Assembly: GCA_945878865.1 (NCBI GenBank)
Contig: CAMCUD010000008.1
Span: 1-64,000 of the forward strand
Direction of reading: 5' to 3'
Origin: Bifidobacterium breve
Lineage (GTDB): Bacteria > Actinomycetota > Thermoleophilia > Solirubrobacterales > Solirubrobacteraceae
Length of the DNA: 64,000 nt
In this document: positions 1 to 64,000 of the stretch, piece by piece
How positions within the stretch are numbered: position 1 is the stretch's first letter
How the letters are laid out: each line of letters starts with the position of its first letter
Translations under genes and position numbers: made by a program
The notes under the pieces: generated by a model
Database searches by the model: none
What the model saw: the letters and a program-made list of their open reading frames with translations, nothing else
Told to the model about the DNA's origin: nothing

Positions 1-459
1 GATGACCTCGTTGCCGTGGTTCTTGAACGGCGGCGGGGTCGGGATGCGCAGGGACATCTTGGAGGTCGGCGTCAGGTAGACGGCCTCCTTGTGGACCTCG
101 CCGAAGGCGAAGCCCTCCTTGCGCCAGTCCTCCCGGGTCATCTCCGGGAAGAGCTCCTCCAGCGGGCCGGGGCGAACGACAGCGCCCGAGAGCGTGTGAC
201 CACCGCAGGCGGTCGCCTTCTCGATCACCGCGACGGGCACCTCACCGAGGCGCTCCATCGTCTCCGGATCGTCAGCGAGCAGCTGCAGGAGGCGGTTCGC
301 CGTCGCGAGACCCGCCGTGCCGCCGCCGACGATGGCGACGCCGACCTCGATGATCTCGTCCTCGGGGTCGATCTCGCGCTTGATGAACTCGTTCGGCGAG
401 TCGACAGGCGGCGGATACGCGATCGGCGCCGTCGAACGCTTGCCGTTAGCCCCGGCCAT
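1..459 (-). CDS. Electron transfer flavoprotein:quinone oxidoreductase (N-terminal part)
   Basis: The 153 visible residues are the N-terminus; the gene runs off the left edge. A dinucleotide-binding motif ([17 protein letters not shown], about residues 40-56) and the downstream GHTLSGAVV segment are typical of ETF-QO, the FAD/iron-sulfur membrane enzyme that passes electrons from ETF to the quinone pool. It starts 7 bases after the etfA stop, so it is the third gene of an etfB-etfA-ETF-QO operon, which would drain electrons from acyl-CoA dehydrogenases. The [4Fe-4S] domain lies outside the window, so a FixC-type relative cannot be fully excluded. Confidence 0.85.
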
Positions 460-465
460 GCTGGA

Positions 466-1440
466 TCAGCTCCCCTTCTTGGCCTTGACCGCCTCGGTGA
501 GCGCGGGCAGGACCTTCTGGACGTCGCCGACGATCCCGAGATCGCTGAACTCGAAGATCGGGGCGTTGGAGTCCTTGTTGATGGCGATGATGTTCTCCGA
601 CCCCTGCATGCCGACCTTGTGCTGGATCGCGCCGGAGATGCCCGCCGCGACGTACAGCTTCGGGGCGACCGTCTTGCCGGTCTGGCCGATCTGGCCGGCG
701 TAGGGGAACCAGCCCGCGTCGACCACGGCACGCGTCGCGCCGACGGCCGCGCCGTCGCCGAACGCGCTCGCGAGGTCCTCGGCGAGCTGGAAGTTCTCGG
801 CCGCGCCGAGACCGCGGCCACCCGCGATGAGGACGTTCGCGTCCTCGATGTTCACGTCGGCGCCGCGCTGCTCGCCGCGCGTGACGAGGCGGACCTTGGA
901 GGCCTGCTCGGACGTCTCGACCGTGATGTCCTCGACCGCGACGGCGCTGCCGCTCTGGGTCGCCTCAAAGGCGTTGGTGCGGCCGATGAGGACGCCCTTG
1001 CCCTTGTAGTTCGACTCGGAGATGAGCGAGTCGCCGAGGATCGGCCGCTGGCCGACGAGCTTGCCGCCGTCGACCTTCAGGCCCGTGACCTCGGCCGTGA
1101 TGCCCGCGCCGACGCGCGCCGCGAGGCCCGCACCGATCTCGAAGCCGAGCAGACCGCCGCCGAAGACGGCGTAGTCGTAGTCGTTGTCGGCGAAGAGCTT
1201 CGCGAGCGCGTCCACGGCCGGGGCCGCGAGGCCCTCGGAGGCGTCCTTCGCGCGGAAGACCTTCGTCGCGCCGTAGCTGCCGAGGCTGCCCGCGACGTCG
1301 TCGCCGACGTTGCCGACCACGACCGCGTGGGCCTCGGTGCCGAGCTCGCCGGCGGCCTTCGCCGCGGCGCTGACGGCGCCGAGCGAGTTCTTGTTGATGG
1401 CGCCCTCGTTCGTGAGGGCGTAGACCAGGATGCCACCCAT
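466..1440 (-). CDS. etfA: Electron transfer flavoprotein alpha subunit
   Basis: A 324-residue protein with the C-terminal FAD-domain signature of ETF-alpha ([18 protein letters not shown] followed by IIAINKD). It binds the FAD that accepts electrons from acyl-CoA dehydrogenases, as a heterodimer with EtfB. The frame is open upstream, but ATG at 1440 (MGGILVYA...) is preferred: it gives the family N-terminus and lies 2 bases after the etfB stop, implying translational coupling. An earlier ATG in the frame would sit inside etfB. The length is normal for the family. Confidence 0.95.
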
Positions 1441-1442
1441 GA

Positions 1443-2234
1443 TCAGATCAGCTTCCTCTCGTCCAGCCACGCCACGATCTTCTCGACCGTCGCCGCGGTG
1501 TCCTCATCCTCGATGATCTCGCCGGCCGCCTTCTTGGGCGGCTCGGTGAAGTTGCCGCACTCGATCTTCGAGCCGGCGGCACCGACCTTGTCGGCCTCGA
1601 TGCCGGCGTCGGCGATCGTGACCTTCTCGAGCGGCTTCTTCTTCGCACCCATGATCGCCTTCAGCGACGGGTAGCGCGGCTCGTTGATCGCGTCGGAGAC
1701 CGAGATGACGGCCGGCAGGTCGACCTCGACCGTGTCGTAGCCGTACTCGGCCTGGCGCTCGGCCGTGATGGTCGAGCCCGAGACGTCGAACTTCGAGACC
1801 TGCGTGAGCGCCGGGAAGCCCAGGAACTCACCCACGACCGCACCGATCGCGTAGCTCTCGCCGTCGTCGCTCTGCTGACCCAGCAGGACGAGATCGGGCG
1901 ACTCGCGCTCGATGAGCTTGGCCAGCGCGTAGCCCGTGGCCACGACGTCCGACCCGGCGACCGCGTCGTCGGTCAGCTGGACCGAGCGGTCCGCGCCGAG
2001 GGACACGGCCTTGTGCAGCGCGCGCTCGGCGCCCTCAGGACCCATCGTGATCGCGACGATCTCCTCGACGGGAACGGCGCCACCTTCCTTCAGCTGCACC
2101 GCAGCCTCGATGGCATTCTGGTCGTACGGGTTGAGGTTCTTCTCCCCCGCTCGGTCCAGGCGCCCCGTCGACGGGTCGATGCGCTTCTCGACGGCGGCGT
2201 CCGGCACCTCCTTCACCAGGACGGCAATCTTCAC
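1443..2234 (-). CDS. etfB: Electron transfer flavoprotein beta subunit
   Basis: A 263-residue EtfB starting MKIAVLVKEVPD, with the family signature near the C-terminus (VDLPAVISVSDAINEPRYPS, then KAIMGAKKKPLE). It is the AMP-binding partner of EtfA in fatty-acid and amino-acid oxidation. The start is GTG at 2234, preceded by a strong AGAGGAGG ribosome site. It is first in the operon, and the 5' region carries a palindrome beside promoter-like hexamers, so it is probably regulated by a TetR-type repressor (inference). Confidence 0.96.
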   Translation of the reverse strand: MKIAVLVKEVPDAAVEKRIDPSTGRLDRAGEKNLNPYDQNAIEAAVQLKEGGAVPVEEIVAITMGPEGAERALHKAVSLGADRSVQLTDDAVAGSDVVATGYALAKLIERESPDLVLLGQQSDDGESYAIGAVVGEFLGFPALTQVSKFDVSGSTITAERQAEYGYDTVEVDLPAVISVSDAINEPRYPSLKAIMGAKKKPLEKVTIADAGIEADKVGAAGSKIECGNFTEPPKKAAGEIIEDEDTAATVEKIVAWLDERKLI

Positions 2235-2254
2235 TTCCGGCCTCCTCTGGGCAA

Positions 2255-2295
2255 ACGAACGTTCGTGATGCTAGCGAACTGACTGACGAGTCAAT
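2255..2295 (-). promoter_or_regulatory. Putative promoter and operator of the etf operon
   Basis: Upstream of etfB there is a perfect 12-bp palindrome ACGAACGTTCGT (2255-2266) and, further upstream, the inverted repeat TGACT-GACG-AGTCA (2280-2293). Read on the minus strand, TTGACT and TAGCAT lie 15 bases apart, with the palindrome just downstream of TAGCAT. Palindromes of this size at this position are typical of TetR-family operators controlling acyl-CoA metabolism. No regulator gene lies adjacent, so the factor is unknown. Confidence 0.45.
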
Positions 2296-2350
2296 CGGTC
2301 GGCGAGCCGCGGGAATCCCTGCAGCGCGGCCGACCCCACGCGGGGTACGA

Positions 2351-2761
2351 CTACCCCCGGGTTACGGACTGCTGGATGAAGTCGATGATGTCCTGCGTCG
2401 GAGCACCCGGCGTGAACACCTCGGCGACCCCCAGCGACTTCAGCTCCGGGATGTCATCGGCGGGAATCGTTCCCCCGACGGTCACCAGCACGTCATCGAT
2501 GTCCTGCTCTTTGAGCAACTCGACGATCCGCGGCACCAGCGTCATGTGGGCCCCCGAGAGGATCGAGAGCCCCACGGCGTCGGCATCCTCCTGGATCACC
2601 GTCTCCACGATCTGCTCGGGGGTCTGGTGCAGCCCCGTGTAGATCACCTCCATCCCGGCGTCACGCAGCGCCCGGGCGATGATCTTCGCCCCCCGGTCGT
2701 GGCCGTCCAGGCCAGGCTTGGCGACGACGACGCGGATCTTCTTCTGCGTGGCTTGGGACAT
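2351..2761 (-). CDS. B12-binding small subunit of a methylmalonyl-CoA-type mutase
   Basis: A 136-residue stand-alone cobalamin-binding domain. The DxHxxG base-off B12 motif is present as [12 protein letters not shown] (around residues 15-26), followed by the conserved [12 protein letters not shown], and by SILSGAHM and VGGTIP further on. Split mutases such as methylmalonyl-CoA mutase pair this subunit with a separate catalytic subunit, which is not in the window. The mutase chaperone gene meaB is about 9 kb away. ATG at 2761 ([17 protein letters not shown]) matches the family; an upstream in-frame ATG at 2818 is less likely. It could serve another CoA mutase, since the substrate cannot be read from this domain. 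Confidence 0.85.
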
Positions 2762-2848
2762 GAGGATGAAGGGTGGTGTCGGCGGGTCGTACGAACCCGA
2801 GCTGCGGCGCGGGATCATAGACCCCGGGCCCTCCTCGATGCGGTCTCG

Positions 2849-4612
2849 TCAGGCCAGGCGCAGGTGCGGGTACTCGCCGCCGGTCTGCACCGAGCCGTAC
2901 CGGACGCAGTTCTTGCCGTCGCGCTTGGCCTGGTAGAGCGCCTGGTCGGCCGCCGCGATGAGGGCCTGGCCATCTGCGACGTCCCGTCCCAGCGCGGCGA
3001 CGCCGACGGAGGTCGTGACCTGCAGGCGCTCCCCCTCGGTGTCGACGAGCTCGAGCTCGGCGACGGCGGCCCGGACCCGCTCGGCGAGCGCGATCGCCTG
3101 GGTGAAGTCGACGTCCTGGATGAGGACCGCGAGCTCCTCGCCACCGTAACGGGCCGGCTCGTCGTCGGCGCGGCAGCAGTCGCGCAGCGCGTCGGCGACG
3201 GCGCGCAGGACGAGGTCGCCGGTCTGATGGCCGCGACTGTCGTTGACGGCCTTGAAGTCGTCGAGGTCGAGCAGCAGCAGCGACAGCGGCGTGCGCGCGC
3301 GCTGGTGGCGCTCGACGCCCTGGGCGAGCAGCTCCTGCAGGCGGCGATGGTTGGCCAGGCCCGTGAGCTCGTCGGTCAGCGCCTGGCGGTGCAGGGTCTC
3401 GTGGCGCTCGATGTTCGCGGCCGCGACCCCCGCCTGCTCGCACAGGTGGACGAACAGCTCGCGCTCCTCGCCGAGAAACGCGTGCTCCCGGCGCGCGGCG
3501 CTGATCATGCCCGCCGCGCGCGTGCTGCCGCTCGCCTGGACGGGCGCGGCGAGCGCCCACACGCCGCCGACCATCGCGACGCTCGCGTCCCCGCGCTCCA
3601 GCGCAGCCTCCTCGGCGGCCCGCAGCGCCGGCTCGAGGTCGCGATCCTCATGGACGGTCGCGCGGCGCACGAGCCGGCGGCCGACCCCCTGGTGCGCGCC
3701 GGCGCGGCCGCCGTCGGCGTCGATCGCCTCGACCGCCGCGCGGGTCGTGATCGACAGCAGCGCGTCGAGGTCGAGCTTGCTCGCGAAGGCGTCGCCGATC
3801 CGGTGGACGGCGATCTGCAGGCGCCGCCGTTCGCGCTGCAGCGCCTGCAGCCGTTCGTGCGCCTGGTCGATCCGCTGGTTGCGGTCGTGCGCGAGCAGCG
3901 CGAGCACGACCGCCACGCCGAGCAGGGCGAACGGCGCCGCCGGGAACGTCTGTGCGGCGAGCGCGCCGATGACGCCGACGGGCAGGAGCATGAGGTCGAT
4001 CGCCCAGACGATGCCCAGGACCCGCAGCTGCAGCTGGGGCGAGATGCCCAGCGCGAGCCACTCGCGCGCCGTACCCACGATGACCTCGACGCCGACCTGC
4101 GCGGCGAACGCCGCGATGTAGAGCCACCACTGCGCCTCGTCCGGCCCAGGCGCGCCGGCGGCGACGAACACCGCCGCGGGGCCCATGCAGTGCCACGCGT
4201 CGCCTCCGGTCTCGATGATGCGCTCCAGCCGGCTGCGCCCTCGCAGCCAGTCGACGAAGGACGCCAGGGCGAGCGCGCCCACCACCACCAACGGCACGAC
4301 GGACGGCGGCAGGAGCAGGAGCATCGGGATGAGGAAGATCTCCGTCGGCACCGCGTGCCCGGCGCCGACGGGGAACTCCACCCGGCTCGCGAACGCGTAG
4401 GCGAGCCCCAGGCTCACCAGCTGGAGCCACGGGATGTCGCCCGGCGGCGACAGCAGCAGCAGGCCCAGTGACGTCAGCAGGTAGGCGACCGTCAGCCCCG
4501 CCTCCGTGATCGCGCCGCGGGGGTCGAGGCGCCGGTCCTCGTCCCCCCAGGAATCCTCCAGGAGGCGGTCGGCGGTCCCCGCCAGGCCTTCCATGCCGGC
4601 CGCGTGGCTCAC
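2849..4612 (-). CDS. Membrane-anchored diguanylate cyclase (GAF-GGDEF)
   Basis: A 587-residue protein with several hydrophobic segments over roughly residues 30-230, a short coiled linker, a GAF-like region (about 260-400) and a C-terminal GGDEF domain. The active site reads GGEEL (490-494), a functional variant, and RADD five residues before it fits the RxxD inhibitory c-di-GMP site. It should make cyclic di-GMP from two GTP in response to a membrane or GAF signal. No EAL domain is seen. It appears monocistronic. The start is taken as ATG 4612; the next ATG is six codons later and equally possible. Confidence 0.9.
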   Translation of the reverse strand: MSHAAGMEGLAGTADRLLEDSWGDEDRRLDPRGAITEAGLTVAYLLTSLGLLLLSPPGDIPWLQLVSLGLAYAFASRVEFPVGAGHAVPTEIFLIPMLLLLPPSVVPLVVVGALALASFVDWLRGRSRLERIIETGGDAWHCMGPAAVFVAAGAPGPDEAQWWLYIAAFAAQVGVEVIVGTAREWLALGISPQLQLRVLGIVWAIDLMLLPVGVIGALAAQTFPAAPFALLGVAVVLALLAHDRNQRIDQAHERLQALQRERRRLQIAVHRIGDAFASKLDLDALLSITTRAAVEAIDADGGRAGAHQGVGRRLVRRATVHEDRDLEPALRAAEEAALERGDASVAMVGGVWALAAPVQASGSTRAAGMISAARREHAFLGEERELFVHLCEQAGVAAANIERHETLHRQALTDELTGLANHRRLQELLAQGVERHQRARTPLSLLLLDLDDFKAVNDSRGHQTGDLVLRAVADALRDCCRADDEPARYGGEELAVLIQDVDFTQAIALAERVRAAVAELELVDTEGERLQVTTSVGVAALGRDVADGQALIAAADQALYQAKRDGKNCVRYGSVQTGGEYPHLRLA

Positions 4613-4730
4613 GTGTTGGCTGGTGACGTCATCGGATCAGGACGTACGTCGCCCCTCCCATCGCGCATCGACCGTCCGGCTCCCGACGTTGAGCCGCCGG
4701 CGCCGTCGCTGGCCAACCGCTCCATCGCCC

Positions 4731-5072
4731 CTAGCGCACGCGGAGCTTCATCGACTGGTCCGCGCCGCCGTGGATCGTGCACACGATGGTGTAGAGCCCC
4801 TTCTTCGTGACCTTCTTGCTGAAGGTTCCCGAGGTCTTCGTCGGGCTGCTGAAACGCGCCGGGCCGCCGGTGACCGTCACGTTGTGCGGGGCGTCGCCCA
4901 CCCACTTCCACTTCACCGTGTCGCCCGCCTTGACGGTGACGGTCGGGACCCCGCTGGACCGAACGAAGTAGTTGTCTCCGACGTTGACCGTCTTGGTCGC
5001 GGCGATGGCGGGAACGGCGACCGCGGCGGCGACCGCCGTGGTCGCGGCGGCGGACAGGGCGAGAAAGCGCAT
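4731..5072 (-). CDS. Secreted plastocyanin-like cupredoxin
   Basis: A 113-residue protein with a Sec signal peptide ending near AIAA|TKTV and a cupredoxin fold. The type-1 copper ligands are visible: His in DAPHNV, then Cys and His in VCTIHGGADQSM with a Met close behind. It is probably a small periplasmic or cell-surface electron carrier. It lies alone between a diguanylate cyclase and a HAD phosphatase, so its redox partners cannot be inferred from context. Confidence 0.85.
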   Translation of the reverse strand: MRFLALSAAATTAVAAAVAVPAIAATKTVNVGDNYFVRSSGVPTVTVKAGDTVKWKWVGDAPHNVTVTGGPARFSSPTKTSGTFSKKVTKKGLYTIVCTIHGGADQSMKLRVR

Positions 5073-5111
5073 CAGGAGATGATGCCACCGTCCCGCGCGC
5101 GGGGACGCCGC

Positions 5112-5882
5112 TCAGCCTGCGGCGCGGCGCAGCGCCACGTGGCGGCCCACGCCGCCGATCGCCGCGGCAGTCGCGGCTGCGGCGCCGATCTTCAAATGCC
5201 GGTCGAGCCGGTCGAACCGCAGGACGTCCCAGCCCTCCTCGGCGGCGACGCGGGTCAGCTCTGCGTCCGGGTTGACGGCGACCGGGTGCCCGACGAGGCG
5301 CAGCATCGGCAGGTCGGACTCCGAGTCGGAGTACGCCCACGAGGCCTCGAGGTCGATGCGCTCGCGCGCCGCCAGCTCGCGGATGGCCGCCGCCTTGCCC
5401 TCGCGGTAGCAGAAGGGCCCGCCAGGGCGGCCCGTGTACACGCCGTCGACGACCTCGGACTTCGAGCCGATGCCGCCCTCGAACCCCAGGACGTGGGCGA
5501 GCAGCTCGGCCATCTCGTGTGCGGCCGCCGTGCAGATGTAGACGGGCCGGCCCGCGTCCTGGTGGTCGTAGGCGACGTCGAGCATCTGCGGGTACAGCCG
5601 CGGCAGCACGAGCGCCAGCACCCGCGGGGACAGCCGCTGGAGGTCACGCACCGGGACGCCGCGGATCTGCTCGCCGATGCGCTCGCGCACCTTGTCCGTC
5701 CAGGCGTCGGTCGACCCCCGCAGGCGGAACCGGAGGTTGTTCCCGGCGTCGGCGACGAGCCGGCGCCGGGGGATCATCCCCGCCTCGTAGGCGGCGCGCG
5801 CCCAGTGAAAGCCGGACGATCCGGCCATGAGCGTGCGGTCGAGGTCGAAGAAGGCGGCGGGACGCGCGGTCACGCCGCCCAT
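5112..5882 (-). CDS. HAD-superfamily phosphatase, subfamily IB
   Basis: A 256-residue protein with HAD motif I FDLDRTL (nucleophile Asp near residue 13), a motif II region YICTAAAHE, a conserved Lys in YREGKAAAI and motif IV AYSDSESDLPML. The layout matches the SerB-like IB subfamily, which includes phosphoserine-phosphatase relatives and lipid phosphatases of actinobacteria. A hydrophobic Ala-rich C-terminal stretch could touch the membrane. The substrate cannot be predicted. Confidence 0.85.
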   Translation of the reverse strand: MGGVTARPAAFFDLDRTLMAGSSGFHWARAAYEAGMIPRRRLVADAGNNLRFRLRGSTDAWTDKVRERIGEQIRGVPVRDLQRLSPRVLALVLPRLYPQMLDVAYDHQDAGRPVYICTAAAHEMAELLAHVLGFEGGIGSKSEVVDGVYTGRPGGPFCYREGKAAAIRELAARERIDLEASWAYSDSESDLPMLRLVGHPVAVNPDAELTRVAAEEGWDVLRFDRLDRHLKIGAAAATAAAIGGVGRHVALRRAAG

Positions 5883-5904
5883 GATGACGAAGTCGGGCCC
5901 TGGT

Positions 5905-6573
5905 CTACCGCGAGCGGTAGGGATCCACCATGACGCTGTCGATGTGCGAGACGCCGCCGTTGTTCATCCACCAGAGGCGGACCTTGGCGCTCTTGCCCGC
6001 GACGAGGCCCGGAACGCTCGTCGAGAGCGGGTTGGGGTCGCTCGGCTGCCAGGAGCCGGCCGGGAGCTTGACCTGTGAGGAGATCGCGTTCGCCCAGGTC
6101 CCGTCGGCCTTCTGGTACTGGATGATCGTGGTGAGCGTCGTCGGCTTGAGGACGCGCACCATGAACTTGAAATGCGGGTTCGTGGTGTCGACGCAGAAGG
6201 CGGGCGACGCCGCGCTCGAGGGCGCGCCGAGCTCGAGGGCCTTCGTGCCGGCCCCGCCGACGTTGAAGCTGTCCTGGTCGGCGACGATTTTCGCCCAGGA
6301 CGTGTTGAGCTGCCAGCCCGAGGTCCCCGTCTCGAACCCGCCGCCGGTCAGCGCCGCGTAGTCGGCGCTGTCACCCCAGCGCGAGAACGCCTTGGTCGTC
6401 GGAAGGACCGGGCACGCGGACGTGCTGGTGGCGGCGGCGCCGGAGCTGTCGGTGACGAGGCTCAGCAGGCCGCCCGCCATCGCCGATGGCGCGGCGATCG
6501 CGCCCGTGATCGCAAGCAGCGCCGTCACCCCTGCGGTGGCGCGCCAGCGATGTGTTCCCTTCCTCAACGGCAT
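5905..6573 (-). CDS. Secreted protein of unknown function
   Basis: A 222-residue protein with a positively charged N-terminus, one hydrophobic signal segment (about residues 12-33) and a beta-rich body. The pattern GGGFETGTSGWQL is like the opening of carbohydrate-binding jelly-roll modules in secreted actinobacterial proteins, but no catalytic motif is visible. Two cysteines (SACPVL and AFCVDT) could form a disulfide. I do not recognise a specific family. Confidence 0.65.
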   Translation of the reverse strand: MPLRKGTHRWRATAGVTALLAITGAIAAPSAMAGGLLSLVTDSSGAAATSTSACPVLPTTKAFSRWGDSADYAALTGGGFETGTSGWQLNTSWAKIVADQDSFNVGGAGTKALELGAPSSAASPAFCVDTTNPHFKFMVRVLKPTTLTTIIQYQKADGTWANAISSQVKLPAGSWQPSDPNPLSTSVPGLVAGKSAKVRLWWMNNGGVSHIDSVMVDPYRSR

Positions 6574-6705
6574 ACGACCCTCCGGCCAGTCCCCTGCGTG
6601 GTACGGCGGAGTTCCGCCGGCACATGGAGTGTCGGAACGCGGGAGTACCAGCTCGATCCGACAAGGGTCCAGAAACCGGTATGAAACCGGGGGGGCCGCT
6701 GATCA

Positions 6706-6739
6706 GGGCCGGACGGCGGCGCGAGGCCGCCGCCCGGCC
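6706..6739 (-). terminator. Hairpin after the thiolase gene
   Basis: GGCCGGACGGCGGC (6706-6719) pairs with GCCGCCGCCCGGCC (6726-6739) with one mismatch. It lies just past the thiolase stop on the minus strand. There is no clear U-tract, as is common in high-GC actinobacteria. Confidence 0.5.
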
Positions 6740-6746
6740 GCCGGGA

Positions 6747-7922
6747 TCAGACCTTGATGATGACGGCGTCGCCCTGGCCACCGCCGGAGCAGATGGCGGC
6801 GCAGCCGAGGCCGCCGCCGCGACGACGCAGCTCGAGCGCCAGCGAGCCGATGATGCGGGCGCCCGAGGCGCCGAGCGGGTGACCGAGCGCCACCGCGCCG
6901 CCGTTGACGTTGACCTTCTCCTCGTCCACGCCGAGCATGCGGGTCGAGTTCAGGGCGACCGAGGCGAACGCCTCGTTGATCTCCCAGAGGTCGATGTCCT
7001 CCGGCTTCAGGCCGGCCTTCTCCAGGGCCTTGAACGCCGCGTTGGCGGGCGTGCGCGCGAGGTAGGCGAAGTCGTCGGCGACGGCGGCCTGGGCCACGAT
7101 CTCGCCGATGATCTCCTTGCCGTTGGCCGCGGCCCACTCGTCCGAGGCGAGGATCACGGCGCCCGCGCCGTCGTTGACGGCGGGCGAGTTGCCGGCGGTG
7201 TGGCTGCCCTCCGGACCGTGCAGGCCCTTGAGCTTGGCCAGGCCCTCGAGGCTCGTGTCGCGACGCGGGGCCTCGTCGACCTCGACGACCGTGTCGCCCT
7301 TGCGGCCCTTGATCGTCACGGCGACGATCTCCTCCGGCAGGCGGCCGGCGTCCGTGGCCTCGACGGCGCGCTGGTGCGAGCGCAGCGCCCACTTGTCGAG
7401 ATCGGCGCGGGTGATCTCGAGCTCCTCGCCGACCTCGGTGGCCTCCTGGAACATCTGCTTGCCGGTGAAGGCGTTCGTCAGGCCGTCGGAGACCATTGAG
7501 TCGAGGAACTTGCCCTCGCCCATGCGGTAGCCAAAGCGGGCGTTCGGGACGATGTACGGCGCCTTGCTCATCGACTCCATGCCGGCGCCGACGCCGACCT
7601 CGACGTTGCCGAGGCGGATCTGGTCGTCGAGCAGGCCGATGGCGCGCATACCCGAGGCGCAGACCTTGTTGATCGTCTCCGACGGCACCTCCTTCGGGAT
7701 GCCGGCGTTGATCTGGGCCTGGCGCGACGGGATCTGGCCCGCGCCGCCCTGCAGCACCTGGCCGACGACGACGTGCTGGACCTGCTCGGGATCGACGCCC
7801 GAGCGCTCGAGCGCCGCCTCGATGGCGATGCCGCCGAGCTTCGTGGCGTCGATGGAGGACAGGGCGCCGCCGAGCTTCCCGATCGGGGTGCGGGCAGCGC
7901 CGAGGATGACGGTCTTGGGCAT
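6747..7922 (-). CDS. Acetyl-CoA C-acetyltransferase (thiolase)
   Basis: A 391-residue thiolase. The nucleophilic Cys is in INKVCASGMRAIG, the catalytic His in GGAVALGHPLGASGARI and the second Cys in AAICSGGGQGDA; the NEAFA motif is intact. It either condenses two acetyl-CoA or cleaves 3-ketoacyl-CoA. ATG at 7922 (MPKTVILGAARTPIGK) is the family start, although the frame is open far upstream. It is monocistronic and divergent from pepA, so the sequence alone does not separate a degradative from a biosynthetic role. Confidence 0.95.
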   Translation of the reverse strand: MPKTVILGAARTPIGKLGGALSSIDATKLGGIAIEAALERSGVDPEQVQHVVVGQVLQGGAGQIPSRQAQINAGIPKEVPSETINKVCASGMRAIGLLDDQIRLGNVEVGVGAGMESMSKAPYIVPNARFGYRMGEGKFLDSMVSDGLTNAFTGKQMFQEATEVGEELEITRADLDKWALRSHQRAVEATDAGRLPEEIVAVTIKGRKGDTVVEVDEAPRRDTSLEGLAKLKGLHGPEGSHTAGNSPAVNDGAGAVILASDEWAAANGKEIIGEIVAQAAVADDFAYLARTPANAAFKALEKAGLKPEDIDLWEINEAFASVALNSTRMLGVDEEKVNVNGGAVALGHPLGASGARIIGSLALELRRRGGGLGCAAICSGGGQGDAVIIKV

Positions 7923-8055
7923 GCGGGACGACTCCGGTTCGCGTCTGGTTGGCGCGGCTGCTCCTGCACGACGCCGCGCGGTGATCCCGGCAAGGTACCG
8001 GACGGTCGGAAAGCACGGCCGTCCCCGGGGGACCGTCGCATAGGCTCCGACCACC

Positions 8056-9504
8056 ATGGACGTCTCCTCCACCACCGCGGCGCCGTCCACGACGGGCGCC
8101 GACACGATCATCGTCGGGCTCGTCGACGGCGAGGCCCCCGCGTTCGACCTCGGGGGCGCGCTCGGCGACCTGCTGGCCTCCGGCGAGGCCAAGCCCGCCT
8201 TCAAGCGCCTCGCGCTCGCGCACGCCGACGGGACGCGCCTGCTCGCCGTCGGCCTGGGGTCGCGCGCCGAGCTCACCGCCGAGCGCGCACGGGTCGCCGC
8301 CGCGGTGGCGTTCAACCGCGCACGGGAGATCGGGGCGTCGTCGCTCTGCTGGGCGCTGCCGGCCGGCAGCGGTGAGGACCTCGCCGGCGCGGTCGTCGAG
8401 GGCTCGCTGCTCGCCGCCTACCGCTTCGACGCGTTCAAGCAGACGAGCGCCGACGACGCGAAGGGTCCCGGGGCGCTCGTCGTCGCGGCCGACACCGACG
8501 TGGACACGGCGGTCGCGCGCGCGGTGACGATCACCGAGGCGGTCAACCACGCGCGTGACCTCCAGAACACCCCCGCCAACGAGATGACGCCGACCGCGCT
8601 CGCCGAGGCGGCGCTCGAGCTGCGCGGCCTGCCCGGCGTCGAGGTGACCTTCGAGACCCGCGGTGGCATCGAGGCGCGCGGGATGGGCTGCTTCGCCGGC
8701 GTCGCGCGGGGCAGCGAGGAGGAACCGGCGCTCATCACCATCCGCTATGAGCCGGAGGGCGCGGCCGACGCGCCGGTCCTCGGCTTCGTCGGCAAGGCCG
8801 TGACGTTCGACAGCGGCGGCATCTCGCTCAAGCCCGCAGGCAAGATGCACGAGATGAAGTTCGACATGTCGGGCGGCGCTGCGGTGCTCGCCGCGACCAC
8901 GGCGATCATCCGTCTCGGCCTGCCCGTCCGCCTGATCAGCGTCATCGGCGCGACGGAGAACCTGCCGTCAGGCCGCTCGGTCAAGCCCGGCGACGTCCTG
9001 CGCGCAATGGATGGCACGACGGTCGAGGTCAACAACACCGACGCCGAAGGTCGCCTCGTGCTCGCCGACTGCCTGCTGCACGCGCGCAACGAGGGCGCCG
9101 AGCGCCTCGTCGACCTCGCCACGCTCACCGGCGCGATCGTCGTGGGGCTCGGTTCGACGTACGCCGGCCTGCTCGGCACCGACGACGCCTGGGTCGAGGA
9201 GGTCCGCGCCGCGGGCGAGCGCACCGGCGAGCTGGCCTGGCGGCTGCCGCTGCACCCCGAGTACGCGGAGATGGTCAAGGGCGACGTCGCCGACCTCGTC
9301 AACGCCACGGCGGAGCGCAAGGCGGGGTCGATCACGGCCGCGGAGTTCCTGCGGCGTTTCGCGGGTGACGTGCCGTGGGCGCACCTCGACATCGCCGGGA
9401 CCGCCTGGGGCCTCGGCCGGGCCTACGCCCGCAAGGGCGGGTCGGGCTTCGGCGTGCGCCTGCTCGTCGAGCTCGCGACGGCGCATGCGGCCGCCGCCTC
9501 ATAG
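8056..9504 (+). CDS. pepA: Leucyl aminopeptidase, family M17
   Basis: A 482-residue cytosolic metallopeptidase. The M17 signature NNTDAEGRLVLAD is intact, as is the first metal/active-site block GKAVTFDSGGISLKP with the catalytic Lys. It removes N-terminal residues, preferably Leu, and needs two divalent metals. The N-terminal third is the poorly conserved macrodomain-like region. The start is ATG 8056 (MDVSSTTAAPS). The gene is followed directly by the PHO-box region of the next gene. Confidence 0.95.
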   Translation: MDVSSTTAAPSTTGADTIIVGLVDGEAPAFDLGGALGDLLASGEAKPAFKRLALAHADGTRLLAVGLGSRAELTAERARVAAAVAFNRAREIGASSLCWALPAGSGEDLAGAVVEGSLLAAYRFDAFKQTSADDAKGPGALVVAADTDVDTAVARAVTITEAVNHARDLQNTPANEMTPTALAEAALELRGLPGVEVTFETRGGIEARGMGCFAGVARGSEEEPALITIRYEPEGAADAPVLGFVGKAVTFDSGGISLKPAGKMHEMKFDMSGGAAVLAATTAIIRLGLPVRLISVIGATENLPSGRSVKPGDVLRAMDGTTVEVNNTDAEGRLVLADCLLHARNEGAERLVDLATLTGAIVVGLGSTYAGLLGTDDAWVEEVRAAGERTGELAWRLPLHPEYAEMVKGDVADLVNATAERKAGSITAAEFLRRFAGDVPWAHLDIAGTAWGLGRAYARKGGSGFGVRLLVELATAHAAAAS

Positions 9505-9506
9505 AT

Positions 9507-9572
9507 GTTCACCGCTTGATCTCCATCTGGTGACGAACCGTTCACTCGCTGGTGACGAGAGGTTCACCGAGC
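9507..9572 (+). promoter_or_regulatory. Six-unit PHO box (PhoP-binding direct repeats)
   Basis: Six consecutive 11-nt units begin at 9507, 9518, 9529, 9540, 9551 and 9562: GTTCACCGCTT, GATCTCCATCT, GGTGACGAACC, GTTCACTCGCT, GGTGACGAGAG and GTTCACCGAGC. The units match the Streptomyces PhoP direct-repeat consensus (G-G/T-TCA followed by pyrimidines) in both sequence and 11-nt period. The array ends 58 bp before a PhoX-like phosphatase gene, which is the expected target under phosphate limitation. Confidence 0.8.
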
Positions 9573-9630
9573 ACGACGCAACGGAATCGAGGATGTCGGG
9601 GTCGTCCATCCCCGACGCAGAGGAGTCCTC

Positions 9631-11184
9631 TTGCGCAGCACGATCTTCCGCACCGTGGCCGCCCTGGCCGCGGTCGGCGCGGTCGCGGCGCCCAGCGCCA
9701 ACGCCGCCACGTTCACCGGTCCGAGCACGACCACGGCGCCGTACGTCCTGCCGTCCAACGCCAACGTCGACACGACCTCGCTCCTGACGGTCGGCGACTC
9801 CGTCCCGAAGGTCGGCGGCGGCAGCTACCGCATGGTCGGCATCCCGGATGGCCTCGGGGCCCTGCCGCTCATCGGCGGCAAGATGAAGTTCTTCATGAAC
9901 CACGAGCTGCCGAACAACCGCGGCATCGCCCGCCGCCACGGCAAGATCGGCTCGTTCGTCTCGTCCTGGTCGCTCGACAAGAGCACCAAGGCGGTCGAGA
10001 GCGGCGAGGATCTCATCACCTCGGTGAAGTACTGGGACTACGTCTCGCAGACCTACAAGACCACGCCGTCGGCCGGCGGTCCCAACCCGCGCGTCGCCGG
10101 TGACACGTTCCCGGCGCAGCCGGCGGAGTTCAACCGCTTCTGCTCGGCCTCGCTGACCGACGTCGGCGCCCTGTTCAACAAGGCGACCGGCAACGGCTAC
10201 AAGGGCCAGATCTACTTCGGCAACGAAGAGGGCGGCGACGAGTCGCGGCTCTTCGGCGTGACGGTCGACAACGGCAAGGCGCAGCAGCTCCAGCGCACGG
10301 GGCTCTTCTCCTGGGAGAACACGCTCCTGGCCCCGACCACGAACGATCGCACGGTGCTCCTCGGCAACGAGGACGGCGGCAACGGCCAGATCTGGCTGTA
10401 CAGCGGCACGAAGACGAACACGGGCAGCCCGTTCGACAAGGCCGGCCTCACCAACGGCACGAACTACGTCATCGACGCGGTCAACGCGGCGGTCACGAAC
10501 GACGCAGGGTTCCGTTCGACCTACGGCAAGAACAACCCCGCCCCCGTCACGCTGAACTCCGTCAACTGGGATCAGTCGGGCGCCAAGCAGAACGCCGACG
10601 CGCTGGCGAACGGCCTGACGCTCAACCGCATCGAGGACGGCGCCTTCGACCCGAGCAACCCGAACGACTACTACTTCATCACCACGTCGGGTGGCGCGAC
10701 CACGCCGAACCCGGCCGAGCCGTCGATCTCCCGCAACGGCGGCGGCCTGTGGAAGCTGTCGTTCAACGACGTCAACGACCCGTCCGCGGGCGCGACGCTC
10801 ACGCTCCTGCTCGACGGCTCGGAGGCCCCGTACCTCAGCGCCCCGGACAACATGGGCATCGACCGCGAGGGCAACCTCCTTATCCAGGAGGATCCGGGCA
10901 ACAGCGCGCACCTCGCGCGCATCGTCGCCTACAAGATCAGCAACGGCAAGCGCGGCGTCGTCGCCACGTTCGACCCGGCGAAGTTCACGCCGGCGCTGCC
11001 CGGGCTGCTGACGCAGGACGAGGAGTCCAGCGGCATCATCGACGTCTCGGCCCAGCTCGGCCGCGGCACGTTCCTGTTCGACGCGCAGGTGCACAGCGCC
11101 AACGCCGACCCGGAGCTCGTGGAGAACGGCCAGATCCTGACGCTGAAGGTCCGCGGCTGGAACGGCATCTACCAGTTCAACTAG
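9631..11184 (+). CDS. Secreted PhoX-like (DUF839) alkaline phosphatase
   Basis: A 517-residue exported protein with a signal peptide ending near PSANA|ATFT and a beta-propeller-like body rich in GNE/ED motifs (YFGNEEGGDESR, VLLGNEDGGNG, NRIEDGAFDP, PDNMGIDREGN). These acidic motifs resemble the Ca/Fe-binding and active-site regions of PhoX/DUF839 proteins, which hydrolyse phosphomonoesters. The start is TTG 9631 with AGGAG placed upstream. A multi-unit PHO box in front supports a phosphate-starvation role. The weaker alternative is a non-enzymatic DUF839 paralogue. Confidence 0.78.
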   Translation: MRSTIFRTVAALAAVGAVAAPSANAATFTGPSTTTAPYVLPSNANVDTTSLLTVGDSVPKVGGGSYRMVGIPDGLGALPLIGGKMKFFMNHELPNNRGIARRHGKIGSFVSSWSLDKSTKAVESGEDLITSVKYWDYVSQTYKTTPSAGGPNPRVAGDTFPAQPAEFNRFCSASLTDVGALFNKATGNGYKGQIYFGNEEGGDESRLFGVTVDNGKAQQLQRTGLFSWENTLLAPTTNDRTVLLGNEDGGNGQIWLYSGTKTNTGSPFDKAGLTNGTNYVIDAVNAAVTNDAGFRSTYGKNNPAPVTLNSVNWDQSGAKQNADALANGLTLNRIEDGAFDPSNPNDYYFITTSGGATTPNPAEPSISRNGGGLWKLSFNDVNDPSAGATLTLLLDGSEAPYLSAPDNMGIDREGNLLIQEDPGNSAHLARIVAYKISNGKRGVVATFDPAKFTPALPGLLTQDEESSGIIDVSAQLGRGTFLFDAQVHSANADPELVENGQILTLKVRGWNGIYQFN

Positions 11185-11210
11185 TCGTCACCGCCTGACG
11201 ACGACGGCTT

Positions 11211-11234
11211 CGGGCCCCGCTGCGGCGGGGCCCG
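11211..11234. terminator. Bidirectional terminator hairpin
   Basis: A perfect 10-bp stem CGGGCCCCGC / GCGGGGCCCG with a TGCG loop lies between the convergent phoX-like gene and meaB. It is followed on the plus strand by AGCTCGTT. Confidence 0.8.
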
Positions 11235-11240
11235 AGCTCG

Positions 11241-12203
11241 TTAAGCGGGATCGTCGGTGAGGCCCTCGCGGGCCAGCAGCTCGGTGGCCGCGCTCGCGGG
11301 GTCGAGCCGGCGCTCGACGACCTCGTCGACGAGGCGGTCGAACTCCGCGTCGTCGGCGAACCGCTGCTCGAGCGCGCGCCGCATGCGCGCGACGCCGAGC
11401 GCGAGGATCTCGTTGCGCAGGTTGCGGCGGCGCCGGTCCTTCAGCGTGCCTTCCTGCTCGATGTACGCGCGATGCTCGTCGAGCTTGTCGAGGAGCTCCT
11501 GCACCCCCTCGCCGCGCTGCGCCTCGGTGCGGACGATCGGCACCGGCCACCCACCGCTGGGCGCGAGGCTCAGCACGCCGCGGATCTCGCGGACCATCGA
11601 GTCGGTCAGCGGGTGGTCGGCCTTGTTGATGCAGATGACGTCGGGGATCTCCATGATCCCCGCCTTCAGGGCCTGGATCGAGTCGCCGCCGCCCGGGTTG
11701 AGGACCAGCAGGACCGTGTCGGCGTGATCGATGATGTCGACCTCCGCCTGGCCGACGCCGACCGTCTCGAGGAACACGTCGTCGCGGCCGGCGGCGTCCA
11801 TGAGCAGCGCCGCCTGGAGCGTCGCCTCGCTCAGCCCGCCGAGCGCGCCGCGGTTGGCCATCGAGCGGATGAAGACGCCGGGATCGAGGAAATGGTCGGT
11901 CAGACGGATGCGGTCGCCGAGGATCGCGCCGTGGGTGAACGGGGACGACGGGTCGATCGACAGCACACCGATCGTGCGGCCGGCCTCGCGCCGCAGCTTC
12001 GTCATCGCGCCGACGAGCGTCGACTTGCCCGCACCCGGGGCGCCCGTGATGCCGATGACGTTCGCCTTGCCCGTGTGCGGATAGACCTCGCGGACCAGCG
12101 CCCAGCCCTCGGGATCGTCGTTCTCCACGAGGGAGATCGCGCGGGCGAGGGCGCGGCGGTCGCCGTTGAGCAGACGGTCGGAGAGGGAGGCGGCGGTCGG
12201 CAT
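11241..12203 (-). CDS. meaB: Methylmalonyl-CoA mutase-associated GTPase MeaB
   Basis: A 320-residue G3E-family GTPase. The P-loop GAPGAGKST (about residues 54-62), the IDPSSPFTHGAILGDRIR block, ETVGVGQAE and the base-specificity motif NKAD are all in place, as in MeaB/ArgK. MeaB loads and protects adenosylcobalamin in methylmalonyl-CoA mutase. The B12-binding mutase subunit at 2351-2761 fits as a client, although the genes are not linked in an operon. The gene is divergent from an acetyltransferase and convergent with the phoX-like gene. Confidence 0.94.
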   Translation of the reverse strand: MPTAASLSDRLLNGDRRALARAISLVENDDPEGWALVREVYPHTGKANVIGITGAPGAGKSTLVGAMTKLRREAGRTIGVLSIDPSSPFTHGAILGDRIRLTDHFLDPGVFIRSMANRGALGGLSEATLQAALLMDAAGRDDVFLETVGVGQAEVDIIDHADTVLLVLNPGGGDSIQALKAGIMEIPDVICINKADHPLTDSMVREIRGVLSLAPSGGWPVPIVRTEAQRGEGVQELLDKLDEHRAYIEQEGTLKDRRRRNLRNEILALGVARMRRALEQRFADDAEFDRLVDEVVERRLDPASAATELLAREGLTDDPA

Positions 12204-12235
12204 GGGGACGGCGGATGGTAATGATCCCCGGCCCC

Positions 12236-12892
12236 ATGTCGTCGGTCGCCCCCACCCCCCGCACCCCGCCCCAGCCCCTGGGCGGCGGCCCGCTCGAACT
12301 CGTCCGGTTCCTGCGCCGCCACCACATGGCGAACCCCAAGTACGCCCGGCTCATCGCCCGGTGGGCGTGGCTGAAGCTCCGCTGGCGCGGGCGGCTGCAG
12401 ACCGACGGCCTGTGCTTCGTCGGCCCCGACGTCACGTTCGAGATCGGCCGCGACGCGAAGGTCGTGCTCGGCCGGTGGTCGTGGATCGGGCGCGGCTGCA
12501 AGATCCGCGTGCACGAGGGCGAGCTGCGGATCGGCGCCAAGACCGTCATCGGTCAGGACTGCGTCTGGAGCGTCTTTCAGCACGTGTCGATCGGCCGTGA
12601 GTGCATCGTCGCCGACCGCGTGATGTTCATCGACTTCGACCACGCGATCAGCGAGACCGAGCGCCCGATCCGCGAGCAGGGGATCTGGAAGGCCGACGTC
12701 CGCGTCGGCCACAACGTGTGGATCGGCTACGGCGCGGCGTTCCTGCGCGGCTCGACGGTGGGGAACAACGCCGTGGTCGGGACGTACGCCGTCGTGAACA
12801 AGCAGTTCGGCGACGACGTCATCGTCGGCGGCGTCCCCGCGGGCATCCTGCGCATGCGCAAGACGCCCGCGGAGCTGCGCTGGGCCGACTGA
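12236..12892 (+). CDS. Hexapeptide-repeat O-acetyltransferase
   Basis: A left-handed beta-helix acyltransferase of about 218 residues. Hexad repeats of the [LIV]GxxxxI type run from about residue 75 to the end (IGRGCKIR, IGAKTVIGQDC, VGHNVWIGYGAAF, VGNNAVVGTYAVV), followed by the characteristic VGGVPAGILRMRK. Such enzymes use acetyl-CoA to acetylate sugars (WcaF/maltose acetyltransferase type). Start uncertain: ATG at 12215, 12221 and 12236 are in frame; I chose 12236 as the one furthest from divergent meaB. The Pro-rich N-terminus is atypical. The substrate is unknown. Confidence 0.85.
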   Translation: MSSVAPTPRTPPQPLGGGPLELVRFLRRHHMANPKYARLIARWAWLKLRWRGRLQTDGLCFVGPDVTFEIGRDAKVVLGRWSWIGRGCKIRVHEGELRIGAKTVIGQDCVWSVFQHVSIGRECIVADRVMFIDFDHAISETERPIREQGIWKADVRVGHNVWIGYGAAFLRGSTVGNNAVVGTYAVVNKQFGDDVIVGGVPAGILRMRKTPAELRWAD

Positions 12893-13627
12893 CTACGCGC
12901 AGTTCGGCCAGGACGACGGGCCCGCCGTCCGGTAGAGCGCCGCGGCGCGCCGATCCTGCTCGGACTCGGGCGCAGCCGCCGGATCGCCGGTGCCGCCGAC
13001 CGTCCGCCACGTCGCGCGGGAGAACTGGTACTTGCCGCGGTACGTGCCGTCGGCCGAGACGGCGCGCGGATCGCCGCCGGACTCGCACTGCGCGATGCGC
13101 TCCAGCGTCGCGCGCAGGTCGGCCGGGATCGACGCGCCGCTCGTGCGCTTGCGCTTGGCGGGCGCCTCGCCGGCGGTCGCACCGCCGCCGGACGGCGTGG
13201 TCGAGGCCTCCTTGGCGCGCAGGCCGAGCGACGAGAGCGTCGCGCTGTCCAGCCGGCCGGTGACCTTCAGGCCCTCGGCGCGCTGGTGGCGGCGGATCGC
13301 GCCGCGGGTGACCGGGCCGACGATGCCGTCGGCCGGCACACCGAGCGCGCGCTGCGCGGCCTTGACGGTCGCGGCGCTCGGGCCGGCGTCCAGAGACGCG
13401 TCAGGCGTGTCGTCACCGGCCGTGGTGGCCGCCAGCGCGGTCCCGCCGCCCAGGGCCAGGGCGCCGCACAGGACAAGCGTGCCGGCACGGCCGCGCAGGC
13501 GCCGGCGGGCGGCGCGGGCCGCGGCGGCGCGGCGGCCACGGGATGCACGCAGTGAGCGGCTGAACGCGAGCGCGTGATCGAGATCGTCACCGCGCGCGGG
13601 CGCGGTCAGGTCATCGGTATGGGGCAC
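12893..13627 (-). CDS. Rpf-like cell-wall hydrolase with peptidoglycan-binding domain
   Basis: A 244-residue protein with an N-terminal cytosolic segment, a membrane/signal segment (about 45-68), a PG_binding_1 domain (about 85-130, AAQRALGVPADGIVGPVTR) and a C-terminal transglycosylase/Rpf-like domain (about 170-244). The catalytic Glu sits in IAQCESGGDPRAV, followed by YRGKYQFSRATW. It likely cleaves peptidoglycan glycan strands during growth or resuscitation. The start is GTG 13627 with AAGGAG 9 bases upstream. A c-di-AMP riboswitch precedes it, and a paralogue with its own riboswitch follows upstream at 13838-14812. Confidence 0.9.
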   Translation of the reverse strand: MPHTDDLTAPARGDDLDHALAFSRSLRASRGRRAAAARAARRRLRGRAGTLVLCGALALGGGTALAATTAGDDTPDASLDAGPSAATVKAAQRALGVPADGIVGPVTRGAIRRHQRAEGLKVTGRLDSATLSSLGLRAKEASTTPSGGGATAGEAPAKRKRTSGASIPADLRATLERIAQCESGGDPRAVSADGTYRGKYQFSRATWRTVGGTGDPAAAPESEQDRRAAALYRTAGPSSWPNCA

Positions 13628-13639
13628 GACGAGCGACTC

Positions 13640-13790
13640 CTTGGTCCTCGCGCCTACGGGGTTAGCTGACGGGCTCGCGCTGTGGACCTGCGCTACGCCG
13701 CACGTGGCGGCGATTCGCCCCAGGGACCGATCGGTCCCACTGGTTCCCCCGCTCCCGGCCGGTCTGGCCGCCCGGGACTCGGCGTCATGA
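13640..13790 (-). ncRNA. ydaO/yuaA-type c-di-AMP riboswitch 1
   Basis: Read on the minus strand, the leader holds the conserved ydaO blocks in order: GGGGGAACCAG (13750-13740), GGGGCGAATCG (around 13721-13711), a GTAGCGCAGGTCCACAGCG segment and GTCAGCTAACCCCGTAGGC (near 13670-13652). This is the class that binds cyclic di-AMP and controls wall hydrolases such as rpf genes in actinobacteria. It ends about 12 nt before the start codon region, overlapping the approach to the ribosome site. Boundaries are approximate. Confidence 0.85.
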
Positions 13791-13837
13791 GCAAAGCGAT
13801 GAACGAGAGTAGCGCCCCGGCGGACGGACCACCCGGG

Positions 13838-14812
13838 TCACATGCGCCCGCACACCGGCCACGACGACGGTCCGGTGCGCCGGTAGAGGATCGCCGCGCG
13901 ACGATCCTGCTCGGCCTCGGAGGCGGCTGCCGGGTCGCCCTTGCCGCCGACGCTGCGCCACGTCAAGCGCGTGAACTGGTACTTGCCGCGGTACCGGCCG
14001 TCCGGGGAGATCGCCCGCGGGTTGCCGCCCGACTCGCAGCGCGCGATGCGCTCCAGCCGCGCCTGCAGCTGCGCGCCGGCCGGCGCATCGTCGACCGGCG
14101 GAGTCGGCGACAGGCCGGCCTGCTCAGGGATCTCCGGACGTGAGGTGGGGCGCTTGGGCGGGACGGGGGACAGACCGGCGTCGTTGGGCAGCTGGCCGCC
14201 GACCACGGGCGGCGGGGCGCCCGCGAGCGCGCCGCCTGTGACGGGCGCAGCGGGACCCTCGCCGTCGTCGACCGGGGCGCCCGCCGGCACGGTGGTCGTC
14301 GCCGGCGTGGTCGTCGTCGCGGCCGGTGTCGTCGCCGTGGCGGTGGGCGTGGTGGCCGTCGGGGGTGCGGGGGTCGTCACGGCCGGCTCCGCGGCCTCCT
14401 CCGGCGCGACCGCGGCCTCTCCGGCCCGGATCGCCGATACCGCACCCGACGCCGTCGCCGTCCCGACGACTTCCAGCGCCTGCCGGGTCACGCCGAGCAC
14501 GACGAGCGTCTCGTCGTCCAGCTGCCCGGTCACGGGCAGCCCGCGGCCCTCCTGGAAGGCGCGGACCGCCGCCCGCGTGGCCGGACCGGCGATGCCGTCG
14601 GCGGGCACGCCCAGCCGCCGTTGCGCCGCGCGGATGAGGTCCTGCCCCGTGGGCCCGGCCGCCGTCGCCGTCGACGCGCGGTCGTCGCCGGCCAGCACGG
14701 CGGCCACCACCGGCCCGCACACGAGCGCGACGAGCGCGCAGAGCACGAAGGTCCGGACGGACACGATGCGACGGCTGGCTTGCTGCGGCGCGCGTGGCGC
14801 CCGGTCGGGCAC
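13838..14812 (-). CDS. Rpf-like cell-wall hydrolase with Thr/Pro-rich linker
   Basis: A 324-residue paralogue of the gene at 12893-13627: membrane segment (about 18-42), PG_binding_1 domain (about 55-105), a long Thr/Ala/Pro-rich linker (about 140-240, low complexity, probably wall-spanning) and a C-terminal Rpf-like domain with IARCESGGNPRAIS and YRGKYQFTRLTW. The catalytic Glu is retained. The start is GTG 14812 with GAGGAG upstream. Its own c-di-AMP riboswitch lies directly upstream, so riboswitch and gene were apparently duplicated as a unit and then diverged in linker length. Confidence 0.9.
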   Translation of the reverse strand: MPDRAPRAPQQASRRIVSVRTFVLCALVALVCGPVVAAVLAGDDRASTATAAGPTGQDLIRAAQRRLGVPADGIAGPATRAAVRAFQEGRGLPVTGQLDDETLVVLGVTRQALEVVGTATASGAVSAIRAGEAAVAPEEAAEPAVTTPAPPTATTPTATATTPAATTTTPATTTVPAGAPVDDGEGPAAPVTGGALAGAPPPVVGGQLPNDAGLSPVPPKRPTSRPEIPEQAGLSPTPPVDDAPAGAQLQARLERIARCESGGNPRAISPDGRYRGKYQFTRLTWRSVGGKGDPAAASEAEQDRRAAILYRRTGPSSWPVCGRM

Positions 14813-14834
14813 GGTCAGAACAACTCCTCGGTCC

Positions 14835-14980
14835 TCGAGGCCTGCGGAGTTAGCTGACGGACTCGCGCTGTGGACCTTGCGCTACACCGCGCTCGCGGTG
14901 ATTCGCCCCCGGGCTGCCTGCCCTCGTGGTTCCCCCGCTCCCCCGCGCCCCGAACTGGCGCGGCGGATTCGGCCTGTGCT
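14835..14980 (-). ncRNA. ydaO/yuaA-type c-di-AMP riboswitch 2
   Basis: The same ordered motifs as riboswitch 1 appear on the minus strand: GGGGGAACCACG (around 14936-14925), GGGGGCGAATCACC (14911-14898), GTAGCGCAAGGTCCACAGCG (around 14885-14867) and GTCAGCTAACTCCGCAGGC (14858-14840). The arm sequences differ from riboswitch 1 while the core is kept, as expected for a functional aptamer. Boundaries are approximate. Confidence 0.85.
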
Positions 14981-15030
14981 GATGTCTGGCGCGCGCACGG
15001 TACGACGGCGGCCGGACGGAAACAGCCTGC

Positions 15031-16227
15031 TCAGGTCGTCACTCCGGCGCGGTGCAGCTCGGCGTAGAGGTCGGCCGTCTGCTTGCCGATGTCCTGCCAG
15101 TCGAACTGCAGGACATGCTCCTGCGCCTCGGCGACGAGCCGATCGCGCAGCTGCTCGTCGGTGAGCAGGCGGTCGATCATCACGCCGAGATGCTCGGGGT
15201 CGCCGCCGTTGAAGCGCAGACCCACACGCTCGCCGGGCGGCACGACCTCGCGCAGCCCGCCCGTGTCCGCGACGATGCACGGGCAACCGCTGGCCATCGC
15301 CTCGAGCGCCACGAGCCCGAACGGCTCGTACAGCGACGGGATCACGCAGAGATCGGCGATGCGGTAGAGCGAGTGCAGCACGTCGTCGCCGATCCAGCCG
15401 AGGAACGTGCCGTGGTCGTCGAGCCCGAGGTCGTGGACCTGCGCCTTGAGCTCCGCCTCGTGCGTCCCGGAGCCGGCGACGAGGAAGCGCACCGGCGGGT
15501 CCGAGCCTTCGATGATCGGGACGAGCGCCTCCAGCGCGAGCTGGAAGCCCTTCTCGTAGACGAGGCGGCCGACGAGCAGCACGAGGCGCTCGTCGGGCTT
15601 GGCGAAGTTCGCGCGCAGCGTCGGCAGGTCGTCGACGGGCTGCAGGTCCAGCGGGTCGATCCCGTTCGGGATGACGGTGATGCGCGACTCGTCGAGATCG
15701 AAGATGTCAGCGACGTGGCCCTGCATGTAGTGCGAGCAGGTGATGACGCGGTCGGCGCGGTGCACCATCCACTTCTCCACGCCGTGGATCCAGGACTGCG
15801 GGTGCTTGTCGACCCAGCCCTGGTGGCGCCCGTACTCGGTTGCGTGGATCGTCGCGACCATCGGGCAGCCGAAGCGCTTGGCGAGGTGGTCGCAGGCCGT
15901 GCCGACGAGCCAGTCGTGGCCGTGGACGAGGTCGAAACTCAGGCGGTCGCCCAGCTCGACGCCGGCGGCCACCATGTCGGTGTTCATGTGCTCGACCCAC
16001 GTGACGAACTCCGACAGGTCGCGCGGGCGGGTGGGCTCGCGGACCCGGTGCACGGTCACGCCATGCTGTTCGGCCTCGACGGGCACGCTGTCGTCCCCGC
16101 GGGTGAGGACGTGGACCTCGACGCCCTCGCGGACCATCGCCTCGGACAGCTTGCGCACGTGCCGCGCAAGTCCCCCCTCGACGATCGGCGGGTACTCCCA
16201 GGTCAGGATCAGGACGCGGAGGCTCAT
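15031..16227 (-). CDS. GT4 glycosyltransferase, Rv3032-like alpha-1,4-glucosyltransferase
   Basis: A 398-residue GT-B glycosyltransferase. The N-terminal domain has ILTWEYPPIVEGGLARHV and HGHDWL; the C-terminal domain has LLVGRLVYEKGF and the EX7E nucleotide-sugar motif EPFGLVALE. It resembles bacterial glycogen-synthase-like GT4 enzymes. Its start overlaps the GH57 gene by 4 bases (ATGA), and a methyltransferase precedes both: the order Rv3030-Rv3031-Rv3032, which in mycobacteria makes methylglucose lipopolysaccharide. A role in a (methylated) alpha-glucan is therefore inferred; plain glycogen synthesis is the alternative. Confidence 0.85.
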   Translation of the reverse strand: MSLRVLILTWEYPPIVEGGLARHVRKLSEAMVREGVEVHVLTRGDDSVPVEAEQHGVTVHRVREPTRPRDLSEFVTWVEHMNTDMVAAGVELGDRLSFDLVHGHDWLVGTACDHLAKRFGCPMVATIHATEYGRHQGWVDKHPQSWIHGVEKWMVHRADRVITCSHYMQGHVADIFDLDESRITVIPNGIDPLDLQPVDDLPTLRANFAKPDERLVLLVGRLVYEKGFQLALEALVPIIEGSDPPVRFLVAGSGTHEAELKAQVHDLGLDDHGTFLGWIGDDVLHSLYRIADLCVIPSLYEPFGLVALEAMASGCPCIVADTGGLREVVPPGERVGLRFNGGDPEHLGVMIDRLLTDEQLRDRLVAEAQEHVLQFDWQDIGKQTADLYAELHRAGVTT

Positions 16228-17582
16228 GGGACCAGCAGCGCCGCGGGTGAGGCGTCCGGTGCCAGATTCCGCACCGCGGGCGGCAGGGAGCCTACCGCCG
16301 CGAGCGCCTCGTCGAGTGCCTCGCGATGGCCGGCCGCCCGTTCGGCCGCGTAGGGCGCGGACAGGTTGCGGTGCGTCATGAACGCCCAGTCGGAGGACTG
16401 CAGGGCGAGCAACTCGCGGACGGCGCGGGCGTCTGCGCGCGCCCCCGCCCCGACCACGCGCAACTCTGCGTCGCGCGCTCCCCAGGCCAGGTCGGCGACC
16501 GACGGCGCCGTCCAGGTCGTCAGGTCGCGCGGGGTTCCCCAGGTCGTCACCGGCAGGTCGGGGGCCTGCACGGCCTCGCGCCGGTGCAGCGCGTCGTCGA
16601 GCCGGGAGATCGGGAGGCCCTGCGTGTCGGCCTCCGCCAGCACCGCTTCAAGCCACCAGGGACCTTCGTGCCACCAGTGGCCGAGGAGCTCGGTGTCGAT
16701 GGCGAAGACGCACAGGCCGCCGCCCGCGACCCGCTCGCGGACCTTCGCGACGAAATCCCGCGCGTCGGCCCGGGCGGCGTCGCGCGCGCGGTCCGGGTCG
16801 TACGGGGCGCCGTCGCAGGCGTGGGCGAGATGGTCGTGCGCGGTGTGGCGGAAGGTGTCGCGGTACGCCGCGCCGCCCGGGTAGCCGCCCTCGCTCCAGA
16901 CCAGCTCGATGGTCGGCCGGTCGATCGGCACGAGCAGCGGCCCGTCGGCCGAGCGCAGCGGGCGCAGCGGATCGATGCCGGTGTCCGTCAGGTCGACGCA
17001 GACGGCGTGGACGCCCGCCTCCTCGAGCAGGCCGTCGAGGGCGGGGTCGTGCGCGCACTCGGGGAGCCAGAAGCCGCCGTCCCACGCGCCGAAGCGGCGA
17101 CGGTGCGCGTCGATGCCCGTCCGCAGTTGCAGGCGCACGCCGGCGTCGGTGGCCAGCAGCGGCAGCACCGCGTGGGTGGCCGACGACGTCCAGGCGACGT
17201 GGGGCGCGAGCGCCCCGAGCAGGTCACCGCCGAGCTCCTCCATCCGGCGGCGCGCCGCTTCATAGGACTCCAGGGAGTGACGCAGCGCGGCAGCCTCGGC
17301 GGGCGACGCCGCGGCCTCGATGTCCGCGGCGTGGGTCGAGCGGCGCACGCCGGTGATGAACGCGTCGAAGCGCGCCCCGAGGTCGGCGACCTCGAGCTGG
17401 TCGGCGAGGACCGGCGTGAGGCTCAGCGTGAGGCGGTGCCCGTCGCGTTCAAGCACGTCGAGCAGCGGCACGTAGGACGTCGCGATCGCCTCCCACAGCC
17501 ACTCCTCGCCGAACGGCCAGGTGCCGAAGCCCTCGACGTAGGGCATGTGGGTGTGCAGCAGGATGCTGAGTTCGCCGTTCAA
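16224..17582 (-). CDS. GH57 alpha-glucan branching enzyme/glucanotransferase, Rv3031-like
   Basis: A 452-residue protein with the GH57 motifs in order: LLHTHMPYVEG (motif 1), GGFWLPECAHDP with the likely nucleophile Glu (near residue 172), DTELLGHWWHE with the likely acid/base Asp, and a C-terminal helical region including LSAPYAAERAAGH. Family members transfer alpha-1,4-glucan chains to make 1,6 branches. It shares 4-base overlaps with both neighbours, so the three genes form one transcript. Compared with thermophilic GH57 branching enzymes, the C-terminal domain looks short. Confidence 0.87.
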   Translation of the reverse strand: MNGELSILLHTHMPYVEGFGTWPFGEEWLWEAIATSYVPLLDVLERDGHRLTLSLTPVLADQLEVADLGARFDAFITGVRRSTHAADIEAAASPAEAAALRHSLESYEAARRRMEELGGDLLGALAPHVAWTSSATHAVLPLLATDAGVRLQLRTGIDAHRRRFGAWDGGFWLPECAHDPALDGLLEEAGVHAVCVDLTDTGIDPLRPLRSADGPLLVPIDRPTIELVWSEGGYPGGAAYRDTFRHTAHDHLAHACDGAPYDPDRARDAARADARDFVAKVRERVAGGGLCVFAIDTELLGHWWHEGPWWLEAVLAEADTQGLPISRLDDALHRREAVQAPDLPVTTWGTPRDLTTWTAPSVADLAWGARDAELRVVGAGARADARAVRELLALQSSDWAFMTHRNLSAPYAAERAAGHREALDEALAAVGSLPPAVRNLAPDASPAALLVP

Positions 17583-18349
17583 GGCCGCAGCACCGCGATG
17601 AGGTCGAGCGCCCCGTGCAGGTCGCCGGGAGCCCCCTCACGCAGCGTGAAGTCCCCGGCGTCGATCGCGGGGACGAACCAGTCGTAGAACGGCTTCGTGA
17701 TCCGCAGCTTGGGATGCAGCCAGTCCCAGCCGAGCTTGATCGCGAGGTCCTGCGCCTTGAGCTTGCGCGCGTGGAACAGGCCGTGCAGCTCGACCGACGA
17801 GAAGTGCTGCGCGCACAGCTCGGCGTACTCCTCGGGCTTGTACTCGTAGACGTGCCACGGGTTGTCCGAGCGCTCGCCGTCGGGCGCCAGCGTCAGGACG
17901 TTCGGCGTGGACACGTACGCGACGCCCCCGGGCTGCAGCTGCGACTTGAAGTGCTCGAGGATCGCGCCCGGGTCCTGGACGTGCTCGATCGTCTGCAGGA
18001 ACACGATCGCGTCGCACGGCTCGGCGTAGGCCTCCACGAGCGCGCGCTCGAAGCGGACGGTGTCGGTCGTGTACTTCGCCTTGGCGTGCGCGTGCGCCTC
18101 GGGGTTCGCGTCCACGCCGGTGACCGACGCGGCCGTCCGGCCGAGGACCTCGGAGCCGTAGCCCTCGCCGCACGCCATGTCGACGACCCGCAGCCCCTTC
18201 GTGCGCTCGGCGATCCACTCGTAGACCACGAGATGGCGCTGGAACCAGTAGTTCTCCTCGGGCACGTCGGGGAGCGTGCGCTCGCCCGTCAGCTCCAGCG
18301 GCGGCACGCCGTCGGGCTGGTCCTGCTGCACGTACGTCTGCGTCGTCAC
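17579..18349 (-). CDS. SAM-dependent methyltransferase, Rv3030-like
   Basis: About 256 residues, class I methyltransferase. After PLELTGERTLPDVPEENYWF comes the SAM motif VVDMACGEGYGSEVL, then GVDANPEA and VFLQTIEHVQDP. The ELTGERT...EENYWF opening is what I recall for the Rv3030 family, whose mycobacterial member is assigned to methylation of the glucose polysaccharide. It is first of the three-gene cluster. GTG 18349 is chosen because the conserved protein begins just after; the frame remains open further upstream into the divergent promoter. No strong ribosome site is seen. Confidence 0.82.
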   Translation of the reverse strand: MTTQTYVQQDQPDGVPPLELTGERTLPDVPEENYWFQRHLVVYEWIAERTKGLRVVDMACGEGYGSEVLGRTAASVTGVDANPEAHAHAKAKYTTDTVRFERALVEAYAEPCDAIVFLQTIEHVQDPGAILEHFKSQLQPGGVAYVSTPNVLTLAPDGERSDNPWHVYEYKPEEYAELCAQHFSSVELHGLFHARKLKAQDLAIKLGWDWLHPKLRITKPFYDWFVPAIDAGDFTLREGAPGDLHGALDLIAVLRP

Positions 18350-18404
18350 GGCAGGAGACCCTACCGGCGTTGCACTGCTACTCGGGTGTACGCTGCCCGG
18401 TCCC

Positions 18405-19325
18405 ATGACCGCCCCGCCCACAGCCGAAGAGATCCGCGACGTCAACACCCGCTACCACGACGTCGCCGCGAAGGACTACGACGCCAAGTGGGGCATCGAC
18501 TTCGCCGACACCGGCCGGTCGCAGGTGCGGATGAAGCTCGAGAAGGCGCTCGGGACCATCCCGTCCACGCCCTTCGCCCACGCGCTGGAGATCGGGTCGG
18601 GCACGGGGTACTTCACGCTGAACCTCATGCTCGAGGGGATCATCGAGCAGGCGACGTGCACCGACATCTCGCAGGGGATGCTCGACGCGCTGGCGGGTAA
18701 CGCCGAGCGCCTCGGCCTCGGAGATCGCGTCGCCACCCAGGTGGCCGACGCGGAGGCGCTGCCGTTCGACGACGAGAGCTTCGACCTCGTCCTCGGCCAC
18801 GCCATCCTGCACCACATCCCAGACCTCGGGCAGGCGTTCCGCGAGTTCCTGCGCGTGCTCAAGCCCGGCGGCACGCTCGTCTTCGCCGGTGAGCCGTCGC
18901 GGACGGGCGACCGCATCGCCAACGTGCCGAAGGGCGTCGCCAAGCGCGTCGCGCCCGCCTGGCGCGCCGCGTTCCGGGCCAAGCCGGCGGACCACATCTC
19001 CGTGCTCATCGACGAGCCCGACCACTCGCTGGAGTCGGTCGTCGACGTCCACGCGTTCGTCCCCTCCGACCTGCGGGCGTTCGCCCGCGGCGCCGGCTTC
19101 GCCGACGTCGACGTCATCGGCGAGGAGTTGCTGGCCAACTGGTTCGGCTGGACGAACCGCACGCTCGAGGCGACCGCCGACCCGGCGACGATCCCGTGGC
19201 CGTGGCGGCAGTACGCGTTCCGCGGCTACCTGTTCTGGCAGCAGGTCGACCAGCGGTTCCTCGAGGGCAAGCTCCCCGCGGACATCTTCTACAACCTCAT
19301 GATCACCGCGAGGAAGCCGGCCTGA
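18405..19325 (+). CDS. Class I SAM-dependent methyltransferase
   Basis: A 306-residue protein: SAM motif ALEIGSGTGYFTLNLM, the acidic-loop ATCTDISQGMLD, VADAEALPFDDESFDLV and GHAILHHIPD, a UbiE/Methyltransf_11-type layout. The C-terminal ~110 residues have aromatic-rich hydrophobic stretches (YAFRGYLFWQQVDQRF). It is divergent from the Rv3030-like cluster with only ~55 bp between starts, so it may be co-regulated. The substrate is unknown; a lipid or polysaccharide acceptor is possible. ATG 18405 fits the conserved start. Confidence 0.85.
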   Translation: MTAPPTAEEIRDVNTRYHDVAAKDYDAKWGIDFADTGRSQVRMKLEKALGTIPSTPFAHALEIGSGTGYFTLNLMLEGIIEQATCTDISQGMLDALAGNAERLGLGDRVATQVADAEALPFDDESFDLVLGHAILHHIPDLGQAFREFLRVLKPGGTLVFAGEPSRTGDRIANVPKGVAKRVAPAWRAAFRAKPADHISVLIDEPDHSLESVVDVHAFVPSDLRAFARGAGFADVDVIGEELLANWFGWTNRTLEATADPATIPWPWRQYAFRGYLFWQQVDQRFLEGKLPADIFYNLMITARKPA

Positions 19326-19340
19326 GCTCGCCGAACGTCC

Positions 19341-19368
19341 GATCACCGCTGCTCTGGCGACGGTGATC
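19341..19368. terminator. Bidirectional terminator hairpin
   Basis: GATCACCG (19341-19348) and CGGTGATC (19361-19368) form a perfect 8-bp stem with a 12-nt loop, between the convergent methyltransferase and the membrane-protein gene. The right arm overlaps the latter's stop codon. Confidence 0.6.
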
Positions 19369-20416
19369 AGACGCTCGACGACGCGCGCAGCGCGAGGTAC
19401 CGCGCGCGCAGCCGGAACGTGTCGCCCATCGACCCGACGGCGTCCTCGAGGAACTCCTCGCGGTACGTGCCGTCGGTCAGCACGGCGATGGCGTAGTACA
19501 GGCCGCTGAACGCCGCGAGCGCACCGGAGACACGCAGCAGCTCGGTGGTGATGCCGGTGCCCGCGATCTCGTCCGGAGCGCTGCCGATCCACGCTTCCAC
19601 CACCGACGACTCGATGGCCAGGGCGCCGAACGCCACGAAGAAGCCGCCGAGGACGACCGCGACGGTGAGCACCTGCAGGCCCTGGGCGATGACGAGCACC
19701 AGGCCGACGTTCACGAGCTGGGCGGGGCGCAGCGGCGGCGTGTCGTCACCGATCTGCCGCTCGATCTCGCGCACCTCCTTCGGCACCCGCGCGGCGATGA
19801 ACACCACGCCGACGACGATGAACAGCGCCGCCACCTCGGCGACCTGGACGTCGCTCAGCGCGCTGAACACCTGCCACATCTCCGCGTTGATGAAGAGGAC
19901 GATGCTGAAGACGAGCAACAGCGGCACGGCGCGGGCGAGCAGGGCGAACGAGGTCGCGAGCTGGCCGAGCAGGCGGCGCACGCTCCAGACGACGATCCAC
20001 ATCAGGCCGTAGCCGACGACCGCCCAGATGACGACGAGCAGCAGCAGGTTGACGCCTGCGGTGACGAGCGCGCTGCGCCACTGCCCGGTGAGGAGGGGCA
20101 GGAGCGCCGGGACGATGACGAACAGCGCGAGCTCGGTGGGTCCGACCCGGGCCGGGACGCCGAACGCGGGCCGGCGGTTGCGGAGGTTCACCAGGGCGAC
20201 GGCGCCGAGCAGGATGGCGACGCCGCCCAGGAGGAAGAGCACGTTGGCCCACCACGGCCATGTGAGGTCGATCGCGCCGAGTGCCTCCCCCACGAAGACG
20301 AGCGCCAGCAGGGGGACGGCGCGCGTGAAGATGTCCTCCCACGCGGAGTAGTCCTCGATGAGCAGCGGCAGCCCGGCGCGGCGCAGGCCCCGCTCGCACG
20401 CCCGCAGGTCGTCCAT
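19367..20416 (-). CDS. Polytopic membrane protein of unknown function
   Basis: A 349-residue protein with a short soluble N-terminus (MDDLRACERGLRRAGLP) and about eight hydrophobic segments, including LALVFVGEALGAIDL, NVLFLLGGVAILLGAV, LLLLVVIWAVVGYGLMWIV and LFIVVGVVFIAARV. A cytosolic stretch EVREIERQIGDDTPP separates two membrane blocks, and a soluble C-terminus includes TDGTYREEFLEDA. No transporter or enzyme signature is recognised. The start is ATG 20416. A notable inverted-repeat element lies directly upstream. Confidence 0.75.
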   Translation of the reverse strand: MDDLRACERGLRRAGLPLLIEDYSAWEDIFTRAVPLLALVFVGEALGAIDLTWPWWANVLFLLGGVAILLGAVALVNLRNRRPAFGVPARVGPTELALFVIVPALLPLLTGQWRSALVTAGVNLLLLVVIWAVVGYGLMWIVVWSVRRLLGQLATSFALLARAVPLLLVFSIVLFINAEMWQVFSALSDVQVAEVAALFIVVGVVFIAARVPKEVREIERQIGDDTPPLRPAQLVNVGLVLVIAQGLQVLTVAVVLGGFFVAFGALAIESSVVEAWIGSAPDEIAGTGITTELLRVSGALAAFSGLYYAIAVLTDGTYREEFLEDAVGSMGDTFRLRARYLALRASSSV

Positions 20417-20465
20417 GCCCGCACCCTGACGGACCGCGCGGACGGGCCGCCCACCACCCAGAGCC

Positions 20466-20589
20466 GCGGTGAACGTTGGTTCACCGGGGCTTGGGCCCCG
20501 CATGACATACGTTCGGCCGGGGAATGGGCGGTATCCCGGCGAGCGTTCATCCTGCGGGCCTGGAGGCCCGGTGAACCAACGTTCACCGC
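20466..20589. repeat. Inverted pair of palindromic (REP/BIME-like) elements
   Basis: A perfect 20-bp arm at 20466-20485 recurs as its reverse complement at 20570-20589. Each arm contains its own hairpin GTGAAC-GTTG-GTTCAC, followed inward by a second hairpin, GGGGC-TTGG-GCCCC on the left and GGGCCT-CC-AGGCCC on the right. The second hairpins differ in sequence but both pair. The inner ~25 bp of the two arms are also clearly alike. The pair lies between two minus-strand genes. Confidence 0.75.
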
Positions 20590-20604
20590 ACCCTCGCGGG
20601 ACGG

Positions 20605-22014
20605 CTACGCGGCGGCGTCGGCTGAGGCGGCGCGGTAGCGGTCCATCGCGCGGCGGCGCTCCTCGGCGTGGTCGACGATCGGGGCGGGGTAGTCCAGGCC
20701 GATCGCGCAGCCGGCGTCCCGCTGCTCGGCCGGGCTCATCCGCCACGGCTCGGCCAGCCGGTCGTCGGGCACCGCCGCGAGCTCGGGGATCCAGCGGCGC
20801 ACGTACGTCCCGTCCGGATCGAACTTCTGCTGCTGGAGGATCGGGTTGAAGATGCGGCGGAAGTACGGCGCCGGGTCCACGCCCGTGGAGGCGATCCACT
20901 GCCAGTTGCCGTTGTTCTGCGCCGGCTCACCGTCGAGCAGAAGCTCGGCGAAGTGGCGCTCGCCCGCCCGCCAGTCGAGGTGCAGGTCCTTCGTCAGGAA
21001 CGACCCGACGACCATGCGCGCGCGGTTGTGCATCCACCCGGTCGCGGCGAGCTGGCGCATCCCCGCGTCGACGAGCGGGAAGCCCGTCTCGCCGCGGCGC
21101 CACGCGTCCAGACCGTCCGCGTCGTCGACCCACTCCAGCGCGCGGAACCTCGGCTGGAACTCGCGGCGCACGTTGTCCGGGTGCTCGAGCAGCACCGACG
21201 CGTAGAAGTCGCGCCACGCCAGTTGGCGCACCCACGCCAGCGCGCCCGCGGTGCCGCGGCGGCGCGCGCGGTCCTCGCACTCGCGCGCCGACAGACACCC
21301 CCAGCGCAGGTAGGGCGAGAGCACCGACGTGCCACCGGCAAGGGTGTCGTGGCGATCGCCGTAGCGGTCGACCGGGCCGTCGAGCCAACGCCGCAGCGCC
21401 TCGCGGGCCGCCGGCTCACCGGGCTCGCACACCGGTGCGGCCAGGACGCCCCCATCGGGCGCAGGCAGGGAGCCGCGGTCAAGCCCGGCGGGGAGATCGC
21501 CGAGCGCGCGGGGCGCCCCGTAGACGTCGCGCGCCGCCAGGCGCTCCCACGCCTTCCAGTACGGCGTGAAGACGGTGAACGCGCCGCCGTCGTCCTTGCG
21601 CACGCGGCTGACGTCACGCGCGTACGTCCCCGTACACGGCACGGGGTGCACGCCGTCCTCGCGCAGCGCGGCCGTCACCTCGGCGTCCCGGCGCCGCGCG
21701 TACGGCGAGACGTCGCTCGTCCAGAAGACCGCCGCCGCGCCCGTCTCGCGCGCCAGCGCGCGCAGCTCCGCCGCAGGCGCACCCCGCCGGACCACCAGGC
21801 CGGACCCACGCTCGCGCAGCTGCTCGTCGAGCGCGTGCAGGCAGCCCGCGAGGAAGCGCTCCCGCGGCGACGACGCGTAGCGGCCGTGCAGGAGCCCGTC
21901 GTCGAGGACGAAGACCGGGATCACGACGTCGAACTCGGCGCGGGCGCGGTGCAGCGCCGGGTGATCGTGCAGCCGCAGGTCGCGGCGCATCCAGAGCAGG
22001 CACGTGGAGCTCAT
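20605..22014 (-). CDS. phr: Deoxyribodipyrimidine photolyase
   Basis: A 469-residue class I cyclobutane pyrimidine dimer photolyase. The N-terminal antenna domain starts LLWMRRDLRLHDHPAL; the C-terminal FAD domain has GGTSVLSPYLRWGCLS, the WRDFY block, TGWMHNRARMVVGSFLTKDLHLDW and ENGNWQW-type GNWQWIASTG, ending with the conserved YPAPIVDH. It repairs UV dimers using blue light. The open frame continues far upstream, but ATG 22014 (MSSTCLLWMRRD) gives the family N-terminus. It is divergent from the Lon-domain gene by 42 bp. Confidence 0.94.
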   Translation of the reverse strand: MSSTCLLWMRRDLRLHDHPALHRARAEFDVVIPVFVLDDGLLHGRYASSPRERFLAGCLHALDEQLRERGSGLVVRRGAPAAELRALARETGAAAVFWTSDVSPYARRRDAEVTAALREDGVHPVPCTGTYARDVSRVRKDDGGAFTVFTPYWKAWERLAARDVYGAPRALGDLPAGLDRGSLPAPDGGVLAAPVCEPGEPAAREALRRWLDGPVDRYGDRHDTLAGGTSVLSPYLRWGCLSARECEDRARRRGTAGALAWVRQLAWRDFYASVLLEHPDNVRREFQPRFRALEWVDDADGLDAWRRGETGFPLVDAGMRQLAATGWMHNRARMVVGSFLTKDLHLDWRAGERHFAELLLDGEPAQNNGNWQWIASTGVDPAPYFRRIFNPILQQQKFDPDGTYVRRWIPELAAVPDDRLAEPWRMSPAEQRDAGCAIGLDYPAPIVDHAEERRRAMDRYRAASADAAA

Positions 22015-22056
22015 GCCCGGGGTACGGACGAGCGCGGCCCATAGACTGCGCCGCAG

Positions 22057-22683
22057 ATGCCCGATCGCGTCATCAACGACTTCCCCCTGTTCCCGCTCGA
22101 CCTCGTCGCGCTCCCGCACGAGCAGGTGCCGCTGCACATCTTCGAGCCGCGCTACCTGACGATGATCACCGAGTGTCTCGAGGGCGGCACCGAGTTCGGG
22201 ATCGTCTGGCTCGACGACGAGCGCCTGCGCGACGTCGGATGCGCCTGCCGCGTCGAGGAGGTCGTCGAGCGCACGGAGGACGGCCGCCTGAACATCCTCG
22301 TCCGCGGCACGCAGCCGTTTCGCATCATCAGCCGCCAGGACGACCTGCCGTACCCCGCCGGCACGATCGAGCTGCTCTGCTCGACCGAGGAGGACCCGGA
22401 CATCGAGGCGACCGAGCGCGCGCAGGAGGCCTACGCCGAGCTCGTCCGCCAGGCCACCGAGGACGAGCCCGACCCCGAGCGCATCGCCGGGATGGACGCC
22501 TACGCGATGGCCGCGACCGTGGACTTCGGGCTGGACGCCAAGCAGGGGCTCTTGGAGCTGCGCGGCGAGAACGCGCGCCTGCGCCTCGTGACGCGGCTGT
22601 TCCTCGCGGCCACGAAGCGGCTGGACTTCATCGAGCGCGCGCAGGCGCGGGCTCGGTCGAACGGGAAGGTTCGCTTCGGGTAG
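22057..22683 (+). CDS. Lon substrate-binding-domain protein
   Basis: A 208-residue protein consisting of the N-terminal (LAN/LON) domain of Lon protease without the ATPase and protease domains: FPLFPLDLVALPHEQVPLHIFEPRY is followed by the typical GCACRVEEVVER and the helical C-terminal part. Such stand-alone proteins are common in actinobacteria and cyanobacteria; the role is unknown, perhaps in substrate recognition. Its 3' end overlaps the convergent EamA gene by 56 bp. Confidence 0.85.
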   Translation: MPDRVINDFPLFPLDLVALPHEQVPLHIFEPRYLTMITECLEGGTEFGIVWLDDERLRDVGCACRVEEVVERTEDGRLNILVRGTQPFRIISRQDDLPYPAGTIELLCSTEEDPDIEATERAQEAYAELVRQATEDEPDPERIAGMDAYAMAATVDFGLDAKQGLLELRGENARLRLVTRLFLAATKRLDFIERAQARARSNGKVRFG

Positions 22684-23542
22684 GACGCCGCGCCGTGGCG
22701 GCAAGCCACGAGCCGGCGACGATGAGCACCATGCCGCCGATCGCCCCCGCGGTGATCGGCTCGTCGAGCAGCACCGCGCCGTACGTCACCGCGAAGACCG
22801 GCGCGATGTACGTCACGAGGCTCGCCCGGGCCATCCCGGCGTCGGCGATGAGCGCGTAGAAGAGCACGAACGCGATGCCCGTCCCGCCCATGCCGAGGAC
22901 CGCCATCGACGCGATCGTGTCGATGCCCGGCACAGCCGAGGGCGGAGTGGCGATCGCCAGCGGCAGCGTGACGGCGGCGCTCACGAGCATCGTGCCGGCG
23001 GCAGTCGCCGCTGCCGGGACGTCCGGCAGGTTCGCCCGCAGCATGAAGCCGCCGATCGCGTAGCCGATGCTCGCCACGATGATCATGAGCCCACCGACGA
23101 CCTCGGCGGTGTCTCCGTGCAGGTCGAGCCCGAAGAGCATCACGATCCCGGCCATCCCGGCGAGCAGGCCGACGAGCCCCCAGCCCTGCGACGTCTGCGT
23201 CCGGTCGAGCCGCAGTGCCAGGAGCGCCGTGAAGAGCGGCACCGAGGCAACGAGGATCCCGGCGAGCCCCGAGGCGATCTCCTCCTCCCCCCGCGCGATG
23301 AGCAGGAACGGCACGGCGACCTGGACGAGCGCCAGCGCGGTGACGGCGCCCCAGCGGCCGCGCAGCGCGCCGAGCTGGCCGCGGCGGGCCGCCAGCGGGA
23401 CGAGGACGAGTGCCCCGAGCGCACAGCGCCCGCAGACCACCCAGCCGACCGACAGGTCGTCCAGCGCCACCTTGATGAAGAGATAGGACGAGCCCCAGAT
23501 CGCCGCGACGATCAGCAACGCGCCCCACGCACGACGGGGCAT
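22628..23542 (-). CDS. EamA-family (DMT) transporter
   Basis: A 304-residue protein with ten predicted membrane helices arranged as two EamA repeats (first IVAAIWGSSYLFIKVAL, second GFMLRANLPD to LLDEPITAGAIGG). The conserved GSSYLFIK and second-repeat APVFAVTYG segments match the RhaT/YdcZ-type drug/metabolite exporter superfamily. The substrate is unknown; such proteins often export amino acids or metabolites. The last 19 codons run antisense through the end of the Lon-domain gene. Confidence 0.88.
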   Translation of the reverse strand: MPRRAWGALLIVAAIWGSSYLFIKVALDDLSVGWVVCGRCALGALVLVPLAARRGQLGALRGRWGAVTALALVQVAVPFLLIARGEEEIASGLAGILVASVPLFTALLALRLDRTQTSQGWGLVGLLAGMAGIVMLFGLDLHGDTAEVVGGLMIIVASIGYAIGGFMLRANLPDVPAAATAAGTMLVSAAVTLPLAIATPPSAVPGIDTIASMAVLGMGGTGIAFVLFYALIADAGMARASLVTYIAPVFAVTYGAVLLDEPITAGAIGGMVLIVAGSWLAATARRPTRSEPSRSTEPAPARAR

Positions 23543-23674
23543 CCCGCGAGTCTAGGCACGGCGTCCAGCGTTCGAACCCGGTGCCGCCCGGACGCCCCGC
23601 GGCGCTACCAGAACCGGGGATCCCCGGGGACGGTGAGCTGGGGTTGGCGTCGGCGCGCTCGCTACATTTCCGGT

Positions 23675-24043
23675 GTGACCAGAGCCGCCCGCGAGTCGAC
23701 GCTCATCGTGTTCCTCGTCTGCTGGGTCGCGGCGGTGCTCCTCTCCTGGATGACGCCGGACTCCGGCCCGTGGGGCGGCGTGCAGTGGACCTTCTACGCC
23801 GCCTCGGCCGTCGCGCTCGCCGTGTTCACCGTCGGGCTGGTCGGGGCCCGCCGTCGTCGTGATCCCACGGCGCGCCTGGACGCACGCATCGCGTTCGGCA
23901 TCGGCGCCGTCGCATCCGGCCTGTGCGGGCTCGCCGTCGACCATCTCCTCGGCCGCGGCGACCTGCCGACCTTCGTCTTCCTGGGCGGCCTGTGGCTCTC
24001 CGGCTACGCATACCTGCGCGTCGCCGAGCGCGCTTGGCGCTAG
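23675..24043 (+). CDS. Small four-helix membrane protein
   Basis: A 122-residue protein with four hydrophobic segments: VFLVCWVAAVLLSWM, FYAASAVALAVFTVGLVG, IGAVASGLCGLAVDHLL and FVFLGGLWLSGYAYL. A basic loop RRRRDP follows helix 2. I do not recognise the family. GTG 23675 is chosen because the protein-like composition begins there. The stop overlaps the convergent ggt gene by 4 bases. Confidence 0.65.
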   Translation: MTRAARESTLIVFLVCWVAAVLLSWMTPDSGPWGGVQWTFYAASAVALAVFTVGLVGARRRRDPTARLDARIAFGIGAVASGLCGLAVDHLLGRGDLPTFVFLGGLWLSGYAYLRVAERAWR

Positions 24044-25527
24044 CCCGTCCCGGCGACGGCGCCCCCGCGACGCGGGTCACCACCGGCCGACAGCCCCTCA
24101 CCGTCAGGCGCCCGGCGGATGGCCTGCACCCCGCCGAAGAACAGGTTGAGCGCCCGGAACGGCGCGACCGTCCGGCCCGCGCGCTCCAACTCGTCGTTGG
24201 GCACGCCCGGCTCGGTGTACACCACGCCGCTCTCGAAGTGGGCCCGCGGCGCGTCGACGGCGGCCTGCGCGTCCATTCCGTGGTCCACGCACGCCACGAT
24301 CGTCTGCAGCAGCGCGGAGCGGATCCGGTTCGACCCGGCGCTGCCGAGCACGAGCTCGACGTCCTGCGGGCCGTCGCGCAGCACCACGGTCGGCGCCATC
24401 ATCGACGGCATGCGGCGGCCCGCGGGCGCCGTGTGGAACCCGAGCGGGCTGAGGTCCTCCTCGCCCATGATGTTGTTCACGTGGATGCCGGTGCCGGGCA
24501 CGACGACGCCCGAGCCCTCCCCGTTCGTGCACGTCACGGCGCACGCCAGGCCCTCGCCGTCGACCGCGGAGATGTGGGTGGTCGAGCCGAGGTTCGCCGC
24601 GAGGAACCGGTCGAGAAAGCCGGGTTCGTCCAGTCCCGCGACGAACGCGTCGGTTCGCGCTGACTGGGCGTGATCCATCGCGTCGACGATCGCGGTGAGC
24701 GAGGGCGGTGACGGCGCTCGGTCCAGCAGGCCGAACGCGTAGGCCAGGAGCGTGCCGCCCGCGCTCGGCGGCGGGTTGGTGAGAATCGTCCGGCCCCGGT
24801 AGGCGACGCGAGCGGGCTCGCGGGGGACGGCCGCGTACTCGCGCAGGTCGCCCGCGGTCAGCACGCCGCCGCGCTCGCGCAGCCAGTCGACCACCGCGCT
24901 GGCGAGGTCGCCGCGGTAGAACGGCTCCGCGCCGTCGCTGCCCAGCCGGTCGATGGCGTCGCCCATCTCGGCGAACCGGAAGCGCTCGCCCTCGCGCAGC
25001 GGCCGGCCTCCCGGGGCGAACACCGCGCGTGCCTCCGGCGTCGACAGGAGGATTCCCGCGAGGATCTCGAACACGTAAGCCTGCGGGGCGTTGAGCACGA
25101 CGCCCTCGCGGGCCAGGCGCGCAGCCGGCGCGGTGAGCTGGTCGAGCGGCACGCGCCCCCACCGCCGGGACGCCTCGACGATCCCCGCCGGATTGCCGTA
25201 GGGCCCGCACGACGCGGCGCCGACGTGGAAGATCTGCACGGCGTCGCCGAACGACACGCTCACCGGGATGAGCTCCGCGCGAGACGGGTGCGCGCCGGCG
25301 CCGATGCCGGGCGCGGCGACGAAGAAGTCCAGGAGCGTCGGCTCGACCCCCGGACCGGCGACGAGCAGGTACCCGCCCGCGCCGGGGCGGGTGAGCCGCG
25401 GCTCGGCCGTCCACGATGCGAGCATCGCGGCGATCGCCGCGTCGACGGCGTTGCCGCCGGCGCGCAGCACCTGCGCGCCGGCCTCCGCGGTGACGGGATG
25501 GCCGGCGGCGACGACGCCGCCGGTCAC
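24040..25527 (-). CDS. Gamma-glutamyltransferase family protein
   Basis: A 495-residue Ntn-hydrolase precursor. The autoprocessing site is LGSTTHISAVDGEG (about residues 322-335), where Thr becomes the N-terminal nucleophile of the small subunit. GGNAVDAAIAA, NPPPSAGGTLL, the NNIMGEED segment and GSAGSNRI are also typical. There is no signal peptide, so it is probably cytosolic, unlike secreted Ggt. GTG 25527 follows the ftsZ stop by 4 bases, so it is likely co-transcribed with parA-ftsZ, an unusual partnership. The substrate (glutathione-like thiols, gamma-glutamyl peptides or cephalosporin-type amides) is open. Confidence 0.88.
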   Translation of the reverse strand: MTGGVVAAGHPVTAEAGAQVLRAGGNAVDAAIAAMLASWTAEPRLTRPGAGGYLLVAGPGVEPTLLDFFVAAPGIGAGAHPSRAELIPVSVSFGDAVQIFHVGAASCGPYGNPAGIVEASRRWGRVPLDQLTAPAARLAREGVVLNAPQAYVFEILAGILLSTPEARAVFAPGGRPLREGERFRFAEMGDAIDRLGSDGAEPFYRGDLASAVVDWLRERGGVLTAGDLREYAAVPREPARVAYRGRTILTNPPPSAGGTLLAYAFGLLDRAPSPPSLTAIVDAMDHAQSARTDAFVAGLDEPGFLDRFLAANLGSTTHISAVDGEGLACAVTCTNGEGSGVVVPGTGIHVNNIMGEEDLSPLGFHTAPAGRRMPSMMAPTVVLRDGPQDVELVLGSAGSNRIRSALLQTIVACVDHGMDAQAAVDAPRAHFESGVVYTEPGVPNDELERAGRTVAPFRALNLFFGGVQAIRRAPDGEGLSAGGDPRRGGAVAGTG

Positions 25528-25531
25528 CGCC

Positions 25532-26932
25532 TCAGCCTCGCGGCACGAACTCGGGGACGTCGAGCTGGTTGACGCCCAGGCCCGTCTGGCGGACCGACGG
25601 GCGTTCCGCCGGGCGGGACGTCCGCGCGACGCGCGGCTCGCCCTTCGGCTCCTCGAGCACGCGGGTCGAGGGCCGCGCCGGCACCGGGCCGTAGCCCGTC
25701 GCGACGACCGTGATCCAGATCTGGTCGCCGAGCGCCTCGTCGACCATCGCGCCGAAGATGATGTTCGCCTCCGGATGGGCGGCCGCCGACACGGTCTTCG
25801 CCGCCTCGTTGACCTCCCACAGCGACAGGTCCTCGCCGCCCGTGATCGAGAGCAGGATCTTGCGCGCGCCCTCCATGCTGGTCTCCAGCAGCGGGGACGA
25901 GCAGGCCTGCTCGGCCGCGGTGATCGCGCGGTCGTCGCCCGTGCCCATACCGATCCCGAGGAGCGCGTTGCCCGCCTCGGCCATGATCGTCCGCACGTCG
26001 GCGAAGTCGAGGTTGATGATCCCCGGCAGCGTCACGAGATCGGAGACGCCCTGCACGCCCTGACGCAGCACGTCGTCGGCGACGTTGAACGCCTGGACCA
26101 TCGACGTCTGCTTGTCCAGCACGCTGAGCAGCCGGTCGTTCGGCACCGTGATGAGCGTGTCGACCTCCTGCGCCAGCGCGTCGACGCCGAGCTCGGCGGC
26201 TGAACGGCGGCGGGTGCCCTCGAAGCCGAACGGCTTCGTGACGATGCCGACGGTCAGCGCCCCGACCTCCCGGGCGATCCGCGCCACGACGGGCGCCGCG
26301 CCGGTGCCGGTGCCGCCGCCCGCGCCCGCGGCCACGAAGACCATGTCCGAGCCCTTGAGCAGCGACTTGATGCGGTCGTAGTCGGCCATCGCCGCGGCCC
26401 GGCCGAGATCCGGGTCGGCGCCGGCGCCGAGGCCGCGCGTGAGGTCCTCGCCGATGTGGACGGTGAGGTTGGCCGTCGAGGACTGCAGCGACTGCACGTC
26501 GGTGTTGACCGCGATGAACTCGACGCCGTTGATCTGCGCCTCGACCATGCGGTTGACCGCGTTGACCCCGCCGCCGCCCACACCCACAACGCGGATGATC
26601 GGGCTTCCGGCCTTCTGCTCGCCGAACGACGACATCGGCATCGGCGACGTCGAGAACGACGTGTCCTCGGCCAGCGGCCGCTCGGGCTCGTCGTAGGCGA
26701 CGGGCTCCAGCACGTCCTCGGGGACCTCGGAGCTGAACGCGTGGCGCAGGCGCTCCTGGGGACTCGGAACGCGGACGTCCGGCTCCTCGGCGACCGGTTC
26801 GGGCTGGGGCGCGGGCGCCGCAGCGGCGGCCGGCTCCGCCACGGGCGCGGCAGGCTCGGTCTCGGCATCCGTCCGGCGGAACAGCTCGGCCAGCGGCCCT
26901 TCACGCATGCTCGCGCGCTTATCCCTTGCCAT
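25532..26932 (-). CDS. ftsZ: Cell division protein FtsZ with long N-terminal extension
   Basis: A 466-residue tubulin homologue. The GTPase core starts near residue 112 ([18 protein letters not shown]) with the tubulin signature [12 protein letters not shown] at 203-214 and the T7-loop region. The end matches the FtsZ C-terminal peptide ([10 protein letters not shown]), which binds membrane tethers. The first ~110 residues are an acidic, Ala/Pro/Glu-rich segment absent from standard FtsZ, which usually has only 10-30 residues there. ATG 26932 lies inside the end of parA (14-nt overlap), so translation is coupled. No other dcw-cluster gene is nearby. Confidence 0.93.
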
Positions 26933-27698
26933 GTGAGAGCACCTCCTTCGCGAGATCGCGATAGGACTGGGCGGCGACGCCGTCCGGGTCGTACTTGAGT
27001 ACCGACATCCCCTTGACGGGGGCCTCCGCGAAGCGGATGGTCTTGCGGATCCGCGACGCGAAGACGCGGTCGCCGAAGTTCTCCTCCAGCAGGGAGATCG
27101 CTTCCTGCGCATGCAGGGTGCGCGTGTCCACGAGGGTCGGCAGGATGCCCTCGATGTCCACGCCCGGGTTCAGCTCTTCTCGGATCATGTGCAGCGTGTT
27201 CTGCAGCTGGATCAAGCCGCGCATCGACAAATACTCGCACTGCACGGGGACGATCACCTTATGCGCGGCCGTCAGCGCGTTGATCGTGAGCAGCCCGAGG
27301 CTCGGCGGCGTGTCGATGCAGACGAAGTCGTAGTCCATCGCGACACCCCGCAGCGCCTTCTGCAGCGCGCGCTCGCGGCCGATCTTCATCGACATCGCGA
27401 TCTCGGCGCCGGCGAGGTCGATCGACGCGCACGCGACGTCGATCTCGCGGCGGCGGATGACGTCGCGGATCGGCACGTCGTGGACGAGCACGTCGAACAT
27501 CGACGTCTGGACCGTGTCCGGGTCGATCCCCTGCGACATCGTCAGGTTCCCCTGGGGATCCATGTCGACGCAGAGCACGCGGTGGCCCTCCTCCGCGAAG
27601 GCGGCGGCGAGGTTCAGCGTGGTGGTGGTCTTCGCGACCCCGCCCTTCTGATTGGCGAAGGCGATGACCTTGGCGGTGTGCTGCGGCGGCGACTCCAC
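26919..27698 (-). CDS. parA: ParA/Soj-family ATPase
   Basis: A 259-residue ATPase with the deviant Walker [26 protein letters not shown] (Walker A') and [18 protein letters not shown] (Walker B). ParA proteins position cargo such as chromosomes or division machinery by dynamic nucleoid binding. No parB or parS-like palindrome is present. Its direct coupling to ftsZ suggests a role in division-site placement rather than plasmid partition. GTG 27698 is chosen for the upstream CCGGAG ribosome site. An ATG-initiated longer form is possible but less likely. Confidence 0.9.
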
Positions 27699-27900
27699 GT
27701 TCGCGACTCCGGTGTGCGGTCGGGTATGGGCGCCAGGCCCTCCCTCAAGGGTCCCGGACGTGTGGGTATTCGCACATGGCGTCCCGACTCCTTCACGCCC
27801 GGCCCTCAAGAAACATCCGCGTCTCTCGTGGAGCGGAGCGCCGCCGCCCGCTGACCCTCGTGCAGCCGCCACGGCGGGCGGGCGCGTACCCTCCCCCGCC

Positions 27901-28827
27901 GTGGCGGACCTGCTCGACACCCCGCTCGTCGTCGTCACCGGCAAGGGCGGCGTGGGCAAGACGACCGTGGCGGCGGCCCTCGGCCTGCTCGCCACGCGCC
28001 TGGGCAAGCGCGCGATCGTCGCCGAGGTCGCACGGCGCAGCGACGTCGCCGGCATCCTCGGCACCGCGGCCGGCCGACACGACCGCGTTTTCGTCGAGCA
28101 CGAGATCGCCCCCGGCCTGTTCCACATCTCGATCGACCCCGAGGACGCGCTGGCGGAGTACCTCCAGGACCAGCTGGGCTCGAGCGGCCTGGCGACCGTC
28201 CTGTCGTCGAGCCGGATGTTCGGCCTGCTCGCCGCCGCCACGCCCGGTCTGCGCGAGCTGCTGACCATCGGCAAGGTCTGGGAGCTCGCCCAGCCCGAGC
28301 GCCGCACGCCCGGTGCCGAGCCGTACGACCTCGTCGTCGTCGACGCGCCCGCGACGGGCCACGGCGTCGCGGTGCTCGCGGCGCCGCGGACGTTCGCCGA
28401 CGCGGCCGCGGGCGGGCCGATCACCCGGCAGGCCCAGCGCATCGACGCGACGATCTCCGACCCCGCGCAGACGGCCCTCGTCGCGGTCGCGCGCGCGGAG
28501 GAGATGCCGGTCACCGAGACGATCCACCTCCAGGAGGCGCTGCGCGACCGCCTCGGCCGCGAGCTCGACGCCGTCGTCGCCAACCGGCTCGAACCCGACC
28601 TGTTCGCCCCCGCGGAGGCCAAGAAGCTCGAGGCCCACGACGACCACGCCGCGGTGCGGCTCGCGCGGCATGCCGTCGCGCGCGCCCGCCGGCAGCGCGC
28701 CCAGGTGGGCCGGTTGCACCACCAGACCGGGATCGACCCCGTCCGCCTGCACGCCCGCCGCGACGGCCCGGACCTCGAGGCGCTCGCCGACGAGCTGGCG
28801 CGCGGACTCGGGATAGGGTCGGGCTGA
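27901..28827 (+). CDS. GET3/ArsA-like ATPase, first of pair
   Basis: A 308-residue P-loop ATPase with VVVTGKGGVGKTTVAAAL and YDLVVVDAPATGHGVAVL (switch II/Walker B region) of the ArsA/Get3 family. GTG 27901 opens the reading frame with a normal domain start. No arsenite-binding Cys triad is evident. It sits 1 bp from a second ArsA-like gene and just before a Crp/Fnr regulator, the same company kept by mycobacterial Rv3679-Rv3680. The cellular role of this pair is not settled; membrane-protein or metabolite handling has been proposed. Confidence 0.87.
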   Translation: MADLLDTPLVVVTGKGGVGKTTVAAALGLLATRLGKRAIVAEVARRSDVAGILGTAAGRHDRVFVEHEIAPGLFHISIDPEDALAEYLQDQLGSSGLATVLSSSRMFGLLAAATPGLRELLTIGKVWELAQPERRTPGAEPYDLVVVDAPATGHGVAVLAAPRTFADAAAGGPITRQAQRIDATISDPAQTALVAVARAEEMPVTETIHLQEALRDRLGRELDAVVANRLEPDLFAPAEAKKLEAHDDHAAVRLARHAVARARRQRAQVGRLHHQTGIDPVRLHARRDGPDLEALADELARGLGIGSG

Positions 28828-28828
28828 G

Positions 28829-29956
28829 ATGGAGCTCGCATCCGCACTGGCAGGCAAGCGCATCGTCATCGTCGCCGGGTCCGGCGGCGTCGGCAAGACC
28901 ACGACGTCGGCCGCGCTCGCCATGGGGCTCGCCGCCCGCGGCAAGCGCGTCGCCGTCGTGACGATCGACCCGGCCAAGCGCCTGGCGACCTCGCTCGGGC
29001 TCGAGCAGCTCGACAACGAGCCGCGCCTCGTCGACCCCTCGCGCTTCGCCGGCCACGGCGTCGAGATGCAGGGCGAGCTGTGGGCGATGATGCTCGACGC
29101 CAAGAGGACGTTCGACGACCTCATCGGCCGCCTGGCTCCCGACGCGAAGACCCGGGACGAGGTGCTGTCCAACCGCATCTACCAGGAGCTGTCGGGCGCG
29201 GTCGCCGGCTCGCAGGAGTTCACGGCGATCGCGAAGCTCTACGAGCTCGACCGCGAAGGCGGCTTCGACGTGCTCGTCCTCGACACGCCGCCGTCGCGCA
29301 ACGCGCTGGACTTCCTCGACGCGCCCGACCGGCTGACGGGCTTCCTCGAGGGCCGGGCGCTGCGGGTCTTCCTCGCGCCCAGCGGCCTGGCGGCGCGGGT
29401 GATGGGCCGCGGCACGAGCGTCGTGTTCGGCGTGCTGGGGCGCGTCACCGGCGTCGACCTGCTCAACGACCTCTCGACCTTCTTCAAGGCGCTCGGCGGC
29501 CTGCTCGACGGCTTCCGGGAGCGCGCGAAGGGCGTGAAGCGGCTGCTCGCAGATCCGGCCACGACGTTCCTCATCGTCACGTCGCCCGAGCGTGAGCCGG
29601 TGGAGGAGGCGATCTTCTTCCGCGGCAAGCTGCGCGAGGCCCGCATGCCGTTCGGCGGGTTGATCGTCAACCGCGTGCACGTGCTGCCCGAGGGCTTGAC
29701 GCCCGGCGACGCCAAAACCGTCGGCGAGGAGCTGCGAGGCGAGCTGGGGACGGCCCTTGCCGAGAAGGTCGCGGCGACCGTGCGCGATGCGGAGCTGCTG
29801 GCCGAGCGCGACGCCGCGGCGATCGCACGCCTGCGCCGCGAGGTCGACGACCCGGCGCCCGTGCTCATCCCCGAGCTCGACGACGACGTCCACGACGTCG
29901 ACGGGCTGGCGCTCGTGCACGAGCACCTCGCGGGCTCCATCGCCGGGTCGGCGTAG
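28829..29956 (+). CDS. GET3/ArsA-like ATPase, second of pair
   Basis: A 375-residue paralogue with Walker A VIVAGSGGVGKTTTSAAL and switch region FDVLVLDTPPSRNALDFLD. It differs from the first copy by a Ser in the P-loop (GSGGVGKT against GKGGVGKT), so the two probably form a heteromer with one signature-Lys subunit. An inserted helical region around MDDARR-equivalent positions (LDAKRTFDDLIGRLAP) is typical of this subgroup. ATG 28829 starts one base after the previous stop. Confidence 0.87.
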   Translation: MELASALAGKRIVIVAGSGGVGKTTTSAALAMGLAARGKRVAVVTIDPAKRLATSLGLEQLDNEPRLVDPSRFAGHGVEMQGELWAMMLDAKRTFDDLIGRLAPDAKTRDEVLSNRIYQELSGAVAGSQEFTAIAKLYELDREGGFDVLVLDTPPSRNALDFLDAPDRLTGFLEGRALRVFLAPSGLAARVMGRGTSVVFGVLGRVTGVDLLNDLSTFFKALGGLLDGFRERAKGVKRLLADPATTFLIVTSPEREPVEEAIFFRGKLREARMPFGGLIVNRVHVLPEGLTPGDAKTVGEELRGELGTALAEKVAATVRDAELLAERDAAAIARLRREVDDPAPVLIPELDDDVHDVDGLALVHEHLAGSIAGSA

Positions 29957-29966
29957 GCTGCGCAGC

Positions 29967-30632
29967 ATGGAGTGGCAGATCCTGGAGGGTGTGCCCGAGG
30001 CCGACGTCGCCCGCGTGCTGGACATGGCGCGCAAGCGCACGTTCCGCAAGGGCGAGGTCGTGTTCCACGAGGGCGACCCCGGGGACACGCTGCACCTCGT
30101 CCGCTCCGGGCGCTTCGCCGTGAAGGTCACGACCCAGTACGCCGACGAGGCGATCCTCTCCGTGCTGCGCGCCGGAGACATCTTCGGCGAGCTTGCGCTC
30201 CTCAGCCCCAACGCGCCGCGCAGCGCGACCGTCGTGGCCCTCGAGCCGTCCGAGACGCTCTCGGTCCACCAGCTCGACTTCGGGCGGCTGCGGCGTGAGC
30301 ACCCCGGCGTCGGCGACGTGCTGATCAGCGTCCTGTCCGCGCAGGTCCGGCGGCTGTCGCGTCATCTGCTGGAAGCGCTCTACACACCGGCGGACACGCG
30401 CGTGCGCCGCCGCGTGCTCGAGCTTGTCGACATCTACGCGCCCGACACCCCGGACGGCGCACCGATCACCATTCCCCTGACGCAAGACGACCTCGCCGAC
30501 CTCGCCGGGACCTCCCGCGCGACAGTCAACCGCGTCCTGCGTGAGGACGAGGCCCGCGGCATCGTCGAGCTCGGCCGTGGCCGCACGCTCGTGCGGGACC
30601 GCGACGGCCTGGCGAAGTGGGCCGGCCTGTAG
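29967..30632 (+). CDS. Crp/Fnr-family transcriptional regulator
   Basis: A 221-residue protein: a cyclic-nucleotide-binding domain (about 1-120, with FRKGEVVFHEGDPGDTLHLV and the phosphate-binding-cassette-like GDIFGELALLSPNAPRSATV) followed by an HTH_Crp domain (about 150-221, TQDDLADLAGTSRATVNRVL). The cassette keeps Glu and Arg positions used for cAMP, so cAMP sensing is plausible; a class III cyclase is encoded at 39505. It follows the ArsA-like pair by 10 bp and precedes the AT-rich DAB promoter, making it a candidate regulator of both. Confidence 0.9.
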   Translation: MEWQILEGVPEADVARVLDMARKRTFRKGEVVFHEGDPGDTLHLVRSGRFAVKVTTQYADEAILSVLRAGDIFGELALLSPNAPRSATVVALEPSETLSVHQLDFGRLRREHPGVGDVLISVLSAQVRRLSRHLLEALYTPADTRVRRRVLELVDIYAPDTPDGAPITIPLTQDDLADLAGTSRATVNRVLREDEARGIVELGRGRTLVRDRDGLAKWAGL

Positions 30633-30638
30633 GCCGGC
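30621..30638 (+). terminator. Hairpin overlapping the crp stop codon
   Basis: GCCGGCC (30621-30627) and GGCCGGC (30632-30638) form a perfect 7-bp stem with a TGTA loop. No T-tract follows, so termination is uncertain. Confidence 0.4.
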
Positions 30639-30700
30639 AGCGCCCGCTCCCGCACTCCTGCCCCTCCCGACGCTCGGCGCGCCCATCAGCGCGGCGACGC

Positions 30701-30846
30701 TTCATGACGTATGCGATGTCTTACGTGCTTTGTGTGACGTGCGTTGCATTACGTGCTTTTCTAAACACGCTTCTTGACATACGTATTTAATGTCGTGTAT
30801 TTGTTCTCGCATGTTGTTGCTGCAGTCCACCCGACCAGGAACCGAC
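30701..30846 (+). promoter_or_regulatory. AT-rich promoter region of the dab-pur operon
   Basis: By hand count 50 of the 120 bases at 30701-30820 are G or C (about 42%), against a clearly G+C-rich surrounding. The segment holds repeated T(G/T)ACGT motifs at 30705, 30721, 30735 and 30749 (spacings 16, 14 and 14), an identical TTACGTGCTTT at 30721 and 30749, and the inverted repeat GACAT-N9-ATGTC (30776-30794). TTGACA at 30774-30779 could be a -35 element with a weak -10 near 30797. Regulator unknown. Confidence 0.6.
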
Positions 30847-31062
30847 ATGGCACCCACCCTCACGTCCACCACCCCCCTCGCCACCGACATCGCGATCGCC
30901 ACCGAGCCGGCTGACGCACGCCGCGTCTCTGCCGCCGCGATCGCACGGCATGTGGCCGAGCAGCTGCGCGCCGGCCGCTCGCTGTTCAACGTCATCGATG
31001 ACCCGTACGTCCGGGCCCGGCTGGGCGCCGACGGCCGCGCCCTCCCGGAGACCGCGGCATGA
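30847..31062 (+). CDS. Small protein heading the dab-pur operon
   Basis: A 71-residue protein with a Thr/Ala-rich N-terminus, then an amphipathic helix (RRVSAAAIARHVAEQLRAG) and RSLFNVIDDPYVRARLGADG. ATG 30847 has AGGA 7 bases upstream; its stop overlaps the dabB start (ATGA), so it is translated with the operon. No membrane helix or metal motif is seen. I do not recognise the family; a regulatory or accessory subunit of the carbon-uptake complex is a guess based on position only. Confidence 0.6.
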   Translation: MAPTLTSTTPLATDIAIATEPADARRVSAAAIARHVAEQLRAGRSLFNVIDDPYVRARLGADGRALPETAA

Positions 31063-32516
31063 GCACCCTCGCCCTCATCGCCTGGCTCGCGCCGGGAGTC
31101 GGCGCGCTGCTGGCCGTCGCCGCCGGCCGCCGCGCGGGGCAGGCGGCCGTCATCGGCCCCACCGTCACCGCCGCGATCGGCGCCGCAGCGCTCGCCGGCG
31201 CGCCGATCGCGCCCATCGACGCGGTCGGCGGGCTCATGCTCCTGCTCGTCGGCGGCCTGACCGCCACGGTCCAGAGCTACGCGCTGCGCCAGCTCGCCAA
31301 CTCCCGGGGCGCGGCGCAGACCACCGCGCTGCTCGGCGTCGCGGCCAGCGGCACCTCGGTGTTCGCCACCGCCGAGCCGTTCGTCGCCATCGCGGCCGGC
31401 TGGAGCGTCGCCAGCATCGCCTTCCTCGGCGTCCTCGCCGCGCACCGCCACCTGCCGACTGGCCCCGACGCCCTGCGCCGGGCGATCATCGCCTTCGCGG
31501 TCGCCGACCTCGCCCTGTGGGCGGCGGTCGTCCTCGACGCCACCGGCGCGGAGGCCGGCACGGCGATCGCCGTCCTGCTCGTCATCGCCGCGGCGGCGCG
31601 CGCCGCGCAGTTCCCGCTGCACGGCTGGCTCGTGACCACCGTCGCCGCGCCCACGCCGGTGTGCGCCTTCCTGCACGCGGGGATCGTCAACGCCGGCGGC
31701 ATCCTGCTGCTGCGCCAGCAGGACGTGCTCACCGCCTCCACGCCGGCGATGGCGCTCGCGATCGCGATCGGCGGGGTGACGATGGTCACCGCCGCGCTCG
31801 CCATGGCGGTGCGCTCCGACGTCAAGGGGCAGCTCGCCTGCTCGACGAGCGCGCAGATGGGCTTCATGCTCATGACCTGCGGCCTCGGGGCCTGGGCGGC
31901 CACGATCATCCACATCGTCGGCCACGCGATGTACAAGGCCGCGGGATTCCTGGGCGCGGGCGGCGCCATCGCCGAGCATGTGCGTCGCCGCACGGTGCCC
32001 CTGGCGCCCGCCGCGCACACCGCACCAGCCATCCAGGCGGTGCTGTCGGGCCTCGCGCCCGCCGCCGGGCTGGCGCTCGTCGCCACCGCCGTCGGCGCCG
32101 GGTCCGAGAAGTCGGTGCTGCTCGTCTTCGCCTGGATCACCGGCGCGGTGGCGCTGTGGTCGGCCTTGCGCCGCGCGAACACGCCGGGCGAGATGCTCGC
32201 CGCCTCACTCGTCGCGACGGCCATGGCCGCCGCGTACCTCCTCGGAGCCACCGGCCTCTCCGAGGCCCTCGGACTGCCGTCTGCCGACGGCCACCCCGCC
32301 GCCGCATGGGCGCTCGTGCCGCTGGCCGCCGCGCTCTCCGCGATGCTGGCCTGGCGTCACGGCGGACCGGTCCGCGACCGGCTCTACATGCGCGCTGTGC
32401 GGCTGAGCCGTCCGCGCCCGACCCCGCACTGGCATCTCGGCGGCGACCCCGCCACCCGGCCCGCGTCCGCGGTGTCCGGCCCGTCCACCGCCGTCGCCGA
32501 GGGAGGCGCCGCATGA
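31059..32516 (+). CDS. dabB: DabB: proton-conducting subunit of inorganic-carbon transporter
   Basis: A 485-residue NuoL/MrpA-like membrane protein with about 13 hydrophobic segments. The proton-channel core includes QFPLHGWLVTTVAAPTPVCAFLHAGIVNAGG and the later GHAMYKAAGFLGAGG. On its own this looks like a complex I antiporter subunit, but the overlapping downstream DabA gene identifies it as DabB, which couples the proton motive force to CO2 hydration/bicarbonate accumulation. No other nuo or mrp gene is near. ATG start overlaps the upstream stop; its stop overlaps dabA (ATGA). Confidence 0.9.
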   Translation: MSTLALIAWLAPGVGALLAVAAGRRAGQAAVIGPTVTAAIGAAALAGAPIAPIDAVGGLMLLLVGGLTATVQSYALRQLANSRGAAQTTALLGVAASGTSVFATAEPFVAIAAGWSVASIAFLGVLAAHRHLPTGPDALRRAIIAFAVADLALWAAVVLDATGAEAGTAIAVLLVIAAAARAAQFPLHGWLVTTVAAPTPVCAFLHAGIVNAGGILLLRQQDVLTASTPAMALAIAIGGVTMVTAALAMAVRSDVKGQLACSTSAQMGFMLMTCGLGAWAATIIHIVGHAMYKAAGFLGAGGAIAEHVRRRTVPLAPAAHTAPAIQAVLSGLAPAAGLALVATAVGAGSEKSVLLVFAWITGAVALWSALRRANTPGEMLAASLVATAMAAAYLLGATGLSEALGLPSADGHPAAAWALVPLAAALSAMLAWRHGGPVRDRLYMRAVRLSRPRPTPHWHLGGDPATRPASAVSGPSTAVAEGGAA

Positions 32517-35044
32517 GCCCGACCATCGCCGTTCCCCAGGCCGACGCCCTGCGCCGGCAGGTCGCCGGCATCGCCGCGGAGATCTCGCCCGCCTGGCCGA
32601 TCGAGCGCTTCGTCGCCGTCAACCCCCTCGCCGGGATCGAACACCTCTCGTTCGCCGAGGCGGCCGACCACGCCCAGCGCACCTTCGGCGCGCCCGGGTG
32701 GCGCCCCGAGGACGAGCTGCGTGCCGCCGAGCGCGACGGCCGGATCAGCGAGCACGAGCTGCGCCGCGCGCTGCGGGCGCGGCTCGGTGACCAGGCCGAT
32801 CGCGAGATCAGGCTCGGCGGCCGGACGATCACCCTCGAGCAGCTGTTCCTCACCGACCTGCGGGTCGCCCCCGCGGCCGACCCGCAGCCGCGGCAGACCC
32901 TCACGCCGGCAGAGGCCTGGGGCATGAAGCTCGGCGCGCGCCTGGCGGACGAAGCGGACGAGATGATGACCGGCTGGCTGGCCGCCTACCTCGACGCGGG
33001 CAAGGCCCGCTGGGCCATGCCGCACCGCGAGCGCGGCCTGTACGGCGCGTGGCGGGAGCTGGCCACGCACGACCCCGCGTTCACCAGGGCCGCGCGGCGG
33101 CGGATCGCCGACCTCCCGCAGGACGCAGCAGAGGCGCTCGCCGAGCTGCTCGGCGAGGCCGAGCTCGACGCCGCTGGGCAGGAGCAGCTCCTGCGCGCGC
33201 TGCTGACCCGCCAGCCCGGCTGGTCCTCGCATGCGCGCTGGCGCCAGGAGCAGGTCGGAGACGTCGACTTCACCGACCTCGCGGCGGTGCGCCTGGCCTG
33301 TGAGCGCGCGCTGCTGCACCCCGCGGCGGGCGCCGACGCGCTCGCGCGGGTGCCCGGCGCCCCGGTGCCGCCGGCGCCCGACCCGAGGGCGCGCATGGCG
33401 GCGGTCGCCGCGGCGCTGGGTGTCAGCCCGGACACGCCAGAGCTCGGCGAGGCGCTGGGGATCCTCGGCCCGAGCGCGCGGCCGGGTATCTGGCAGGAGG
33501 CACTGGAGGCGACCTTCCGCGGCGAGCTGCTGCGCAAGATCGACGCCGGCCGGCCCGCCGGCGCGCTGCCCGAGCAGACGCTCGCCCAGGCGGTGTTCTG
33601 CATCGACGTGCGCTCGGAGGTGCTGCGGCGCCACCTCGAGGCCACCGGCCCCTACGAGACGATCGGCTTCGCCGGGTTCTTCGGCCTGGCCGTCGACGTC
33701 CAGGCATTTGGCGGAGACGTCACCACCGAGCAGTGCCCGGTGCTCGTCAAGCCGGCCGCGGTCGTCTGCGAGCGGCCCGACGCCGGCCACGAGCGGGAGG
33801 CTGAGCGCTCGCTGCGCTTCACCGAGCGCCTGGCCGCCGCGCGCGATGCCTGGCAGGGCGCCCGCAAGGGGCTGCTGGCGAAGTACGTCTTCGCCGAGGC
33901 CGTCGGCTTCGTCACGGGCCCCGTCGCCACGGCGAAGACGGTCGCGCCGAACGCCGCGGGCAGCCTCGCCGAGAAGGCCGCTGCCCCGCCCCACGTCCCC
34001 ACCCACATGGACGTCACCTCGCTGCCGCTCGAGGACCGGATCAGCGGCGCGGCCTTCGCCCTGACCGCGATGGGCCTCGTCGACGGCTTCGCGCCGATCG
34101 TCCTGCTCTGCGGGCACGGCTCGACGACGGTGAACAACCCGCACATGGCGGCGCTTGACTGCGGCGCCTGCGGTGGCCACCGCGGCGCGCACAACGCCCG
34201 CGCGATGGCGGCGGTGCTCAACGACCCGGAGGTCCGGGCCGGCGTGGCCGCCAAGGGGATCACGATCCCCGACACCACGTGGTTCGCCGCCGGCGAGCAC
34301 GACACCGCCACCGACGTCGTGCGCCTCCTCGACGAGGACGTGCCGGCCTCGCACCGTGAGGCGCTCGACGCCCTGCGGCGCGACCTCGCCCGCGCGAGCG
34401 CGGCGACGTCGGCCGAGCGCAAGCTCCGGCTCCCCAACGCGGCCGCGTCGAGGGACGGTGCGGAGGAGGCGCTCGTCCGCAGCCGCGACTGGGCGCAGAT
34501 CGCGCCCGAGTGGGGCCTGGCGGGCTGCGCGGCCTTCATCGTGGGCTCCCGCGAGCTGACGGCCGGGCGCGATTTCGGCAGCCGGACGTTCCTGCACTCC
34601 TACGACGCGTCGGCCGACCCGGCAGACGAGGCGCTGACCCTGATCCTCACCGCGCCGCTGGTCGTCGCGCACTGGATCGCGAGCCAGTACTACTTCTCGT
34701 CGGTCGCCCCCGACCAGTTCGGCGCCGGGACTAAGATCTCGCACAACGTGGTGAGCGGCATCGGCGTGCTGAGCGGACCAGGCGGTGACCTCCGCGGCGG
34801 TCTCCCCTGGGAGTCCGTCGGGGTCGGCGAGCGCCTCGAGCACGAGCCCATGCGCCTGCTCGCGGTCGTCGACGCCCCGCGCGACCGCATCGACGGGGTG
34901 CTCTCCGGCGCTCCGCAGGTCGAGCGGCTCATCGACGGCGAGTGGATCACTCTCGTCGCCCGCGACGACGCCTCAAGCCCCTGGCTGCGCCGCATGCCGG
35001 GTGGATCGTGGGCGCCGCACGAGGGCCTGGAGGTCGCCGCGTGA
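32513..35044 (+). CDS. dabA: DabA (DUF2309): carbonic-anhydrase-like subunit of DAB transporter
   Basis: An 843-residue DUF2309 protein. The four zinc-site residues known from Halothiobacillus DabA (Cys, Asp, His, Cys) are visible: C363 and D365 in VFCIDVRSE, H535 in LCGHGSTT and C550 in LDCGACGGH. Their spacing (2 residues; 15 residues) equals that in the studied protein. DabA is thought to hydrate CO2 vectorially on the cytosolic side, energised by DabB. ATG 32513 overlaps dabB; the open frame upstream of it is non-coding shadow of dabB. The stop overlaps the purK GTG. Confidence 0.93.
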   Translation: MSPTIAVPQADALRRQVAGIAAEISPAWPIERFVAVNPLAGIEHLSFAEAADHAQRTFGAPGWRPEDELRAAERDGRISEHELRRALRARLGDQADREIRLGGRTITLEQLFLTDLRVAPAADPQPRQTLTPAEAWGMKLGARLADEADEMMTGWLAAYLDAGKARWAMPHRERGLYGAWRELATHDPAFTRAARRRIADLPQDAAEALAELLGEAELDAAGQEQLLRALLTRQPGWSSHARWRQEQVGDVDFTDLAAVRLACERALLHPAAGADALARVPGAPVPPAPDPRARMAAVAAALGVSPDTPELGEALGILGPSARPGIWQEALEATFRGELLRKIDAGRPAGALPEQTLAQAVFCIDVRSEVLRRHLEATGPYETIGFAGFFGLAVDVQAFGGDVTTEQCPVLVKPAAVVCERPDAGHEREAERSLRFTERLAAARDAWQGARKGLLAKYVFAEAVGFVTGPVATAKTVAPNAAGSLAEKAAAPPHVPTHMDVTSLPLEDRISGAAFALTAMGLVDGFAPIVLLCGHGSTTVNNPHMAALDCGACGGHRGAHNARAMAAVLNDPEVRAGVAAKGITIPDTTWFAAGEHDTATDVVRLLDEDVPASHREALDALRRDLARASAATSAERKLRLPNAAASRDGAEEALVRSRDWAQIAPEWGLAGCAAFIVGSRELTAGRDFGSRTFLHSYDASADPADEALTLILTAPLVVAHWIASQYYFSSVAPDQFGAGTKISHNVVSGIGVLSGPGGDLRGGLPWESVGVGERLEHEPMRLLAVVDAPRDRIDGVLSGAPQVERLIDGEWITLVARDDASSPWLRRMPGGSWAPHEGLEVAA

Positions 35045-36195
35045 GCACCGTCTCTGCACCGGCGACGCCGACCGCCCGCGTGGGCATCGTCGGCGGCGGC
35101 CAGCTCGCGCGGATGTCGCAGGCCGCGGCGATTGCCCTGGACGTCGAGCTGCACGTGCTCGACGCCGCGGGAGCGCCCGCGGCGGCCGCCGGCGCCCAGC
35201 TGATCGAGGGCTCGTGGGAGTCCCTCGACGACCTCGCGCGGCTGGCCGCCGACGTCGACGTCGTGACGTTCGACCACGAGTTCGCCGACCGCGAGGCGCT
35301 CCAGGAGCTCGCGCGGCGCGGCGTCGTGATCCGCCCGCACCCGGACGTCAAGCGCCTCGCCCAGGACAAGCTGCACATGCGCCGCACGCTCGGCGACCAG
35401 CTCGGCCTGCCCGTCCCGGCGTTCGCTGAGGTCCACGAGGCGGCAGACGTCGAGGCGTTCGCGCAGGCCAACGGCTGGCCGGTCGTCCTCAAGACGATCA
35501 CCGGCGGCTACGACGGCAAGGGCGTGCAGGTGGTCGACACCCCGCGGGAGGCGGCCGAGACGATCGCCGCGTTCGGCGCGCCGGTGCTCGCCGAGGCGCT
35601 CGTCGGCATCGACCTCGAGCTCTCGGCGATCGTCGCCCGCGCCGCGGGGACCGGCGAGGTCCGCGCCTACCCGGTCGTCGAGACCCTTCAGGTCGACGGC
35701 ATCTGCAACGAGGTGGTCCTCCCCGCGCGCGTCGACCCCGTGATTGCCGCGAGGGCCGACGCGCTCGCGCTCGAGCTCGCCGAGGCGATCGGGCTCGAGG
35801 GCCTGCTCGCCGTCGAGCTCTTCGTCAGCGACGGCGAGCTGCTCATCAACGAGCTGGCGATGCGCCCGCACAACTCCGGCCACGTGACGCTCAACGGCTG
35901 CCTGACCTCGCAGTTCGAGCAGCACCTGCGCGCTGTGCTCGGCTGGCCGCTCGGCGCCACACGCGCCGTGGCCCCCGCCGCGGCGATGGTCAACGTGCTC
36001 GGGCCGGCCGACGGCAGCGACCCGGGCGACCGCATCGCCGCGGCACTGCACGTCGAGGGCGCGCACGTCCACCTGTACGGCAAGGCGCCCCGCCCGGGGC
36101 GCAAGCTCGGCCACGTCACGGCACTGGGGCCGGACGGCGACGCGGCGCTGGAGTCCGCGCGCGCTGCGGCCGCGATCCTCGAGGGGGAACGATGA
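35041..36195 (+). CDS. purK: N5-carboxyaminoimidazole ribonucleotide synthetase
   Basis: A 384-residue ATP-grasp enzyme: [11 protein letters not shown] at the N-terminus, [15 protein letters not shown] in the ATP-binding lid and [18 protein letters not shown] at the catalytic end. PurK uses ATP and bicarbonate to carboxylate AIR in purine synthesis. GTG 35041 overlaps the dabA stop (GTGA), so it is translationally coupled to a bicarbonate-supplying system, which makes metabolic sense. The stop overlaps purE. Confidence 0.95.
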
Positions 36196-36683
36196 GCGCA
36201 CCGCGCGTCGGCGTCGTCATGGGCAGCAAGTCCGACCTGCCGGTCATGCAGGCCGCGGCGGATGCGCTGGCGGAGTTCGACATCTCGCACGAGGTGCGGG
36301 TCGTCTCCGCACACCGTACGCCCACCCAGATGATCGCCTACGGCCAGGAGGCCGAGCGGCGGGGCCTCGAGGTGATCATCGCGGGCGCCGGCGGCGCCGC
36401 GCACCTGCCCGGCATGCTCGCGTCGGTGACGCCGCTGCCGGTCATCGGGGTCCCCGTTCCCCTGAAGTACCTCGACGGCCTCGACAGCCTGCTTTCGATC
36501 GTGCAGATGCCCGGCGGCGTGCCCGTCGCGACGGTCGCCGTCGGCAACGCCCGCAACGCGGGCCTGCTGGCGGTCCGCATCCTCGGCGCCACCGATCCCG
36601 CGCTGCGGGGCCGGATCGCCGACTTCCAGACCGCGATCGGTGACGCATCACGCGCCGCCGACCGTGAACTCAACGACGCCTGA
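36192..36683 (+). CDS. purE: N5-CAIR mutase
   Basis: A 163-residue class I Pur[31 protein letters not shown] with the catalytic His, and [14 protein letters not shown]. It converts N5-CAIR to CAIR after PurK. ATG 36192 overlaps the purK stop (ATGA). It closes the five-gene coupled run. Confidence 0.96.
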
Positions 36684-36736
36684 GCGTCACCCGATTCGAC
36701 ATGCCCAACGACCACCCGGACCAGGGAGGACGACCC

Positions 36737-37558
36737 GTGCTCCGACAGAAGCGCCTACTCATCACCGGTCTCGTGACGACCGACAGCATCGCCTTCGCCG
36801 TCGCCGAACGCGCGCAGCTCAACGGCGCGACGATCGTGCTGTCGGCGCTCGGCCGCGACCTCGAGCTCGCCGAGGCGGCCGCTGCCAAGCTGCCGTCGCC
36901 CGCGCCGCTCATCGAGATGGACGTGACCCGCACCGAGGATCTCGACGCGGGCCGGGAAAAGATCGGCGAGCTGCTCGGCGGGCTCGACGGGGCGCTGCAC
37001 GCGGTGGCGTTCGCGCCCCGCGACGCGCTCGGCGGCGACCTCATGGCCGCGCGGCCGGAGGGCATCGAGCTCGCGTTCCGCACGAGCGCGTGGTCGTTGG
37101 CCGGGGTGGCGGGGATCCTCCGCGACCTCGCGCCGGCGTCCGGCGGCTCGCTCGTCGGCCTGGACTTCGACGCCGACGGCGGCGCCTGGCCGGTCTACAA
37201 CTGGATGGGCGTCTGCAAGGCCGCGCTCCAGTCGACGTCCCGCTACCTGGCGCGCGACCTCGGCCCGCGCGGGATCCGCGTGAACCTCGTTGCCGCCGGG
37301 CCGCTGCACACCCGGGCGGCCGGCGGGATCCCCGGCTTCGATCACCTCCTCGAGGCGTGGGAGCGCCAGGCGCCGCTGGGCTGGGACCCGCGGGACGCCG
37401 GGCCGGCGGCGGACGCCGCGGTATTCCTGCTCACCGACTGGGCGCGCGCGATCACCGGTGAGGTCCTGCACGCCGACGGCGGCTATCACGCGATGGCCGC
37501 CCCGCCGGCGACGACCGACGTGCCGGAGGGTCAGGAGCGCCGCGCGTACGCGACGTAG
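36737..37558 (+). CDS. Enoyl-ACP reductase, InhA/FabI-like
   Basis: A 273-residue SDR protein of the divergent enoyl reductase type: LLITGLVTTDSIAFAVAERA replaces the usual TGxxxGxG, and the Y-x6-K pair is in VYNWMGVCKAALQS, with RVNLVAAGPLHTRAAGG and a C-terminal GEVLHADGGYHAM. These match InhA (mycobacterial FabI), which reduces 2-enoyl-ACP with NADH in fatty-acid elongation. GTG 36737 with GGGAGG 10 bases before is preferred over ATG 36701. Its final 28 bp overlap the convergent NHL gene. Confidence 0.88.
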   Translation: MLRQKRLLITGLVTTDSIAFAVAERAQLNGATIVLSALGRDLELAEAAAAKLPSPAPLIEMDVTRTEDLDAGREKIGELLGGLDGALHAVAFAPRDALGGDLMAARPEGIELAFRTSAWSLAGVAGILRDLAPASGGSLVGLDFDADGGAWPVYNWMGVCKAALQSTSRYLARDLGPRGIRVNLVAAGPLHTRAAGGIPGFDHLLEAWERQAPLGWDPRDAGPAADAAVFLLTDWARAITGEVLHADGGYHAMAAPPATTDVPEGQERRAYAT

Positions 37559-39417
37559 CTGGCCCCGGCGGGGACGAGGGTCGTGCGTGCGCGGGCGAAG
37601 TCGCGCACGCCGACCTTGCCCTCGATGACGCTGACGCGGGTCCGCGCCCGTCGGCCGCGACGGCAGTCGTCGACGGTCAGCCACTGGGTGCCGCGCACGA
37701 CGGCCGAGCCGTACTTGCCGTCGGTGCGGAACTTCCCCTTGGCCTTCACGCGGCTACGCCGCGTGCGCTTCTTGCGCGCGGCCGTGTCGGCGCGCGGCGC
37801 GAAGGCGAGCAGCCGGCCGGCCAACAGCGTCGCGGTGCGGGCGCGACGCGTGCGGCGCGGCACGGTCTTGACCCCGTCCTGCGCCCCGGCCGCGCCGGGA
37901 TCCTTCACCGGCACCGGGCAGCCGCTGAGCTGCTCGGTGAGCCGGAGGTCGACAAGCGATCCGTTCTTGCGCTGATCGATCGTGAGGATGCCTTCGGAGA
38001 GGTCGGCGAAGTCCGTGGTGCCGTCGGGCCGGGCGACGGTCAACCGGGCCTGCCCCGTGCGCGTGTCGAGCACCGACCCGTCGGGGATGAGCTTGACCTG
38101 GTCGAGGGGGACCGCACGCTTTGCGCCGGGCACCCGGATGAAGACCCGGCCACGCAGCGTCTGGACGAGGACCGTCTCGTTGACCTGCGGCGCCGTGGGC
38201 GTCGTCGACGTGTCACCGGGGGGCTGCGTCGTCGGCGGCGAGACCGCCGACGGCAGATCGACGCGGCGCAGCCGGCTGTCGGTCGACGCGCCCACCACGA
38301 TGTCCCCGCTGCCGTCGATCGCGACGCCCCGCGGCTCGGTCATCGAGGCCGCCGCGGCGTCGCCGCCATCACCGCAGGCGGCGGTCGCGGGTGAGCAGCC
38401 CGAGCCGTCGCCGGCGACCGTCGTGATCGTGCCGCTCGCGTCGACGAGCCGGATGCGGTTGTTCGAGGTGTCCGCGACGACGAACCCGCCGCCGGTCAGC
38501 GCCACCACGTCGTCGGGCGCGTGGATCCCCGCCGTGGTCGCAGCGCCGCCGTCGCCGCTGAACGTCGCCGCGCCGGCGTCCTGCCGCCCGGCGACGCGAT
38601 CGATCGTGCCGCCGCCGTCCGCGCTGACCCGGCGCACCCGGGACAGCGTCGGCTCGGTGAAGAGAAAGCCGGCGCCGGGGAGCATCGCGATGCCGTTCGG
38701 GCCGCCGAGGTCCGCGGCGGTGCTCGCGCCACCGTCGCCGCAGGACGTCGCGGGATCGGTGCAGAACTGCCCGGTGCCGGCCACCGTCGAGATCACGCCC
38801 GCGGACACGCGGCGCACGCGGGCGTTGTTGCGGTCGGCGATGAGGACGCTCGCACCGTCACGCGTCGCCACGTCGGCGGGGCCGTCGAGCTGCGCGGAGG
38901 TTGCCGCGCCGCCGTCGCCCGTCACGCCGGGGCTCCCCGTGCCGGCCACCGTCGTGATCGCCTTGCCATCGACCCGGCGGACCTTGTTGTTGCCGAAGTC
39001 GGCGATGAAGAACGAGTCCTCGTCGATCACCGCGACCCCACGGGGAGCCGTCAGCTGCGCGGTCGTCGCCGGGCTTCCGTCTCCGCACGACCCCGTCGGG
39101 ACGGTGCACGTGCTGCCGCTGCCGGCCACCGTGCTGATCGTCCCGTCGGCTTCGATGCGGCGGATACGGTTCGTCCCCGTGTCGGCGAAGATCACCGCGC
39201 CCGAAGGCGTCACGCCCGCGCCGCGCGGGTCGCCGAGCTGCGCCGCGGTGGCCGGTCCGCCGTCGCCGCACGCCAGGGTGGAGTTCGCGCAGAACCCGCC
39301 GGTGCCGGCCAGCGGGAAGATCGTGGTACCGGCGATCGCTGCCGACGCAGCGGCGGGCAGCGCGACGGACCCGGCGAAGCCGAGTGCGATGGCCGCGATG
39401 ATGGACGGTCGGATCAT
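37531..39417 (-). CDS. Exported NHL-repeat protein with FecR-like C-terminus
   Basis: A 628-residue protein with a signal peptide (to about residue 27), about six NHL/beta-propeller repeats (residues ~30-390; recurring CGDGGPATAAQL, PRGVAV, NNRIRRV and ISTVAGTG units), a Pro/Thr linker, and a C-terminal region (~410-628) with repeated segments ending EGKVGVRDF...TLVPAGASYVA, reminiscent of FecR domains. Such propellers usually bind ligands or scaffold proteins outside the cell. The basic KKRTRRSRVK insert is notable. It is divergent from the CHASE2 cyclase, which also senses extracellular signals. Confidence 0.78.
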   Translation of the reverse strand: MIRPSIIAAIALGFAGSVALPAAASAAIAGTTIFPLAGTGGFCANSTLACGDGGPATAAQLGDPRGAGVTPSGAVIFADTGTNRIRRIEADGTISTVAGSGSTCTVPTGSCGDGSPATTAQLTAPRGVAVIDEDSFFIADFGNNKVRRVDGKAITTVAGTGSPGVTGDGGAATSAQLDGPADVATRDGASVLIADRNNARVRRVSAGVISTVAGTGQFCTDPATSCGDGGASTAADLGGPNGIAMLPGAGFLFTEPTLSRVRRVSADGGGTIDRVAGRQDAGAATFSGDGGAATTAGIHAPDDVVALTGGGFVVADTSNNRIRLVDASGTITTVAGDGSGCSPATAACGDGGDAAAASMTEPRGVAIDGSGDIVVGASTDSRLRRVDLPSAVSPPTTQPPGDTSTTPTAPQVNETVLVQTLRGRVFIRVPGAKRAVPLDQVKLIPDGSVLDTRTGQARLTVARPDGTTDFADLSEGILTIDQRKNGSLVDLRLTEQLSGCPVPVKDPGAAGAQDGVKTVPRRTRRARTATLLAGRLLAFAPRADTAARKKRTRRSRVKAKGKFRTDGKYGSAVVRGTQWLTVDDCRRGRRARTRVSVIEGKVGVRDFARARTTLVPAGASYVAYARRS

Positions 39418-39504
39418 GGATGGACGCCCGACGATACGCCCGCGAACGGGCGCGAACTGTCACCTGCCTGACACGAACACGGTCGGGTGCGCGACGGAGC
39501 GGCC

Positions 39505-41250
39505 ATGGGCCTGAAGACGAGGCGGACGATCGTGGCGCTCGTCGCCGCGGCGATCGCGATCGCGGCTGGGGCGGTGGTGGCGTTGACCGACGTGCTGCAC
39601 CGCGCGGAGCTCTCGAGCGTCGACGCGCGGTTTCAGATCCGCGGCGAGCAAGCGGTCCCGGACGACGTGGTGTTCGTGGCGATCGACGAGGAATCCATCG
39701 CCGACATCGGGAACTGGCCGTTCCCGCGCGGCTTCCATGGGGACGTCATCAACCGGCTGCTCGACCAGGGCGCGAAGGTCATCGCGTTCGACGTGGAGTT
39801 CAGCCAGGAGTCGGACTCCCCGGCCGACGACGCGGCGCTGCGCCGCGCCGCCCGCCGAGCGGGGGATCGCCTCGTCCTGGCGAGCGCCAGTGTGCTCGAC
39901 GGTCGCCCGTTCGTCGCGATCGGACGCGAGGAGTTCAGGGCCCCGGGCGTCGCGAAGGGCGACGTGAACTTCCGCCTGGACCCCGGGGGCTACTACCGGC
40001 GCGTCGGCATGATCGACGGCACGCCGCACTTCGACACCGAGGCCGTGCGGCTCGCCGGGCAGCCGATCCCCGCGCCGGCCCTCAGCGCCGACCCTGGCCA
40101 GTGGATCGACTACGTGGGCGACAGCGGGCGGATCCGGCGCGTCCCCTACGTGGACGTTCTCGACGGCAAGGTGCCCGACGACGTCATCCGCGGCAAGATC
40201 GTCGTCGTCGGCCCGGCGGCGTCATCCCTCCGTGACGAGCACCCGACGCCCACCGCGCAGGCGATGGACGGCGCCGAGATCCACGCCAACGCCATCGCCA
40301 CCCTCGTACGCGGCGTCCCGCTCAGCGACGCCCCCGGCTGGTGGACCGCGCTGCTCATCGTCATCGCGGGTGTCGCCGCGCCGCTCGCCGGCGCGCTGGC
40401 CCCCGTCCGCCGCGCGCTCATCGCGTCCCTGCTGGCAGGTGTCGGCGTCATGGTCGGCGTGCTCATCGGCACCCAGCTCGCGTTCCAGGCGGGCCGCGTC
40501 GTCGAGCTCCTTCCCGCGCTGACCGCCGGCGTCGTCGGCACCGTCGGCGCGCTCGGCGGCACCTACGCCACCGAGCTGCGCCGCCGCGCCCAGCAGCGCC
40601 GGGTCTTCGAGCGCTTCGTCCCCGAGGCCGTCGTCGGCGAGGTGCTCGACCGCATGGACGGCCAGGCCCGCATCGCCGGCATCCAGCGCGACGGCACCGT
40701 GATGTTCTGCGACCTCCGCGGCTTCACGAGCTACGCCGAGTCGCTGCCCGCCGAGCGCGTCTTCGAGGTGCTCAACGCGTATCTCGGCGAGGTCAGCGAC
40801 GCGATCCTCGACCACGGCGGCACGCTCGTGACGTACCTCGGCGACGGCGTCATGGCGGTGTTCGGCGCGCCGCTCGCCCAGGATGACCACGCCGACCGCG
40901 CGCTCGCCGCGGCGCGGGAGATCCTCGACGTGCGGCTGCCGCGCTTCAACGCGCAGGTCGGCGGTGACTTCCGCATCGGGATCGGCCTGCACTCCGGCGC
41001 GGTGATGTCGGGCAACGTCGGCTCGGAGCGACGCATGGAGTACGCGGCCGTCGGCGACGTCACGAACACCGCCGCACGACTGCAGGGTGAGACGAAGGGC
41101 ACCCCGCATCAGCTGCTGCTCAGCGACGCGACCCGCACCGCGCTCCAGCACGACCCGGGCGACCTCGTCGGCGCCGGCGCGTTCGCGCTGCGCGGGCGCG
41201 AAGAGCCGGTGACCTGCTGGTCGTTGGGATCCCCCGGTCCTTCGACCTGA
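39505..41250 (+). CDS. CHASE2-domain class III adenylate cyclase
   Basis: A 581-residue sensor cyclase: N-terminal membrane helix, extracytoplasmic CHASE2 domain (about 30-240, with DDVVFVAIDEESIADIGNWP and FDVEFSQES), two or three membrane helices (about 260-330) and a C-terminal class III cyclase (about 380-570). Both metal-binding Asp are present (MFCDLRGFTSY and YLGDGVMAVFG) and the transition-state Asn/Arg in GDVTNTAARLQ, so it should be active; cAMP is the likely product. ATG 39505 has GGAG 6 bases before; an in-frame GTG at 39487 is the alternative. Confidence 0.92.
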   Translation: MGLKTRRTIVALVAAAIAIAAGAVVALTDVLHRAELSSVDARFQIRGEQAVPDDVVFVAIDEESIADIGNWPFPRGFHGDVINRLLDQGAKVIAFDVEFSQESDSPADDAALRRAARRAGDRLVLASASVLDGRPFVAIGREEFRAPGVAKGDVNFRLDPGGYYRRVGMIDGTPHFDTEAVRLAGQPIPAPALSADPGQWIDYVGDSGRIRRVPYVDVLDGKVPDDVIRGKIVVVGPAASSLRDEHPTPTAQAMDGAEIHANAIATLVRGVPLSDAPGWWTALLIVIAGVAAPLAGALAPVRRALIASLLAGVGVMVGVLIGTQLAFQAGRVVELLPALTAGVVGTVGALGGTYATELRRRAQQRRVFERFVPEAVVGEVLDRMDGQARIAGIQRDGTVMFCDLRGFTSYAESLPAERVFEVLNAYLGEVSDAILDHGGTLVTYLGDGVMAVFGAPLAQDDHADRALAAAREILDVRLPRFNAQVGGDFRIGIGLHSGAVMSGNVGSERRMEYAAVGDVTNTAARLQGETKGTPHQLLLSDATRTALQHDPGDLVGAGAFALRGREEPVTCWSLGSPGPST

Positions 41251-41494
41251 GGTCCTTCGATCGCAGGGGGCCGGTTCCTCGGCCGTCCCGCCACGCCGGT
41301 GGATGGTGCGGCCTGTCCTCCGCCGGCACGATGAGATCCATGCCAGCCACCATCACGCAGCCGGGCCGAAGCGCCCGGACCTCCAGCCCGCTCCCACCCC
41401 TCCGCCGGTCGCGGAACGTCCACGGGGAGCGCAAGGCGGTGCGGAGCGGCATGCGGCCCTCGCCTGCCCTGGCTGGCTCCCCCCGGGAGGCGTC

Positions 41495-41878
41495 ATGACC
41501 CCCGGGGCCCGTCGGGCGCGCCGCGGCGTGCCGAATGCAGGGCCGTCGGCGCGGCGAGCGCGCCGGCGGCCCGACCGATCGACGACCTACGCGCTCACCG
41601 GGCGCGTCGCGTGGGTCGAGCCGCGCGGCGGCCTGATCGTGCTGCGTGTCGACAGCACGAACCGCCGCGCCCGCGTCCTGCGCGGCCGGACGGTCACGGT
41701 CGACCTGACCCGGGCGCGCGTGCGCGCGCCCGACCGCGATCAGGACGGCCAGCACACGGCTGCGGACCTGCTTCCCGGCGAGCGCGTCACCGTGCGCGCG
41801 AACCTGCCCCGGCGCCTGGCGCGCGTCCCGCAGATCGTCGGCGCGGCGTCGCTCGACGTCCACGACCATGCGCCGTAG
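41495..41878 (+). CDS. Small basic protein with OB-like domain
   Basis: A 127-residue protein with an Arg-rich N-terminus (about 1-35) and a beta-rich domain (YALTGRVAWVEPRGGLIVLRV ... VTVDLTRARVRA ... LLPGERVTVRANLPR) that resembles DUF5666/OB-fold modules in secreted or cytosolic actinobacterial proteins. No signal peptide is visible. ATG 41495 follows GGGAGG by 4 bases. It lies 27 bp before the NarL-type regulator and may be co-transcribed. Function unknown. Confidence 0.6.
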   Translation: MTPGARRARRGVPNAGPSARRARRRPDRSTTYALTGRVAWVEPRGGLIVLRVDSTNRRARVLRGRTVTVDLTRARVRAPDRDQDGQHTAADLLPGERVTVRANLPRRLARVPQIVGAASLDVHDHAP

Positions 41879-41905
41879 ACCGCCGGGCCCCGTACCGTTC
41901 GGGCG

Positions 41906-42553
41906 ATGACGTCTGCAGCGGAGCGGGTGCGTGTCCTCGTCGCCGACGACCACCCGCTCTTCCGGGAGGCGGTCGCCCGCGCCGTGCGGGAACGCCCGGA
42001 GTTCGAGCTCGTCCGCGAGGTCGCCGACGGCCGGGAGGCCCTCGACGCCATCCGCGAGCTCGCGCCCGACGTGGCGGTCCTCGACGTCAAGATGCCGATC
42101 CTCGACGGGCTGCAGGTGCTCAACGCGATCACCCGCGAGGGCCTGCCGACCCGCGCGGTCCTGTTGACCGCGTACCTCGACGGGCCGATCGCGTTCGAGG
42201 CGGTCGCCGCGGGCGCCGGGGCGGTGCTCTCCAAGGAGGCAGACCGCCGCGCGATTGCCGACGCGGTCGCCGCCGTCGGCCGGGGCGAGACGGTGCTCGG
42301 CGCCGAGGTGCAGAGCGGACTGGCCGCGGAGATCCGCCTGCGCGGCACGCCGGACCGGCCGCCGCTCTCGGCGCGCGAGCAGGAGGTGCTGCGGTACGTC
42401 GCCGAGGGGCAGTCCGCTCCGCAGATCGCCGAGGCGCTCGTGCTCTCCCCGACGACCGTCCGCAGCCACCTGCAGAGCCTGTACGAGAAGCTCGGCGTCT
42501 CCGACCGGGCCGCGGCGGTCGCCGAGGCGATGCGCCGGGGTCTGCTGGAGTAG
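41906..42553 (+). CDS. NarL/LuxR-type response regulator
   Basis: A 215-residue regulator: receiver domain (about 8-125) with VLVADDHPLFREAV, phospho-acceptor Asp in DVAVLDVKMPILDG and conserved Lys in AVLSKEAD, then a LuxR HTH (about 150-212, LSAREQEVLRYVAEGQS ... SPTTVRSHLQSLYEKLGV). Its stop overlaps the kinase start by one base (TAGTG), so it pairs with that kinase. DNA target unknown. Confidence 0.94.
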   Translation: MTSAAERVRVLVADDHPLFREAVARAVRERPEFELVREVADGREALDAIRELAPDVAVLDVKMPILDGLQVLNAITREGLPTRAVLLTAYLDGPIAFEAVAAGAGAVLSKEADRRAIADAVAAVGRGETVLGAEVQSGLAAEIRLRGTPDRPPLSAREQEVLRYVAEGQSAPQIAEALVLSPTTVRSHLQSLYEKLGVSDRAAAVAEAMRRGLLE

Positions 42554-43710
42554 TGCGCGGCCGCGGCGGCTTCCTGTCCACCGGGAGCGGGGTCCTCGCG
42601 GCGATCCGCCTGGCCGCGATCCCCGTCTTCTTCGCCGCGGAGCGCTTCGTCGACCATCCGACCACGGCGAGCGGCGCGTTCGGCCCGCTGCTCGTCGCGG
42701 CCGCCGTGTACGCCGTCGCGGTGTCCGCCCTGCAGGCCGCCGGCCGCACACCCGCACCGCCGGGGGTCCTCGCGGTCGCCGACCTCGCGTTCATCACCGC
42801 GCTCGTCGCGACGTCCGGCGGCCCGTTCTCCCAGCTGCGGTACGCCTACTTCGTGCTGCCGGTCGCCGCCGCGCTGCTGTTTGGCCCACGGATGACGGCG
42901 CTCTCCTCCGCGGCCGCCGTGCTGTCCTACGGCCTCGTCGCGGTCACCTACCCGGGCGCCTCGGCCGTGCGGTCCGACGCGCTGGGCTTCGAGTTGACCC
43001 AGACGCTGTTCCTCGTATGGATGGGCGCAGCCGCGACGCTGCTCTCGGTCGTCCTCACCCGCCGCACGGCGGAGATCGAGCGGCTCTCGGCCAGCCGGGG
43101 CCGGCTCGTCGCCCAGGCCCTCGACGCCGAGGACGCCGCGCGGCGCCGCCTGGCAGCCGGCCTCCACGATCATGCCCTGCAGAACCTGCTCGCCGCACGC
43201 CAGTTCCTCGGGTCGGCCGAGGACGAGGAGCTCGCCCGCCAGGGGCTCGACGACGGCATCCGGCAGATCCGCGACGCCGTCTTCGACCTGCATCCCTATC
43301 TGCTGGAGCAGGCGGGCCTGCGCGCCGCGCTGCAGGCGGCGACCGACCACACCGCCCAGCGCACCGGATTCACCTCCACGGTGGACGTCGACGAGGCGGC
43401 CCAGGGCATCCACGACCAGGTGCTGTTCAGCGTGGCCCGGGAGCTGCTCGCCAACGTCGCCAAGCACGCCGGCGCCGCGCATGTGCGCGTGCTCGTCCGC
43501 CGTGGATCCGACGAGATCCTGCTGGTCGTCGAGGACGACGGCGCCGGGATCGACGCTGCGCGTGCGCGCGCAGCGGCGGCACGCGGGCACATCGGGCTCG
43601 CCTCGTCCGCCGAGCGCGCCGAGGCCATCGGCGGCTCGCTGACCTACGGGCCCGCCGACCACGGCGGCGGGACGCGCGTGGAGGTCCGGCTTCCCGCCCC
43701 GGCCCGCTGA
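42553..43710 (+). CDS. NarL-family sensor histidine kinase
   Basis: A 385-residue membrane kinase: about six hydrophobic segments in residues 10-170, a coiled dimerisation region, HisKA_3 box with RRRLAAGLHDHALQNLL (phospho-His in LHDH) and a HATPase_c domain with ELLANVAKHAGA (N box) and VEDDGAGID (G1 box). The sensor part is membrane-embedded with almost no extracellular loop, suggesting an intramembrane or lipid-phase signal. GTG 42553 overlaps the regulator stop. Confidence 0.92.
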   Translation: MRGRGGFLSTGSGVLAAIRLAAIPVFFAAERFVDHPTTASGAFGPLLVAAAVYAVAVSALQAAGRTPAPPGVLAVADLAFITALVATSGGPFSQLRYAYFVLPVAAALLFGPRMTALSSAAAVLSYGLVAVTYPGASAVRSDALGFELTQTLFLVWMGAAATLLSVVLTRRTAEIERLSASRGRLVAQALDAEDAARRRLAAGLHDHALQNLLAARQFLGSAEDEELARQGLDDGIRQIRDAVFDLHPYLLEQAGLRAALQAATDHTAQRTGFTSTVDVDEAAQGIHDQVLFSVARELLANVAKHAGAAHVRVLVRRGSDEILLVVEDDGAGIDAARARAAAARGHIGLASSAERAEAIGGSLTYGPADHGGGTRVEVRLPAPAR

Positions 43711-43802
43711 TCTGCGGACGTTCGATCGCAGGAGGCGGACCCCACGCAGGACCGTCCGGCCCGACGATGGCGCGGACGCTGCGCGGCGACGACCATGAAG
43801 GG

Positions 43803-43912
43803 CGTGAGGTGCGGGGAGAGCGGAGATCGCACCTCACGACATCGCCGGGGGCGCCGACGCGCCCCCGGGCCAAAGCTCCTCCCCGGCGGCTCCGGCACGG
43901 GTGCCGCCGGGG
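43803..43912 (+). promoter_or_regulatory. Leader with three consecutive perfect hairpins
   Basis: Stem 1 is CGTGAGGTGCG / CGCACCTCACG (43803-43813 and 43828-43838, 11 bp). Stem 2 is CCGGGGGCGC / GCGCCCCCGG with a CGAC tetraloop (43845-43868). Stem 3 is CCCCGGCGGC / GCCGCCGGGG (43881-43890 and 43903-43912). They fill most of the gap between the kinase and the receiver-only regulator and end 25 nt before its start. Stem 2 could be a terminator; the array could be a structured 5' UTR. No known riboswitch family is recognised. Confidence 0.6.
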
Positions 43913-43937
43913 CTGGGAGCCGACCCGGAGTGTGCCC

Positions 43938-44447
43938 ATGCCTGCCGTGATCGAACGTCCTGACGCCGCCGCCGCGACCGAGCCGCCCGAGACCCGCCCG
44001 TTGCGGGTGCTCGTCGCCGACGACCATCCGCTGTACCGCCAAGGTGTCGCTCGCGCGGTCGCCCGCCACCCCGAGCTCACGCTCGTCGCCGAGGCGGTGG
44101 ACGGCGACGACGCGCTCGCCCTCATTCAGGCGCTGCGGCCCGACGTGGCCGTCCTCGACCATCGGATGCCGGGGTTGAGCGGAACCGAGGTCTGCCGCGC
44201 GATCCACCAGGACGACGACCCCGGTCCGACAACCGTCCTCATCCTCAGCGCGTACGAGGACGCCGACCTGGTCTGGGACTCGGTCGGCACGGGCGCCGCC
44301 GGCTACGTCGGCAAGTCCGCGAGCCACGGCCAGATCTGCGAGGCGATCCTCGCGGTGGGCCGCGGCGGCGTGGCGTACACCGAGCGCGCGGCCGCGGCGG
44401 TGGATGAGGGCTTCGACCGGCTCTTCGGCAGGCTCGGGGCGCGCTGA
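43938..44447 (+). CDS. Receiver-only response regulator
   Basis: A 169-residue protein: ~25-residue N-terminal tail, a receiver domain (about 25-145) with VLVADDHPLYRQGVA, phospho-acceptor Asp in DVAVLDHRMPGLSG and Lys in GYVGKSASHG, then only a short helical tail with no LuxR HTH. The receiver is NarL-like, close to the neighbour at 41906. It may be a phosphate sink or act by protein contact. ATG 43938 has GGAG 7 bases before; GTG 43932 is possible. The frame is open upstream through the kinase region only as a shadow. Confidence 0.85.
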   Translation: MPAVIERPDAAAATEPPETRPLRVLVADDHPLYRQGVARAVARHPELTLVAEAVDGDDALALIQALRPDVAVLDHRMPGLSGTEVCRAIHQDDDPGPTTVLILSAYEDADLVWDSVGTGAAGYVGKSASHGQICEAILAVGRGGVAYTERAAAAVDEGFDRLFGRLGAR

Positions 44448-44454
44448 GCGGGCC

Positions 44455-45720
44455 TCAGGCGGGCATCGGCGTCGCCGGCCCCTCCGCGATGACGCGGTCG
44501 GCGACGGCGCGAAGGTCGCTGTCGAGGTGCCCGCAGACGACGTCGCGCAGCAGCGCGCGCAGGTGGTCGGCCAGCTCGGCAGCCACGCGCAGCGACCCGC
44601 CGTCCGAGGGCGACAGCCCCGCGACCGCGGCGCGCTCGGCGGCGATCGCGTGGCCGACCAGCGCGATGATCTCGCCGCGCTGCTCGGGCGGGACGCACAG
44701 CGCCGCGACCCGCTCGGCCAGCCGGCCGGACTGCGGCCCTTCCGGTTCGAGCAGCGCCCGCAGCGCCAGCAGGTGGTCGGTGAGCCCGTCAAGCGCGTCG
44801 AGCCGGTCGCAGCCCATCTCGTAGCGGCGCAGGGCCCACGCGATCTCGCCGTGGCGCGGCGCGCGCCGCGCAACGAGCGAGCAGAAGCCGCGCAGCTCAT
44901 CCTCCTCGGCGGCCGCCAGCTCGAGCCGCCCGCGCGGGATGTGCGCGCCGGTGCCCAGCGCAAGCGCGCCCCACGGGCCCCCGGCTGTTCGCACGTAGGC
45001 GACGGGCGCCAGCGCAGGCGTCTCGGAGTCGAAGAGCCGCAGCGCGGTCTGCAGCAGGCGCAGGCGGGCGCGGGCGGCAGTCGCGGGCGTCGGCCCGCCC
45101 GGCTCGTCGATGGTCGACAGCACCGCGAGGACCGCGTCGCCGGGGCCGACCGCGGCGAGCGCCTCCAGCGGCGCGTCCGGCGCGACGCCGTCGAGGCACA
45201 GCTCGAGCCCCTCGCCGAGCGCGATGCGCTCGCTCTCGATCTCCAGTCCGAGCACCGAGACGACCGTCAGCGTCTGCGTGCGCCCGGACAGGATCGCGTC
45301 CTCGAGCTCCGTGTACGCGGGTTCGAAGCGCGCGTCGGTGAGCTCGAATTCCGTGGTGTCCTCGAAGACGGCGGAGAGGAAGATCCGCAGTGCGGCGTCC
45401 GCGCGGTCCCGAGCGCGCTCGGGGACACGGATCTCTCCGCGGGCGCGCAGGTACCCGGCGACGTCGAGCTGCTCGAGGAGGCGCGCGGCGGGCGGGTAGC
45501 CCGGCAGCCGGCCGAGCGCGGCGACGCGACGGTGGATGAACTCGGCGGTGAGCGGCCGGTAGCAGTACAGCGGCGGGTCGTGGCGGAACCGACCGCGCCC
45601 GCTCGACGACTCGACGACCTCGAACGGGATGTCGGCGCCGGCGGCCGCGTCGGCGGCCAGCTGCCCGCCGGCCTGCTCGGCGAAGGCGCGCAGCGCGTCG
45701 TGCAACTGACGGTGGCGCAT
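44455..45720 (-). CDS. Conserved-looking protein of unknown function
   Basis: A 421-residue, Ala/Leu/Arg/Glu-rich, mostly helical soluble protein without signal peptide. Features that look constrained are the N-terminal YCYRPLTAEFIHRRV segment, a beta-rich middle (LTVVSVLGLEIESERIALGEGLELCLDG) and a C-terminal helical block with ALRRYEMGCDRLDALDGLTDHLLALRALLEPEG. The last resembles the phrasing of actinobacterial proteins in which a gene product is judged by cohort coverage, but I know no function. It is convergent with the receiver-only regulator and separated by 44 bp from znuA upstream on the same strand. Confidence 0.65.
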   Translation of the reverse strand: MRHRQLHDALRAFAEQAGGQLAADAAAGADIPFEVVESSSGRGRFRHDPPLYCYRPLTAEFIHRRVAALGRLPGYPPAARLLEQLDVAGYLRARGEIRVPERARDRADAALRIFLSAVFEDTTEFELTDARFEPAYTELEDAILSGRTQTLTVVSVLGLEIESERIALGEGLELCLDGVAPDAPLEALAAVGPGDAVLAVLSTIDEPGGPTPATAARARLRLLQTALRLFDSETPALAPVAYVRTAGGPWGALALGTGAHIPRGRLELAAAEEDELRGFCSLVARRAPRHGEIAWALRRYEMGCDRLDALDGLTDHLLALRALLEPEGPQSGRLAERVAALCVPPEQRGEIIALVGHAIAAERAAVAGLSPSDGGSLRVAAELADHLRALLRDVVCGHLDSDLRAVADRVIAEGPATPMPA

Positions 45721-45764
45721 GCGCTCGACGTTCGCCAAGCGCGGGCGGAGTCCTGCTCGCGCCG

Positions 45765-46739
45765 TCAGGCCGTGGGCAGCGTGCAGACGCCCTTGCGGCC
45801 GGTGAACCCGTCGGCGAGGGTGCCGGCGTTGAAGCGCAGCATGTCGAGATACGTCGCCCCGGTGGAGCCCTTCGGGCCGAGGGAGTCGCTCCACAGCTGC
45901 GGGCCGACCGTCGCCCCGGAGCGATCGGCGATCGCCCGCTCGAGCTTGGGGTTGACCGTGTTCTCGGCGTAGATCGTCTTCACGCCCTCGGCCTGGATCG
46001 TCTTGACGAGGTCGGTGACCTCGCCCGCGGAGGCCTGCGACTGCGTCGACAGGCTCGGGATCACGGTACCGACGAGCTCGATGTCGTAGCGGTCGGCGAA
46101 GTAGCCGAACGCGTCGTGGTTGGTGACGAGCTTGCGCTGGGAGGCGGGGATGTCGTCCATGCACGCAGCGATCGCCGTGTCCATCGCGGTGAGCTGCTCC
46201 GTGTAGGCCTTCGCGTTGGCGTCGTAGGTCGCGGCGCCTCCCGGGTCGGCCTTGACGAGCGCCGCGCGGGTCGCCTCGACGGCGGCAATCGCGTTCTGCG
46301 GGTTCTGCCACCAGTGCGGATCGATGCCTTCCCCATCCGCGTGCTCTTCCTCGTGGTCATCCCCGCCCTTGCGGGTCGTGACGTCGTCGATGAGGTCGAG
46401 CTGTGTCGCGTCCGAGCCGGCGCTCGAGACCACGTCGGCCAGCCATGCGTCGACCTCGCCGCCGGAGCGCACGATGAGGTCGGCGTCGGCGACGGCCTGC
46501 GCGTCGCTCGGCCGCGGCTCGTAGTCGTGCGGGTCGGCGTTGACCGGCAGGATCGTCGTGACCTGCGCCCGGTCGCCGGCGACGTTGCGGACGAGGTCGC
46601 CCGCGATCGTCGTGGTTGCCACGACCTTCGGACCGTCGCCCGACGCGGTGGTCGAGGAGGAGGAGCCATCACCACCGCATGCGGCGAGGAGGACGGCAGC
46701 GGAAACCAGAACGACGGGCAGCATCGGGCGAACGGACAT
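45765..46739 (-). CDS. Zinc ABC transporter substrate-binding lipoprotein (ZnuA-like)
   Basis: A 324-residue cluster A-I solute-binding protein. Lipobox LLAAC gives a lipid-anchored Cys near residue 21. Metal-site His residues are in VNADPHDYEPRPSD, GIDPHWWQNPQN and VTNHDAFGYF, with a C-terminal acidic residue expected as fourth ligand. A His/Asp/Glu-rich loop (GGDDHEEEHADGEG) is typical of zinc- rather than manganese-binding members. The permease and ATPase genes are not adjacent. A Zur-like palindrome lies 17-29 nt upstream of the start. Confidence 0.9.
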   Translation of the reverse strand: MSVRPMLPVVLVSAAVLLAACGGDGSSSSTTASGDGPKVVATTTIAGDLVRNVAGDRAQVTTILPVNADPHDYEPRPSDAQAVADADLIVRSGGEVDAWLADVVSSAGSDATQLDLIDDVTTRKGGDDHEEEHADGEGIDPHWWQNPQNAIAAVEATRAALVKADPGGAATYDANAKAYTEQLTAMDTAIAACMDDIPASQRKLVTNHDAFGYFADRYDIELVGTVIPSLSTQSQASAGEVTDLVKTIQAEGVKTIYAENTVNPKLERAIADRSGATVGPQLWSDSLGPKGSTGATYLDMLRFNAGTLADGFTGRKGVCTLPTA

Positions 46740-46755
46740 GCGCCCCAGGCTAACA

Positions 46756-46768
46756 GAGAACGATTCTC
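46756..46768. promoter_or_regulatory. Putative Zur box 1
   Basis: Perfect inverted repeat GAGAA-CGA-TTCTC directly upstream of the ZnuA-like gene. Aligned as a 15-mer it matches box 2 at 11 of 15 positions (shared GAGA and GATTCTC). It resembles the TGA...TCA palindromes of actinobacterial Zur/Fur operators. Confidence 0.65.
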
Positions 46769-46775
46769 GTTATCT

Positions 46776-46952
46776 CTACGGAGTCGGGCCGACCATCCCC
46801 GCGGCCAGCACTCCGGCGGCAAGCAGCGTGCCGGTGACCGCCCGCTTGCGCGCCGGCGTCATGAGATGCCCGAACCGCACGACAAGCCACGCCCGGATCC
46901 CGGTGGCCGAGGCGCCCGCCGCCATGGCGCCCGCCATGCACTGCATGCACAT
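46776..46952 (-). CDS. Small Cys-rich membrane protein
   Basis: A 58-residue protein starting MCMQCMAGAM (CxxC within the first five residues), then AAGASATGIRAWLVVRFGH and a hydrophobic C-terminal segment (AVTGTLLAAGVLAAGMVG). I recall similar 55-70 residue proteins with an N-terminal MCMxC beside COG0523 genes in other actinobacteria, but have no function for them. It is divergent from the COG0523 gene across Zur box 2 and followed by Zur box 1 and znuA. The Cys/Met-rich start suggests metal handling (inference). Confidence 0.7.
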   Translation of the reverse strand: MCMQCMAGAMAAGASATGIRAWLVVRFGHLMTPARKRAVTGTLLAAGVLAAGMVGPTP

Positions 46953-46977
46953 GACGGCATCGTACCGTGACCTATAC

Positions 46978-46992
46978 TGAGACTGATTCTCA
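46978..46992. promoter_or_regulatory. Putative Zur box 2 over a -10 element
   Basis: Palindrome TGAGA-CTGAT-TCTCA, overlapping by one base the -10-like TATACT (46973-46978) that reads toward the COG0523 gene at 47011. Binding here would block that promoter and probably the divergent small-protein gene. Confidence 0.7.
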
Positions 46993-47010
46993 TTTACGTC
47001 TGGAGGCCGC

Positions 47011-48237
<1,227 letters not shown>

Positions 48238-48257
48238 GCCCCGCACACCGCCGGGGC
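48238..48257. terminator. Weak bidirectional hairpin
   Basis: GCCCCG (48238-48243) pairs with CGGGGC (48252-48257) across an 8-nt loop, immediately after the COG0523 stop and before the convergent Ddn-family gene. Confidence 0.4.
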
Positions 48258-48270
48258 CACCTGACGGCGT

Positions 48271-48672
48271 TCACGCGATATCGCAGACCAGCACGCCCAT
48301 GTGCCGCGACAGCCTGGCCGCGGGACGCGGCAACCGCTCGTCCGTTCCCGCGGTGACGACCCGCGGATTGGTGAGCCGCAGCCGCTGCCCTCGGCGGATC
48401 ACCTCGGCCCCGTCGGCCGCCAGCACGTTCTTGACCCACTGCGCTTCCGACCCGTAGGGCAGGCCGACGGCCAGGACGTTCCCGCGCCGGAACGCGGTGA
48501 CAGGGCTGCGATACGCCCGGCCGGACTTCCGGCCGGTGTGACACACCACCGCCCACGGCAGGAGGTACGGCGCCCAGATGCCCTGGATGCGGTTCGTGAC
48601 GAGCTTGTTGAAGCGCGGCAGCCACGATGGCATGAGCGAGCGAGTCGGCTGCGACGGGGCAGGTGCAGGCAT
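48271..48672 (-). CDS. Ddn-family (DUF385) F420-dependent nitroreductase-like protein
   Basis: A 133-residue protein with the DUF385 layout: N-terminal helix, VVCHTGRKSGRAYRSPVTAF (the TxGRKSG motif) and GLPYGSEAQWVKNVLAADGAEV. The family includes mycobacterial Ddn, which uses reduced F420 to reduce quinones or nitro compounds. Convergent with the COG0523 gene and divergent from the cytochrome c gene. The actual substrate is unknown. Confidence 0.85.
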   Translation of the reverse strand: MPAPAPSQPTRSLMPSWLPRFNKLVTNRIQGIWAPYLLPWAVVCHTGRKSGRAYRSPVTAFRRGNVLAVGLPYGSEAQWVKNVLAADGAEVIRRGQRLRLTNPRVVTAGTDERLPRPAARLSRHMGVLVCDIA

Positions 48673-48722
48673 GCGGCGATCCTACCAATCGGTAGCACGT
48701 CCGATGGGCGTACGATGCGCGC

Positions 48723-49109
48723 ATGTCGACCCGCGTCCGTCCCCTCCATCTCCTCGCGGCCCTGGGCTGCGCCATCGCCCTCGCCGCCTCCGGCTGCGGT
48801 GGCGACGACAGCGACAGCGGCACGTCGGGTGGCTCCAGCTCCGTGGCGACGTCCTCCACCGGCGGAGGCACCGCCGCGGTCGACGGCAAGGCCGTCTTCG
48901 AGTCCAACTGCGCGAGCTGCCACACCCTGAAGGCCGCCGACGCATCGGGCAGCTTCGGCCCCAACCTCGACGACCTGAAGCCCGACGCCGCGACGGTCCA
49001 GAAGCAGGTCGAGAACGGCGGCGGCGGCATGCCGGCGTTCAAGGGCCAGCTCAGCAACGAGGAGATCGCAGCGGTCGCGGCGTACGTCGCGAAGAGCGCC
49101 GGCAGCTAG
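48723..49109 (+). CDS. c-type cytochrome lipoprotein
   Basis: A 128-residue protein with lipobox LAASGC (lipid Cys near residue 24), a Gly/Ser/Thr-rich tether and a mono-haem domain: haem-binding NCASCHTL and distal Met in GGMPAFKG. It resembles the cytochrome c6/cbb3-III class, used as a membrane-tethered electron shuttle on the outer face of the membrane. It directly precedes the copper-associated region and shares a terminator with it. Confidence 0.88.
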   Translation: MSTRVRPLHLLAALGCAIALAASGCGGDDSDSGTSGGSSSVATSSTGGGTAAVDGKAVFESNCASCHTLKAADASGSFGPNLDDLKPDAATVQKQVENGGGGMPAFKGQLSNEEIAAVAAYVAKSAGS

Positions 49110-49197
49110 CGCACGACATCGCGTTTACTCCGCGAACGAACGGGTAACTAACGCCAACCTGCGTCGTCGAGGCAGCGGCGGCGCAGGTAGCACCTTC

Positions 49198-49231
49198 AGG
49201 GCCCTGCCGGGGCGCACCCCGGCAGGGCCCT
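49198..49231. terminator. Strong bidirectional terminator hairpin
   Basis: Perfect 15-bp stem (49198-49212 with 49217-49231) and CGCA loop, followed on the plus strand by CGTCGTTT. It separates the convergent cytochrome c and ycnI-like genes. Confidence 0.85.
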
Positions 49232-49238
49232 CGTCGTT

Positions 49239-49889
49239 TCAGGCCCGTGCGCGCCGGCGGCCGAGCACGAGCGCGGCGATGCCGGTGACCAGACCGAGCC
49301 CGCCGACGATCAGGGCGGCGACGGCCAGGCCGTCGCCGGAGCCCCCGTCGTCTCCGGCGTCGTCCGGAGCGGAGGCCGCGGCCGCGGACGAGTCGTCACC
49401 CTCGCCGCCGGCGTTCTGCCGGGGCGCCGACGCGCTGATCTGCGTCACCGACGCCGGTTCCTCGCTGCCCGGCCCGCCGATCCAGCGGACCTTCTGCCCG
49501 TCGCTGTAGGTCTGGATCGCCTTCCAGCTGATCGGCCCCGCCTGATCGGGCGTCGTGGCGAGGAACTGCGTGACGAGCACCTCCGAGGGCTTAAGGTTCC
49601 CGCTCCACACGATCGAGCGCACCGACTGGTTGGGGTTCTTCGTCAGGGTGCGCGTCCATCCGGGCAGGGGTTCATAGGAGAACGGGATCACGCCCTTCGG
49701 GATCGCGAGCTCGACATTCGTGGTCGCGAGGTCGCGTTCGTTGGGCACGAGCACCGTCCACAAGACGGGGTCCCCCGGCGCGGCCTCCGCGGGTCGGACC
49801 TGGATGTGCGCGGCCGCCGGCGCGGCGCCCACCAGCAGCGCCGCACCAGCGAGGAGCGCGGCGCGGGTCAGCCGACGCGGAACGTCCAC
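49239..49889 (-). CDS. YcnI-like (DUF1775) copper-associated protein
   Basis: A 216-residue exported protein: signal peptide cleaved at PAAA|HIQV so that His becomes residue 1, a DUF1775 domain (WTVLVPNERDL, VIPFSYEPLPGW, IVWSGNLKP), an acidic linker and a C-terminal membrane helix plus RRRARA anchor. In Bacillus YcnI the N-terminal His belongs to a monohistidine copper brace. Last gene of the operon; GTG 49889 is preceded by AGGAGG and overlaps copC by 22 nt. Confidence 0.87.
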   Translation of the reverse strand: MDVPRRLTRAALLAGAALLVGAAPAAAHIQVRPAEAAPGDPVLWTVLVPNERDLATTNVELAIPKGVIPFSYEPLPGWTRTLTKNPNQSVRSIVWSGNLKPSEVLVTQFLATTPDQAGPISWKAIQTYSDGQKVRWIGGPGSEEPASVTQISASAPRQNAGGEGDDSSAAAASAPDDAGDDGGSGDGLAVAALIVGGLGLVTGIAALVLGRRRARA

Positions 49890-50260
49890 GACCCCTCCTG
49901 CTTGTGGCCGTCGGCGGCCGTGACGTTCCACGTCGCCCGGTACCTGCCCTTGGCGAGCGGGCGCTTCAACGTCGCGTAGAGCTTCTTGACGTTCGTCGTG
50001 CTCACGCGCGACGTCCGGGAGACCACGCCCTTCGGCCCGCGGACGACGAGCTTGCCGCTCTTGATCTGCTCACCGAACGTGATGGTCGCCTTCGAGGTGT
50101 TCGTCCCGACCTTCGATCCGTTGGCGGGGTACTCGGACACCTCTTCGGTGTGGGCGAACGCGACGGCGCCACCGCCCGCTGCGAGCGTGGCGCCGGCGAG
50201 CGCGACGGCCGCGATCCGGCGCCGATGGGACTGGATGGACATGCGGGTTCCCTTCGTCAT
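49868..50260 (-). CDS. CopC-domain periplasmic copper-binding protein
   Basis: A 130-residue single-domain CopC: signal peptide ending VAFA|HTEE, so His is the predicted N-terminus, and the C-terminal Cu(II)-site pair in TAADGHKQEGSW (Asp and His). It likely binds Cu(II) outside the membrane for transfer to CopD. ATG 50260 overlaps the CopC-CopD stop (ATGA); ATG 50242 is an alternative with GAAGGG upstream. Confidence 0.88.
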   Translation of the reverse strand: MTKGTRMSIQSHRRRIAAVALAGATLAAGGGAVAFAHTEEVSEYPANGSKVGTNTSKATITFGEQIKSGKLVVRGPKGVVSRTSRVSTTNVKKLYATLKRPLAKGRYRATWNVTAADGHKQEGSWTFRVG

Positions 50261-51960
50261 CGCACTGACACCTTCCAGCGCGTGTCGTACTGGTCGAATT
50301 CGGAGACGCGGACCGAGAACGCGAGCTCCCAGTCCCCGCCCGGGGTCAGAGGCAGCGCCTCGATTACGTAGTGGCCGGGACCGGCGCGGCGCGGCTTGGC
50401 CGGCAGCGGGCCGATCTGCTCGGACGGCAGCGCAGCGGTCACGCGCAGCTCCTTCGTGCCCGTGAACGGCGTGCCGTCCCGGCGCAGGAGGTAGAGATGC
50501 AGCTCGTTCACGCCGGCTCGGGCGGGGTCGAGGGTCGCCTGGAGCTCGAGCGGACCGACCGTGCGCTCGAGTGACGCAGGCCCACCGGCCGCGGACGCCG
50601 GCGGGCTGATCCCGACGAGGATCCCCGTGACGGCCAGCGCACCAACGACGAGCGCCACCTCGGCCCGCAGCGTCGCGCGCAGGACGCGGCCGTCGTCGCC
50701 GGGCGGCGCGCCCTCCTCGGCAAGGCGGCGCAGCCGGGGCATCGTGCGCCGCTGGTTCACCGCGCCCAGCCCGACGAGCACGAGGAGGAGGACGATCTTC
50801 GCGAGCACGAGCCGCCCCCACGAGCTGTCCCACAGGTCCGAGACCGCGGTGAGATGCTCGATCGACGCCACGACGCCGGTGAGCACGAGCACGGCGACGC
50901 TGACCATCGCCAGCGGGGAGAACCGGCCCAGAACGGCGGCGAGCAGCCGCGTGCGATCCCGGGCCGCCAGCGCGCGGGTCGCCGCGGGGACCGCCGCGAG
51001 TAGGAGGACGAGGCCGCCGACCCAGGCGCTCATCGCCGCCACGTGCAGGGCATCGAGGGCGACGTTCAGCCACACCGGATCCGTGGCCCGCGCGTGCCCG
51101 GCCAGCGCCGGGGTGATGCAGAGCGCGAGGACGCTGAGGCCGCCGAGCACGAGCTCGACGGGGCGGCGGCCCGGCGGCTTCGCCACGGCCGCGAGAACGC
51201 CGAGCACCGTGAACGCGATGAGCCGCACCGCCCAGGCGTGGCCGAAGTTCGTCTTGAGCAGCTCGCGGAAGGTGTCGGCGTCGACGGCCTGCCAGAGCGA
51301 CGCCCCGGAGGCCAGCGCCGCCTGCAGCCCGAGGCCGAGCCCGGTCGCCCCCGCCCCGACGGCCGCCGCGCCGACGAGGATCGGCCGGACCCGGTGCTGC
51401 ATGGCCGCGGCCGCCGCCGCGCCCGCGCCGGTCGCGCGCAGCGCCGGCCCCCACACGATGAGCAGGAAGATCAGCCCACCGGCCAGGATCGCCGTCGCGA
51501 GGTACGCCACACCGCGGACGACCTTCATCGCCGTCTTCGACACCGGCCCCGCCTCGGCGGTGATGAGCTTCGTGACGTCGGCGGGCGCCGCGCCCGGCCG
51601 GCCGACGTTGAACACCACCCCACCGCTGACGGGATGGCTGTCGGCCGAGATGACGCGGTAGGTCGCGACGTACGTGCCGTCGGCGATCCCGTCCTTCAGC
51701 CCGACGCGCAAGGCGTCAGGCTGCCCGGGCGGATGACCGGAGCTGCCATCGTCAACGCGCTTGCCGTCGGCGCCGACGACGCGCAGCGCGCCGAACGCCG
51801 CCTCAACCGGCTCGCTGAAGCGCAGGACGACCTCGTCGGGCTGCTCGCGCACCGTCACACCGCGCGCCGGCTCGCTGGAGACGAGCGTCGCGTGGGCGGA
51901 CGCCACGGCCGGCAGGCCGAGGAGGAGCAGGCACGCCAGCGTGAGGGCGCGTCTCACCAC
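50257..51960 (-). CDS. CopC-CopD fusion copper protein with YtkA-like C-terminus
   Basis: A 567-residue fusion: signal peptide ending VASA|HATL, a CopC domain (about 23-125, with ISADSHPVSG as Cu-site Asp/His), an eight-helix CopD domain (about 145-455) and a C-terminal extracellular beta domain (about 470-567, LELQATLDPARAGVNELHLYL) like YtkA. CopD is proposed to import copper. GTG 51960 overlaps the stop of the upstream gene (GTGGTGA), and its stop overlaps copC. Confidence 0.92.
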   Translation of the reverse strand: MVRRALTLACLLLLGLPAVASAHATLVSSEPARGVTVREQPDEVVLRFSEPVEAAFGALRVVGADGKRVDDGSSGHPPGQPDALRVGLKDGIADGTYVATYRVISADSHPVSGGVVFNVGRPGAAPADVTKLITAEAGPVSKTAMKVVRGVAYLATAILAGGLIFLLIVWGPALRATGAGAAAAAAMQHRVRPILVGAAAVGAGATGLGLGLQAALASGASLWQAVDADTFRELLKTNFGHAWAVRLIAFTVLGVLAAVAKPPGRRPVELVLGGLSVLALCITPALAGHARATDPVWLNVALDALHVAAMSAWVGGLVLLLAAVPAATRALAARDRTRLLAAVLGRFSPLAMVSVAVLVLTGVVASIEHLTAVSDLWDSSWGRLVLAKIVLLLVLVGLGAVNQRRTMPRLRRLAEEGAPPGDDGRVLRATLRAEVALVVGALAVTGILVGISPPASAAGGPASLERTVGPLELQATLDPARAGVNELHLYLLRRDGTPFTGTKELRVTAALPSEQIGPLPAKPRRAGPGHYVIEALPLTPGGDWELAFSVRVSEFDQYDTRWKVSVR

Positions 51961-52628
51961 GCCTCCGCCTTCGGGCCGCTGTCACCGTCATCGTCGGCCG
52001 CGCTGCGGCGACGGCGGACGAAGAGCACGAGTCCGATCCCGGCGAGCACGACCAGCGCGAACGCGACGATCGCGCCGACGGGCATGCCGCCCCCGGTCCC
52101 GCGCCACCACAGGGTGCCCGCGATCGCCGCCGGCTTGCCGTCGACGGTCATCGGGACCTTCCAGTCGAAGACCTTCTGCCGCTGATCGGTCTTGCCCCGC
52201 ACCTGCGGCGGCTCACCGTCGGCCATCCAGTGGATCCGGTGGTCGTGGAACTGGAAGCGCTCGTTGCCATCCGCCGCCTTCCAGACCGGCTGGGCCTTGG
52301 CGTCGGCGATCTTCGGGACATCGACGTCGCCACGCGGGTCGTCGTTGAGGTACGTCGCCGGCGAGCGCTCGTTGATCTGGACGTGGCCATCGGGCAGCAG
52401 GCGGGCGTACGGCTCGCCGTCGTACCCCTCGATGACGACGACCTTGCCGGTGTCGTTGATGACCTGCAGGCGATCGTCGCCGTTGAGGACCTGGACCTTC
52501 AGGCCAGGGACGTCGACGCTCGTGACGACGGATTCGTAGTCGGGGTTGCCCTTGTGCGCACCGGCGGGCGCGGCGGCGAGGGCGGCGAAGCAGGCCGTCG
52601 CGCACGCGACGGCGGTGATGCGGGCCAT
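51954..52628 (-). CDS. Exported N-terminal-His membrane-anchored protein, copper operon
   Basis: A 224-residue protein opening the operon. Signal peptide ends AAPAGA|HKGN, giving an N-terminal His; the extracellular domain (about 24-180) includes VLNGDDRLQVINDTGKVVV, RSPATYLNDDPRGD and a His-rich FQFHDHRIHWMADG; a C-terminal helix VGAIVAFALVVLAGIGLVLF and basic tail anchor it. I do not recognise the family. Position ahead of CopCD-CopC-YcnI and the His-first mature end suggest a copper-binding partner (inference). Confidence 0.78.
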   Translation of the reverse strand: MARITAVACATACFAALAAAPAGAHKGNPDYESVVTSVDVPGLKVQVLNGDDRLQVINDTGKVVVIEGYDGEPYARLLPDGHVQINERSPATYLNDDPRGDVDVPKIADAKAQPVWKAADGNERFQFHDHRIHWMADGEPPQVRGKTDQRQKVFDWKVPMTVDGKPAAIAGTLWWRGTGGGMPVGAIVAFALVVLAGIGLVLFVRRRRSAADDDGDSGPKAEAW

Positions 52629-52685
52629 GTGCCCGTCCTCCTCGGGATCGAGCTCGCGCCCGAGGTGGACCTCGCGACGGAGCGG

Positions 52686-53015
52686 CTAGCGGATGACGGG
52701 GGCCGCCGGGGGCGGCCGGACGTCGAGTGCGAACGCGAGGAGGGCGCCCGCGCGAGGCGGCAGCGCGACACCGCGGCGCGCGGGGAGATGGCGCGCAGCG
52801 CGCCTCCGGGAAACGGCCCGGGTGCCGATGAACCGAGCGATGCGCTCGATCGCCTCCTCGCCCATGTACCGCCCCGTCAGCAGGGGCAGTGCGAGCAGCA
52901 CGACGGGCGCAGCCAGCAGCAGATCCATGGGCGCGCCGAGGACGATCGGCAGCACGCAGGAGACGCCCACGAAGGTGAGCGCCAGCAGCAGGTGGCGGAG
53001 GTCACGAGGCCGCAT
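52686..53015 (-). CDS. Small two-helix membrane protein, paralogue A
   Basis: A 109-residue protein with two hydrophobic helices (LLLALTFVGVSCVLPIVLG and LLLAAPVVLLALPLL), then YMGEEAIERIARFI, an Arg-rich stretch and the C-terminal motif LLAFALDVRPPPA. It is the same length and layout as its divergent neighbour at 53082. Function unknown. Confidence 0.7.
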   Translation of the reverse strand: MRPRDLRHLLLALTFVGVSCVLPIVLGAPMDLLLAAPVVLLALPLLTGRYMGEEAIERIARFIGTRAVSRRRAARHLPARRGVALPPRAGALLAFALDVRPPPAAPVIR

Positions 53016-53081
53016 GGACCCGCGATGGTAGCTGGCAGGCGGTTGGCGTCGCCCCGGATTCCCGGCTACCCTGGCGGGCCG

Positions 53082-53411
53082 ATGTCCGCGGTCCGCCGAC
53101 CCATCGTCCTGCGCTGCGCCGTGTTCGCGGCCGTGCTCCTCGCGCTTGCCGCGGGGTTCGTCACGGCCCCGTCCGTCGCCTTGCTGCTCGCGCCGGCGGC
53201 CGCGCTCCTGCTGCTCCTCGCCCACGGGATCTTCCCCGGCGAGCAGCTCATCGAACGGCTCCGCGCCCACCGCGCGCAGCACCGTCCCCGGCGCCGTCTG
53301 CTGCCCGTCGCGCGCCCGGTCGCTCCGGCGACCATCCGCCGCACCGGGCGCCACATCGCGTTCGCGCTCGCCGTGCGCCCGCCGCCCGCGCGGCTCGCCC
53401 TCACCCGCTAG
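53082..53411 (+). CDS. Small two-helix membrane protein, paralogue B
   Basis: A 109-residue protein with hydrophobic segments VFAAVLLALAAGFVTAPSV and LLLAPAAALLLLLAHGI, then FPGEQLIERLRAHR, an Arg-rich stretch and C-terminal IAFALAVRPPPA. The GE..IER and AFAL.VRPPPA motifs are shared with the head-to-head gene at 52686, so the two are paralogues. No function recognised. Confidence 0.7.
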   Translation: MSAVRRPIVLRCAVFAAVLLALAAGFVTAPSVALLLAPAAALLLLLAHGIFPGEQLIERLRAHRAQHRPRRRLLPVARPVAPATIRRTGRHIAFALAVRPPPARLALTR

Positions 53412-53477
53412 CGCACGCCCGAACGACGCCTTCTCGCGGTCGGTGGGGCGTGCCCCACCCACCATCCGAAAGGGCGC

Positions 53478-54677
53478 ATGCGCGCATTCCCGCATGCGAT
53501 GTCGGCGGCGCTCTGCGCCGTGGGCGTCGCGAGCATCGCGTCCCCCGCCGTGGCCGCTCCGGCCGCGTGCGGAGGCACGCCACAGATCACGGACCCGACC
53601 GGGGACGGCCATCACGCGAACACCGACGTGACGGCCGCGTGGTTCTCCGAGCAGTCGGGCCTGCAGGCCGTCATCCGCGTCAAGATCGGCGACTTCACGC
53701 CGGCCCACGACGATTCGGACGCGGCCGGCTACGCGGTGATCTACGAGGTCGACGGGGTCCGCCGGTACGTCCGGGCCGAGGCCCCGAGGACCGGCGCGAT
53801 GCGTTTCGACACCGGCACGTGGTCGCCGGCCGGCGGGTTCGCCAGCACGGCGACGACCACGGGCTCGACCGAGGCCGGGCCGAACGGCGTGGTCGTGATC
53901 ACCGTGCCCGGCGTGAGCGCCGGGCAGCGGATCTCACGGCCGTTCGTCCTGACCTACGACGGTGAGGACGCCCCGGGCGTCGTGCACTGGGTCGATCGGG
54001 CTCCGGGTGGCACCGCGCCGGACAGCACTGAGTACGGCGCCGACCTCGTCGTCGGCGCGTGCGGACTCGGCGGCACCGCTCCGGGCACGGGTGGAGGGAC
54101 AGGCGGGCAGGGCGGATCGAGCGGGACGGGCGGATCCGCCGGCTCCGGCAGCGGCACGTCCGCGGCCGGGCTGACGGGCGTCGCGCTCAAGGCGCCGGCC
54201 GCCGTCACCGGTGGAGGGACCGTCCGGGTCACCGGCGCGGTCCGCCCCGCGCAGGCCGGCGTCGCCGTAACCCTCCGGTCCCGCGCCAAGAAGCTCACGA
54301 CCCGCTCCACCACGACGGGGGCCGACGGCGCGTTCGCGCTGAAGGTCCCGATCGGCGAGACGACCACGCTGCAGGCGAGCGCCGGTGGCCTGTCGTCGCA
54401 GTCGCTCACGGTGACCGTGAAGTCCACGGTCCGCGTGCGCGTCCGCCGTGTCCGTGCGGGCGGCGTCCTCGTCACCGGCCAGGTGCGCCCCGCGCTGCCC
54501 GGCCGCGTTCTGTGGCTGCGCGACGGATCCGCGTCGCCGGCCGCCACCACCTCGGCGAAGGGCGGCACGTTCCGCCTTCGCCTCCGACATCCGCGAAGGG
54601 GCCGCTACCAGGCCGTCTTCGTGCCGTCCGGCGCACGCGCCGAACGGTCCACATCGAACACAGGAGTCATCCGTTGA
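53478..54677 (+). CDS. Secreted multidomain protein of unknown function
   Basis: A 399-residue exported protein: signal peptide (cleavage near AVAA|PAAC), an N-terminal beta domain (about 35-200, ITDPTGDGHHANTDVTAAWF), a Gly/Ser-rich linker and two carboxypeptidase-like/Ig-like repeats (VRVTGAVRPAQAGVAVTLRS and VLVTGQVRPALPGRVLWLRD). There is no anchor. The stop overlaps the next gene's TTG start (TTGA), so they are co-translated. It resembles secreted surface-binding proteins; no enzyme motif is seen. Confidence 0.72.
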   Translation: MRAFPHAMSAALCAVGVASIASPAVAAPAACGGTPQITDPTGDGHHANTDVTAAWFSEQSGLQAVIRVKIGDFTPAHDDSDAAGYAVIYEVDGVRRYVRAEAPRTGAMRFDTGTWSPAGGFASTATTTGSTEAGPNGVVVITVPGVSAGQRISRPFVLTYDGEDAPGVVHWVDRAPGGTAPDSTEYGADLVVGACGLGGTAPGTGGGTGGQGGSSGTGGSAGSGSGTSAAGLTGVALKAPAAVTGGGTVRVTGAVRPAQAGVAVTLRSRAKKLTTRSTTTGADGAFALKVPIGETTTLQASAGGLSSQSLTVTVKSTVRVRVRRVRAGGVLVTGQVRPALPGRVLWLRDGSASPAATTSAKGGTFRLRLRHPRRGRYQAVFVPSGARAERSTSNTGVIR

Positions 54678-55891
54678 CCACCTCCCGCATCGCTCGTGCC
54701 GCCGCCCTCACCGCGGCCGCGGCAGCCACCGCCCTCGCGCTCCCCGCGGCGGCCGGCGCCCACGGCAGCGTGTACGAGACGACCGCCCGGATCGTGCCGA
54801 GCCCGGCGCCGTCGCCGATCACCGCCGGAGACCTCACCACCCAGAAGCGCTACGTCTTCACCAACCACGGCTACACCGCCGTGTTCCGGGAGACGAACGG
54901 GCTGACCAGCGGCGGCGTGATCAACTTCGCCGTCCTCCCGAGCGCGTACCGCAACCAGGCCAGCAAGACGGCCAACTTCAAGGAGGCGTGGTACGTCGAG
55001 GGCGGCACCGGCATCCAGGCGCACGCCACGTGCCAGGGCGTCGCGGCGCTGTCGTCCTACGAGAACATCGGCGCGTGGCAGGGCGCTGACCCGTTCTACG
55101 CGTACATCCCGTTCCAGAAGAACGCGGCCGGATTCGAAGACGACCCATCGTCGTGGATCGCGCTGGTGAAGACCCTCACCGGCGTCGACCTCGCGACGGT
55201 CGCCAGCCCGGCAACCGCGTGCGCCGGCCTCGGCGGCACCTACACGCCCGCCGACGACTTCAACAACCCGCCGACGACCGCAAATCCCCTCGCGCCGTGG
55301 ACGACGCTCAGCTCGTCGACCATCGCAGAGCAGGTCGAGGCCGCGACCGACCCGCTCAACGACAAGATCGCTGAGCAGGACACCGAGATCTCGGGCCTCG
55401 AGGGTGACGTCACCGGCCTGAAGGCGAAGGTCGCCGAGCTCGAGGCCGCCAAGGCCGCGTCGGACAAGGCGCTGGCCGAGGCGCAGGCGTCGGCGAAGGC
55501 CCTCGCCGACAAGGCGGCTGCCGCCGAGGCCGCGAGCTCCGCCGCATCGGCGCAGTTGAAGGCTGCGTCCATCCCGCTCGGCCTCGCCGTGAGCGCTGAG
55601 TCGTTCTCCGTCGCGCAGCTGAAGGCCGGCGTCAGCGTCAAGCTCACCGGCCCGGCCGGCGAGAAGGCGCACGCCCGCCTGCTCGTCTCGACGGCGACCC
55701 GCCGCGCGCTCGGGCTGCCGCTGCGCACGCTGGCGTCGGCCACCACGACGCTCGGCGCGGACGGCACGACGACGGTCACGCTGAAGAGCTCGGCGAAGGC
55801 GCTGGCGAAGCTCACCGCGTCGACGAAGGTCACCGTCGACGTGTCGGCGGGCGGGCGCACCATCAGCACGACCGCGACGCTGACGAAGTGA
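54674..55891 (+). CDS. Exported N-terminal-His protein with coiled coil
   Basis: A 405-residue protein: signal peptide ending PAAAGA|HGSV, a globular domain (about 30-215, with YVFTNHGYTAVFRETNG, two Cys in ATCQGV and TACAGLGG), a long Ala/Lys/Glu-rich coiled coil (about 225-300) and a C-terminal beta domain (about 305-405). TTG 54674 has AGGAG 7 bases before. The mature N-terminal His and the overlapping downstream CopC-like gene link it to copper. Family not recognised. Confidence 0.75.
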   Translation: MTTSRIARAAALTAAAAATALALPAAAGAHGSVYETTARIVPSPAPSPITAGDLTTQKRYVFTNHGYTAVFRETNGLTSGGVINFAVLPSAYRNQASKTANFKEAWYVEGGTGIQAHATCQGVAALSSYENIGAWQGADPFYAYIPFQKNAAGFEDDPSSWIALVKTLTGVDLATVASPATACAGLGGTYTPADDFNNPPTTANPLAPWTTLSSSTIAEQVEAATDPLNDKIAEQDTEISGLEGDVTGLKAKVAELEAAKAASDKALAEAQASAKALADKAAAAEAASSAASAQLKAASIPLGLAVSAESFSVAQLKAGVSVKLTGPAGEKAHARLLVSTATRRALGLPLRTLASATTTLGADGTTTVTLKSSAKALAKLTASTKVTVDVSAGGRTISTTATLTK

Positions 55892-56256
55892 TGCGGCGCG
55901 CGGTCATCACCGCACTCGCGTGCGCGGTCGCCGTCTCGACGGCGGCCGCGACCGCGCTGGCGCACAGCGAGGTCGTCTCGACGAGCCCGAAGGCGGGTGG
56001 CAGCGCGTCGACCAAGATCACCAAGGTCACGGTCACCTTCTCCGGCCCGATGCGCAAGGGGACGATCCGCGTCACCGGCGCGGGGGGCAAGGTCGTCTCG
56101 CAGGGCAGCGGCGGGAGTGACCCGCGCAACGTCAACCGCCTCACGGTCGCGCTGAAGCGCGGCCTGAAGGCGGGCCGCTACACGGCGGCGTGGACCGCCG
56201 TCGCCGCCGACGGGCACAAGCAGCAGGGGAGCTTCCGCTTCCGCCTGAGGTCGTAG
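55891..56256 (+). CDS. CopC-domain protein, second copy
   Basis: A 121-residue CopC protein: signal peptide ending ATALA|HSEV, then the CopC beta fold (VTVTFSGPMRKGTIRVTG) and AVAADGHKQQGSF with the Asp/His copper pair. ATG 55891 overlaps the previous stop (TGATG); GTG 55888 is a possible alternative. It is more similar to the 49868 copy at the Cu site than to the fusion's CopC domain. Confidence 0.87.
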   Translation: MRRAVITALACAVAVSTAAATALAHSEVVSTSPKAGGSASTKITKVTVTFSGPMRKGTIRVTGAGGKVVSQGSGGSDPRNVNRLTVALKRGLKAGRYTAAWTAVAADGHKQQGSFRFRLRS

Positions 56257-56279
56257 CCGCTTGGCACATCATCCCTCTC

Positions 56280-56320
56280 CATGTACACTCGTGCACATAC
56301 GGTGTACAGAGCTGTACATG
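56280..56320. promoter_or_regulatory. TGTACA operator array upstream of P450
   Basis: CATGTACA at 56280-56287 and TGTACATG at 56313-56320 form a perfect 8-bp inverted repeat, with another TGTACA at 56303-56308 and GTGCAC at 56291-56296. TGTACA start positions are 21 and 10 bp apart, about two turns and one turn of DNA. Such arrays are typical operators of TetR- or GntR-type repressors; none is encoded adjacent. Confidence 0.65.
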
Positions 56321-56331
56321 GAGAGGTGCTG

Positions 56332-57732
56332 ATGACCGCGACCACCACCCTGGCCGAACCCCTCGTCCGCGAGGCGGCCCCCTCACCCGCCGGGCCGATC
56401 TCCGAGGCCGACCTGGGCGCGCTGCGCACGGTGCCGGAGATCCCGCTGCCGCGCACCGCGCAGGTCCTGCGCTTCAGCCAGCGTCAGATCGAGTTCGTCT
56501 TCGCCTGGCAGCGCCAGCTCGGCGACACGTTCCGCTTCAACGGGATCGTCCCCGGCCGCCCCGTGATCACGTCGCACCCCGACCACGTCAAGTCGCTCTT
56601 CACCGCCAGGCCCGAGCAGGCGCCGTCGCTCACCGGCGAGTCGCCGCTGCGCCCGATCGTCGGGCCGAACTCCACGCTCACGGCGGTCGGCCCGCGCCAC
56701 ATGCGCCAGCGCAAGCTCCTGCTGCCCTCGTTCCACGGCGAGGCGATCGCGCAGTACATGCAGATGATCGAGGAGGCCGCGCACCGCGAGATCGATCGCT
56801 GGCCGACGGGCAAGCCGTTCTCCCTGGCCCCGCGCATGCAGGCGATCACGCTCGACGTGATCATGTCCGGCATCTTCGGGATCGACGGGACGCCGAAGCC
56901 CGGCACCGCCGAGTGGGGCCTGCGCACCGCCGTCCGCGGCCTCGTCGAGGCGTCCACCGCACCCGGCGCGAAGATCGCCGAGTACATGAACGTCGGCCGC
57001 GACGAGCCCGTCGGCCTGACGAAGATCGGCATGGAGATCCTCGACCGCCCGACGTACGCGGTCATCGCCAAGCGCCGCAAGGACCCGCTGCTTGACAGCC
57101 GGACGGACATCATGTCCATGCTCATGCGCGCCGAGACCGAGGACGGCGAGCGCCTCGACGACCGCGAGCTGCGCGACGAGCTGCTCACGCTCGTGCTGGC
57201 CGGCCACGAGACGACGGCGAACTCGCTGTCGTGGACGTGGGAGCGGCTCGTCCGCTTCCCCGACGCCTACCAGCGCCTCAACGACGCCGTCCGCGACGAC
57301 GACGACGCGGACACCTGGATCGAGGCCACCATCACGGAGGGCATGCGCGCCCGTCCGGTCATCCCGATGATCGGCCGCCGCGTCGCCGTGCCGTGGCAGC
57401 TCGGCGAGTACGGCGTCGCCGCGGGCACCCCCGTGACCATGAGCATCCTGCTGCTGCACCACCGCGAGGACGTGTACCCCGACCCGTTCGGCTTCCGCCC
57501 CGAGCGGTGGCTCGACGCCAAGCCGGGGACATACACGTGGATCCCGTTCGGGGGAGGGATCCGGCGCTGTGTCGGCGCGTCGCTGGCGATGGCCGAGCAG
57601 CGGGTGGTGCTGCGCGCGATGGTGGAGCGGCTCGACCTCGAGGCCGACCGGCCCGAGCCCGAGCACGCGCAGCACCGCAACGTGACGATGATCCCGGAGC
57701 GCGGGGCGCGGGTCGTGGCCCGCCCCGCGTAG
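56332..57732 (+). CDS. Cytochrome P450
   Basis: A 466-residue P450: I-helix LVLAGHETTANSLSW, ExxR in TEGMRARP, and the haem-thiolate loop FGGGIRRCVGASLAMAE with Cys as ligand. Closest in style to CYP110/CYP102-like class II-type bacterial P450s with an Ala/Pro-rich N-terminus. ATG 56332 follows GGAGAGG. No ferredoxin or reductase gene adjoins it, so electrons come from elsewhere. Substrate unknown (fatty acid, sterol or terpene). Confidence 0.94.
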   Translation: MTATTTLAEPLVREAAPSPAGPISEADLGALRTVPEIPLPRTAQVLRFSQRQIEFVFAWQRQLGDTFRFNGIVPGRPVITSHPDHVKSLFTARPEQAPSLTGESPLRPIVGPNSTLTAVGPRHMRQRKLLLPSFHGEAIAQYMQMIEEAAHREIDRWPTGKPFSLAPRMQAITLDVIMSGIFGIDGTPKPGTAEWGLRTAVRGLVEASTAPGAKIAEYMNVGRDEPVGLTKIGMEILDRPTYAVIAKRRKDPLLDSRTDIMSMLMRAETEDGERLDDRELRDELLTLVLAGHETTANSLSWTWERLVRFPDAYQRLNDAVRDDDDADTWIEATITEGMRARPVIPMIGRRVAVPWQLGEYGVAAGTPVTMSILLLHHREDVYPDPFGFRPERWLDAKPGTYTWIPFGGGIRRCVGASLAMAEQRVVLRAMVERLDLEADRPEPEHAQHRNVTMIPERGARVVARPA

Positions 57733-57736
57733 CGCG

Positions 57737-58243
57737 TCAGGGCGCGGGGGGCGGCACGGGCAGCCTCGCCCGGAACGGCCACAGGGCGACGATCGAGCGG
57801 ACGCGCAGCGTCGCGAGGTCGTCGCCCTTCGTCACCGCGAACCCGATGGGGACGATCTGCACCCCGTCGCGGACCCGCCGCGGCGCGAGTCGGAACGCCT
57901 CACGCACCGTGGCGCCACTCGTCGTCCTCGCGCTGAAGCGCGCCCACTGCAGCGGGAACGGGTCGTCCCCGCGGTCCTCGATCTGCAGGTCGGCGATCAC
58001 CGCGTCGCGCCCGGCCGGCAGGGAGACCGGCAGCTGCCCGGGCGGCGGATGCTGCGCGACGACCGTCAGCTGCGTGTCGACCTCGCGGGCCGCACCCGTC
58101 GCGTCGGTGTAGCGCTCGGCCACCGTGGTGCCCGCCGCGGCGGTCGTGGTGGTCGCGGGGGCGGTCCCGCCGTCATCGCTCCCGCCGCAGCCGGCCGTGC
58201 CGGCGGCCAGCACCGCCGCGATGACCGCCGCGGCCGCCCTCAC
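57737..58243 (-). CDS. Lipoprotein with Ig-like (DUF4352-type) domain
   Basis: A 168-residue lipoprotein: lipobox AGTAGC near residue 19, Thr-rich tether, then a beta-rich domain (QLTVVAQHPPPGQLPVSL ... IADLQIEDRGDDPFPLQW) resembling telokin-like/DUF4352 modules. GTG 58243 overlaps the stop of the Fur-family gene (GTGA), so it is translated with that regulator. Function unknown; metal homeostasis is suggested only by this coupling. Confidence 0.7.
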   Translation of the reverse strand: MRAAAAVIAAVLAAGTAGCGGSDDGGTAPATTTTAAAGTTVAERYTDATGAAREVDTQLTVVAQHPPPGQLPVSLPAGRDAVIADLQIEDRGDDPFPLQWARFSARTTSGATVREAFRLAPRRVRDGVQIVPIGFAVTKGDDLATLRVRSIVALWPFRARLPVPPPAP

Positions 58244-58677
58244 GAACGCCTGGTGGCCCGCAGGATGACGTCGTGGCCGGTGATGTCGAGGCCGAGCCGG
58301 TCGCCCAGCCCGTGGATCGCCCGCTCGAGCTCCTCGTCGCTGAACGGCTCGACGGTGCCGTCCTCGAAGACCACGTGGTGATGGTGCTCGCCCGACGGGT
58401 CGACCGGCTCGTAGCGCGCCGTGCCCTCCCCCGAGTCGAACCGGCGGACGAGGCCGAACTCGTGCAGCGTCTCCAGCGCGCGGTAGACGGTGGCGGTGCT
58501 CGCCGACGGGCCGTCGGAGGCCCGCAGTTGGTCGACGATCTCCTGCGCGCTGACCACGCACTCCTGGCCGGCGAGCAGCTCCACGACGGCCGAGCGCCCC
58601 GCGCTCGCGCGCAGGCCGGCGCCGCGCAGGACCTCCTCGGTGTGTTCGAGCCAGCGTCGGCGGGCGGTCGCGTTCAT
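58240..58677 (-). CDS. Fur-family transcriptional regulator
   Basis: A 145-residue Fur protein: winged helix (about 1-85, with STATVYRALETLHEFGLVRR) and a dimerisation domain with GEHHHHVVFEDG (metal-binding His cluster). The C-terminal CxxC pairs that hold structural zinc in typical Fur/Zur are absent. It could be Zur for the palindromes at 46756 and 46978 about 11.5 kb away, or another Fur class. First gene of a two-gene unit with the lipoprotein. Confidence 0.88.
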   Translation of the reverse strand: MNATARRRWLEHTEEVLRGAGLRASAGRSAVVELLAGQECVVSAQEIVDQLRASDGPSASTATVYRALETLHEFGLVRRFDSGEGTARYEPVDPSGEHHHHVVFEDGTVEPFSDEELERAIHGLGDRLGLDITGHDVILRATRRS

Positions 58678-58699
58678 CGCATCAGATGGTGGCAGGAGG

Positions 58700-59878
58700 T
58701 CAGTGGTGATGGTGCGCGTGCCCCTCCGCCTCCAGCGCGGAGGAGGGCAGCAGGCGGGCGAGCAGCGCGGCGAGCGCCGTCGTCACCGGCACAGCGAGGA
58801 TGAGCCCGACCGAGCCGACCAGCATCCCCGCGACCTCCTCGGCGACCGACTCGCGCCCCACCGCGTCCCCGATCGACGTGCCCTGGGTCTGGAAGATGAG
58901 CAGCGCCGGCAGCGACGCGCCGACATAGGCGAAGACCAGCGTGTTGACCGTCGCCGACAGGTGGTCGCGCCCCACCTGCATCGCCTCGCCGAACAAGCGC
59001 CCGAACGGCAGCGCCGGATTGGCGCGGCGCAGCGCGACCACGGTCGAGGCCTGGCTGACGCAGACGTCGTCGAGGACCCCGAGCGCGGCGATGATGATCC
59101 CGGCGAGCACGAGCCCCTCGAGCGACAGGCGGCCGTCGCGCTCGCCGGCCAGCAGGAGCGTCGACTCCTCCGAGGAGAACCCCGTGAGATGCGCGGCGTG
59201 GACGACGACCACCGCGAGGACGGCGATCACGACGAGCGCGCCCGCCGCGCCGAGCGCGGCCGCAAGGCTCGTCGGCCCGATCCCGTACGTCAGCGCCAGG
59301 GTGGCGAGCATCACCGCCATGCCCCCGACGAGGGCGACGAGCAGCGGCGGCGACCCGTCGAGAATCGCGGGGACGATGAACCGCAGCACGACGATGAGAC
59401 TGAGCCCCAGGCCGATGAGCGACAGGACGCCCTTCCAGCGGCCCAGGACGATGACCAGCGCCCCGAAGAGGAGCGCCAGCAACGTGATCGGCGCGCCCCG
59501 CTCGAAGTCGCTGAACGCGTAGGGCTCAGGCGCCCCGGCGCCGTTGGCGAAGACCTCGATCCGATCGCCCACGCTGAACTTCGGCGCCGCGTCGGTTCCC
59601 GGCATGGTCAGCGTCACCCGCTCGCCGCGGTCGCGGCCCGAGGCAAGCTCGAGGGTGAGCCGCTGGCAGGGACGGCCGCTCGAGGACATCGCGCATGCCA
59701 CGCTCGCCACCGCCACGACGTCGGCGCGCTCGGGCGCGTTGCCGGCGCTGCCGGCGCCGAGCCGCGCGTCACCGCTGGGCCACAGTGCCACCATGCCGAC
59801 GACGACGGCCGCCACGAGCAGCACGGACGCGACAGCGACGACGCGCCCGGCGCGCGTCTGGAGCAGCCCCCTGGACAC
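58700..59878 (-). CDS. YibE/F-family membrane protein
   Basis: About 392 residues: N-terminal helix, an extracellular beta region (about 40-120, with PCQRLTLELASGRDRGERV and FSVGDRIEVF) and seven to eight helices of the YibE/F domain. The C-terminus ends GHAHHHH, a likely metal-binding tail. GTG 59878 is chosen because the signal-like segment begins there; the upstream open frame is Arg/Pro-rich and probably not translated. Family function is unknown; it sits next to a Fur-type regulator. Confidence 0.82.
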   Translation of the reverse strand: MSRGLLQTRAGRVVAVASVLLVAAVVVGMVALWPSGDARLGAGSAGNAPERADVVAVASVACAMSSSGRPCQRLTLELASGRDRGERVTLTMPGTDAAPKFSVGDRIEVFANGAGAPEPYAFSDFERGAPITLLALLFGALVIVLGRWKGVLSLIGLGLSLIVVLRFIVPAILDGSPPLLVALVGGMAVMLATLALTYGIGPTSLAAALGAAGALVVIAVLAVVVVHAAHLTGFSSEESTLLLAGERDGRLSLEGLVLAGIIIAALGVLDDVCVSQASTVVALRRANPALPFGRLFGEAMQVGRDHLSATVNTLVFAYVGASLPALLIFQTQGTSIGDAVGRESVAEEVAGMLVGSVGLILAVPVTTALAALLARLLPSSALEAEGHAHHHH

Positions 59879-59927
59879 GGCGCGGCATGCTGGCAGCCGC
59901 CCCGGCGGCGGACCGGCTCGGCGGTGA

Positions 59928-60281
59928 CTACGCGGCCGCGGCGGCGGGCGCCGCGTCACGCGGCTCAGCCGCGCACGCCCCGCCCAGCCACTGCTCGCCG
60001 TAGTCGCGCATCCCGTCGACGATCGGCAGCAGCGCCATCCCCTTCTCCGTCAGCGCGTACTCCACGCGCGGCGGAACCTCGGGGTACGTGTGCCGCTCGA
60101 CGATGCCCTCCTCCTCGAGGGCGCGCAGGCGCAGCGACAGCGTGCGCGGGCTGATCCCGGCGAGCGAGCGCTCCAGCTCGCAGAAGCGCGAGCGGCCCTC
60201 GGCGAGGTCGCGAACGAGCAGGATCGTCCACTTCCCGCAGACGATCTCGGCCGTACGGCACACCGGGCAATCAGGATCCAT
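59928..60281 (-). CDS. HxlR-family regulator
   Basis: A 117-residue single winged-helix regulator: MDPDCPVCRTAEIVCGKWTILLVRDL opens like HxlR/YodB proteins, then FCELERSLAGISPRTLSLRLRALEEEGIVERH. Three Cys in the first ~20 residues fit a redox or electrophile sensor (as YodB/HypR), though this is inference. ATG 60281 is assumed; GTG 60290 and TTG 60287 are in frame and no clear ribosome site decides. Confidence 0.85.
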   Translation of the reverse strand: MDPDCPVCRTAEIVCGKWTILLVRDLAEGRSRFCELERSLAGISPRTLSLRLRALEEEGIVERHTYPEVPPRVEYALTEKGMALLPIVDGMRDYGEQWLGGACAAEPRDAAPAAAAA

Positions 60282-60347
60282 GCCCAACACTTTACTACGT
60301 GAAGTACCCCCCGGGGGCGGCCGACCGCCGCCCCCGAGCGGCGTCCG

Positions 60348-61055
60348 TCAGCCGGCGAGCTGCCCCAGGAGGCCGCCCCCGCCGCCGGACTGCGTCGGGA
60401 AGGCGATACGGCCCTCCGACGGCTGGACGAGGACCCAGCCCTGGCCGGAGAACGCCATCTGCACCGTCTCGCCCGAGGACTTGCCGACGAGGTTCTTCAT
60501 CTTGAAGTCCGTGCGGATCGACGTCGTCACGCCCGAGGACCACGTCACCGCGGCCTGCGCGTCGGCGTAGGTCGGCGCGGACGCGACGTTGAGCAGGACC
60601 GGCGGGCCGTCGGTGATGATCGCCACCCAGCCGGTGCCCGACAGCGACGTGTTGAACAGGCCGCCGCCCATCATCGAGCTGGCGCCCTGCACGCGCTCGA
60701 TGTCCCAGTCGATGCCCGCATCGAACGCCAGCACGTTCGGGCCGTTGACGGTGATCTTGTCGTTCTCGAGGTAGATGAGGTGGATGTCCTGCGCCGTGTC
60801 GGCGAGGAAGACCTCGCCGGTGCCGGTCACCTTCATGAGGGTGGTGCCCTCGCCCGTCGCCGCCTTCTTCAGCATCCTCCCGAGGCCGCCTGAACCGGCG
60901 TGCTCGAACGTGACCTCCCCCTGGTAGGCAACCATCGACCCGGCCTTCGCCTGGATGGTCACGTCGGCGAGCTCGACCTTCAGGAGCTTCGAGTTCTGGA
61001 GCGTGAAGGCCTGGTCGGTCTCCTTCTCCCGGAATCCTGCGAGCGTCGTCTGCAT
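60348..61055 (-). CDS. AIM24-family protein
   Basis: A 235-residue beta-rich protein of the AIM24/DUF124 family: LKVELADVTIQAKAGSMVAY, GGLGRMLKKAATGEGTTLMKV and GTGEVFLADTAQDIHLIYLE are recognisable family blocks, ending in a Gly-rich tail. The bacterial function is not known. ATG 61055 is the conserved start although the frame is open upstream. Same strand as the pilT-like gene, 124 bp downstream of it. Confidence 0.85.
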   Translation of the reverse strand: MQTTLAGFREKETDQAFTLQNSKLLKVELADVTIQAKAGSMVAYQGEVTFEHAGSGGLGRMLKKAATGEGTTLMKVTGTGEVFLADTAQDIHLIYLENDKITVNGPNVLAFDAGIDWDIERVQGASSMMGGGLFNTSLSGTGWVAIITDGPPVLLNVASAPTYADAQAAVTWSSGVTTSIRTDFKMKNLVGKSSGETVQMAFSGQGWVLVQPSEGRIAFPTQSGGGGGLLGQLAG

Positions 61056-61179
61056 GCCCTGCGTCGTCCTTTCGGGGTGGGATGTCTCGTGGGGCGCGGG
61101 CCACCATGCACCATCGGCGGCGTCGCGCGCAACCACGCAACGCGCGACCGGCTCAAAGATGACGCTGGGCTGCGACGGA

Positions 61180-62607
61180 TCAGGCCGCGCGGGAGCCCGG
61201 AGGCGCCTGCGAGGCGCCGGGCGGTGCCACCGAGAGGCTCGGCGGACCCTGCGCCGGGGGCGCCGGAGCAGCCGGCGCGCCGTGGGGCGAGCCGGGGGCG
61301 GCCGCGTACTGCTGCGCCGGCCCGGGGACGGGCGACGCGGGCGGCGGAGCGGGCGCGGCGGGCGCGCCGTGCGGTGATCCGGGAGCCGCGGCGTACTGCT
61401 CGGCGGGCGCGGGGGCGGGCACCGGCTGGAGATGCCCGCCGGCGGGGGCCATCCCCGGGCCGCTGACGCTGCGCTTGTCCTCGTACGGCCCGCGCTCGAG
61501 CTCGGCCTCGCCGACGTCGTCCATCGTCGTGCCACGACGGCCCTGGGCGGCGAGCAGGAGCTTGAAGTCGTGCGGGCTCGATGCGGCCTTCATCGCCTCG
61601 TCCACGCTGACCCGGCCGGCCTGCACGTGGTTGAACAGCGCCTGGTCGAACGTCTGCATCCCGTAGAACGACCCCTCGGTGATGACCTCGTTGAGCTTGC
61701 CCGTCTGCTCGGGGTCGAGGATCATGTCGCGCACGCGGCCGGTCATCCGCAGGACCTCGCACGTCGCCGCACGACCGCCGTCGACGGTCTTGACGAGACG
61801 CTGGCTGATGATCGCCTTCAAGGTGCCGGCGATCATCGCCCGGGCCTGCTGATGCATGTGCGGCGGGAAGAAGTCGATGATGCGGTTGACCGTCTCCGTC
61901 GCATCCACGGTGTGGAGCGTGGAGAAGACGAGATGGCCGGTCTCCGCGGCGCTCAGCGCCGTCTGCACCGTCTCCTCGTCGCGCATCTCGCCGATGAGGA
62001 TCACGTCGGGATCCTGGCGCAGCACCCGGCGCAGCGCGCGCTTGAACGAGAGCGTGTCCATCCCGACCTCGCGCTGGTTGATGAGCGCCTTCTGGTCCTT
62101 GTGGAGGAACTCGATCGGGTCCTCGATCGTGACGACGTGCTTGGAGTAGTTGCGGTTGATGTGGTCGATCATCGACGCGAGCGTGGTCGACTTGCCCGAG
62201 CCGGTCGTGCCGGTCACGAGCACGATGCCGCGCTCCTCGTCAGCGATGTCCTTCATCACCTGCGGCAGCTCGAGCTCGTCGAGGCTGCGGATCTCGAACG
62301 GGATCGCGCGGGCGACGAGGCTGATCGTGCCGCGCTGCTGGAAGGCGTTGACGCGGAAGCGCCCGACGCCGGAGACGGCGTGGGAGAAGTCGACCTCATG
62401 GTCGGACTGGAACTCCTCGAGCTTGGCCGGGTCACGAAGCATGTGACGCACGGCGCCCTCGGTGTCGGCCGGCGTGAGCGGCTCGGCACCGGGCAGCGGG
62501 ACGAGCTCACCGTTGATCCGCATGCGCGGCTCGGTGTACGCCCGAAGGTGGAGGTCGGAGCCGTCCATCCGGACCAGCTCTCGCAGTGCGGTCTCGACGT
62601 CGAACAC
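61180..62607 (-). CDS. PilT-like secretion/retraction ATPase with Pro-rich tail
   Basis: A 475-residue type IV pilus ATPase: N-terminal DGSDLHLRAYTEPRMRINGE, Walker A VLVTGTTGSGKSTTLAS, Asp box TIEDPIEFLH, Walker B VILIGEMRDEETV and His box HLVFSTLHTVDATET. After residue ~370 the tail is Ala/Pro-rich with two copies of QYAAAPGSPHGAPAAPAPP. The PilT AIRNLIRE motif is not evident. GTG 62607 is chosen from domain start. No other pilus gene adjoins it. Confidence 0.9.
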   Translation of the reverse strand: MFDVETALRELVRMDGSDLHLRAYTEPRMRINGELVPLPGAEPLTPADTEGAVRHMLRDPAKLEEFQSDHEVDFSHAVSGVGRFRVNAFQQRGTISLVARAIPFEIRSLDELELPQVMKDIADEERGIVLVTGTTGSGKSTTLASMIDHINRNYSKHVVTIEDPIEFLHKDQKALINQREVGMDTLSFKRALRRVLRQDPDVILIGEMRDEETVQTALSAAETGHLVFSTLHTVDATETVNRIIDFFPPHMHQQARAMIAGTLKAIISQRLVKTVDGGRAATCEVLRMTGRVRDMILDPEQTGKLNEVITEGSFYGMQTFDQALFNHVQAGRVSVDEAMKAASSPHDFKLLLAAQGRRGTTMDDVGEAELERGPYEDKRSVSGPGMAPAGGHLQPVPAPAPAEQYAAAPGSPHGAPAAPAPPPASPVPGPAQQYAAAPGSPHGAPAAPAPPAQGPPSLSVAPPGASQAPPGSRAA

Positions 62608-62748
62608 GACGGTCGCTTCGACCTCTTCGCGGGCGATCTTGAGCCGGGGTGGACGAAGTGGACGGGCGGCCGGTTCCCCTGCACGGTGACGTCCAGTACC
62701 CGGGACCCGATTCAAGCCGATCTGCGGAAACTCCGATGTACCGTGCAG

Positions 62749-64000
62749 ATGGACTCGCTCTCCCTGCCCGCATGGAGCCCTCGCCGACGCGCGGTCGCCG
62801 CTGCGCTCGTCGTCGCGATGCTCGTCTCCCTGACCATGCTGGCCGTCGGCGGCAGCGCTCTCGCGCGCCTCGTGGCCGCCGCGTGCATCGTGCTCGTCGG
62901 CGTCGCCGGTCTGCTGCTCGTCCGCGCCACGCACCGCGACCAGCTTCGGGCCGTCCGCCACGCCCGCGCCGCCGAGTCGCGGCTGCGCGACAGCGAGGCG
63001 CGCTACCGCGGGCTCATGGCCAACGTGCCCGTCGGCCTCTTCCTCGCCGACCTCGGCGGCGAGCTGCTGTACGTCAACGAGACGTGGTCCGAGCTGACCG
63101 CGCTCGCCCCCGGCAAGGCGCTGGGCCGCGGCTGGCTGCAGGCCGTGCACCCCGAGGACCGGGAGCGCATCTCGGCCTCCTGGTACGTGGCGACGGGCGA
63201 GGCGCGTGAGTTCCACGGCGAGCTGCGCATCGGCGACCCCGAGAGCGGCGACGCCGTCCGCCACGTCCTCGTCGAGACCGAGCGGGTGGACGACGCCGGC
63301 AACGGGGAGCCGGGCTTCCTCGGCACGATGATCGACGTCACCGACCGCCGCCGCGCCGAGGAGCTCCTGCGCGACTCCGAGCGCCGCCACCGCCTGATCA
63401 GCGCCAATCTGCCCGGCGCGGTCGTCGCGATCCTCGACCACGACCTGCGGATCACCCTGCTGGAGGGCGAGATCGCCGAGACCGCCTTCGACGCCGACGC
63501 GCTGGTCTTCGAGTCCGTCACCGTCCTCGCCGGCCCGGACGAGAGCACCGCGCTGACCACCGCCGCCCAGGCCGCGCTGCGCGGCCTCGACGCGACCGTC
63601 GAGCTCGACAGCGACCGCCTCGGCCGCACGCTGGAGATGCACCTCGGCCCGTACCGCGACGAGATGGGCGAGATCCTCGGGGTGCTGCTCGTCGGCACCG
63701 ACGTGACGACCCAGCGCCTGGCCGACGCCGCGCTGCGCCACGCCGAGCGCCGCTTCCGCGCCGTGTTCGAAGAGGCCCCGATCGGCATGGCCGTCGTCGG
63801 GCTCGACGGGCGGGTGCGCCAGGTCAACCGCGCGCTCACCGACATCACCGGCTACACGCGCCGCGAGCTCGAGGCCACGTCGCTGCAGACGATCACCCAC
63901 CCCGACGACCTCGACATCGGCACCGAGGCCGTCTCCTCGCTGGCCGACGGCGAGAGCGAGGCGGAGGAGATCGAGCTGCGCTACCTGCACTCCACCGGCC
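62749..64000 (+). CDS. PAS-domain membrane sensor protein (N-terminal part)
   Basis: The visible 417 residues start at ATG 62749 and run past the right edge. Two membrane helices (VAAALVVAMLVSLTMLAVGG and LVAAACIVLVGVAGLLLV) are followed by a linker and three PAS domains (starting about 90, 215 and 345; e.g. ARYRGLMANVPVGLFLADLG, RRHRLISANLPGAVVAILDH, RRFRAVFEEAPIGMAVVGLD). The output domain is cut off; GGDEF, EAL or histidine kinase are all possible. It is divergent from the pilT-like gene. Confidence 0.88.
   Translation, partial: MDSLSLPAWSPRRRAVAAALVVAMLVSLTMLAVGGSALARLVAAACIVLVGVAGLLLVRATHRDQLRAVRHARAAESRLRDSEARYRGLMANVPVGLFLADLGGELLYVNETWSELTALAPGKALGRGWLQAVHPEDRERISASWYVATGEAREFHGELRIGDPESGDAVRHVLVETERVDDAGNGEPGFLGTMIDVTDRRRAEELLRDSERRHRLISANLPGAVVAILDHDLRITLLEGEIAETAFDADALVFESVTVLAGPDESTALTTAAQAALRGLDATVELDSDRLGRTLEMHLGPYRDEMGEILGVLLVGTDVTTQRLADAALRHAERRFRAVFEEAPIGMAVVGLDGRVRQVNRALTDITGYTRRELEATSLQTITHPDDLDIGTEAVSSLADGESEAEEIELRYLHSTG

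What the first reader, a model, noticed from the sequence alone, without database searches (positions are those of the whole stretch)
9507..9572. Six perfectly phased 11-nt PHO-box units before a PhoX-like phosphatase
Units start at exactly 11-nt intervals over 66 bp; three are near-identical GTTCAC units and the others keep the G..(T/G)(A/T)C pattern. It matches Streptomyces PhoP operators, yet most described there have fewer adjacent repeats. It gives a regulon probe for this lineage and supports the DUF839 assignment.
Basis: partly seen in the sequence, partly recalled or inferred. Interest (0 to 1): 0.7.

Follow-up and report, generated by a model that had tools for sequence, protein, structure and literature searches.

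The report
PHO-box array before PhoX phosphatase
A bacterium of the actinobacterial line carries a row of six 11-letter repeats in front of a phosphatase gene, and the same kind of repeat sits in front of its phosphate-uptake genes, so it is very probably the on-switch that answers phosphate shortage; such switches are known from Streptomyces, but the protein that reads it in this lineage may be unusual.

Summary
Confirmed. Six 11-nt units lie at 9507-9572, 2 bp after pepA and 58 bp before a PhoX-family gene. A matrix trained only on arrays at phosphate genes elsewhere in this genome puts the array first of 127,870 six-unit positions in the window (39.1 bits; best non-overlapping site -6.1). 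A matrix from 29 relatives, own genome excluded, gives 35.6 bits, reached by 0 of 2000 shuffles. The product is predicted with the PhoX fold. Qualifications: units 3 and 5 (GGTGAC) fit the opposite strand better, and six-unit operators are on record (S. coelicolor pitH2). So: a new member of a known kind. The lead worth following is the reader protein: the pst locus encodes a receiver-less PhoB-type protein (30 of 30 loci examined), whose gene mostly carries the pstS operator at its 3' end, and a response regulator that in 9 of 11 copies lacks one receiver acidic residue. Binding is untested.

The parts
9507..9572 (+). six-unit 11-nt PHO-box-like operator
   Evidence: rank 1 in the window at six units with two matrices that did not contain it
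9507..9517 (+). unit 1 GTTCACCGCTT (12.5 bits, relatives' matrix)
9518..9528 (+). unit 2 GATCTCCATCT (weak, 1.2 bits with the relatives' matrix, 5.9 with the own-genome one)
9529..9539 (+). unit 3 GGTGACGAACC (3.9 bits in phase; overlapped by a better minus-strand unit 9535-9525, 8.4 bits)
9540..9550 (+). unit 4 GTTCACTCGCT (6.1 bits)
9551..9561 (+). unit 5 GGTGACGAGAG (3.0 bits in phase; overlapped by a better minus-strand unit 9557-9547, 6.1 bits)
9562..9572 (+). unit 6 GTTCACCGAGC (8.9 bits)
9589..9594 (+). GAGGAT, possible -10 element 16 bp after the array (picked by eye, not tested)
   Evidence: the likeness to actinobacterial -10 hexamers is recalled
9595..9616 (+). 7-bp perfect inverted repeat GTCGGGG-8-CCCCGAC in the presumed leader
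   Evidence: 51-nt stretch folds at -22.2 kcal/mol, z -2.5, 2 of 200 shuffles as good
9620..9625 (+). GAGGAG, likely ribosome-binding site, 5 nt before the TTG start
9631..11184 (+). PhoX-family, probably secreted, phosphatase gene (517 aa, TTG start)
   Evidence: PF05787 37.4 bits, cut-off 24; predicted fold best matches P. fluorescens PhoX; secretion inferred from the N-terminal letters
8056..9504 (+). upstream gene: M17 leucyl aminopeptidase (pepA-like); the array begins 2 bp after its stop

Best explanation
The array is the operator of a phosphate-starvation (Pho) regulon. A PhoB/PhoP-type winged-helix protein binds the 11-nt units head to tail, one protomer per unit and about one DNA turn apart: first the strong units (1, 4, 6), then cooperatively the weak ones. 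It then helps RNA polymerase start transcription of the secreted PhoX-like phosphatase when phosphate runs short. Shown here: the array, its likeness to arrays at pst and other phosphate genes of the genome, like arrays before PhoX homologues and pst genes of relatives, the predicted PhoX fold. Inferred: that it is bound, by which protein, that the effect is activation, the order of binding and the -10 element.
For: Own genome: arrays before the receiver-less regulator gene ahead of pstS, before pstS, two before the second pst operon, and a six-unit one before a PstS-type gene on C25. Ranking of the window array with a matrix that did not contain it: first. Pattern TTCAC-N6-TTCAC-N6-TTCAC with up to 3 mismatches: 39 matches in the genome against 2 for the reversed pattern. 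By my merging these are 30 sites; I looked at the surroundings of 20. Ten of the 20 face, in the right orientation, the pst regulator gene, pstS, the second pst operon (2 sites), the C25 PstS-type gene, this phoX, PhoA (PF00245), a phytase-like gene (PF13449), an LTD plus Exo_endo_phos gene, and a secreted FN3-like protein with only a weak purple-acid-phosphatase N-domain match. PhoX homologues of Actinomycetota: 3-unit score at shuffle p <= 0.01 in 9 of 15 upstream regions, the window included, against 5 of 40 non-actinobacterial ones. Relatives' pst loci: array before the regulator gene at p <= 0.005 in 28 of 30 loci, own included, against 1 of 120 random pieces.
Against: No binding or expression data. 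Of the five PstS-type (PF12849) matches two have no array of their own: C1, and one inside the pst operon, near which none of the eight best sites of the stretch lies. The second PhoX gene, on C6, has none. Three of 15 PhoX upstream regions show nothing (L131, L043, L101) and L046 is marginal. The control set is not empty (5 of 40; 29 further non-actinobacterial loci were not tested). Half of the 20 pattern sites examined do not face an evident phosphate gene, and 10 of 30 were not examined. The training arrays were picked with a matrix modelled on the recalled Streptomyces consensus, so likeness to that consensus is partly built in; the relatives' arrays were in turn located with the first matrix.
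Confidence: 0.88

Rival explanations
1. The array is read by another OmpR-type regulator with a TCAC direct-repeat site (like M. tuberculosis PhoP, MtrA or GlnR), not by a phosphate regulator.
For: M. tuberculosis PhoP is reported to bind TCACAGC-n4-TCACAGC, also an 11-nt period (PMC9019756, passages). The genome has 20 Trans_reg_C matches, 13 of them with a histidine-kinase motif within about 1.5 kb; one such regulator, on C6, scores nearest to YycF, RpaB, MtrA and PhoB but below their cut-offs. The likeness of MtrA and GlnR sites is recalled.
Against: The targets are phosphate genes, in this genome and in relatives.
Confidence: 0.1
2. The element is a set of inverted sites: GTGAC...GTTCAC dyads read by a dimer with two-fold symmetry, repeated at 22 nt, not six direct units.
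For: Units 3 and 5 score better on the minus strand (8.4 and 6.1 against 3.9 and 3.0 bits); a 22-nt repeat CTGGTGACGA is visible.
Against: The best three-unit minus-strand chain over the array scores 9.2 against 18.0 on the plus strand; homologues such as L134 and L132 have direct units without GGTGAC.
Confidence: 0.15
3. Chance likeness in a GC-rich genome.
For: Single units of 8 bits or more occur 80 times on the two strands of the window, and 2-unit scores as good arise in 15 of 2000 shuffles.
Against: Three or more units in phase: 0 of 2000 shuffles; rank 1 with both matrices at four and six units.
Confidence: 0.01

Closest known systems
Streptomyces PhoP operators (PHO boxes of 11-nt DRus, core GTTCACC)
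   Same: 11-nt head-to-tail units, GTTCACC-like core, strong core plus weak ancillary units, phosphate genes as targets; a six-unit 64-nt operator exists at pitH2 (PMC7866108, passages)
   Different: In the pst loci of relatives the first base is wider (G/C/T-TTCAC-A/G/C), a fourth unit is typically GGTAAC, and the pstS operator mostly lies at or in the 3' coding end of a regulator gene; the binding protein is not known
PhoB-DNA complex of E. coli (tandem binding to 11-nt units)
   Same: unit length and head-to-tail layout (PMC4415409, passages)
   Different: E. coli core CTGTCAT against TTCAC; E. coli boxes usually two units (recalled)
PhoX alkaline phosphatase of P. fluorescens (3zwu, 4a9v)
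   Same: best structural match of the predicted fold, E 7.9e-16, TM 0.63 by query length
   Different: 12% identity; Pfam match covers only part of the model; sequence search with the single protein finds nothing in the PDB and the profile finds PhoX only at E 0.012

Membership tests
PHO box / Pho-regulon operator | direct units of 11 nt with a TTCAC-type core | tested here: met
   unit 2 is weak, units 3 and 5 fit the other strand better
PHO box / Pho-regulon operator | same motif before pst and other phosphate genes of the genome | tested here: met
   exceptions C1 PstS-type and C6 PhoX
PHO box / Pho-regulon operator | like arrays at corresponding genes of relatives | tested here: met
   9 of 15 PhoX upstream regions at p <= 0.01; 28 of 30 regulator-gene upstream regions at p <= 0.005
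PHO box / Pho-regulon operator | bound by the phosphate response regulator | not testable with these tools
   needs EMSA or footprint
PHO box / Pho-regulon operator | phosphate-dependent transcription of the gene behind it | not testable with these tools
   needs expression data
PhoX alkaline phosphatase family (PF05787) | profile match over the curated cut-off | tested here: met
   37.4 bits, cut-off 24, residues 217-432
PhoX alkaline phosphatase family (PF05787) | PhoX fold | tested here: met
   predicted model, pLDDT 91.4; PhoX entries first, best other match E 3e-7 against 7.9e-16
PhoX alkaline phosphatase family (PF05787) | metal ligands of the Fe/Ca site | tested here: inconclusive
   C171, E199, E200, R333, E335, D406, E420, E465 are among the residues invariant in 25 homologues and the profile sets RxE against RPE of PhoX; the mapping to named ligands is recalled and was not superposed
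Streptomyces-type PhoP as the reader protein | PhoP orthologue with full receiver next to a PhoR kinase in the pst region | tested here: not met
   no kinase motif in the 20-kb pst stretch L122 (regex only); the pst-locus regulator has VIDADSG in place of the acidic pair; an ordinary regulator-kinase pair lies elsewhere, on C6, role unknown. A phoR-phoP pair need not lie beside pst, so this speaks about the locus, not about the whole genome

The most novel reading that the evidence does not exclude
In this order (taken to be Solirubrobacterales) the Pho regulon, this array included, is read not by an ordinary PhoR-PhoP pair but by a pst-locus set: receiver-less PhoB-type winged-helix proteins, plus a response regulator whose receiver has usually lost one acidic residue of the metal pocket, so that the signal is passed without ordinary phosphorylation (by protein amount, autoregulation, PhoU or pst contacts). 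The receiver-less gene carries the pstS operator at its own 3' coding end.
Probability: 0.3. Interest if true: 0.68.

Novelty: new member of a known kind. Interest (0 to 1): 0.43.

Why it matters
It gives a working regulon probe for a little-studied lineage of Actinomycetota: the matrix picks out phosphate transporters and phosphatases from raw sequence. It also points to a question that can be tested directly: how a phosphate regulon is switched where the likely reader proteins lack a normal receiver.

Tried and rejected
Pattern GTTCACY-N5-GTTCAC with 2 mismatches in the own genome gave 437 matches against 38 for the reversed pattern, too loose to use. Tandem Repeats Finder did not list the array. 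Searching the single PhoX-like protein against the PDB by sequence gave nothing; NCBIfam gave no family for it. Judging PhoX upstream regions by eye was replaced by the shuffle test. Rows dropped before that count: L057 (same upstream sequence as L134), L129 and L130 (5' end missing), L118 and L121 (actinomycetotal, about 30% identity, not tested). Of 69 non-actinobacterial loci, 40 served as control. In one search the start codon chosen for L168 was wrong, so its upstream test is a miss of the method, counted as a miss. The short length of the regulator genes was partly built in by my choice of starts; I therefore tested the full open frames: 21 of 30 have under 110 open residues before the winged helix, and the 9 longer ones show Trans_reg_C and no receiver in Pfam at E <= 0.1. 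A first crude motif check found PstS behind the regulator gene in 13 of 30 loci; listing the next open frame in the other 17 and Pfam on ten of these showed a PstS-type protein in seven and PhoU in three; the remaining seven show a lipoprotein-like N-terminus and PstS size and were not scanned. Of the 30 merged pattern sites, 10 were not examined, and eight of the 20 examined were judged from N-terminal letters only. A chance origin and a purely inverted-repeat reading were considered and ranked low. My finding nothing printed on Pho regulation in this lineage rests on four searches seen as listings: Solirubrobacter with Pho regulon (2 papers), Thermoleophilia with PhoP (3 papers), two of Solirubrobacter/PhoX/phosphate starvation (106 papers, 10 listed), four of pstS/response regulator/lacks receiver domain/winged helix/Actinobacteria/PHO box (18 papers, 15 listed); subscription journals are mostly not held. 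The Sola-Landa 2008 paper on DRu classes is known here only through citing papers.

Full report
What is there. The stretch 9507-9572 reads GTTCACCGCTT GATCTCCATCT GGTGACGAACC GTTCACTCGCT GGTGACGAGAG GTTCACCGAGC. It begins 2 bp after the stop of an M17 leucyl aminopeptidase gene (8056-9504) and ends 58 bp before the TTG start of a 517-aa gene (9631-11184) with GAGGAG 5 nt before the start. G1, T3 and C6 are fixed in all six units. The window lies in contig C8 of a 4.96-Mb genome in 79 contigs, 96% complete. Among the hits two MAGs named Solirubrobacteraceae (L047, L057) carry close homologues of the gene, and L047 has the same pepA-phoX gene order, so I take the genome for that family; no call names it.

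Is it more than chance? I scored it with two 11-column matrices that did not contain it. The first was built from 22 units of five arrays at phosphate genes elsewhere in the same genome; those arrays had been picked with a degenerate matrix modelled on the recalled Streptomyces consensus. It puts 9507 first of 127,870 six-unit positions (39.1 bits; the best position not overlapping the array is -6.1) and also first at two, three and four units; as a single unit 9507 ranks sixth. The second was built from 204 units of 29 relatives without the own genome, located with the first matrix: 35.6 bits and first place at six units, first also at three and four; at two units another site (48612, minus strand) scores higher. 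In 2000 dinucleotide shuffles of the intergenic stretch none reached the observed 3-, 4- or 6-unit score; 15 reached the 2-unit score. Of periods 8 to 14 only 11 gave a positive 3-unit sum.

A correction to the observation. Units 3 and 5 (GGTGAC) are weak in phase (3.9 and 3.0 bits) and fit the minus strand better, shifted to 9535-9525 and 9557-9547 (8.4 and 6.1 bits). The best three-unit chain of the array on the plus strand is still twice as strong as that on the minus strand (18.0 against 9.2). I therefore keep the direct-repeat reading but would not insist on six functional units; weak and even negative units occur in Streptomyces operators (S. filipinensis phoRP, units of 3.3, 10.6, -2.8 and 6.3 bits; PMC6283541, passages).

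The same operator at other genes of the genome. In the pst locus (C2, fetched as L122) arrays lie before pstS, before the small regulator gene ahead of pstS, and twice before a second pst operon on the other strand; a six-unit array lies before a PstS-type gene on C25. A search of the genome for three TTCAC words 11 nt apart with up to 3 mismatches gave 39 matches against 2 for the reversed pattern. Merged by hand these are 30 sites, and I looked at the surroundings of 20. Ten of the 20 face, in the right orientation, the pst regulator gene, pstS, the second pst operon (two sites), the C25 gene, this phoX, a PhoA-type alkaline phosphatase (PF00245, 281 bits), a phytase-like protein (PF13449, 183.8 bits), a lamin-tail/Exo_endo_phos protein, and a secreted FN3-like protein with a weak purple-acid-phosphatase N-domain match. 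One faces a secreted protein without Pfam match (there the array falls inside the longest open frame), one lies reversed before the pst-locus response regulator, and eight face nothing evidently related, judged from N-terminal letters only. Against: the PstS-type gene on C1 and the second PhoX gene on C6 have no array in 300 bp, and the third PstS-type gene of the pst region lies inside the operon without a site among the eight best of the stretch.

Conservation before PhoX. Of 101 genomes searched (own included) 8 have a PhoX homologue at E <= 1e-30, and the two others of the same genus have none, so the gene is patchy. In 15 actinomycetotal upstream regions (window included) the 3-unit score passes shuffle p <= 0.01 in 9; L128 and L071 pass at two units (p 0.003); L046 is marginal; L131, L043 and L101 show nothing. 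L134 has four direct units, and L047 has two good units between pepA and phoX. In 40 non-actinobacterial homologues the same test passes in 5, more than the nominal 1%, perhaps because other PHO boxes resemble this one.

The pst locus of relatives. A search with the small regulator found a match in 61 of 61 genomes, full regulators included; I worked on the 30 best-scoring loci, one a genome (29 relatives of two families, and own). In all 30 the gene lacks a receiver: 21 have under 110 open residues before the winged helix, and the open frames of the other 9 show Trans_reg_C and no receiver. An array lies upstream of the gene at p <= 0.005 in 28 of 30, and a second at its 3' end or just behind at p <= 0.005 in 24 of 30 (p <= 0.01 in 26); random 220-bp pieces of the same loci pass in 1 of 120. 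The four loci without a 3'-end array at p <= 0.01 are telling: in L166 pstS starts farther off and a 24.8-bit four-unit array stands right before it; in L176, L182 and L183 the next gene is PhoU, not PstS. The operator goes with pstS. In many loci it lies inside the last codons of the regulator gene, which would explain the shared C-terminal residues SHxFHxxATxR. The consensus is (G/C/T)TTCAC(A/G/C) in units 1 to 3, unit 3 before pstS being ggCcAC, and GGTAAC in unit 4.

Which protein reads it? Not established. The pst locus holds two receiver-less winged-helix genes (L122:10713-11075 and about 9690-9940) and a full response regulator (16814-17683) with the helix RSVDVFVRKLR. In 9 of 11 such full regulators the second residue of the receiver acidic pair is A, R, S or T; L223 and L225 keep it; two partial ones in L182 and L183 also have R. 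The role of that residue as metal ligand is recalled. A class-level relative (L227) has an ordinary receiver and a histidine-kinase motif nearby on the other strand, so the family may have begun as a normal two-component regulator; that is inference. No kinase motif was found by regex in the 20-kb pst stretch, but kinases elsewhere could serve, and an ordinary regulator-kinase pair on C6 remains a candidate. A profile of the receiver-less proteins matched 22 of 296 genomes of the phylum at 1e-25 (at most 15 candidates scored a genome), all 22 in the own class, and many of these matches lie in frames long enough for full regulators.

The gene behind the array. PF05787 matches at 37.4 bits over residues 217-432. 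A model from 25 homologues has mean pLDDT 91.4, and Foldseek puts P. fluorescens PhoX first (E 7.9e-16, TM 0.63 by query length), the best other match at 3e-7. Cys171, the RxE pair 333/335 and several acids are invariant in the 25. I take it as a PhoX-family enzyme; activity is untested.

Comparison with what is known. 11-nt DRus with GTTCACC core are the Streptomyces PHO box (PMC4415409, PMC7866108, PMC6283541, PMC6988585: passages seen; also passages of PMC2605767). Six units over 64 nt are on record for pitH2 (PMC7866108). The assignment to phosphate rests on the genes behind the arrays.

Verdict. The finding is real and its reading is right in the main. As an operator it is a new member of a known kind, of modest interest. 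What raises it is the regulator-pstS arrangement it led to, which is a lead and not a demonstrated mechanism.

Noticed in passing
L122:10713-11075 (G000:C2:116713-117075): Receiver-less PhoB-type winged-helix gene directly before pstS, itself preceded by an array; the pstS operator lies in its last codons. Receiver-less in all of the 30 best-scoring loci taken from 61 genomes.
   Followed up: partly
L122:about 9690-9940 (G000:C2:115634-115945): A second winged-helix domain of the same kind, apparently without receiver, between an unassigned gene and a DUF47/PhoU_div gene.
   Followed up: no
L122:16814-17683 (G000:C2): Response regulator with VIDADSG in place of the receiver acidic pair; 9 of 11 copies compared, own included, lack the second acidic residue.
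   Followed up: partly
L176, L182 and L183, downstream of the receiver-less gene: Here the next gene is PhoU (Pfam) and not pstS, in L182 and L183 followed by the response regulator, and the 3'-end array is weak or missing.
   Followed up: partly
window 9595-9616: Perfect 7-bp hairpin just before the ribosome-binding site of phoX; possible leader element.
   Followed up: no
L213:2751-3704 (G000:C41): Secreted-looking protein without Pfam match behind (start uncertain) a good array (25.4 bits at three units); a candidate new phosphate-scavenging protein.
   Followed up: no
window 12893-13627 and 13838-14812, minus strand: Two neighbouring paralogous open frames sharing a C-terminal RIA(Q/R)CESGG(D/N)PRA stretch, resembling secreted cell-wall lytic proteins (likeness recalled).
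   Followed up: no

Follow-up and report, generated by a model that had tools for sequence, protein, structure and literature searches.

Within the window (the whole 64,000-nucleotide stretch analysed), five forward-strand genes follow one another with a 4-base overlap (ATGA or GTGA) at every junction: a small open reading frame for a 71-amino-acid protein (30847-31062), which is the first gene of the operon; dabB, for the membrane (proton-channel) subunit of a predicted DAB pump (31059-32516); dabA, for its zinc-bearing, CO2-hydrating subunit (32513-35044); purK, for N5-CAIR synthetase, which uses ATP and bicarbonate (35041-36195, GTG start); and purE, for a class I type N5-CAIR mutase (36192-36683). 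Rechecked coordinates and junctions bear out the overlaps described in the original prediction. A fabI-type enoyl-ACP reductase gene on the same strand (36701-37558; NF005908 313.4 bits, cut-off 299) begins 17 nt past purE (54 nt, should translation start from the GTG at 36738) and closes an order conserved in relatives. Upstream of the small open reading frame, also on the forward strand, lies a promoter-like stretch (30773-30804) with an embedded conserved motif, TTGACATACG-N9-TCGTGTATT. Both the fabI-type gene and the motif-bearing promoter were absent from the earlier description. A triple repeat with 14-base spacing occupies positions 30712-30759 and was not found in the corresponding stretch of two sister species. 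The 71-amino-acid protein had no Pfam or NCBIfam match; its gene lies 5' of dabB at seven loci (the window genome, G000, and G140, G141, G114, G083, G074 and G078). The name "purine operon" given previously is loose: the only purine genes present are purK and purE, and the window genome has its purD and purB, together with a second purE, on a different contig.

DabA scores 794.5 bits against PF10070 (cut-off 25) and matches the solved DabA2 of Halothiobacillus neapolitanus (PDB 9rd0_A, E 3.2e-115), with whose zinc site C363, D365, H535 and C550 align, in agreement with the four ligands and positions originally predicted; R367 aligns with the Asp-Arg dyad of that structure. DabB (PF00361 90.9 bits), encoded by a gene overlapping dabA, has DabB2 as its best PDB match (9rd0_B, E 7.7e-33). 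By the family features of both subunits, DabAB is a predicted DAB inorganic carbon pump. It resembles the DAB2 system (DabA2/DabB2, PDB 9rd0) in the DabB-DabA pair, the zinc ligands and the Asp-Arg dyad; DAB2 is an autotroph's system, whereas in the window a 71-amino-acid gene precedes dabB and purK-purE-fabI follow dabA. PurK passes two equivalog models (TIGR01161, 361.3 against 318.4 bits; NF004680, 405.1 against 327), and the operon PurE, encoded next to purK, passes TIGR01162 (214.7 against 149.6), carries the class I motifs SAHRTP and GGAAHLPG and has PDB 3lp6 as its best match. What sets these enzymes apart from the known PurK/class I PurE pair is that they share one operon with a bicarbonate transporter.

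Neighbourhoods of dabAB were compared, as the original prediction had proposed, and genomes with dabA and PurK were counted among 146 of the window's family and in a 329-genome sample of its class (Thermoleophilia). dabA adjoins purK in 5 of the 146 family genomes, representing three genera, and in a genome of a second family (G725); the linkage is therefore not confined to this strain. The order dabB-dabA-(PII)-purK-purE-fabI recurs in G000, G140, G141, G041 (over two contigs) and G725, where the PII gene is present, and G051 has dabA-purK-fabI. The gene after purE is fabI in G140, G141, G041, G035, G116 and G725, and it follows purK in G051. All 12 dabA-bearing family genomes also carry PurK (in one case a PurK fragment only), against 30 of 146 overall, and in the class sample the same is true of all 10 genomes with dabA over the cut-off, against 79 of 329. 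This restriction of dabA to PurK-bearing genomes gave a genus-stratified exact p of 1.5e-6, or 0.02 when one gain per genus was counted. Outside the class, purK and purE were absent from 20 of 20 wide dab stretches. The DabA tree, with five rows under half filled and 7 of 20 inner branches open, leaves the linked dabA genes ungrouped; a single origin for them was accordingly not retained, and the tree thus demonstrates neither descent from a single ancestral operon nor several independent assemblies.

In relatives the slot before purK may be occupied by either of two unrelated transporters. SbtA, a bicarbonate transporter unrelated to DAB, is encoded directly 5' of purK in G034, G035, G037, G044 (family f1) and G701 (f2), while in 13 of the 30 PurK-bearing family genomes neither dabA nor SbtA lies beside purK in the stretches examined (the upstream side being cut by a contig end in G057 and G128). 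Among 36 actinobacterial dabA genomes, 10 have a PII-family gene directly 3' of dabA; in G116 such a gene precedes purK at the end of a contig. In cyanobacteria the PII-like SbtB is the partner of SbtA. The SbtA genes before purK and the PII-family genes after dabA liken the window's relatives to that uptake system; the window itself differs in having DAB, and neither a PII gene nor a regulator was seen beside the operon in its genus.

A weight matrix for the promoter motif, built from seven sites that all come from genera other than the window's, scores 45.1 bits at the operon promoter. Lower matches lie in the same intergenic stretch (17.9 bits at 30703; 13.8 at 30761, overlapping), and the maximum is 12.3 bits elsewhere in the window and 10.8 in 20 pair-shuffles. 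The motif also lies 5' of the operon in Svornostia abyssi (37.9 bits) and G141 (28.7 bits), and is common to the neighbourhoods of dab and sbtA-purK starts. At 19 purK loci with no visible DAB or SbtA it reaches at most 7.2 bits in 18 and 11.8 in G082; several dab loci lack it or have only a weak match, and the best match points away from the operon at five loci. A small winged-helix regulator gene adjoins dab or sbtA-purK in relatives. Its family, with matches in 47 of 146 family genomes, is not exclusive to these operons, 4 of the 20 strongest matches (at least 120 bits) lying in genomes without operon-type PurK. Because in G000, G140, G034 and G142 the homologue is not encoded near dab, sbtA or purK, a regulatory role in these genomes can only be proposed, and we did not adopt the protein as the established regulator of the window's operon.

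Most relatives have a purD/purB-linked PurE and no PurK, and these PurK-less genomes resemble the PurK-less organisms described in the available part of PMC3261824; the operon pair passes the cut-offs for PurK and class I PurE. The purD-linked PurE of the window genome falls under the TIGR01162 cut-off (136.9 against 149.6 bits) and differs at 6 of the 66 positions that do not vary among 12 PurK-less genomes, for which leave-one-out comparison gave 0-4 departures of 66-70 positions. Other PurK-bearing genomes show 5 (G011, G051), 7 (G083), 7 plus 3 gaps (G114) and 12 (G127) departures, and G140, G141, G041 and G034 none. Decay of the copy in the window genome is no more than suggested. That copy (C66), itself atypical, matches other PurE chains first and does not reach chain 3rg8 at 1e-5; a Treponema-type class II assignment for the purD-linked PurE is not supported by this comparison. 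Loss of the purD-linked copy in other lineages may be reflected in 11 of the 28 genomes with operon-type PurK, whose only PurE match is of class I type; some of these genomes are incomplete drafts. In the Solirubrobacterales, PurK/PurE appears to replace or back up the purD/purB-linked PurE, presumably a direct CO2 user.

DAB pumps are best known from autotrophs, which would fit a role of DabAB in CO2 fixation in an unrecognised autotroph. We regard this as highly improbable, given that the RuBisCO large chain (PF00016), the marker of the only fixation pathway searched, was not found in the 96% complete window genome (controls matched in 5 of 14) and that the operon neighbours are biosynthetic genes. 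The same result led us to discard a CO2-concentrating mechanism with RuBisCO as sink, and within that scope it upholds the presumption of a heterotroph using DAB for something other than CO2 fixation. A simple replacement of a missing carbonic anhydrase was likewise rejected: PF00484 matches occur in 136 of 146 family genomes, G000 among them, of which 11 are strong and cover the full length and the remainder are mostly partial at about 45 bits. The beta-carbonic-anhydrase-like protein of G000 contains CMDAR and HTDC stretches, and DAB would therefore not be the sole bicarbonate source.

According to the available part of PMC6689103, MpsAB of Staphylococcus aureus is a DAB-type pair in a non-autotroph, required at atmospheric CO2, with pyruvate carboxylase, acetyl-CoA carboxylase and AIR (purine) carboxylation as proposed sinks; DAB use in heterotrophs, with purines as a named sink, is thus not new, and linkage to purK/purE, as in the window, goes unmentioned in that part. 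Portions of two further papers report that PurK consumes bicarbonate and that cyanobacterial purK mutants require high CO2 (PMC10880623), and that DAB restores growth of Cupriavidus lacking carbonic anhydrase (PMC9894237). DabAB might be an MpsAB-like general bicarbonate supply, with purK, purE and fabI as co-regulated low-CO2 passengers and PurK as an unprivileged consumer. To this reading, which we hold to be somewhat short of an even chance, the several sinks proposed for MpsAB, the place of fabI within the conserved order and the occurrence of dabAB near fabI without purK in G114, G371, G308 and G361 all lend weight, but purK and purE recur with each of the unrelated transporters DAB and SbtA, and neither sample has dabA in a genome without PurK. 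PurK and DAB may also each merely mark low-CO2 habitats, which would select PurK and inorganic-carbon transporters separately and leave adjacency to ordinary operon shuffling. Such an account agrees with the tie between PurK distribution and CO2 availability reported in the accessible text of PMC3261824 and with the 7 of 12 dabA-bearing family genomes in which purK is not beside dabA; it is made unlikely by a gene order that is identical in two families and by the overlapping genes, the shared motif and the presence of SbtA in the slot that DAB occupies elsewhere.

The reading we prefer, and consider probable, is that these genes form a co-regulated low-CO2 operon whose pump supplies bicarbonate to PurK and to other carboxylases. 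The genes would be co-transcribed and their products would have the predicted activities: DabAB would hydrate incoming CO2 to bicarbonate, driven by the proton gradient, PurK would use this bicarbonate, perhaps fed to it directly, with ATP to form N5-CAIR, and class I PurE would convert N5-CAIR to CAIR, so that purine synthesis could proceed at low CO2. Acetyl-CoA carboxylase and other carboxylases may draw on the same pool, in keeping with fabI in the conserved order. Transcription would respond to CO2 through the promoter-region motif, perhaps bound by the small winged-helix regulator. A bicarbonate supply for purines, as originally proposed, is favoured by the conserved linkage, the co-occurrence of dabA with PurK and the SbtA swap. 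The claim that this supply is dedicated to purines is too strong, because the conserved order includes fabI, and dabAB elsewhere lies near fabI without purK; purK is also often not beside dabA, and a transporter supplies all bicarbonate-using enzymes.

In the literature searched, we found no earlier description of DAB-purK operon coupling, the DAB/SbtA swap or the shared motif. The locus offers a genomic test of why heterotrophs retain inorganic-carbon pumps, as the pump shares an operon with one particular biosynthetic reaction that consumes bicarbonate, beside which two unrelated pumps take the same position, and it predicts an inorganic-carbon regulator and its operator in actinobacteria. 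More speculatively, with a chance that we put at just about even, purine synthesis in the Solirubrobacterales may be shifting lineage by lineage from a PurK-free, CO2-using PurE to a bicarbonate-fed module in which DAB or SbtA is transcribed together with PurK-PurE(-FabI), in some cases joined by a PII-type sensor, and is controlled by a single conserved low-CO2 operator; such a module would be a "bicarbonate operon for anabolism" and not for CO2 fixation. The presence of a bicarbonate pump of either kind in a purine-enzyme operon suggests that some soil-type actinobacteria draw on pumped bicarbonate to make purines when CO2 is scarce.

The original prediction gave coordinates and 4-base overlaps for a small open reading frame, dabB, dabA, purK and purE, all of which were confirmed in the window; these five genes stand, and the prediction had omitted a FabI-type enoyl-ACP reductase gene that starts 17 nt after purE (54 nt if translation really begins at the 36738 GTG). 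DabB (PF00361), DabA (PF10070), PurK (TIGR01161) and PurE (TIGR01162) each score over the family cut-off. Nearly the whole of DabA can be aligned to the H. neapolitanus DabA2 structure (9rd0), and the zinc site claimed for DabA holds: its ligands match in this alignment, as does the Asp-Arg dyad that was mutated in PMC13144422. The small protein (30847-31062) has a GRSL(F/Y) ... DGRAL core, matches no known family in Pfam or NCBIfam, and is conserved before dabB at loci L021, L022, L026, L028, L002 and L003. Two ArsA-type ATPase genes and a Crp-type regulator gene lie 5' of the operon; one ATPase resembles BagB at a score below the BagB model cut-off, and the BagB-like and Crp genes occupy the same position in the sister species G140 (apparently S. 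abyssi CP088295, locus L002) and G141. Elsewhere in the neighbourhood, 25532-27112 (-) encodes an FtsZ-family protein with ~170 residues ahead of the GTPase domain in the listed frame, whose start may simply be annotated too early, and 39487-41250 (+) encodes a CHASE2 and adenylate/guanylate cyclase protein beside a LuxR-type response regulator gene (41906-42553).

Comparison of dabAB neighbourhoods places the linkage beyond this strain. DabA is encoded in 12/146 family genomes and adjoins purK in five, from three genera (the window's genome G000, G140, G141, G041 and G051), as well as in G725, a class-sample genome from a second family of the order that carries dabB-dabA-PII-purK-purE-fabI on one strand. 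A PII gene also sits between dabA and purK in G041, and in G051 purE is missing from the run and dabB lies on a different contig, beside the regulator gene. G114 has dabB-dabA-PII-fabI with purKE on a separate contig; in G116 no dabA was found, and it may be unassembled, since the PII fragment, purK, purE and fabI stand at a contig end. Outside the class, dabA occurs in 22 genomes of the 396-genome phylum sample; tblastn with the window's proteins found no purK or purE in the wide dab stretches of 20 of these (excluding G320 and G342). Only G371, G308 and G361 have fabI close to dab. The linkage is therefore restricted to this order among the genomes examined; three non-actinobacterial relatives likewise have no purK near dabA. 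An alternative layout in the phylum sample (L142, L144, L146, L147, L150, L158, L160) places dabA between two DabB-like matches, in most cases with an extra one a few kb further on.

In the position directly before purK, some genomes carry a transporter unrelated to DAB. The sodium-bicarbonate transporter SbtA directly precedes purK in G035, G044, G037 and G034 (genus g11) and in G701 (second family f2), with 359-362 bits to PF05982 in the three scanned (G035, G044, G701), identification by tblastn at ~70% identity in G037 and G034, and an 8-base sbtA/purK overlap in G035 and G701. Thus, among g11 genomes with PurK, four have SbtA and one (G041) DAB. In G659 (L193, 2649-3061 (-)) only fragmented SbtA-like matches lie ahead of purK, and the gene there may have decayed or diverged. 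Operon-type PurK is found in 28/146 family genomes (27 at E <= 1e-90; the other, G075, by a 68-residue fragment), and with divergent G052 and G054 the PurK-positive count is 30; 14 further genomes in which the only PurK-like protein is a distant one (E 1e-35 to 1e-18, ~31-38% identity) were all scored negative, and those of the 14 that recur in the class-sample search fall below the TIGR01161 cut-off there. Beside purK in these 30 are five DAB, four SbtA and one PII fragment (G116); seven have dabA elsewhere, and 13 have neither in the examined stretches, which vary in length.

All 12 family dabA genomes fall within the 30 (hypergeometric 7e-10). Stratified by genus, the association has an exact product of 1.5e-6, or 0.02 if one gain per genus is assumed, and is driven by one genus with dabA in 6/7 PurK-positive versus 0/21 PurK-negative genomes. 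In the class sample, 10/10 dabA genomes over cut-off lie within the 79/329 with PurK over cut-off (4e-7, kinship ignored); eight of the ten also belong to the family sample, and G708 was excluded for a weak dabA match below cut-off, having no PurK over cut-off.

A gene for a small winged-helix protein, a candidate regulator, diverges from dab in G725, G183, G075, G079, G082, G083, G114, G078, G051 and G361 and from sbtA-purK in G035, G044 and G701. It is located away from dab, sbtA and purK in G000, G140, G034 and G142 and is not exclusive, matching in 47/146 family genomes (16 of 20 at >=120 bits are PurK-positive). A 32-base weight matrix built from seven regulator-adjacent or sbtA-purK sites, all outside the window's genus (leave-one-out 16.5-53.2 bits; one, in G041 contig C306, precedes a CNNM-type gene rather than dab), scores 45.1 bits at 30773-30804, against 17.9 and 13.8 for other matches in the operon's intergenic stretch, 12.3 at best elsewhere in the 64 kb and a maximum of 10.8 in 20 pair-shuffles. 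The corresponding place scores 37.9 in S. abyssi and 28.7 in G141. Non-training loci give 38.0 (G041 dab), 37.6 (G074), 36.6 (G183), 28.3 (G505), 27.3 (G037), 25.8 (G308), 25.3 (G051), 23.7 (G371, G725), 21.6 (G044), 20.8 (G035) and 19.7 (G701), where scores near 20 mean little because the GC-rich window background inflates AT-richer DNA. Counting against the motif are G361 (13.4), G424 (11.7), G252 (10.4), G114 (8.9), G225 (5.5), G625 (2.4), G377 (1.1) and G659 (0.6), as are the remaining 13 phylum dab genomes, which peak at -1.4 to 17.9 with the exception of G284 (22.6, far from dab). Of 19 purK loci without a DAB or SbtA match, 18 score <=7.2 and G082 11.8. The best match is antisense to the operon in G725, G035, G701, G034 and G037, and therefore can be a shared operator there, not the operon's promoter. 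In G041 (L257, 3336-3930) the gene for a CNNM/CorC-type membrane protein is preceded by a regulator gene and its motif, and a weak small-protein match lies between them. Upstream of the window's operon promoter, a 20-base unit occurs three times, spaced 14 bases (30712-30759); the corresponding region of the two sister species was checked and the unit was not found there.

The operon's PurE is class I. Where class I PurE has SAHRTP and another ten-residue stretch, the PurE of the 12 PurK-less family genomes examined shows variants of SAHRDP and GAGLSAALPG; its gene adjoins purD in 11 and purB in the twelfth. By gene content, these genomes must make CAIR without PurK, and we infer that their PurE would use CO2; absence of PurK is connected with high CO2 in PMC3261824 and PMC10880623. 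A second PurE of the window's genome is encoded on contig C66 in the order purD-purE-NUDIX-purB, where purD and purB score over cut-off and NUDIX is our reading. This PurE (L031, 3981-4469 (-)) is under the family cut-off and has altered conserved residues (GTKRH, SAHREL, GLAAALPG), the usual ones being kept in both sister species. The genome encodes a single DabA and a beta-CA-like protein, and no RuBisCO large chain was found in it. At E 1e-30, three FabI copies occur in each of the three genomes of the window's genus, and one, the copy behind purE, in G725, G041, G035 and G116.

The component families are known; no paper in the literature searched describes dab or sbtA sharing an operon with purK. 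Use of DAB by a heterotroph, with AIR carboxylation as a possible sink, is published (PMC6689103), as is the requirement of heterotrophs in general for bicarbonate (PMC9894237), and for DAB2 PMC13144422 proposes that the proton gradient is spent to generate bicarbonate. Here, DabAB would generate cytosolic bicarbonate, paid for by the proton gradient, which PurK would then use with ATP, PurE finishing CAIR. With pump and consumer in one operon, the costly bicarbonate route would be made when its substrate is pumped. Lipid synthesis begins at acetyl-CoA carboxylase, which is bicarbonate-dependent, and the presence of fabI in the operon suggests that lipid synthesis is tuned by the same signal.

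Follow-up and report, generated by a model that had tools for sequence, protein, structure and literature searches.

Two divergent operons around known copper genes

The window (the whole 64,000-nucleotide stretch analysed) holds two divergent operons, one running on the minus strand from 53015 to 49239 and the other on the plus strand from 53082 to 56256 (Table 1; proteins are named by the lowest coordinate of their gene, and His1 denotes a histidine at the predicted mature N-terminus). The minus operon begins with a small membrane protein (53015-52686), followed by the 51954 protein, a CopC-CopD fusion, a free CopC and a YcnI-like protein. The plus operon encodes a small membrane protein, the exported 53478 protein, the 54674 protein and a second free CopC. 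Coupled translation is suggested at four junctions, since the genes there overlap by 4-7 nt (51954-51960, 50257-50260, 54674-54677 and 55888-55891).

Table 1. Genes and features of the copper cluster; a slash marks the predicted signal-peptidase cut
Feature	Positions	Strand	N-terminus and motifs	Database match
YcnI-like DUF1775 protein, C-terminal TM; start codon uncertain, coordinates give the ORF maximum	49239-49931	-	AAA/HIQV; first mature residue, His, at 49808	PF07987, E 3e-18; aligned to YcnI structures
Free CopC	49868-50260	-	AFA/HTEE; Asp-x-His ligands	PF04234, E 5e-17
CopC-CopD fusion with C-terminal extracytoplasmic domain (YtkA-like position), YcnJ-like	50257-51960	-	ASA/HATL	PF04234; PF05425, E 3e-22
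51954 protein, founding member of an undescribed family, with signal peptide, predicted beta-sandwich domain of ~155 aa and one TM helix	51954-52628	-	AGA/HKGN, His1 codon 52554-52556; FHDHRIHWM	
Small hydrophobic, basic membrane protein, first gene of the minus operon	52686-53015	-		
Shared divergent promoter region, imperfect 23-nt inverted repeat	53013-53084	.		
Paralogous small membrane protein, first gene of the plus operon	53082-53411	+		
Exported protein without His1, carboxypeptidase-regulatory-like domain	53478-54677	+		PF13620, just above cut-off
54674 protein, exported, of a narrow family; TTG start, coiled-coil-like middle	54674-55891	+	AGA/HGSV, His1 codon 54761-54763; second conserved His at mature 36	
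Second free CopC	55888-56256	+	ALA/HSEV; Asp-x-His ligands	PF04234, E 1.5e-20

The initial annotation had singled out six exported proteins here in which a signal-peptidase motif, A-x-A, is followed directly by histidine, and all six are indeed present where it placed them, motifs included. Among them are one DUF1775/YcnI protein and three CopC domains, one of these within the CopC-CopD-YtkA fusion, all with their Cu(II) ligands. In the YcnI-like protein, His1, Glu24 and a conserved Trp fall in register with the Bacillus subtilis YcnI structures, where the ligands are His27, Glu50 and Trp137 in precursor numbering (PMC8424229). The three proteins that match CopC retain His1 and Asp-x-His.

The two small membrane proteins are paralogues of 109 aa that belong to no known family; other Solirubrobacterales have relatives of them close to the same operons. 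The inverted repeat between them carries mirrored GGTAGC/GCTACC, is kept in two relatives (L046 and L047) and resembles a mirrored pair of -10 elements, each near a start codon. Genes on either side of the copper cluster (45765-48237 and 58240-58677) encode a ZnuA-like zinc-binding protein, a CobW-type GTPase and a FUR-family regulator, which suggests a wider metal-homeostasis neighbourhood. A small exported c-type cytochrome (PF13442) is encoded at 48723-49109 on the plus strand, convergent with the YcnI gene.

An exported family linked to CopD

No family had been recognized for the 51954 and 54674 proteins in the initial annotation, and database searches agree: the former, whose anchor gave sub-threshold hits, has no relative in Pfam, NCBIfam or the PDB, and the family of the latter has none in Pfam or the PDB. 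Among 73 members of the 51954 family there was no meaningful Pfam match at E 0.01, and none to CopC (PF04234). Searches of 149 genomes from its class and 296 from its phylum found the family in 28 and 41, respectively. A scan of a genome collection gave 80 loci, which by their record titles are all from Actinomycetota bar a few doubtful or unassigned records. The viral contigs scanned held no relative, and a literature text search with the motif string found no relevant paper. Judged by these searches, the 51954 protein is the founder of an undescribed family of Actinomycetota.

The protein consists of a signal peptide, a domain of ~155 aa and one TM helix followed by RRRR. In other clades a tail of 4-5 TM helices replaces the single helix; this tail has no Pfam match and no relation to CopD detectable with hhalign. 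Such long members are found at loci L083-L125 (Acidimicrobiia, Micromonosporaceae and others) and L020-L033. AlphaFold2 gave a confident, mostly beta model of the 51954 domain (mean pLDDT 94.3, pTM 0.88, first ten residues 89), and the domain is confidently predicted to be a beta-sandwich. In searches with Foldseek and VIA-align no solved structure stood out from generic beta-sandwich matches (best Z 5.3); CopC, YcnI and Ang-1 were not among the structure matches listed, and viral structures gave no match. Profile matches of a family alignment (A1) to designed trefoils and to eL39 were short and were taken as chance.

Three elements are near-invariant across the family, G-Y-x-G-E-P-Y, N-x-x-S-P and a Trp at mature position 92, together with W-H-D-H-R-x-H-W-M at mature positions 103-111, which reads F-H-D-H-R-I-H-W-M in the window. 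One of the two patterns used to collect the 80 loci contained HDHRxH, so the conservation of this motif in that set is inflated. Some divergent members recovered by an unbiased search have FDK, FDR or HDHQ in its place.

Gene neighbourhoods tie the family to copper. Profiles built from the CopC, CopD and YcnI of the window found matches near 54 of the 80 loci, many of which lie on truncated contigs, and near 27 of the 36 flanked by 4 kb or more on each side; the same profiles had no match in 33 control stretches, each of 12 kb, from the window's own genome. In Solirubrobacterales the 51954-type gene usually stands directly upstream of CopC-CopD. Of the 41 genomes that have the family 38 also have CopD, compared with 107 of the 255 that lack it (Fisher p 3e-10, kinship ignored). 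In Patulibacter minatonensis (one gene, seen at L014 and L101; L101:5947-7998) the 51954 domain is joined directly to the N-terminus of CopD, without an intervening CopC. This fusion is the only one found, in a genome that has three CopC domains elsewhere.

Loci without CopCD nearby have neighbours that include plastocyanin-like cupredoxins and SCO1, and a copy on an Iamia plasmid, annotated as hypothetical, lies among genes for CopD, a cupredoxin, DUF1775, cytochrome c and SCO. In one group of Acidimicrobiia one gene near the 51954-type gene encodes a thioredoxin-like protein and another a polytopic membrane protein. Loci L094, L095, L100, L110, L111 and L113 hold members with Asp or Glu in place of His1, near thioredoxin-like and polytopic membrane genes and not near CopCD. 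The ties to copper operons that had been drawn in this one genome thus extend, by gene neighbourhood, across Actinomycetota for the 51954 family and across Solirubrobacterales for the 54674 family, and a role of the 51954 family in copper handling is likely.

It could be argued that the 51954 domain binds no metal and is instead a structural or docking subunit that keeps CopC-CopD, or an assembly factor for copper oxidases, in position, with WHDHRxHWM as an element of the fold or of an interface. The motif has as many invariant Trp and Arg as His residues (Trp, Arg and Gly are equally invariant), divergent members swap its histidines (F-D-K/R), and the fusion to CopD would suit a docking domain equally well. 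We nevertheless regard this as fairly unlikely, given that structure alone seldom preserves three His and one Asp in a span of six residues and that cupredoxins, SCO1, CopC and YcnI are encoded nearby.

The N-terminal histidine in the two families

Of 103 aligned relatives of the 51954 protein, 78 have His1 directly after the cleavage motif and 25 lack it, 16 of the latter with Asp at that place; 24 of these 25 keep H-D-H...H. On a family tree built without the His1 column the trait changes seven times, and five of the changes are forced by well-supported branches. Copper genes often remain: CopC or CopD is in reach of 11 of 22 loci without His1, compared with 40 of 56 that have it (80-locus set). 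At the same loci His1 is retained by 59 of 60 CopC domains and by 39 of 40 YcnI proteins, the YcnI exception being truncated, and retention in the 51954 family differs from both (Fisher p 4e-5 against CopC and 2e-4 against YcnI). A CopC at L047 (8441-8719) has lost its N-terminal His, with DTQAAR after AGA, which is unusual among the 60.

The initial annotation had suggested that the 51954 and 54674 proteins may be copper-brace proteins, and on this point the two families part ways. A brace would be expected to show an N-terminal His conserved throughout the family, and a CopC would add Asp-x-His to it; the 51954 family has His1 in 78 of 103 members and HDHRxH instead of Asp-x-His. Since His1 is lost while HDHRxH and often the copper neighbours stay, and since CopC and YcnI keep theirs, His1 is not the invariant core of this family. 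Going by the alignment, the family prefers His1 without requiring it, and HDHRxH is its conserved core.

The 54674 family fits the suggestion better. It is narrow, with matches in 21 of the 121 genomes from its own family, 5 of the 149 from its class and 2 of the 296 from its phylum at the limit of the search. In relatives a 53478-type gene recurs upstream of the 54674-type gene, and the two form a recurring cassette with CopC. His1 is present in 16 of the 20 copies compared, and a second His (TN-H-GY) in 13 of these 16 and in none of the four without His1, so that an N-terminal and a second histidine are conserved together, as in a brace. The second His is found in every one of the 12 copies that have CopC in reach, as is His1 in all of them with an intact N-terminus (one is cut at a contig end), compared with both histidines in two of nine copies without CopC nearby (p 3e-4, kinship ignored). 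His88 of HATC is invariant with and without CopC and so is not a marker. A pair of histidines that tracks CopC in this way fits the pattern expected of a two-His brace, as far as sequences can indicate one. AlphaFold2 gave only a low-confidence model of the 54674 domain (pLDDT 41), from an alignment of four sequences. The same genome holds a paralogue (G000:C1:269632-270600; L041, L160) that has neither His1 nor the second His, and no CopC or 53478-type gene nearby.

Were both families true histidine-brace copper proteins, His1 would be an essential ligand in each. The A-x-A/His sites in the window and in most relatives, the copper-operon context of both families and the dependence of the second His on His1 in the 54674 family would all be accounted for. 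We consider this unlikely for the pair, as the 51954 tree requires at least five changes at His1 while the motif otherwise persists, unlike CopC and YcnI. What we propose for the 51954 family, from its alignment, is that HDHRxH may form the core metal site and that His1 may act as an optional ligand.

A model for the cluster and its relation to known systems

We favour, with moderate confidence, a model where the cluster is a copper acquisition system of the ycn/cop type, in which the 51954 protein would supply CopD with an extra copper-handling domain through HDHRxH, and the 54674 protein with its CopC would be a clade-specific addition. CopC, YcnI and the CopC domain fused to CopD would each hold Cu(II) outside the membrane at an N-terminal His site, and CopD would move copper inward. 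Exchange of Cu(II) between YcnI and the CopC domain of YcnJ has been published for B. subtilis (PMC12362106). The 51954 protein may be a further membrane-anchored extracytoplasmic domain that presents copper to CopD or docks on it; it probably binds metal via H-D-H-R-x-H, with His1 (amine and imidazole) as an optional extra ligand, and could take copper from the CopC domain or CopD, or hand it on to either. The 54674 protein is probably a secreted two-His brace, using His1 and the His of TN-His-GY, that works with the neighbouring CopC.

Gene linkage does not separate import from resistance. CopC and CopD were named from resistance operons, and a cluster with this many CopC-type sites would suit sequestration of copper outside the cell. 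That the cluster serves resistance and not import nonetheless seems improbable to us: its gene set is like B. subtilis ycn, the loss of which impairs growth under copper limitation (PMC12362106). Nor was a multicopper oxidase or a copper export ATPase recognized among the genes examined.

Signal peptides were called by a home-made rule in a strict and a lenient version, with 400 kb of the same genome as background. The strict rule found A-x-A/H in none of 45 signal-peptide-like ORFs of the background; the lenient rule found it as an option in 4 of 81 there and in 5 of 15 inside the window, where it missed one of the six. An N-terminal His is expected of the CopC and YcnI families, so only the 51954 and 54674 proteins are informative among the six, and the chance statistic, with four of the six drawn from such families, speaks mainly for the locus and not for the two undescribed proteins. 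Conservation of His1 in relatives (16 of 20 in the 54674 family, three quarters or so in the other) is the better test. Coincidence in Ala-rich signal peptides with the true cut elsewhere, for which the 4 of 81 background ORFs might speak, is very improbable, as most relatives have the same residue after the motif at a fixed alignment position.

Beyond this locus, the known external partners of CopD are CopC and DUF1775, and the 51954 family would be a third candidate for how external Cu(II) reaches CopD across Actinomycetota. More tentatively, it is tempting to see in the family a new extracytoplasmic copper-binding class, centred on WHDHRxHWM and able to replace CopC as the copper-presenting domain of CopD, in which a His brace is optional and has been repeatedly lost; judged on the sequences, this is possible but falls somewhat short of probable. 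Members that have naturally and repeatedly lost His1 while keeping the motif allow a direct test of what an N-terminal His contributes to copper handover and, if the proposal is true, amount to a natural test of the His brace. Both exported families and the small membrane proteins are without a Pfam name.

Like CopC (PF04234), the 51954 domain is predicted to be an extracytoplasmic beta-sandwich and usually starts with His; it also accompanies the N-terminal domain of CopD and in one case takes its place. It differs in having no detectable sequence relation to CopC, a length of ~155 aa, HDHRxH in one segment and often no His1. A signal-strapping study that searched for His1 metalloproteins described Ang-1 and Ang-2 domains ("anglerases") on HupE-type permeases; these are fused to HupE/UreJ-2 (PF13795), with 100% His1 reported, and Ang-2 is restricted to Actinomycetota (PMC12537917). 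They share with the 51954 family a signal peptide, an N-terminal His and an extracytoplasmic domain tied to a membrane transporter, but the partner here is CopD, the tails tested match no Pfam family and loss of His1 is frequent. A HupE/UreJ-2 fusion was not encountered, the window's 51954 protein having one TM helix and nine long-form relatives showing no match to PF13795, and Ang-1 (PDB 9GCE) was not among the profile or structure matches listed for the family. The 54674 family resembles the two-His braces of LPMO and CopC type in a His1 and a second conserved His that come and go together; unlike them it has no sequence relation to any solved structure, and it is a brace candidate by sequence.

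The closest likeness to the cluster as a whole is B. subtilis ycnKJI. Both have a CopC-CopD fusion with a C-terminal extracytoplasmic domain (YcnJ being CopC-CopD-YtkA), in an operon with a DUF1775 protein that carries His/Glu/Trp ligands. No repressor of the YcnK type was recognized in the window's cluster, which adds to the ycn set two free CopC proteins, two undescribed exported families and two small membrane proteins.
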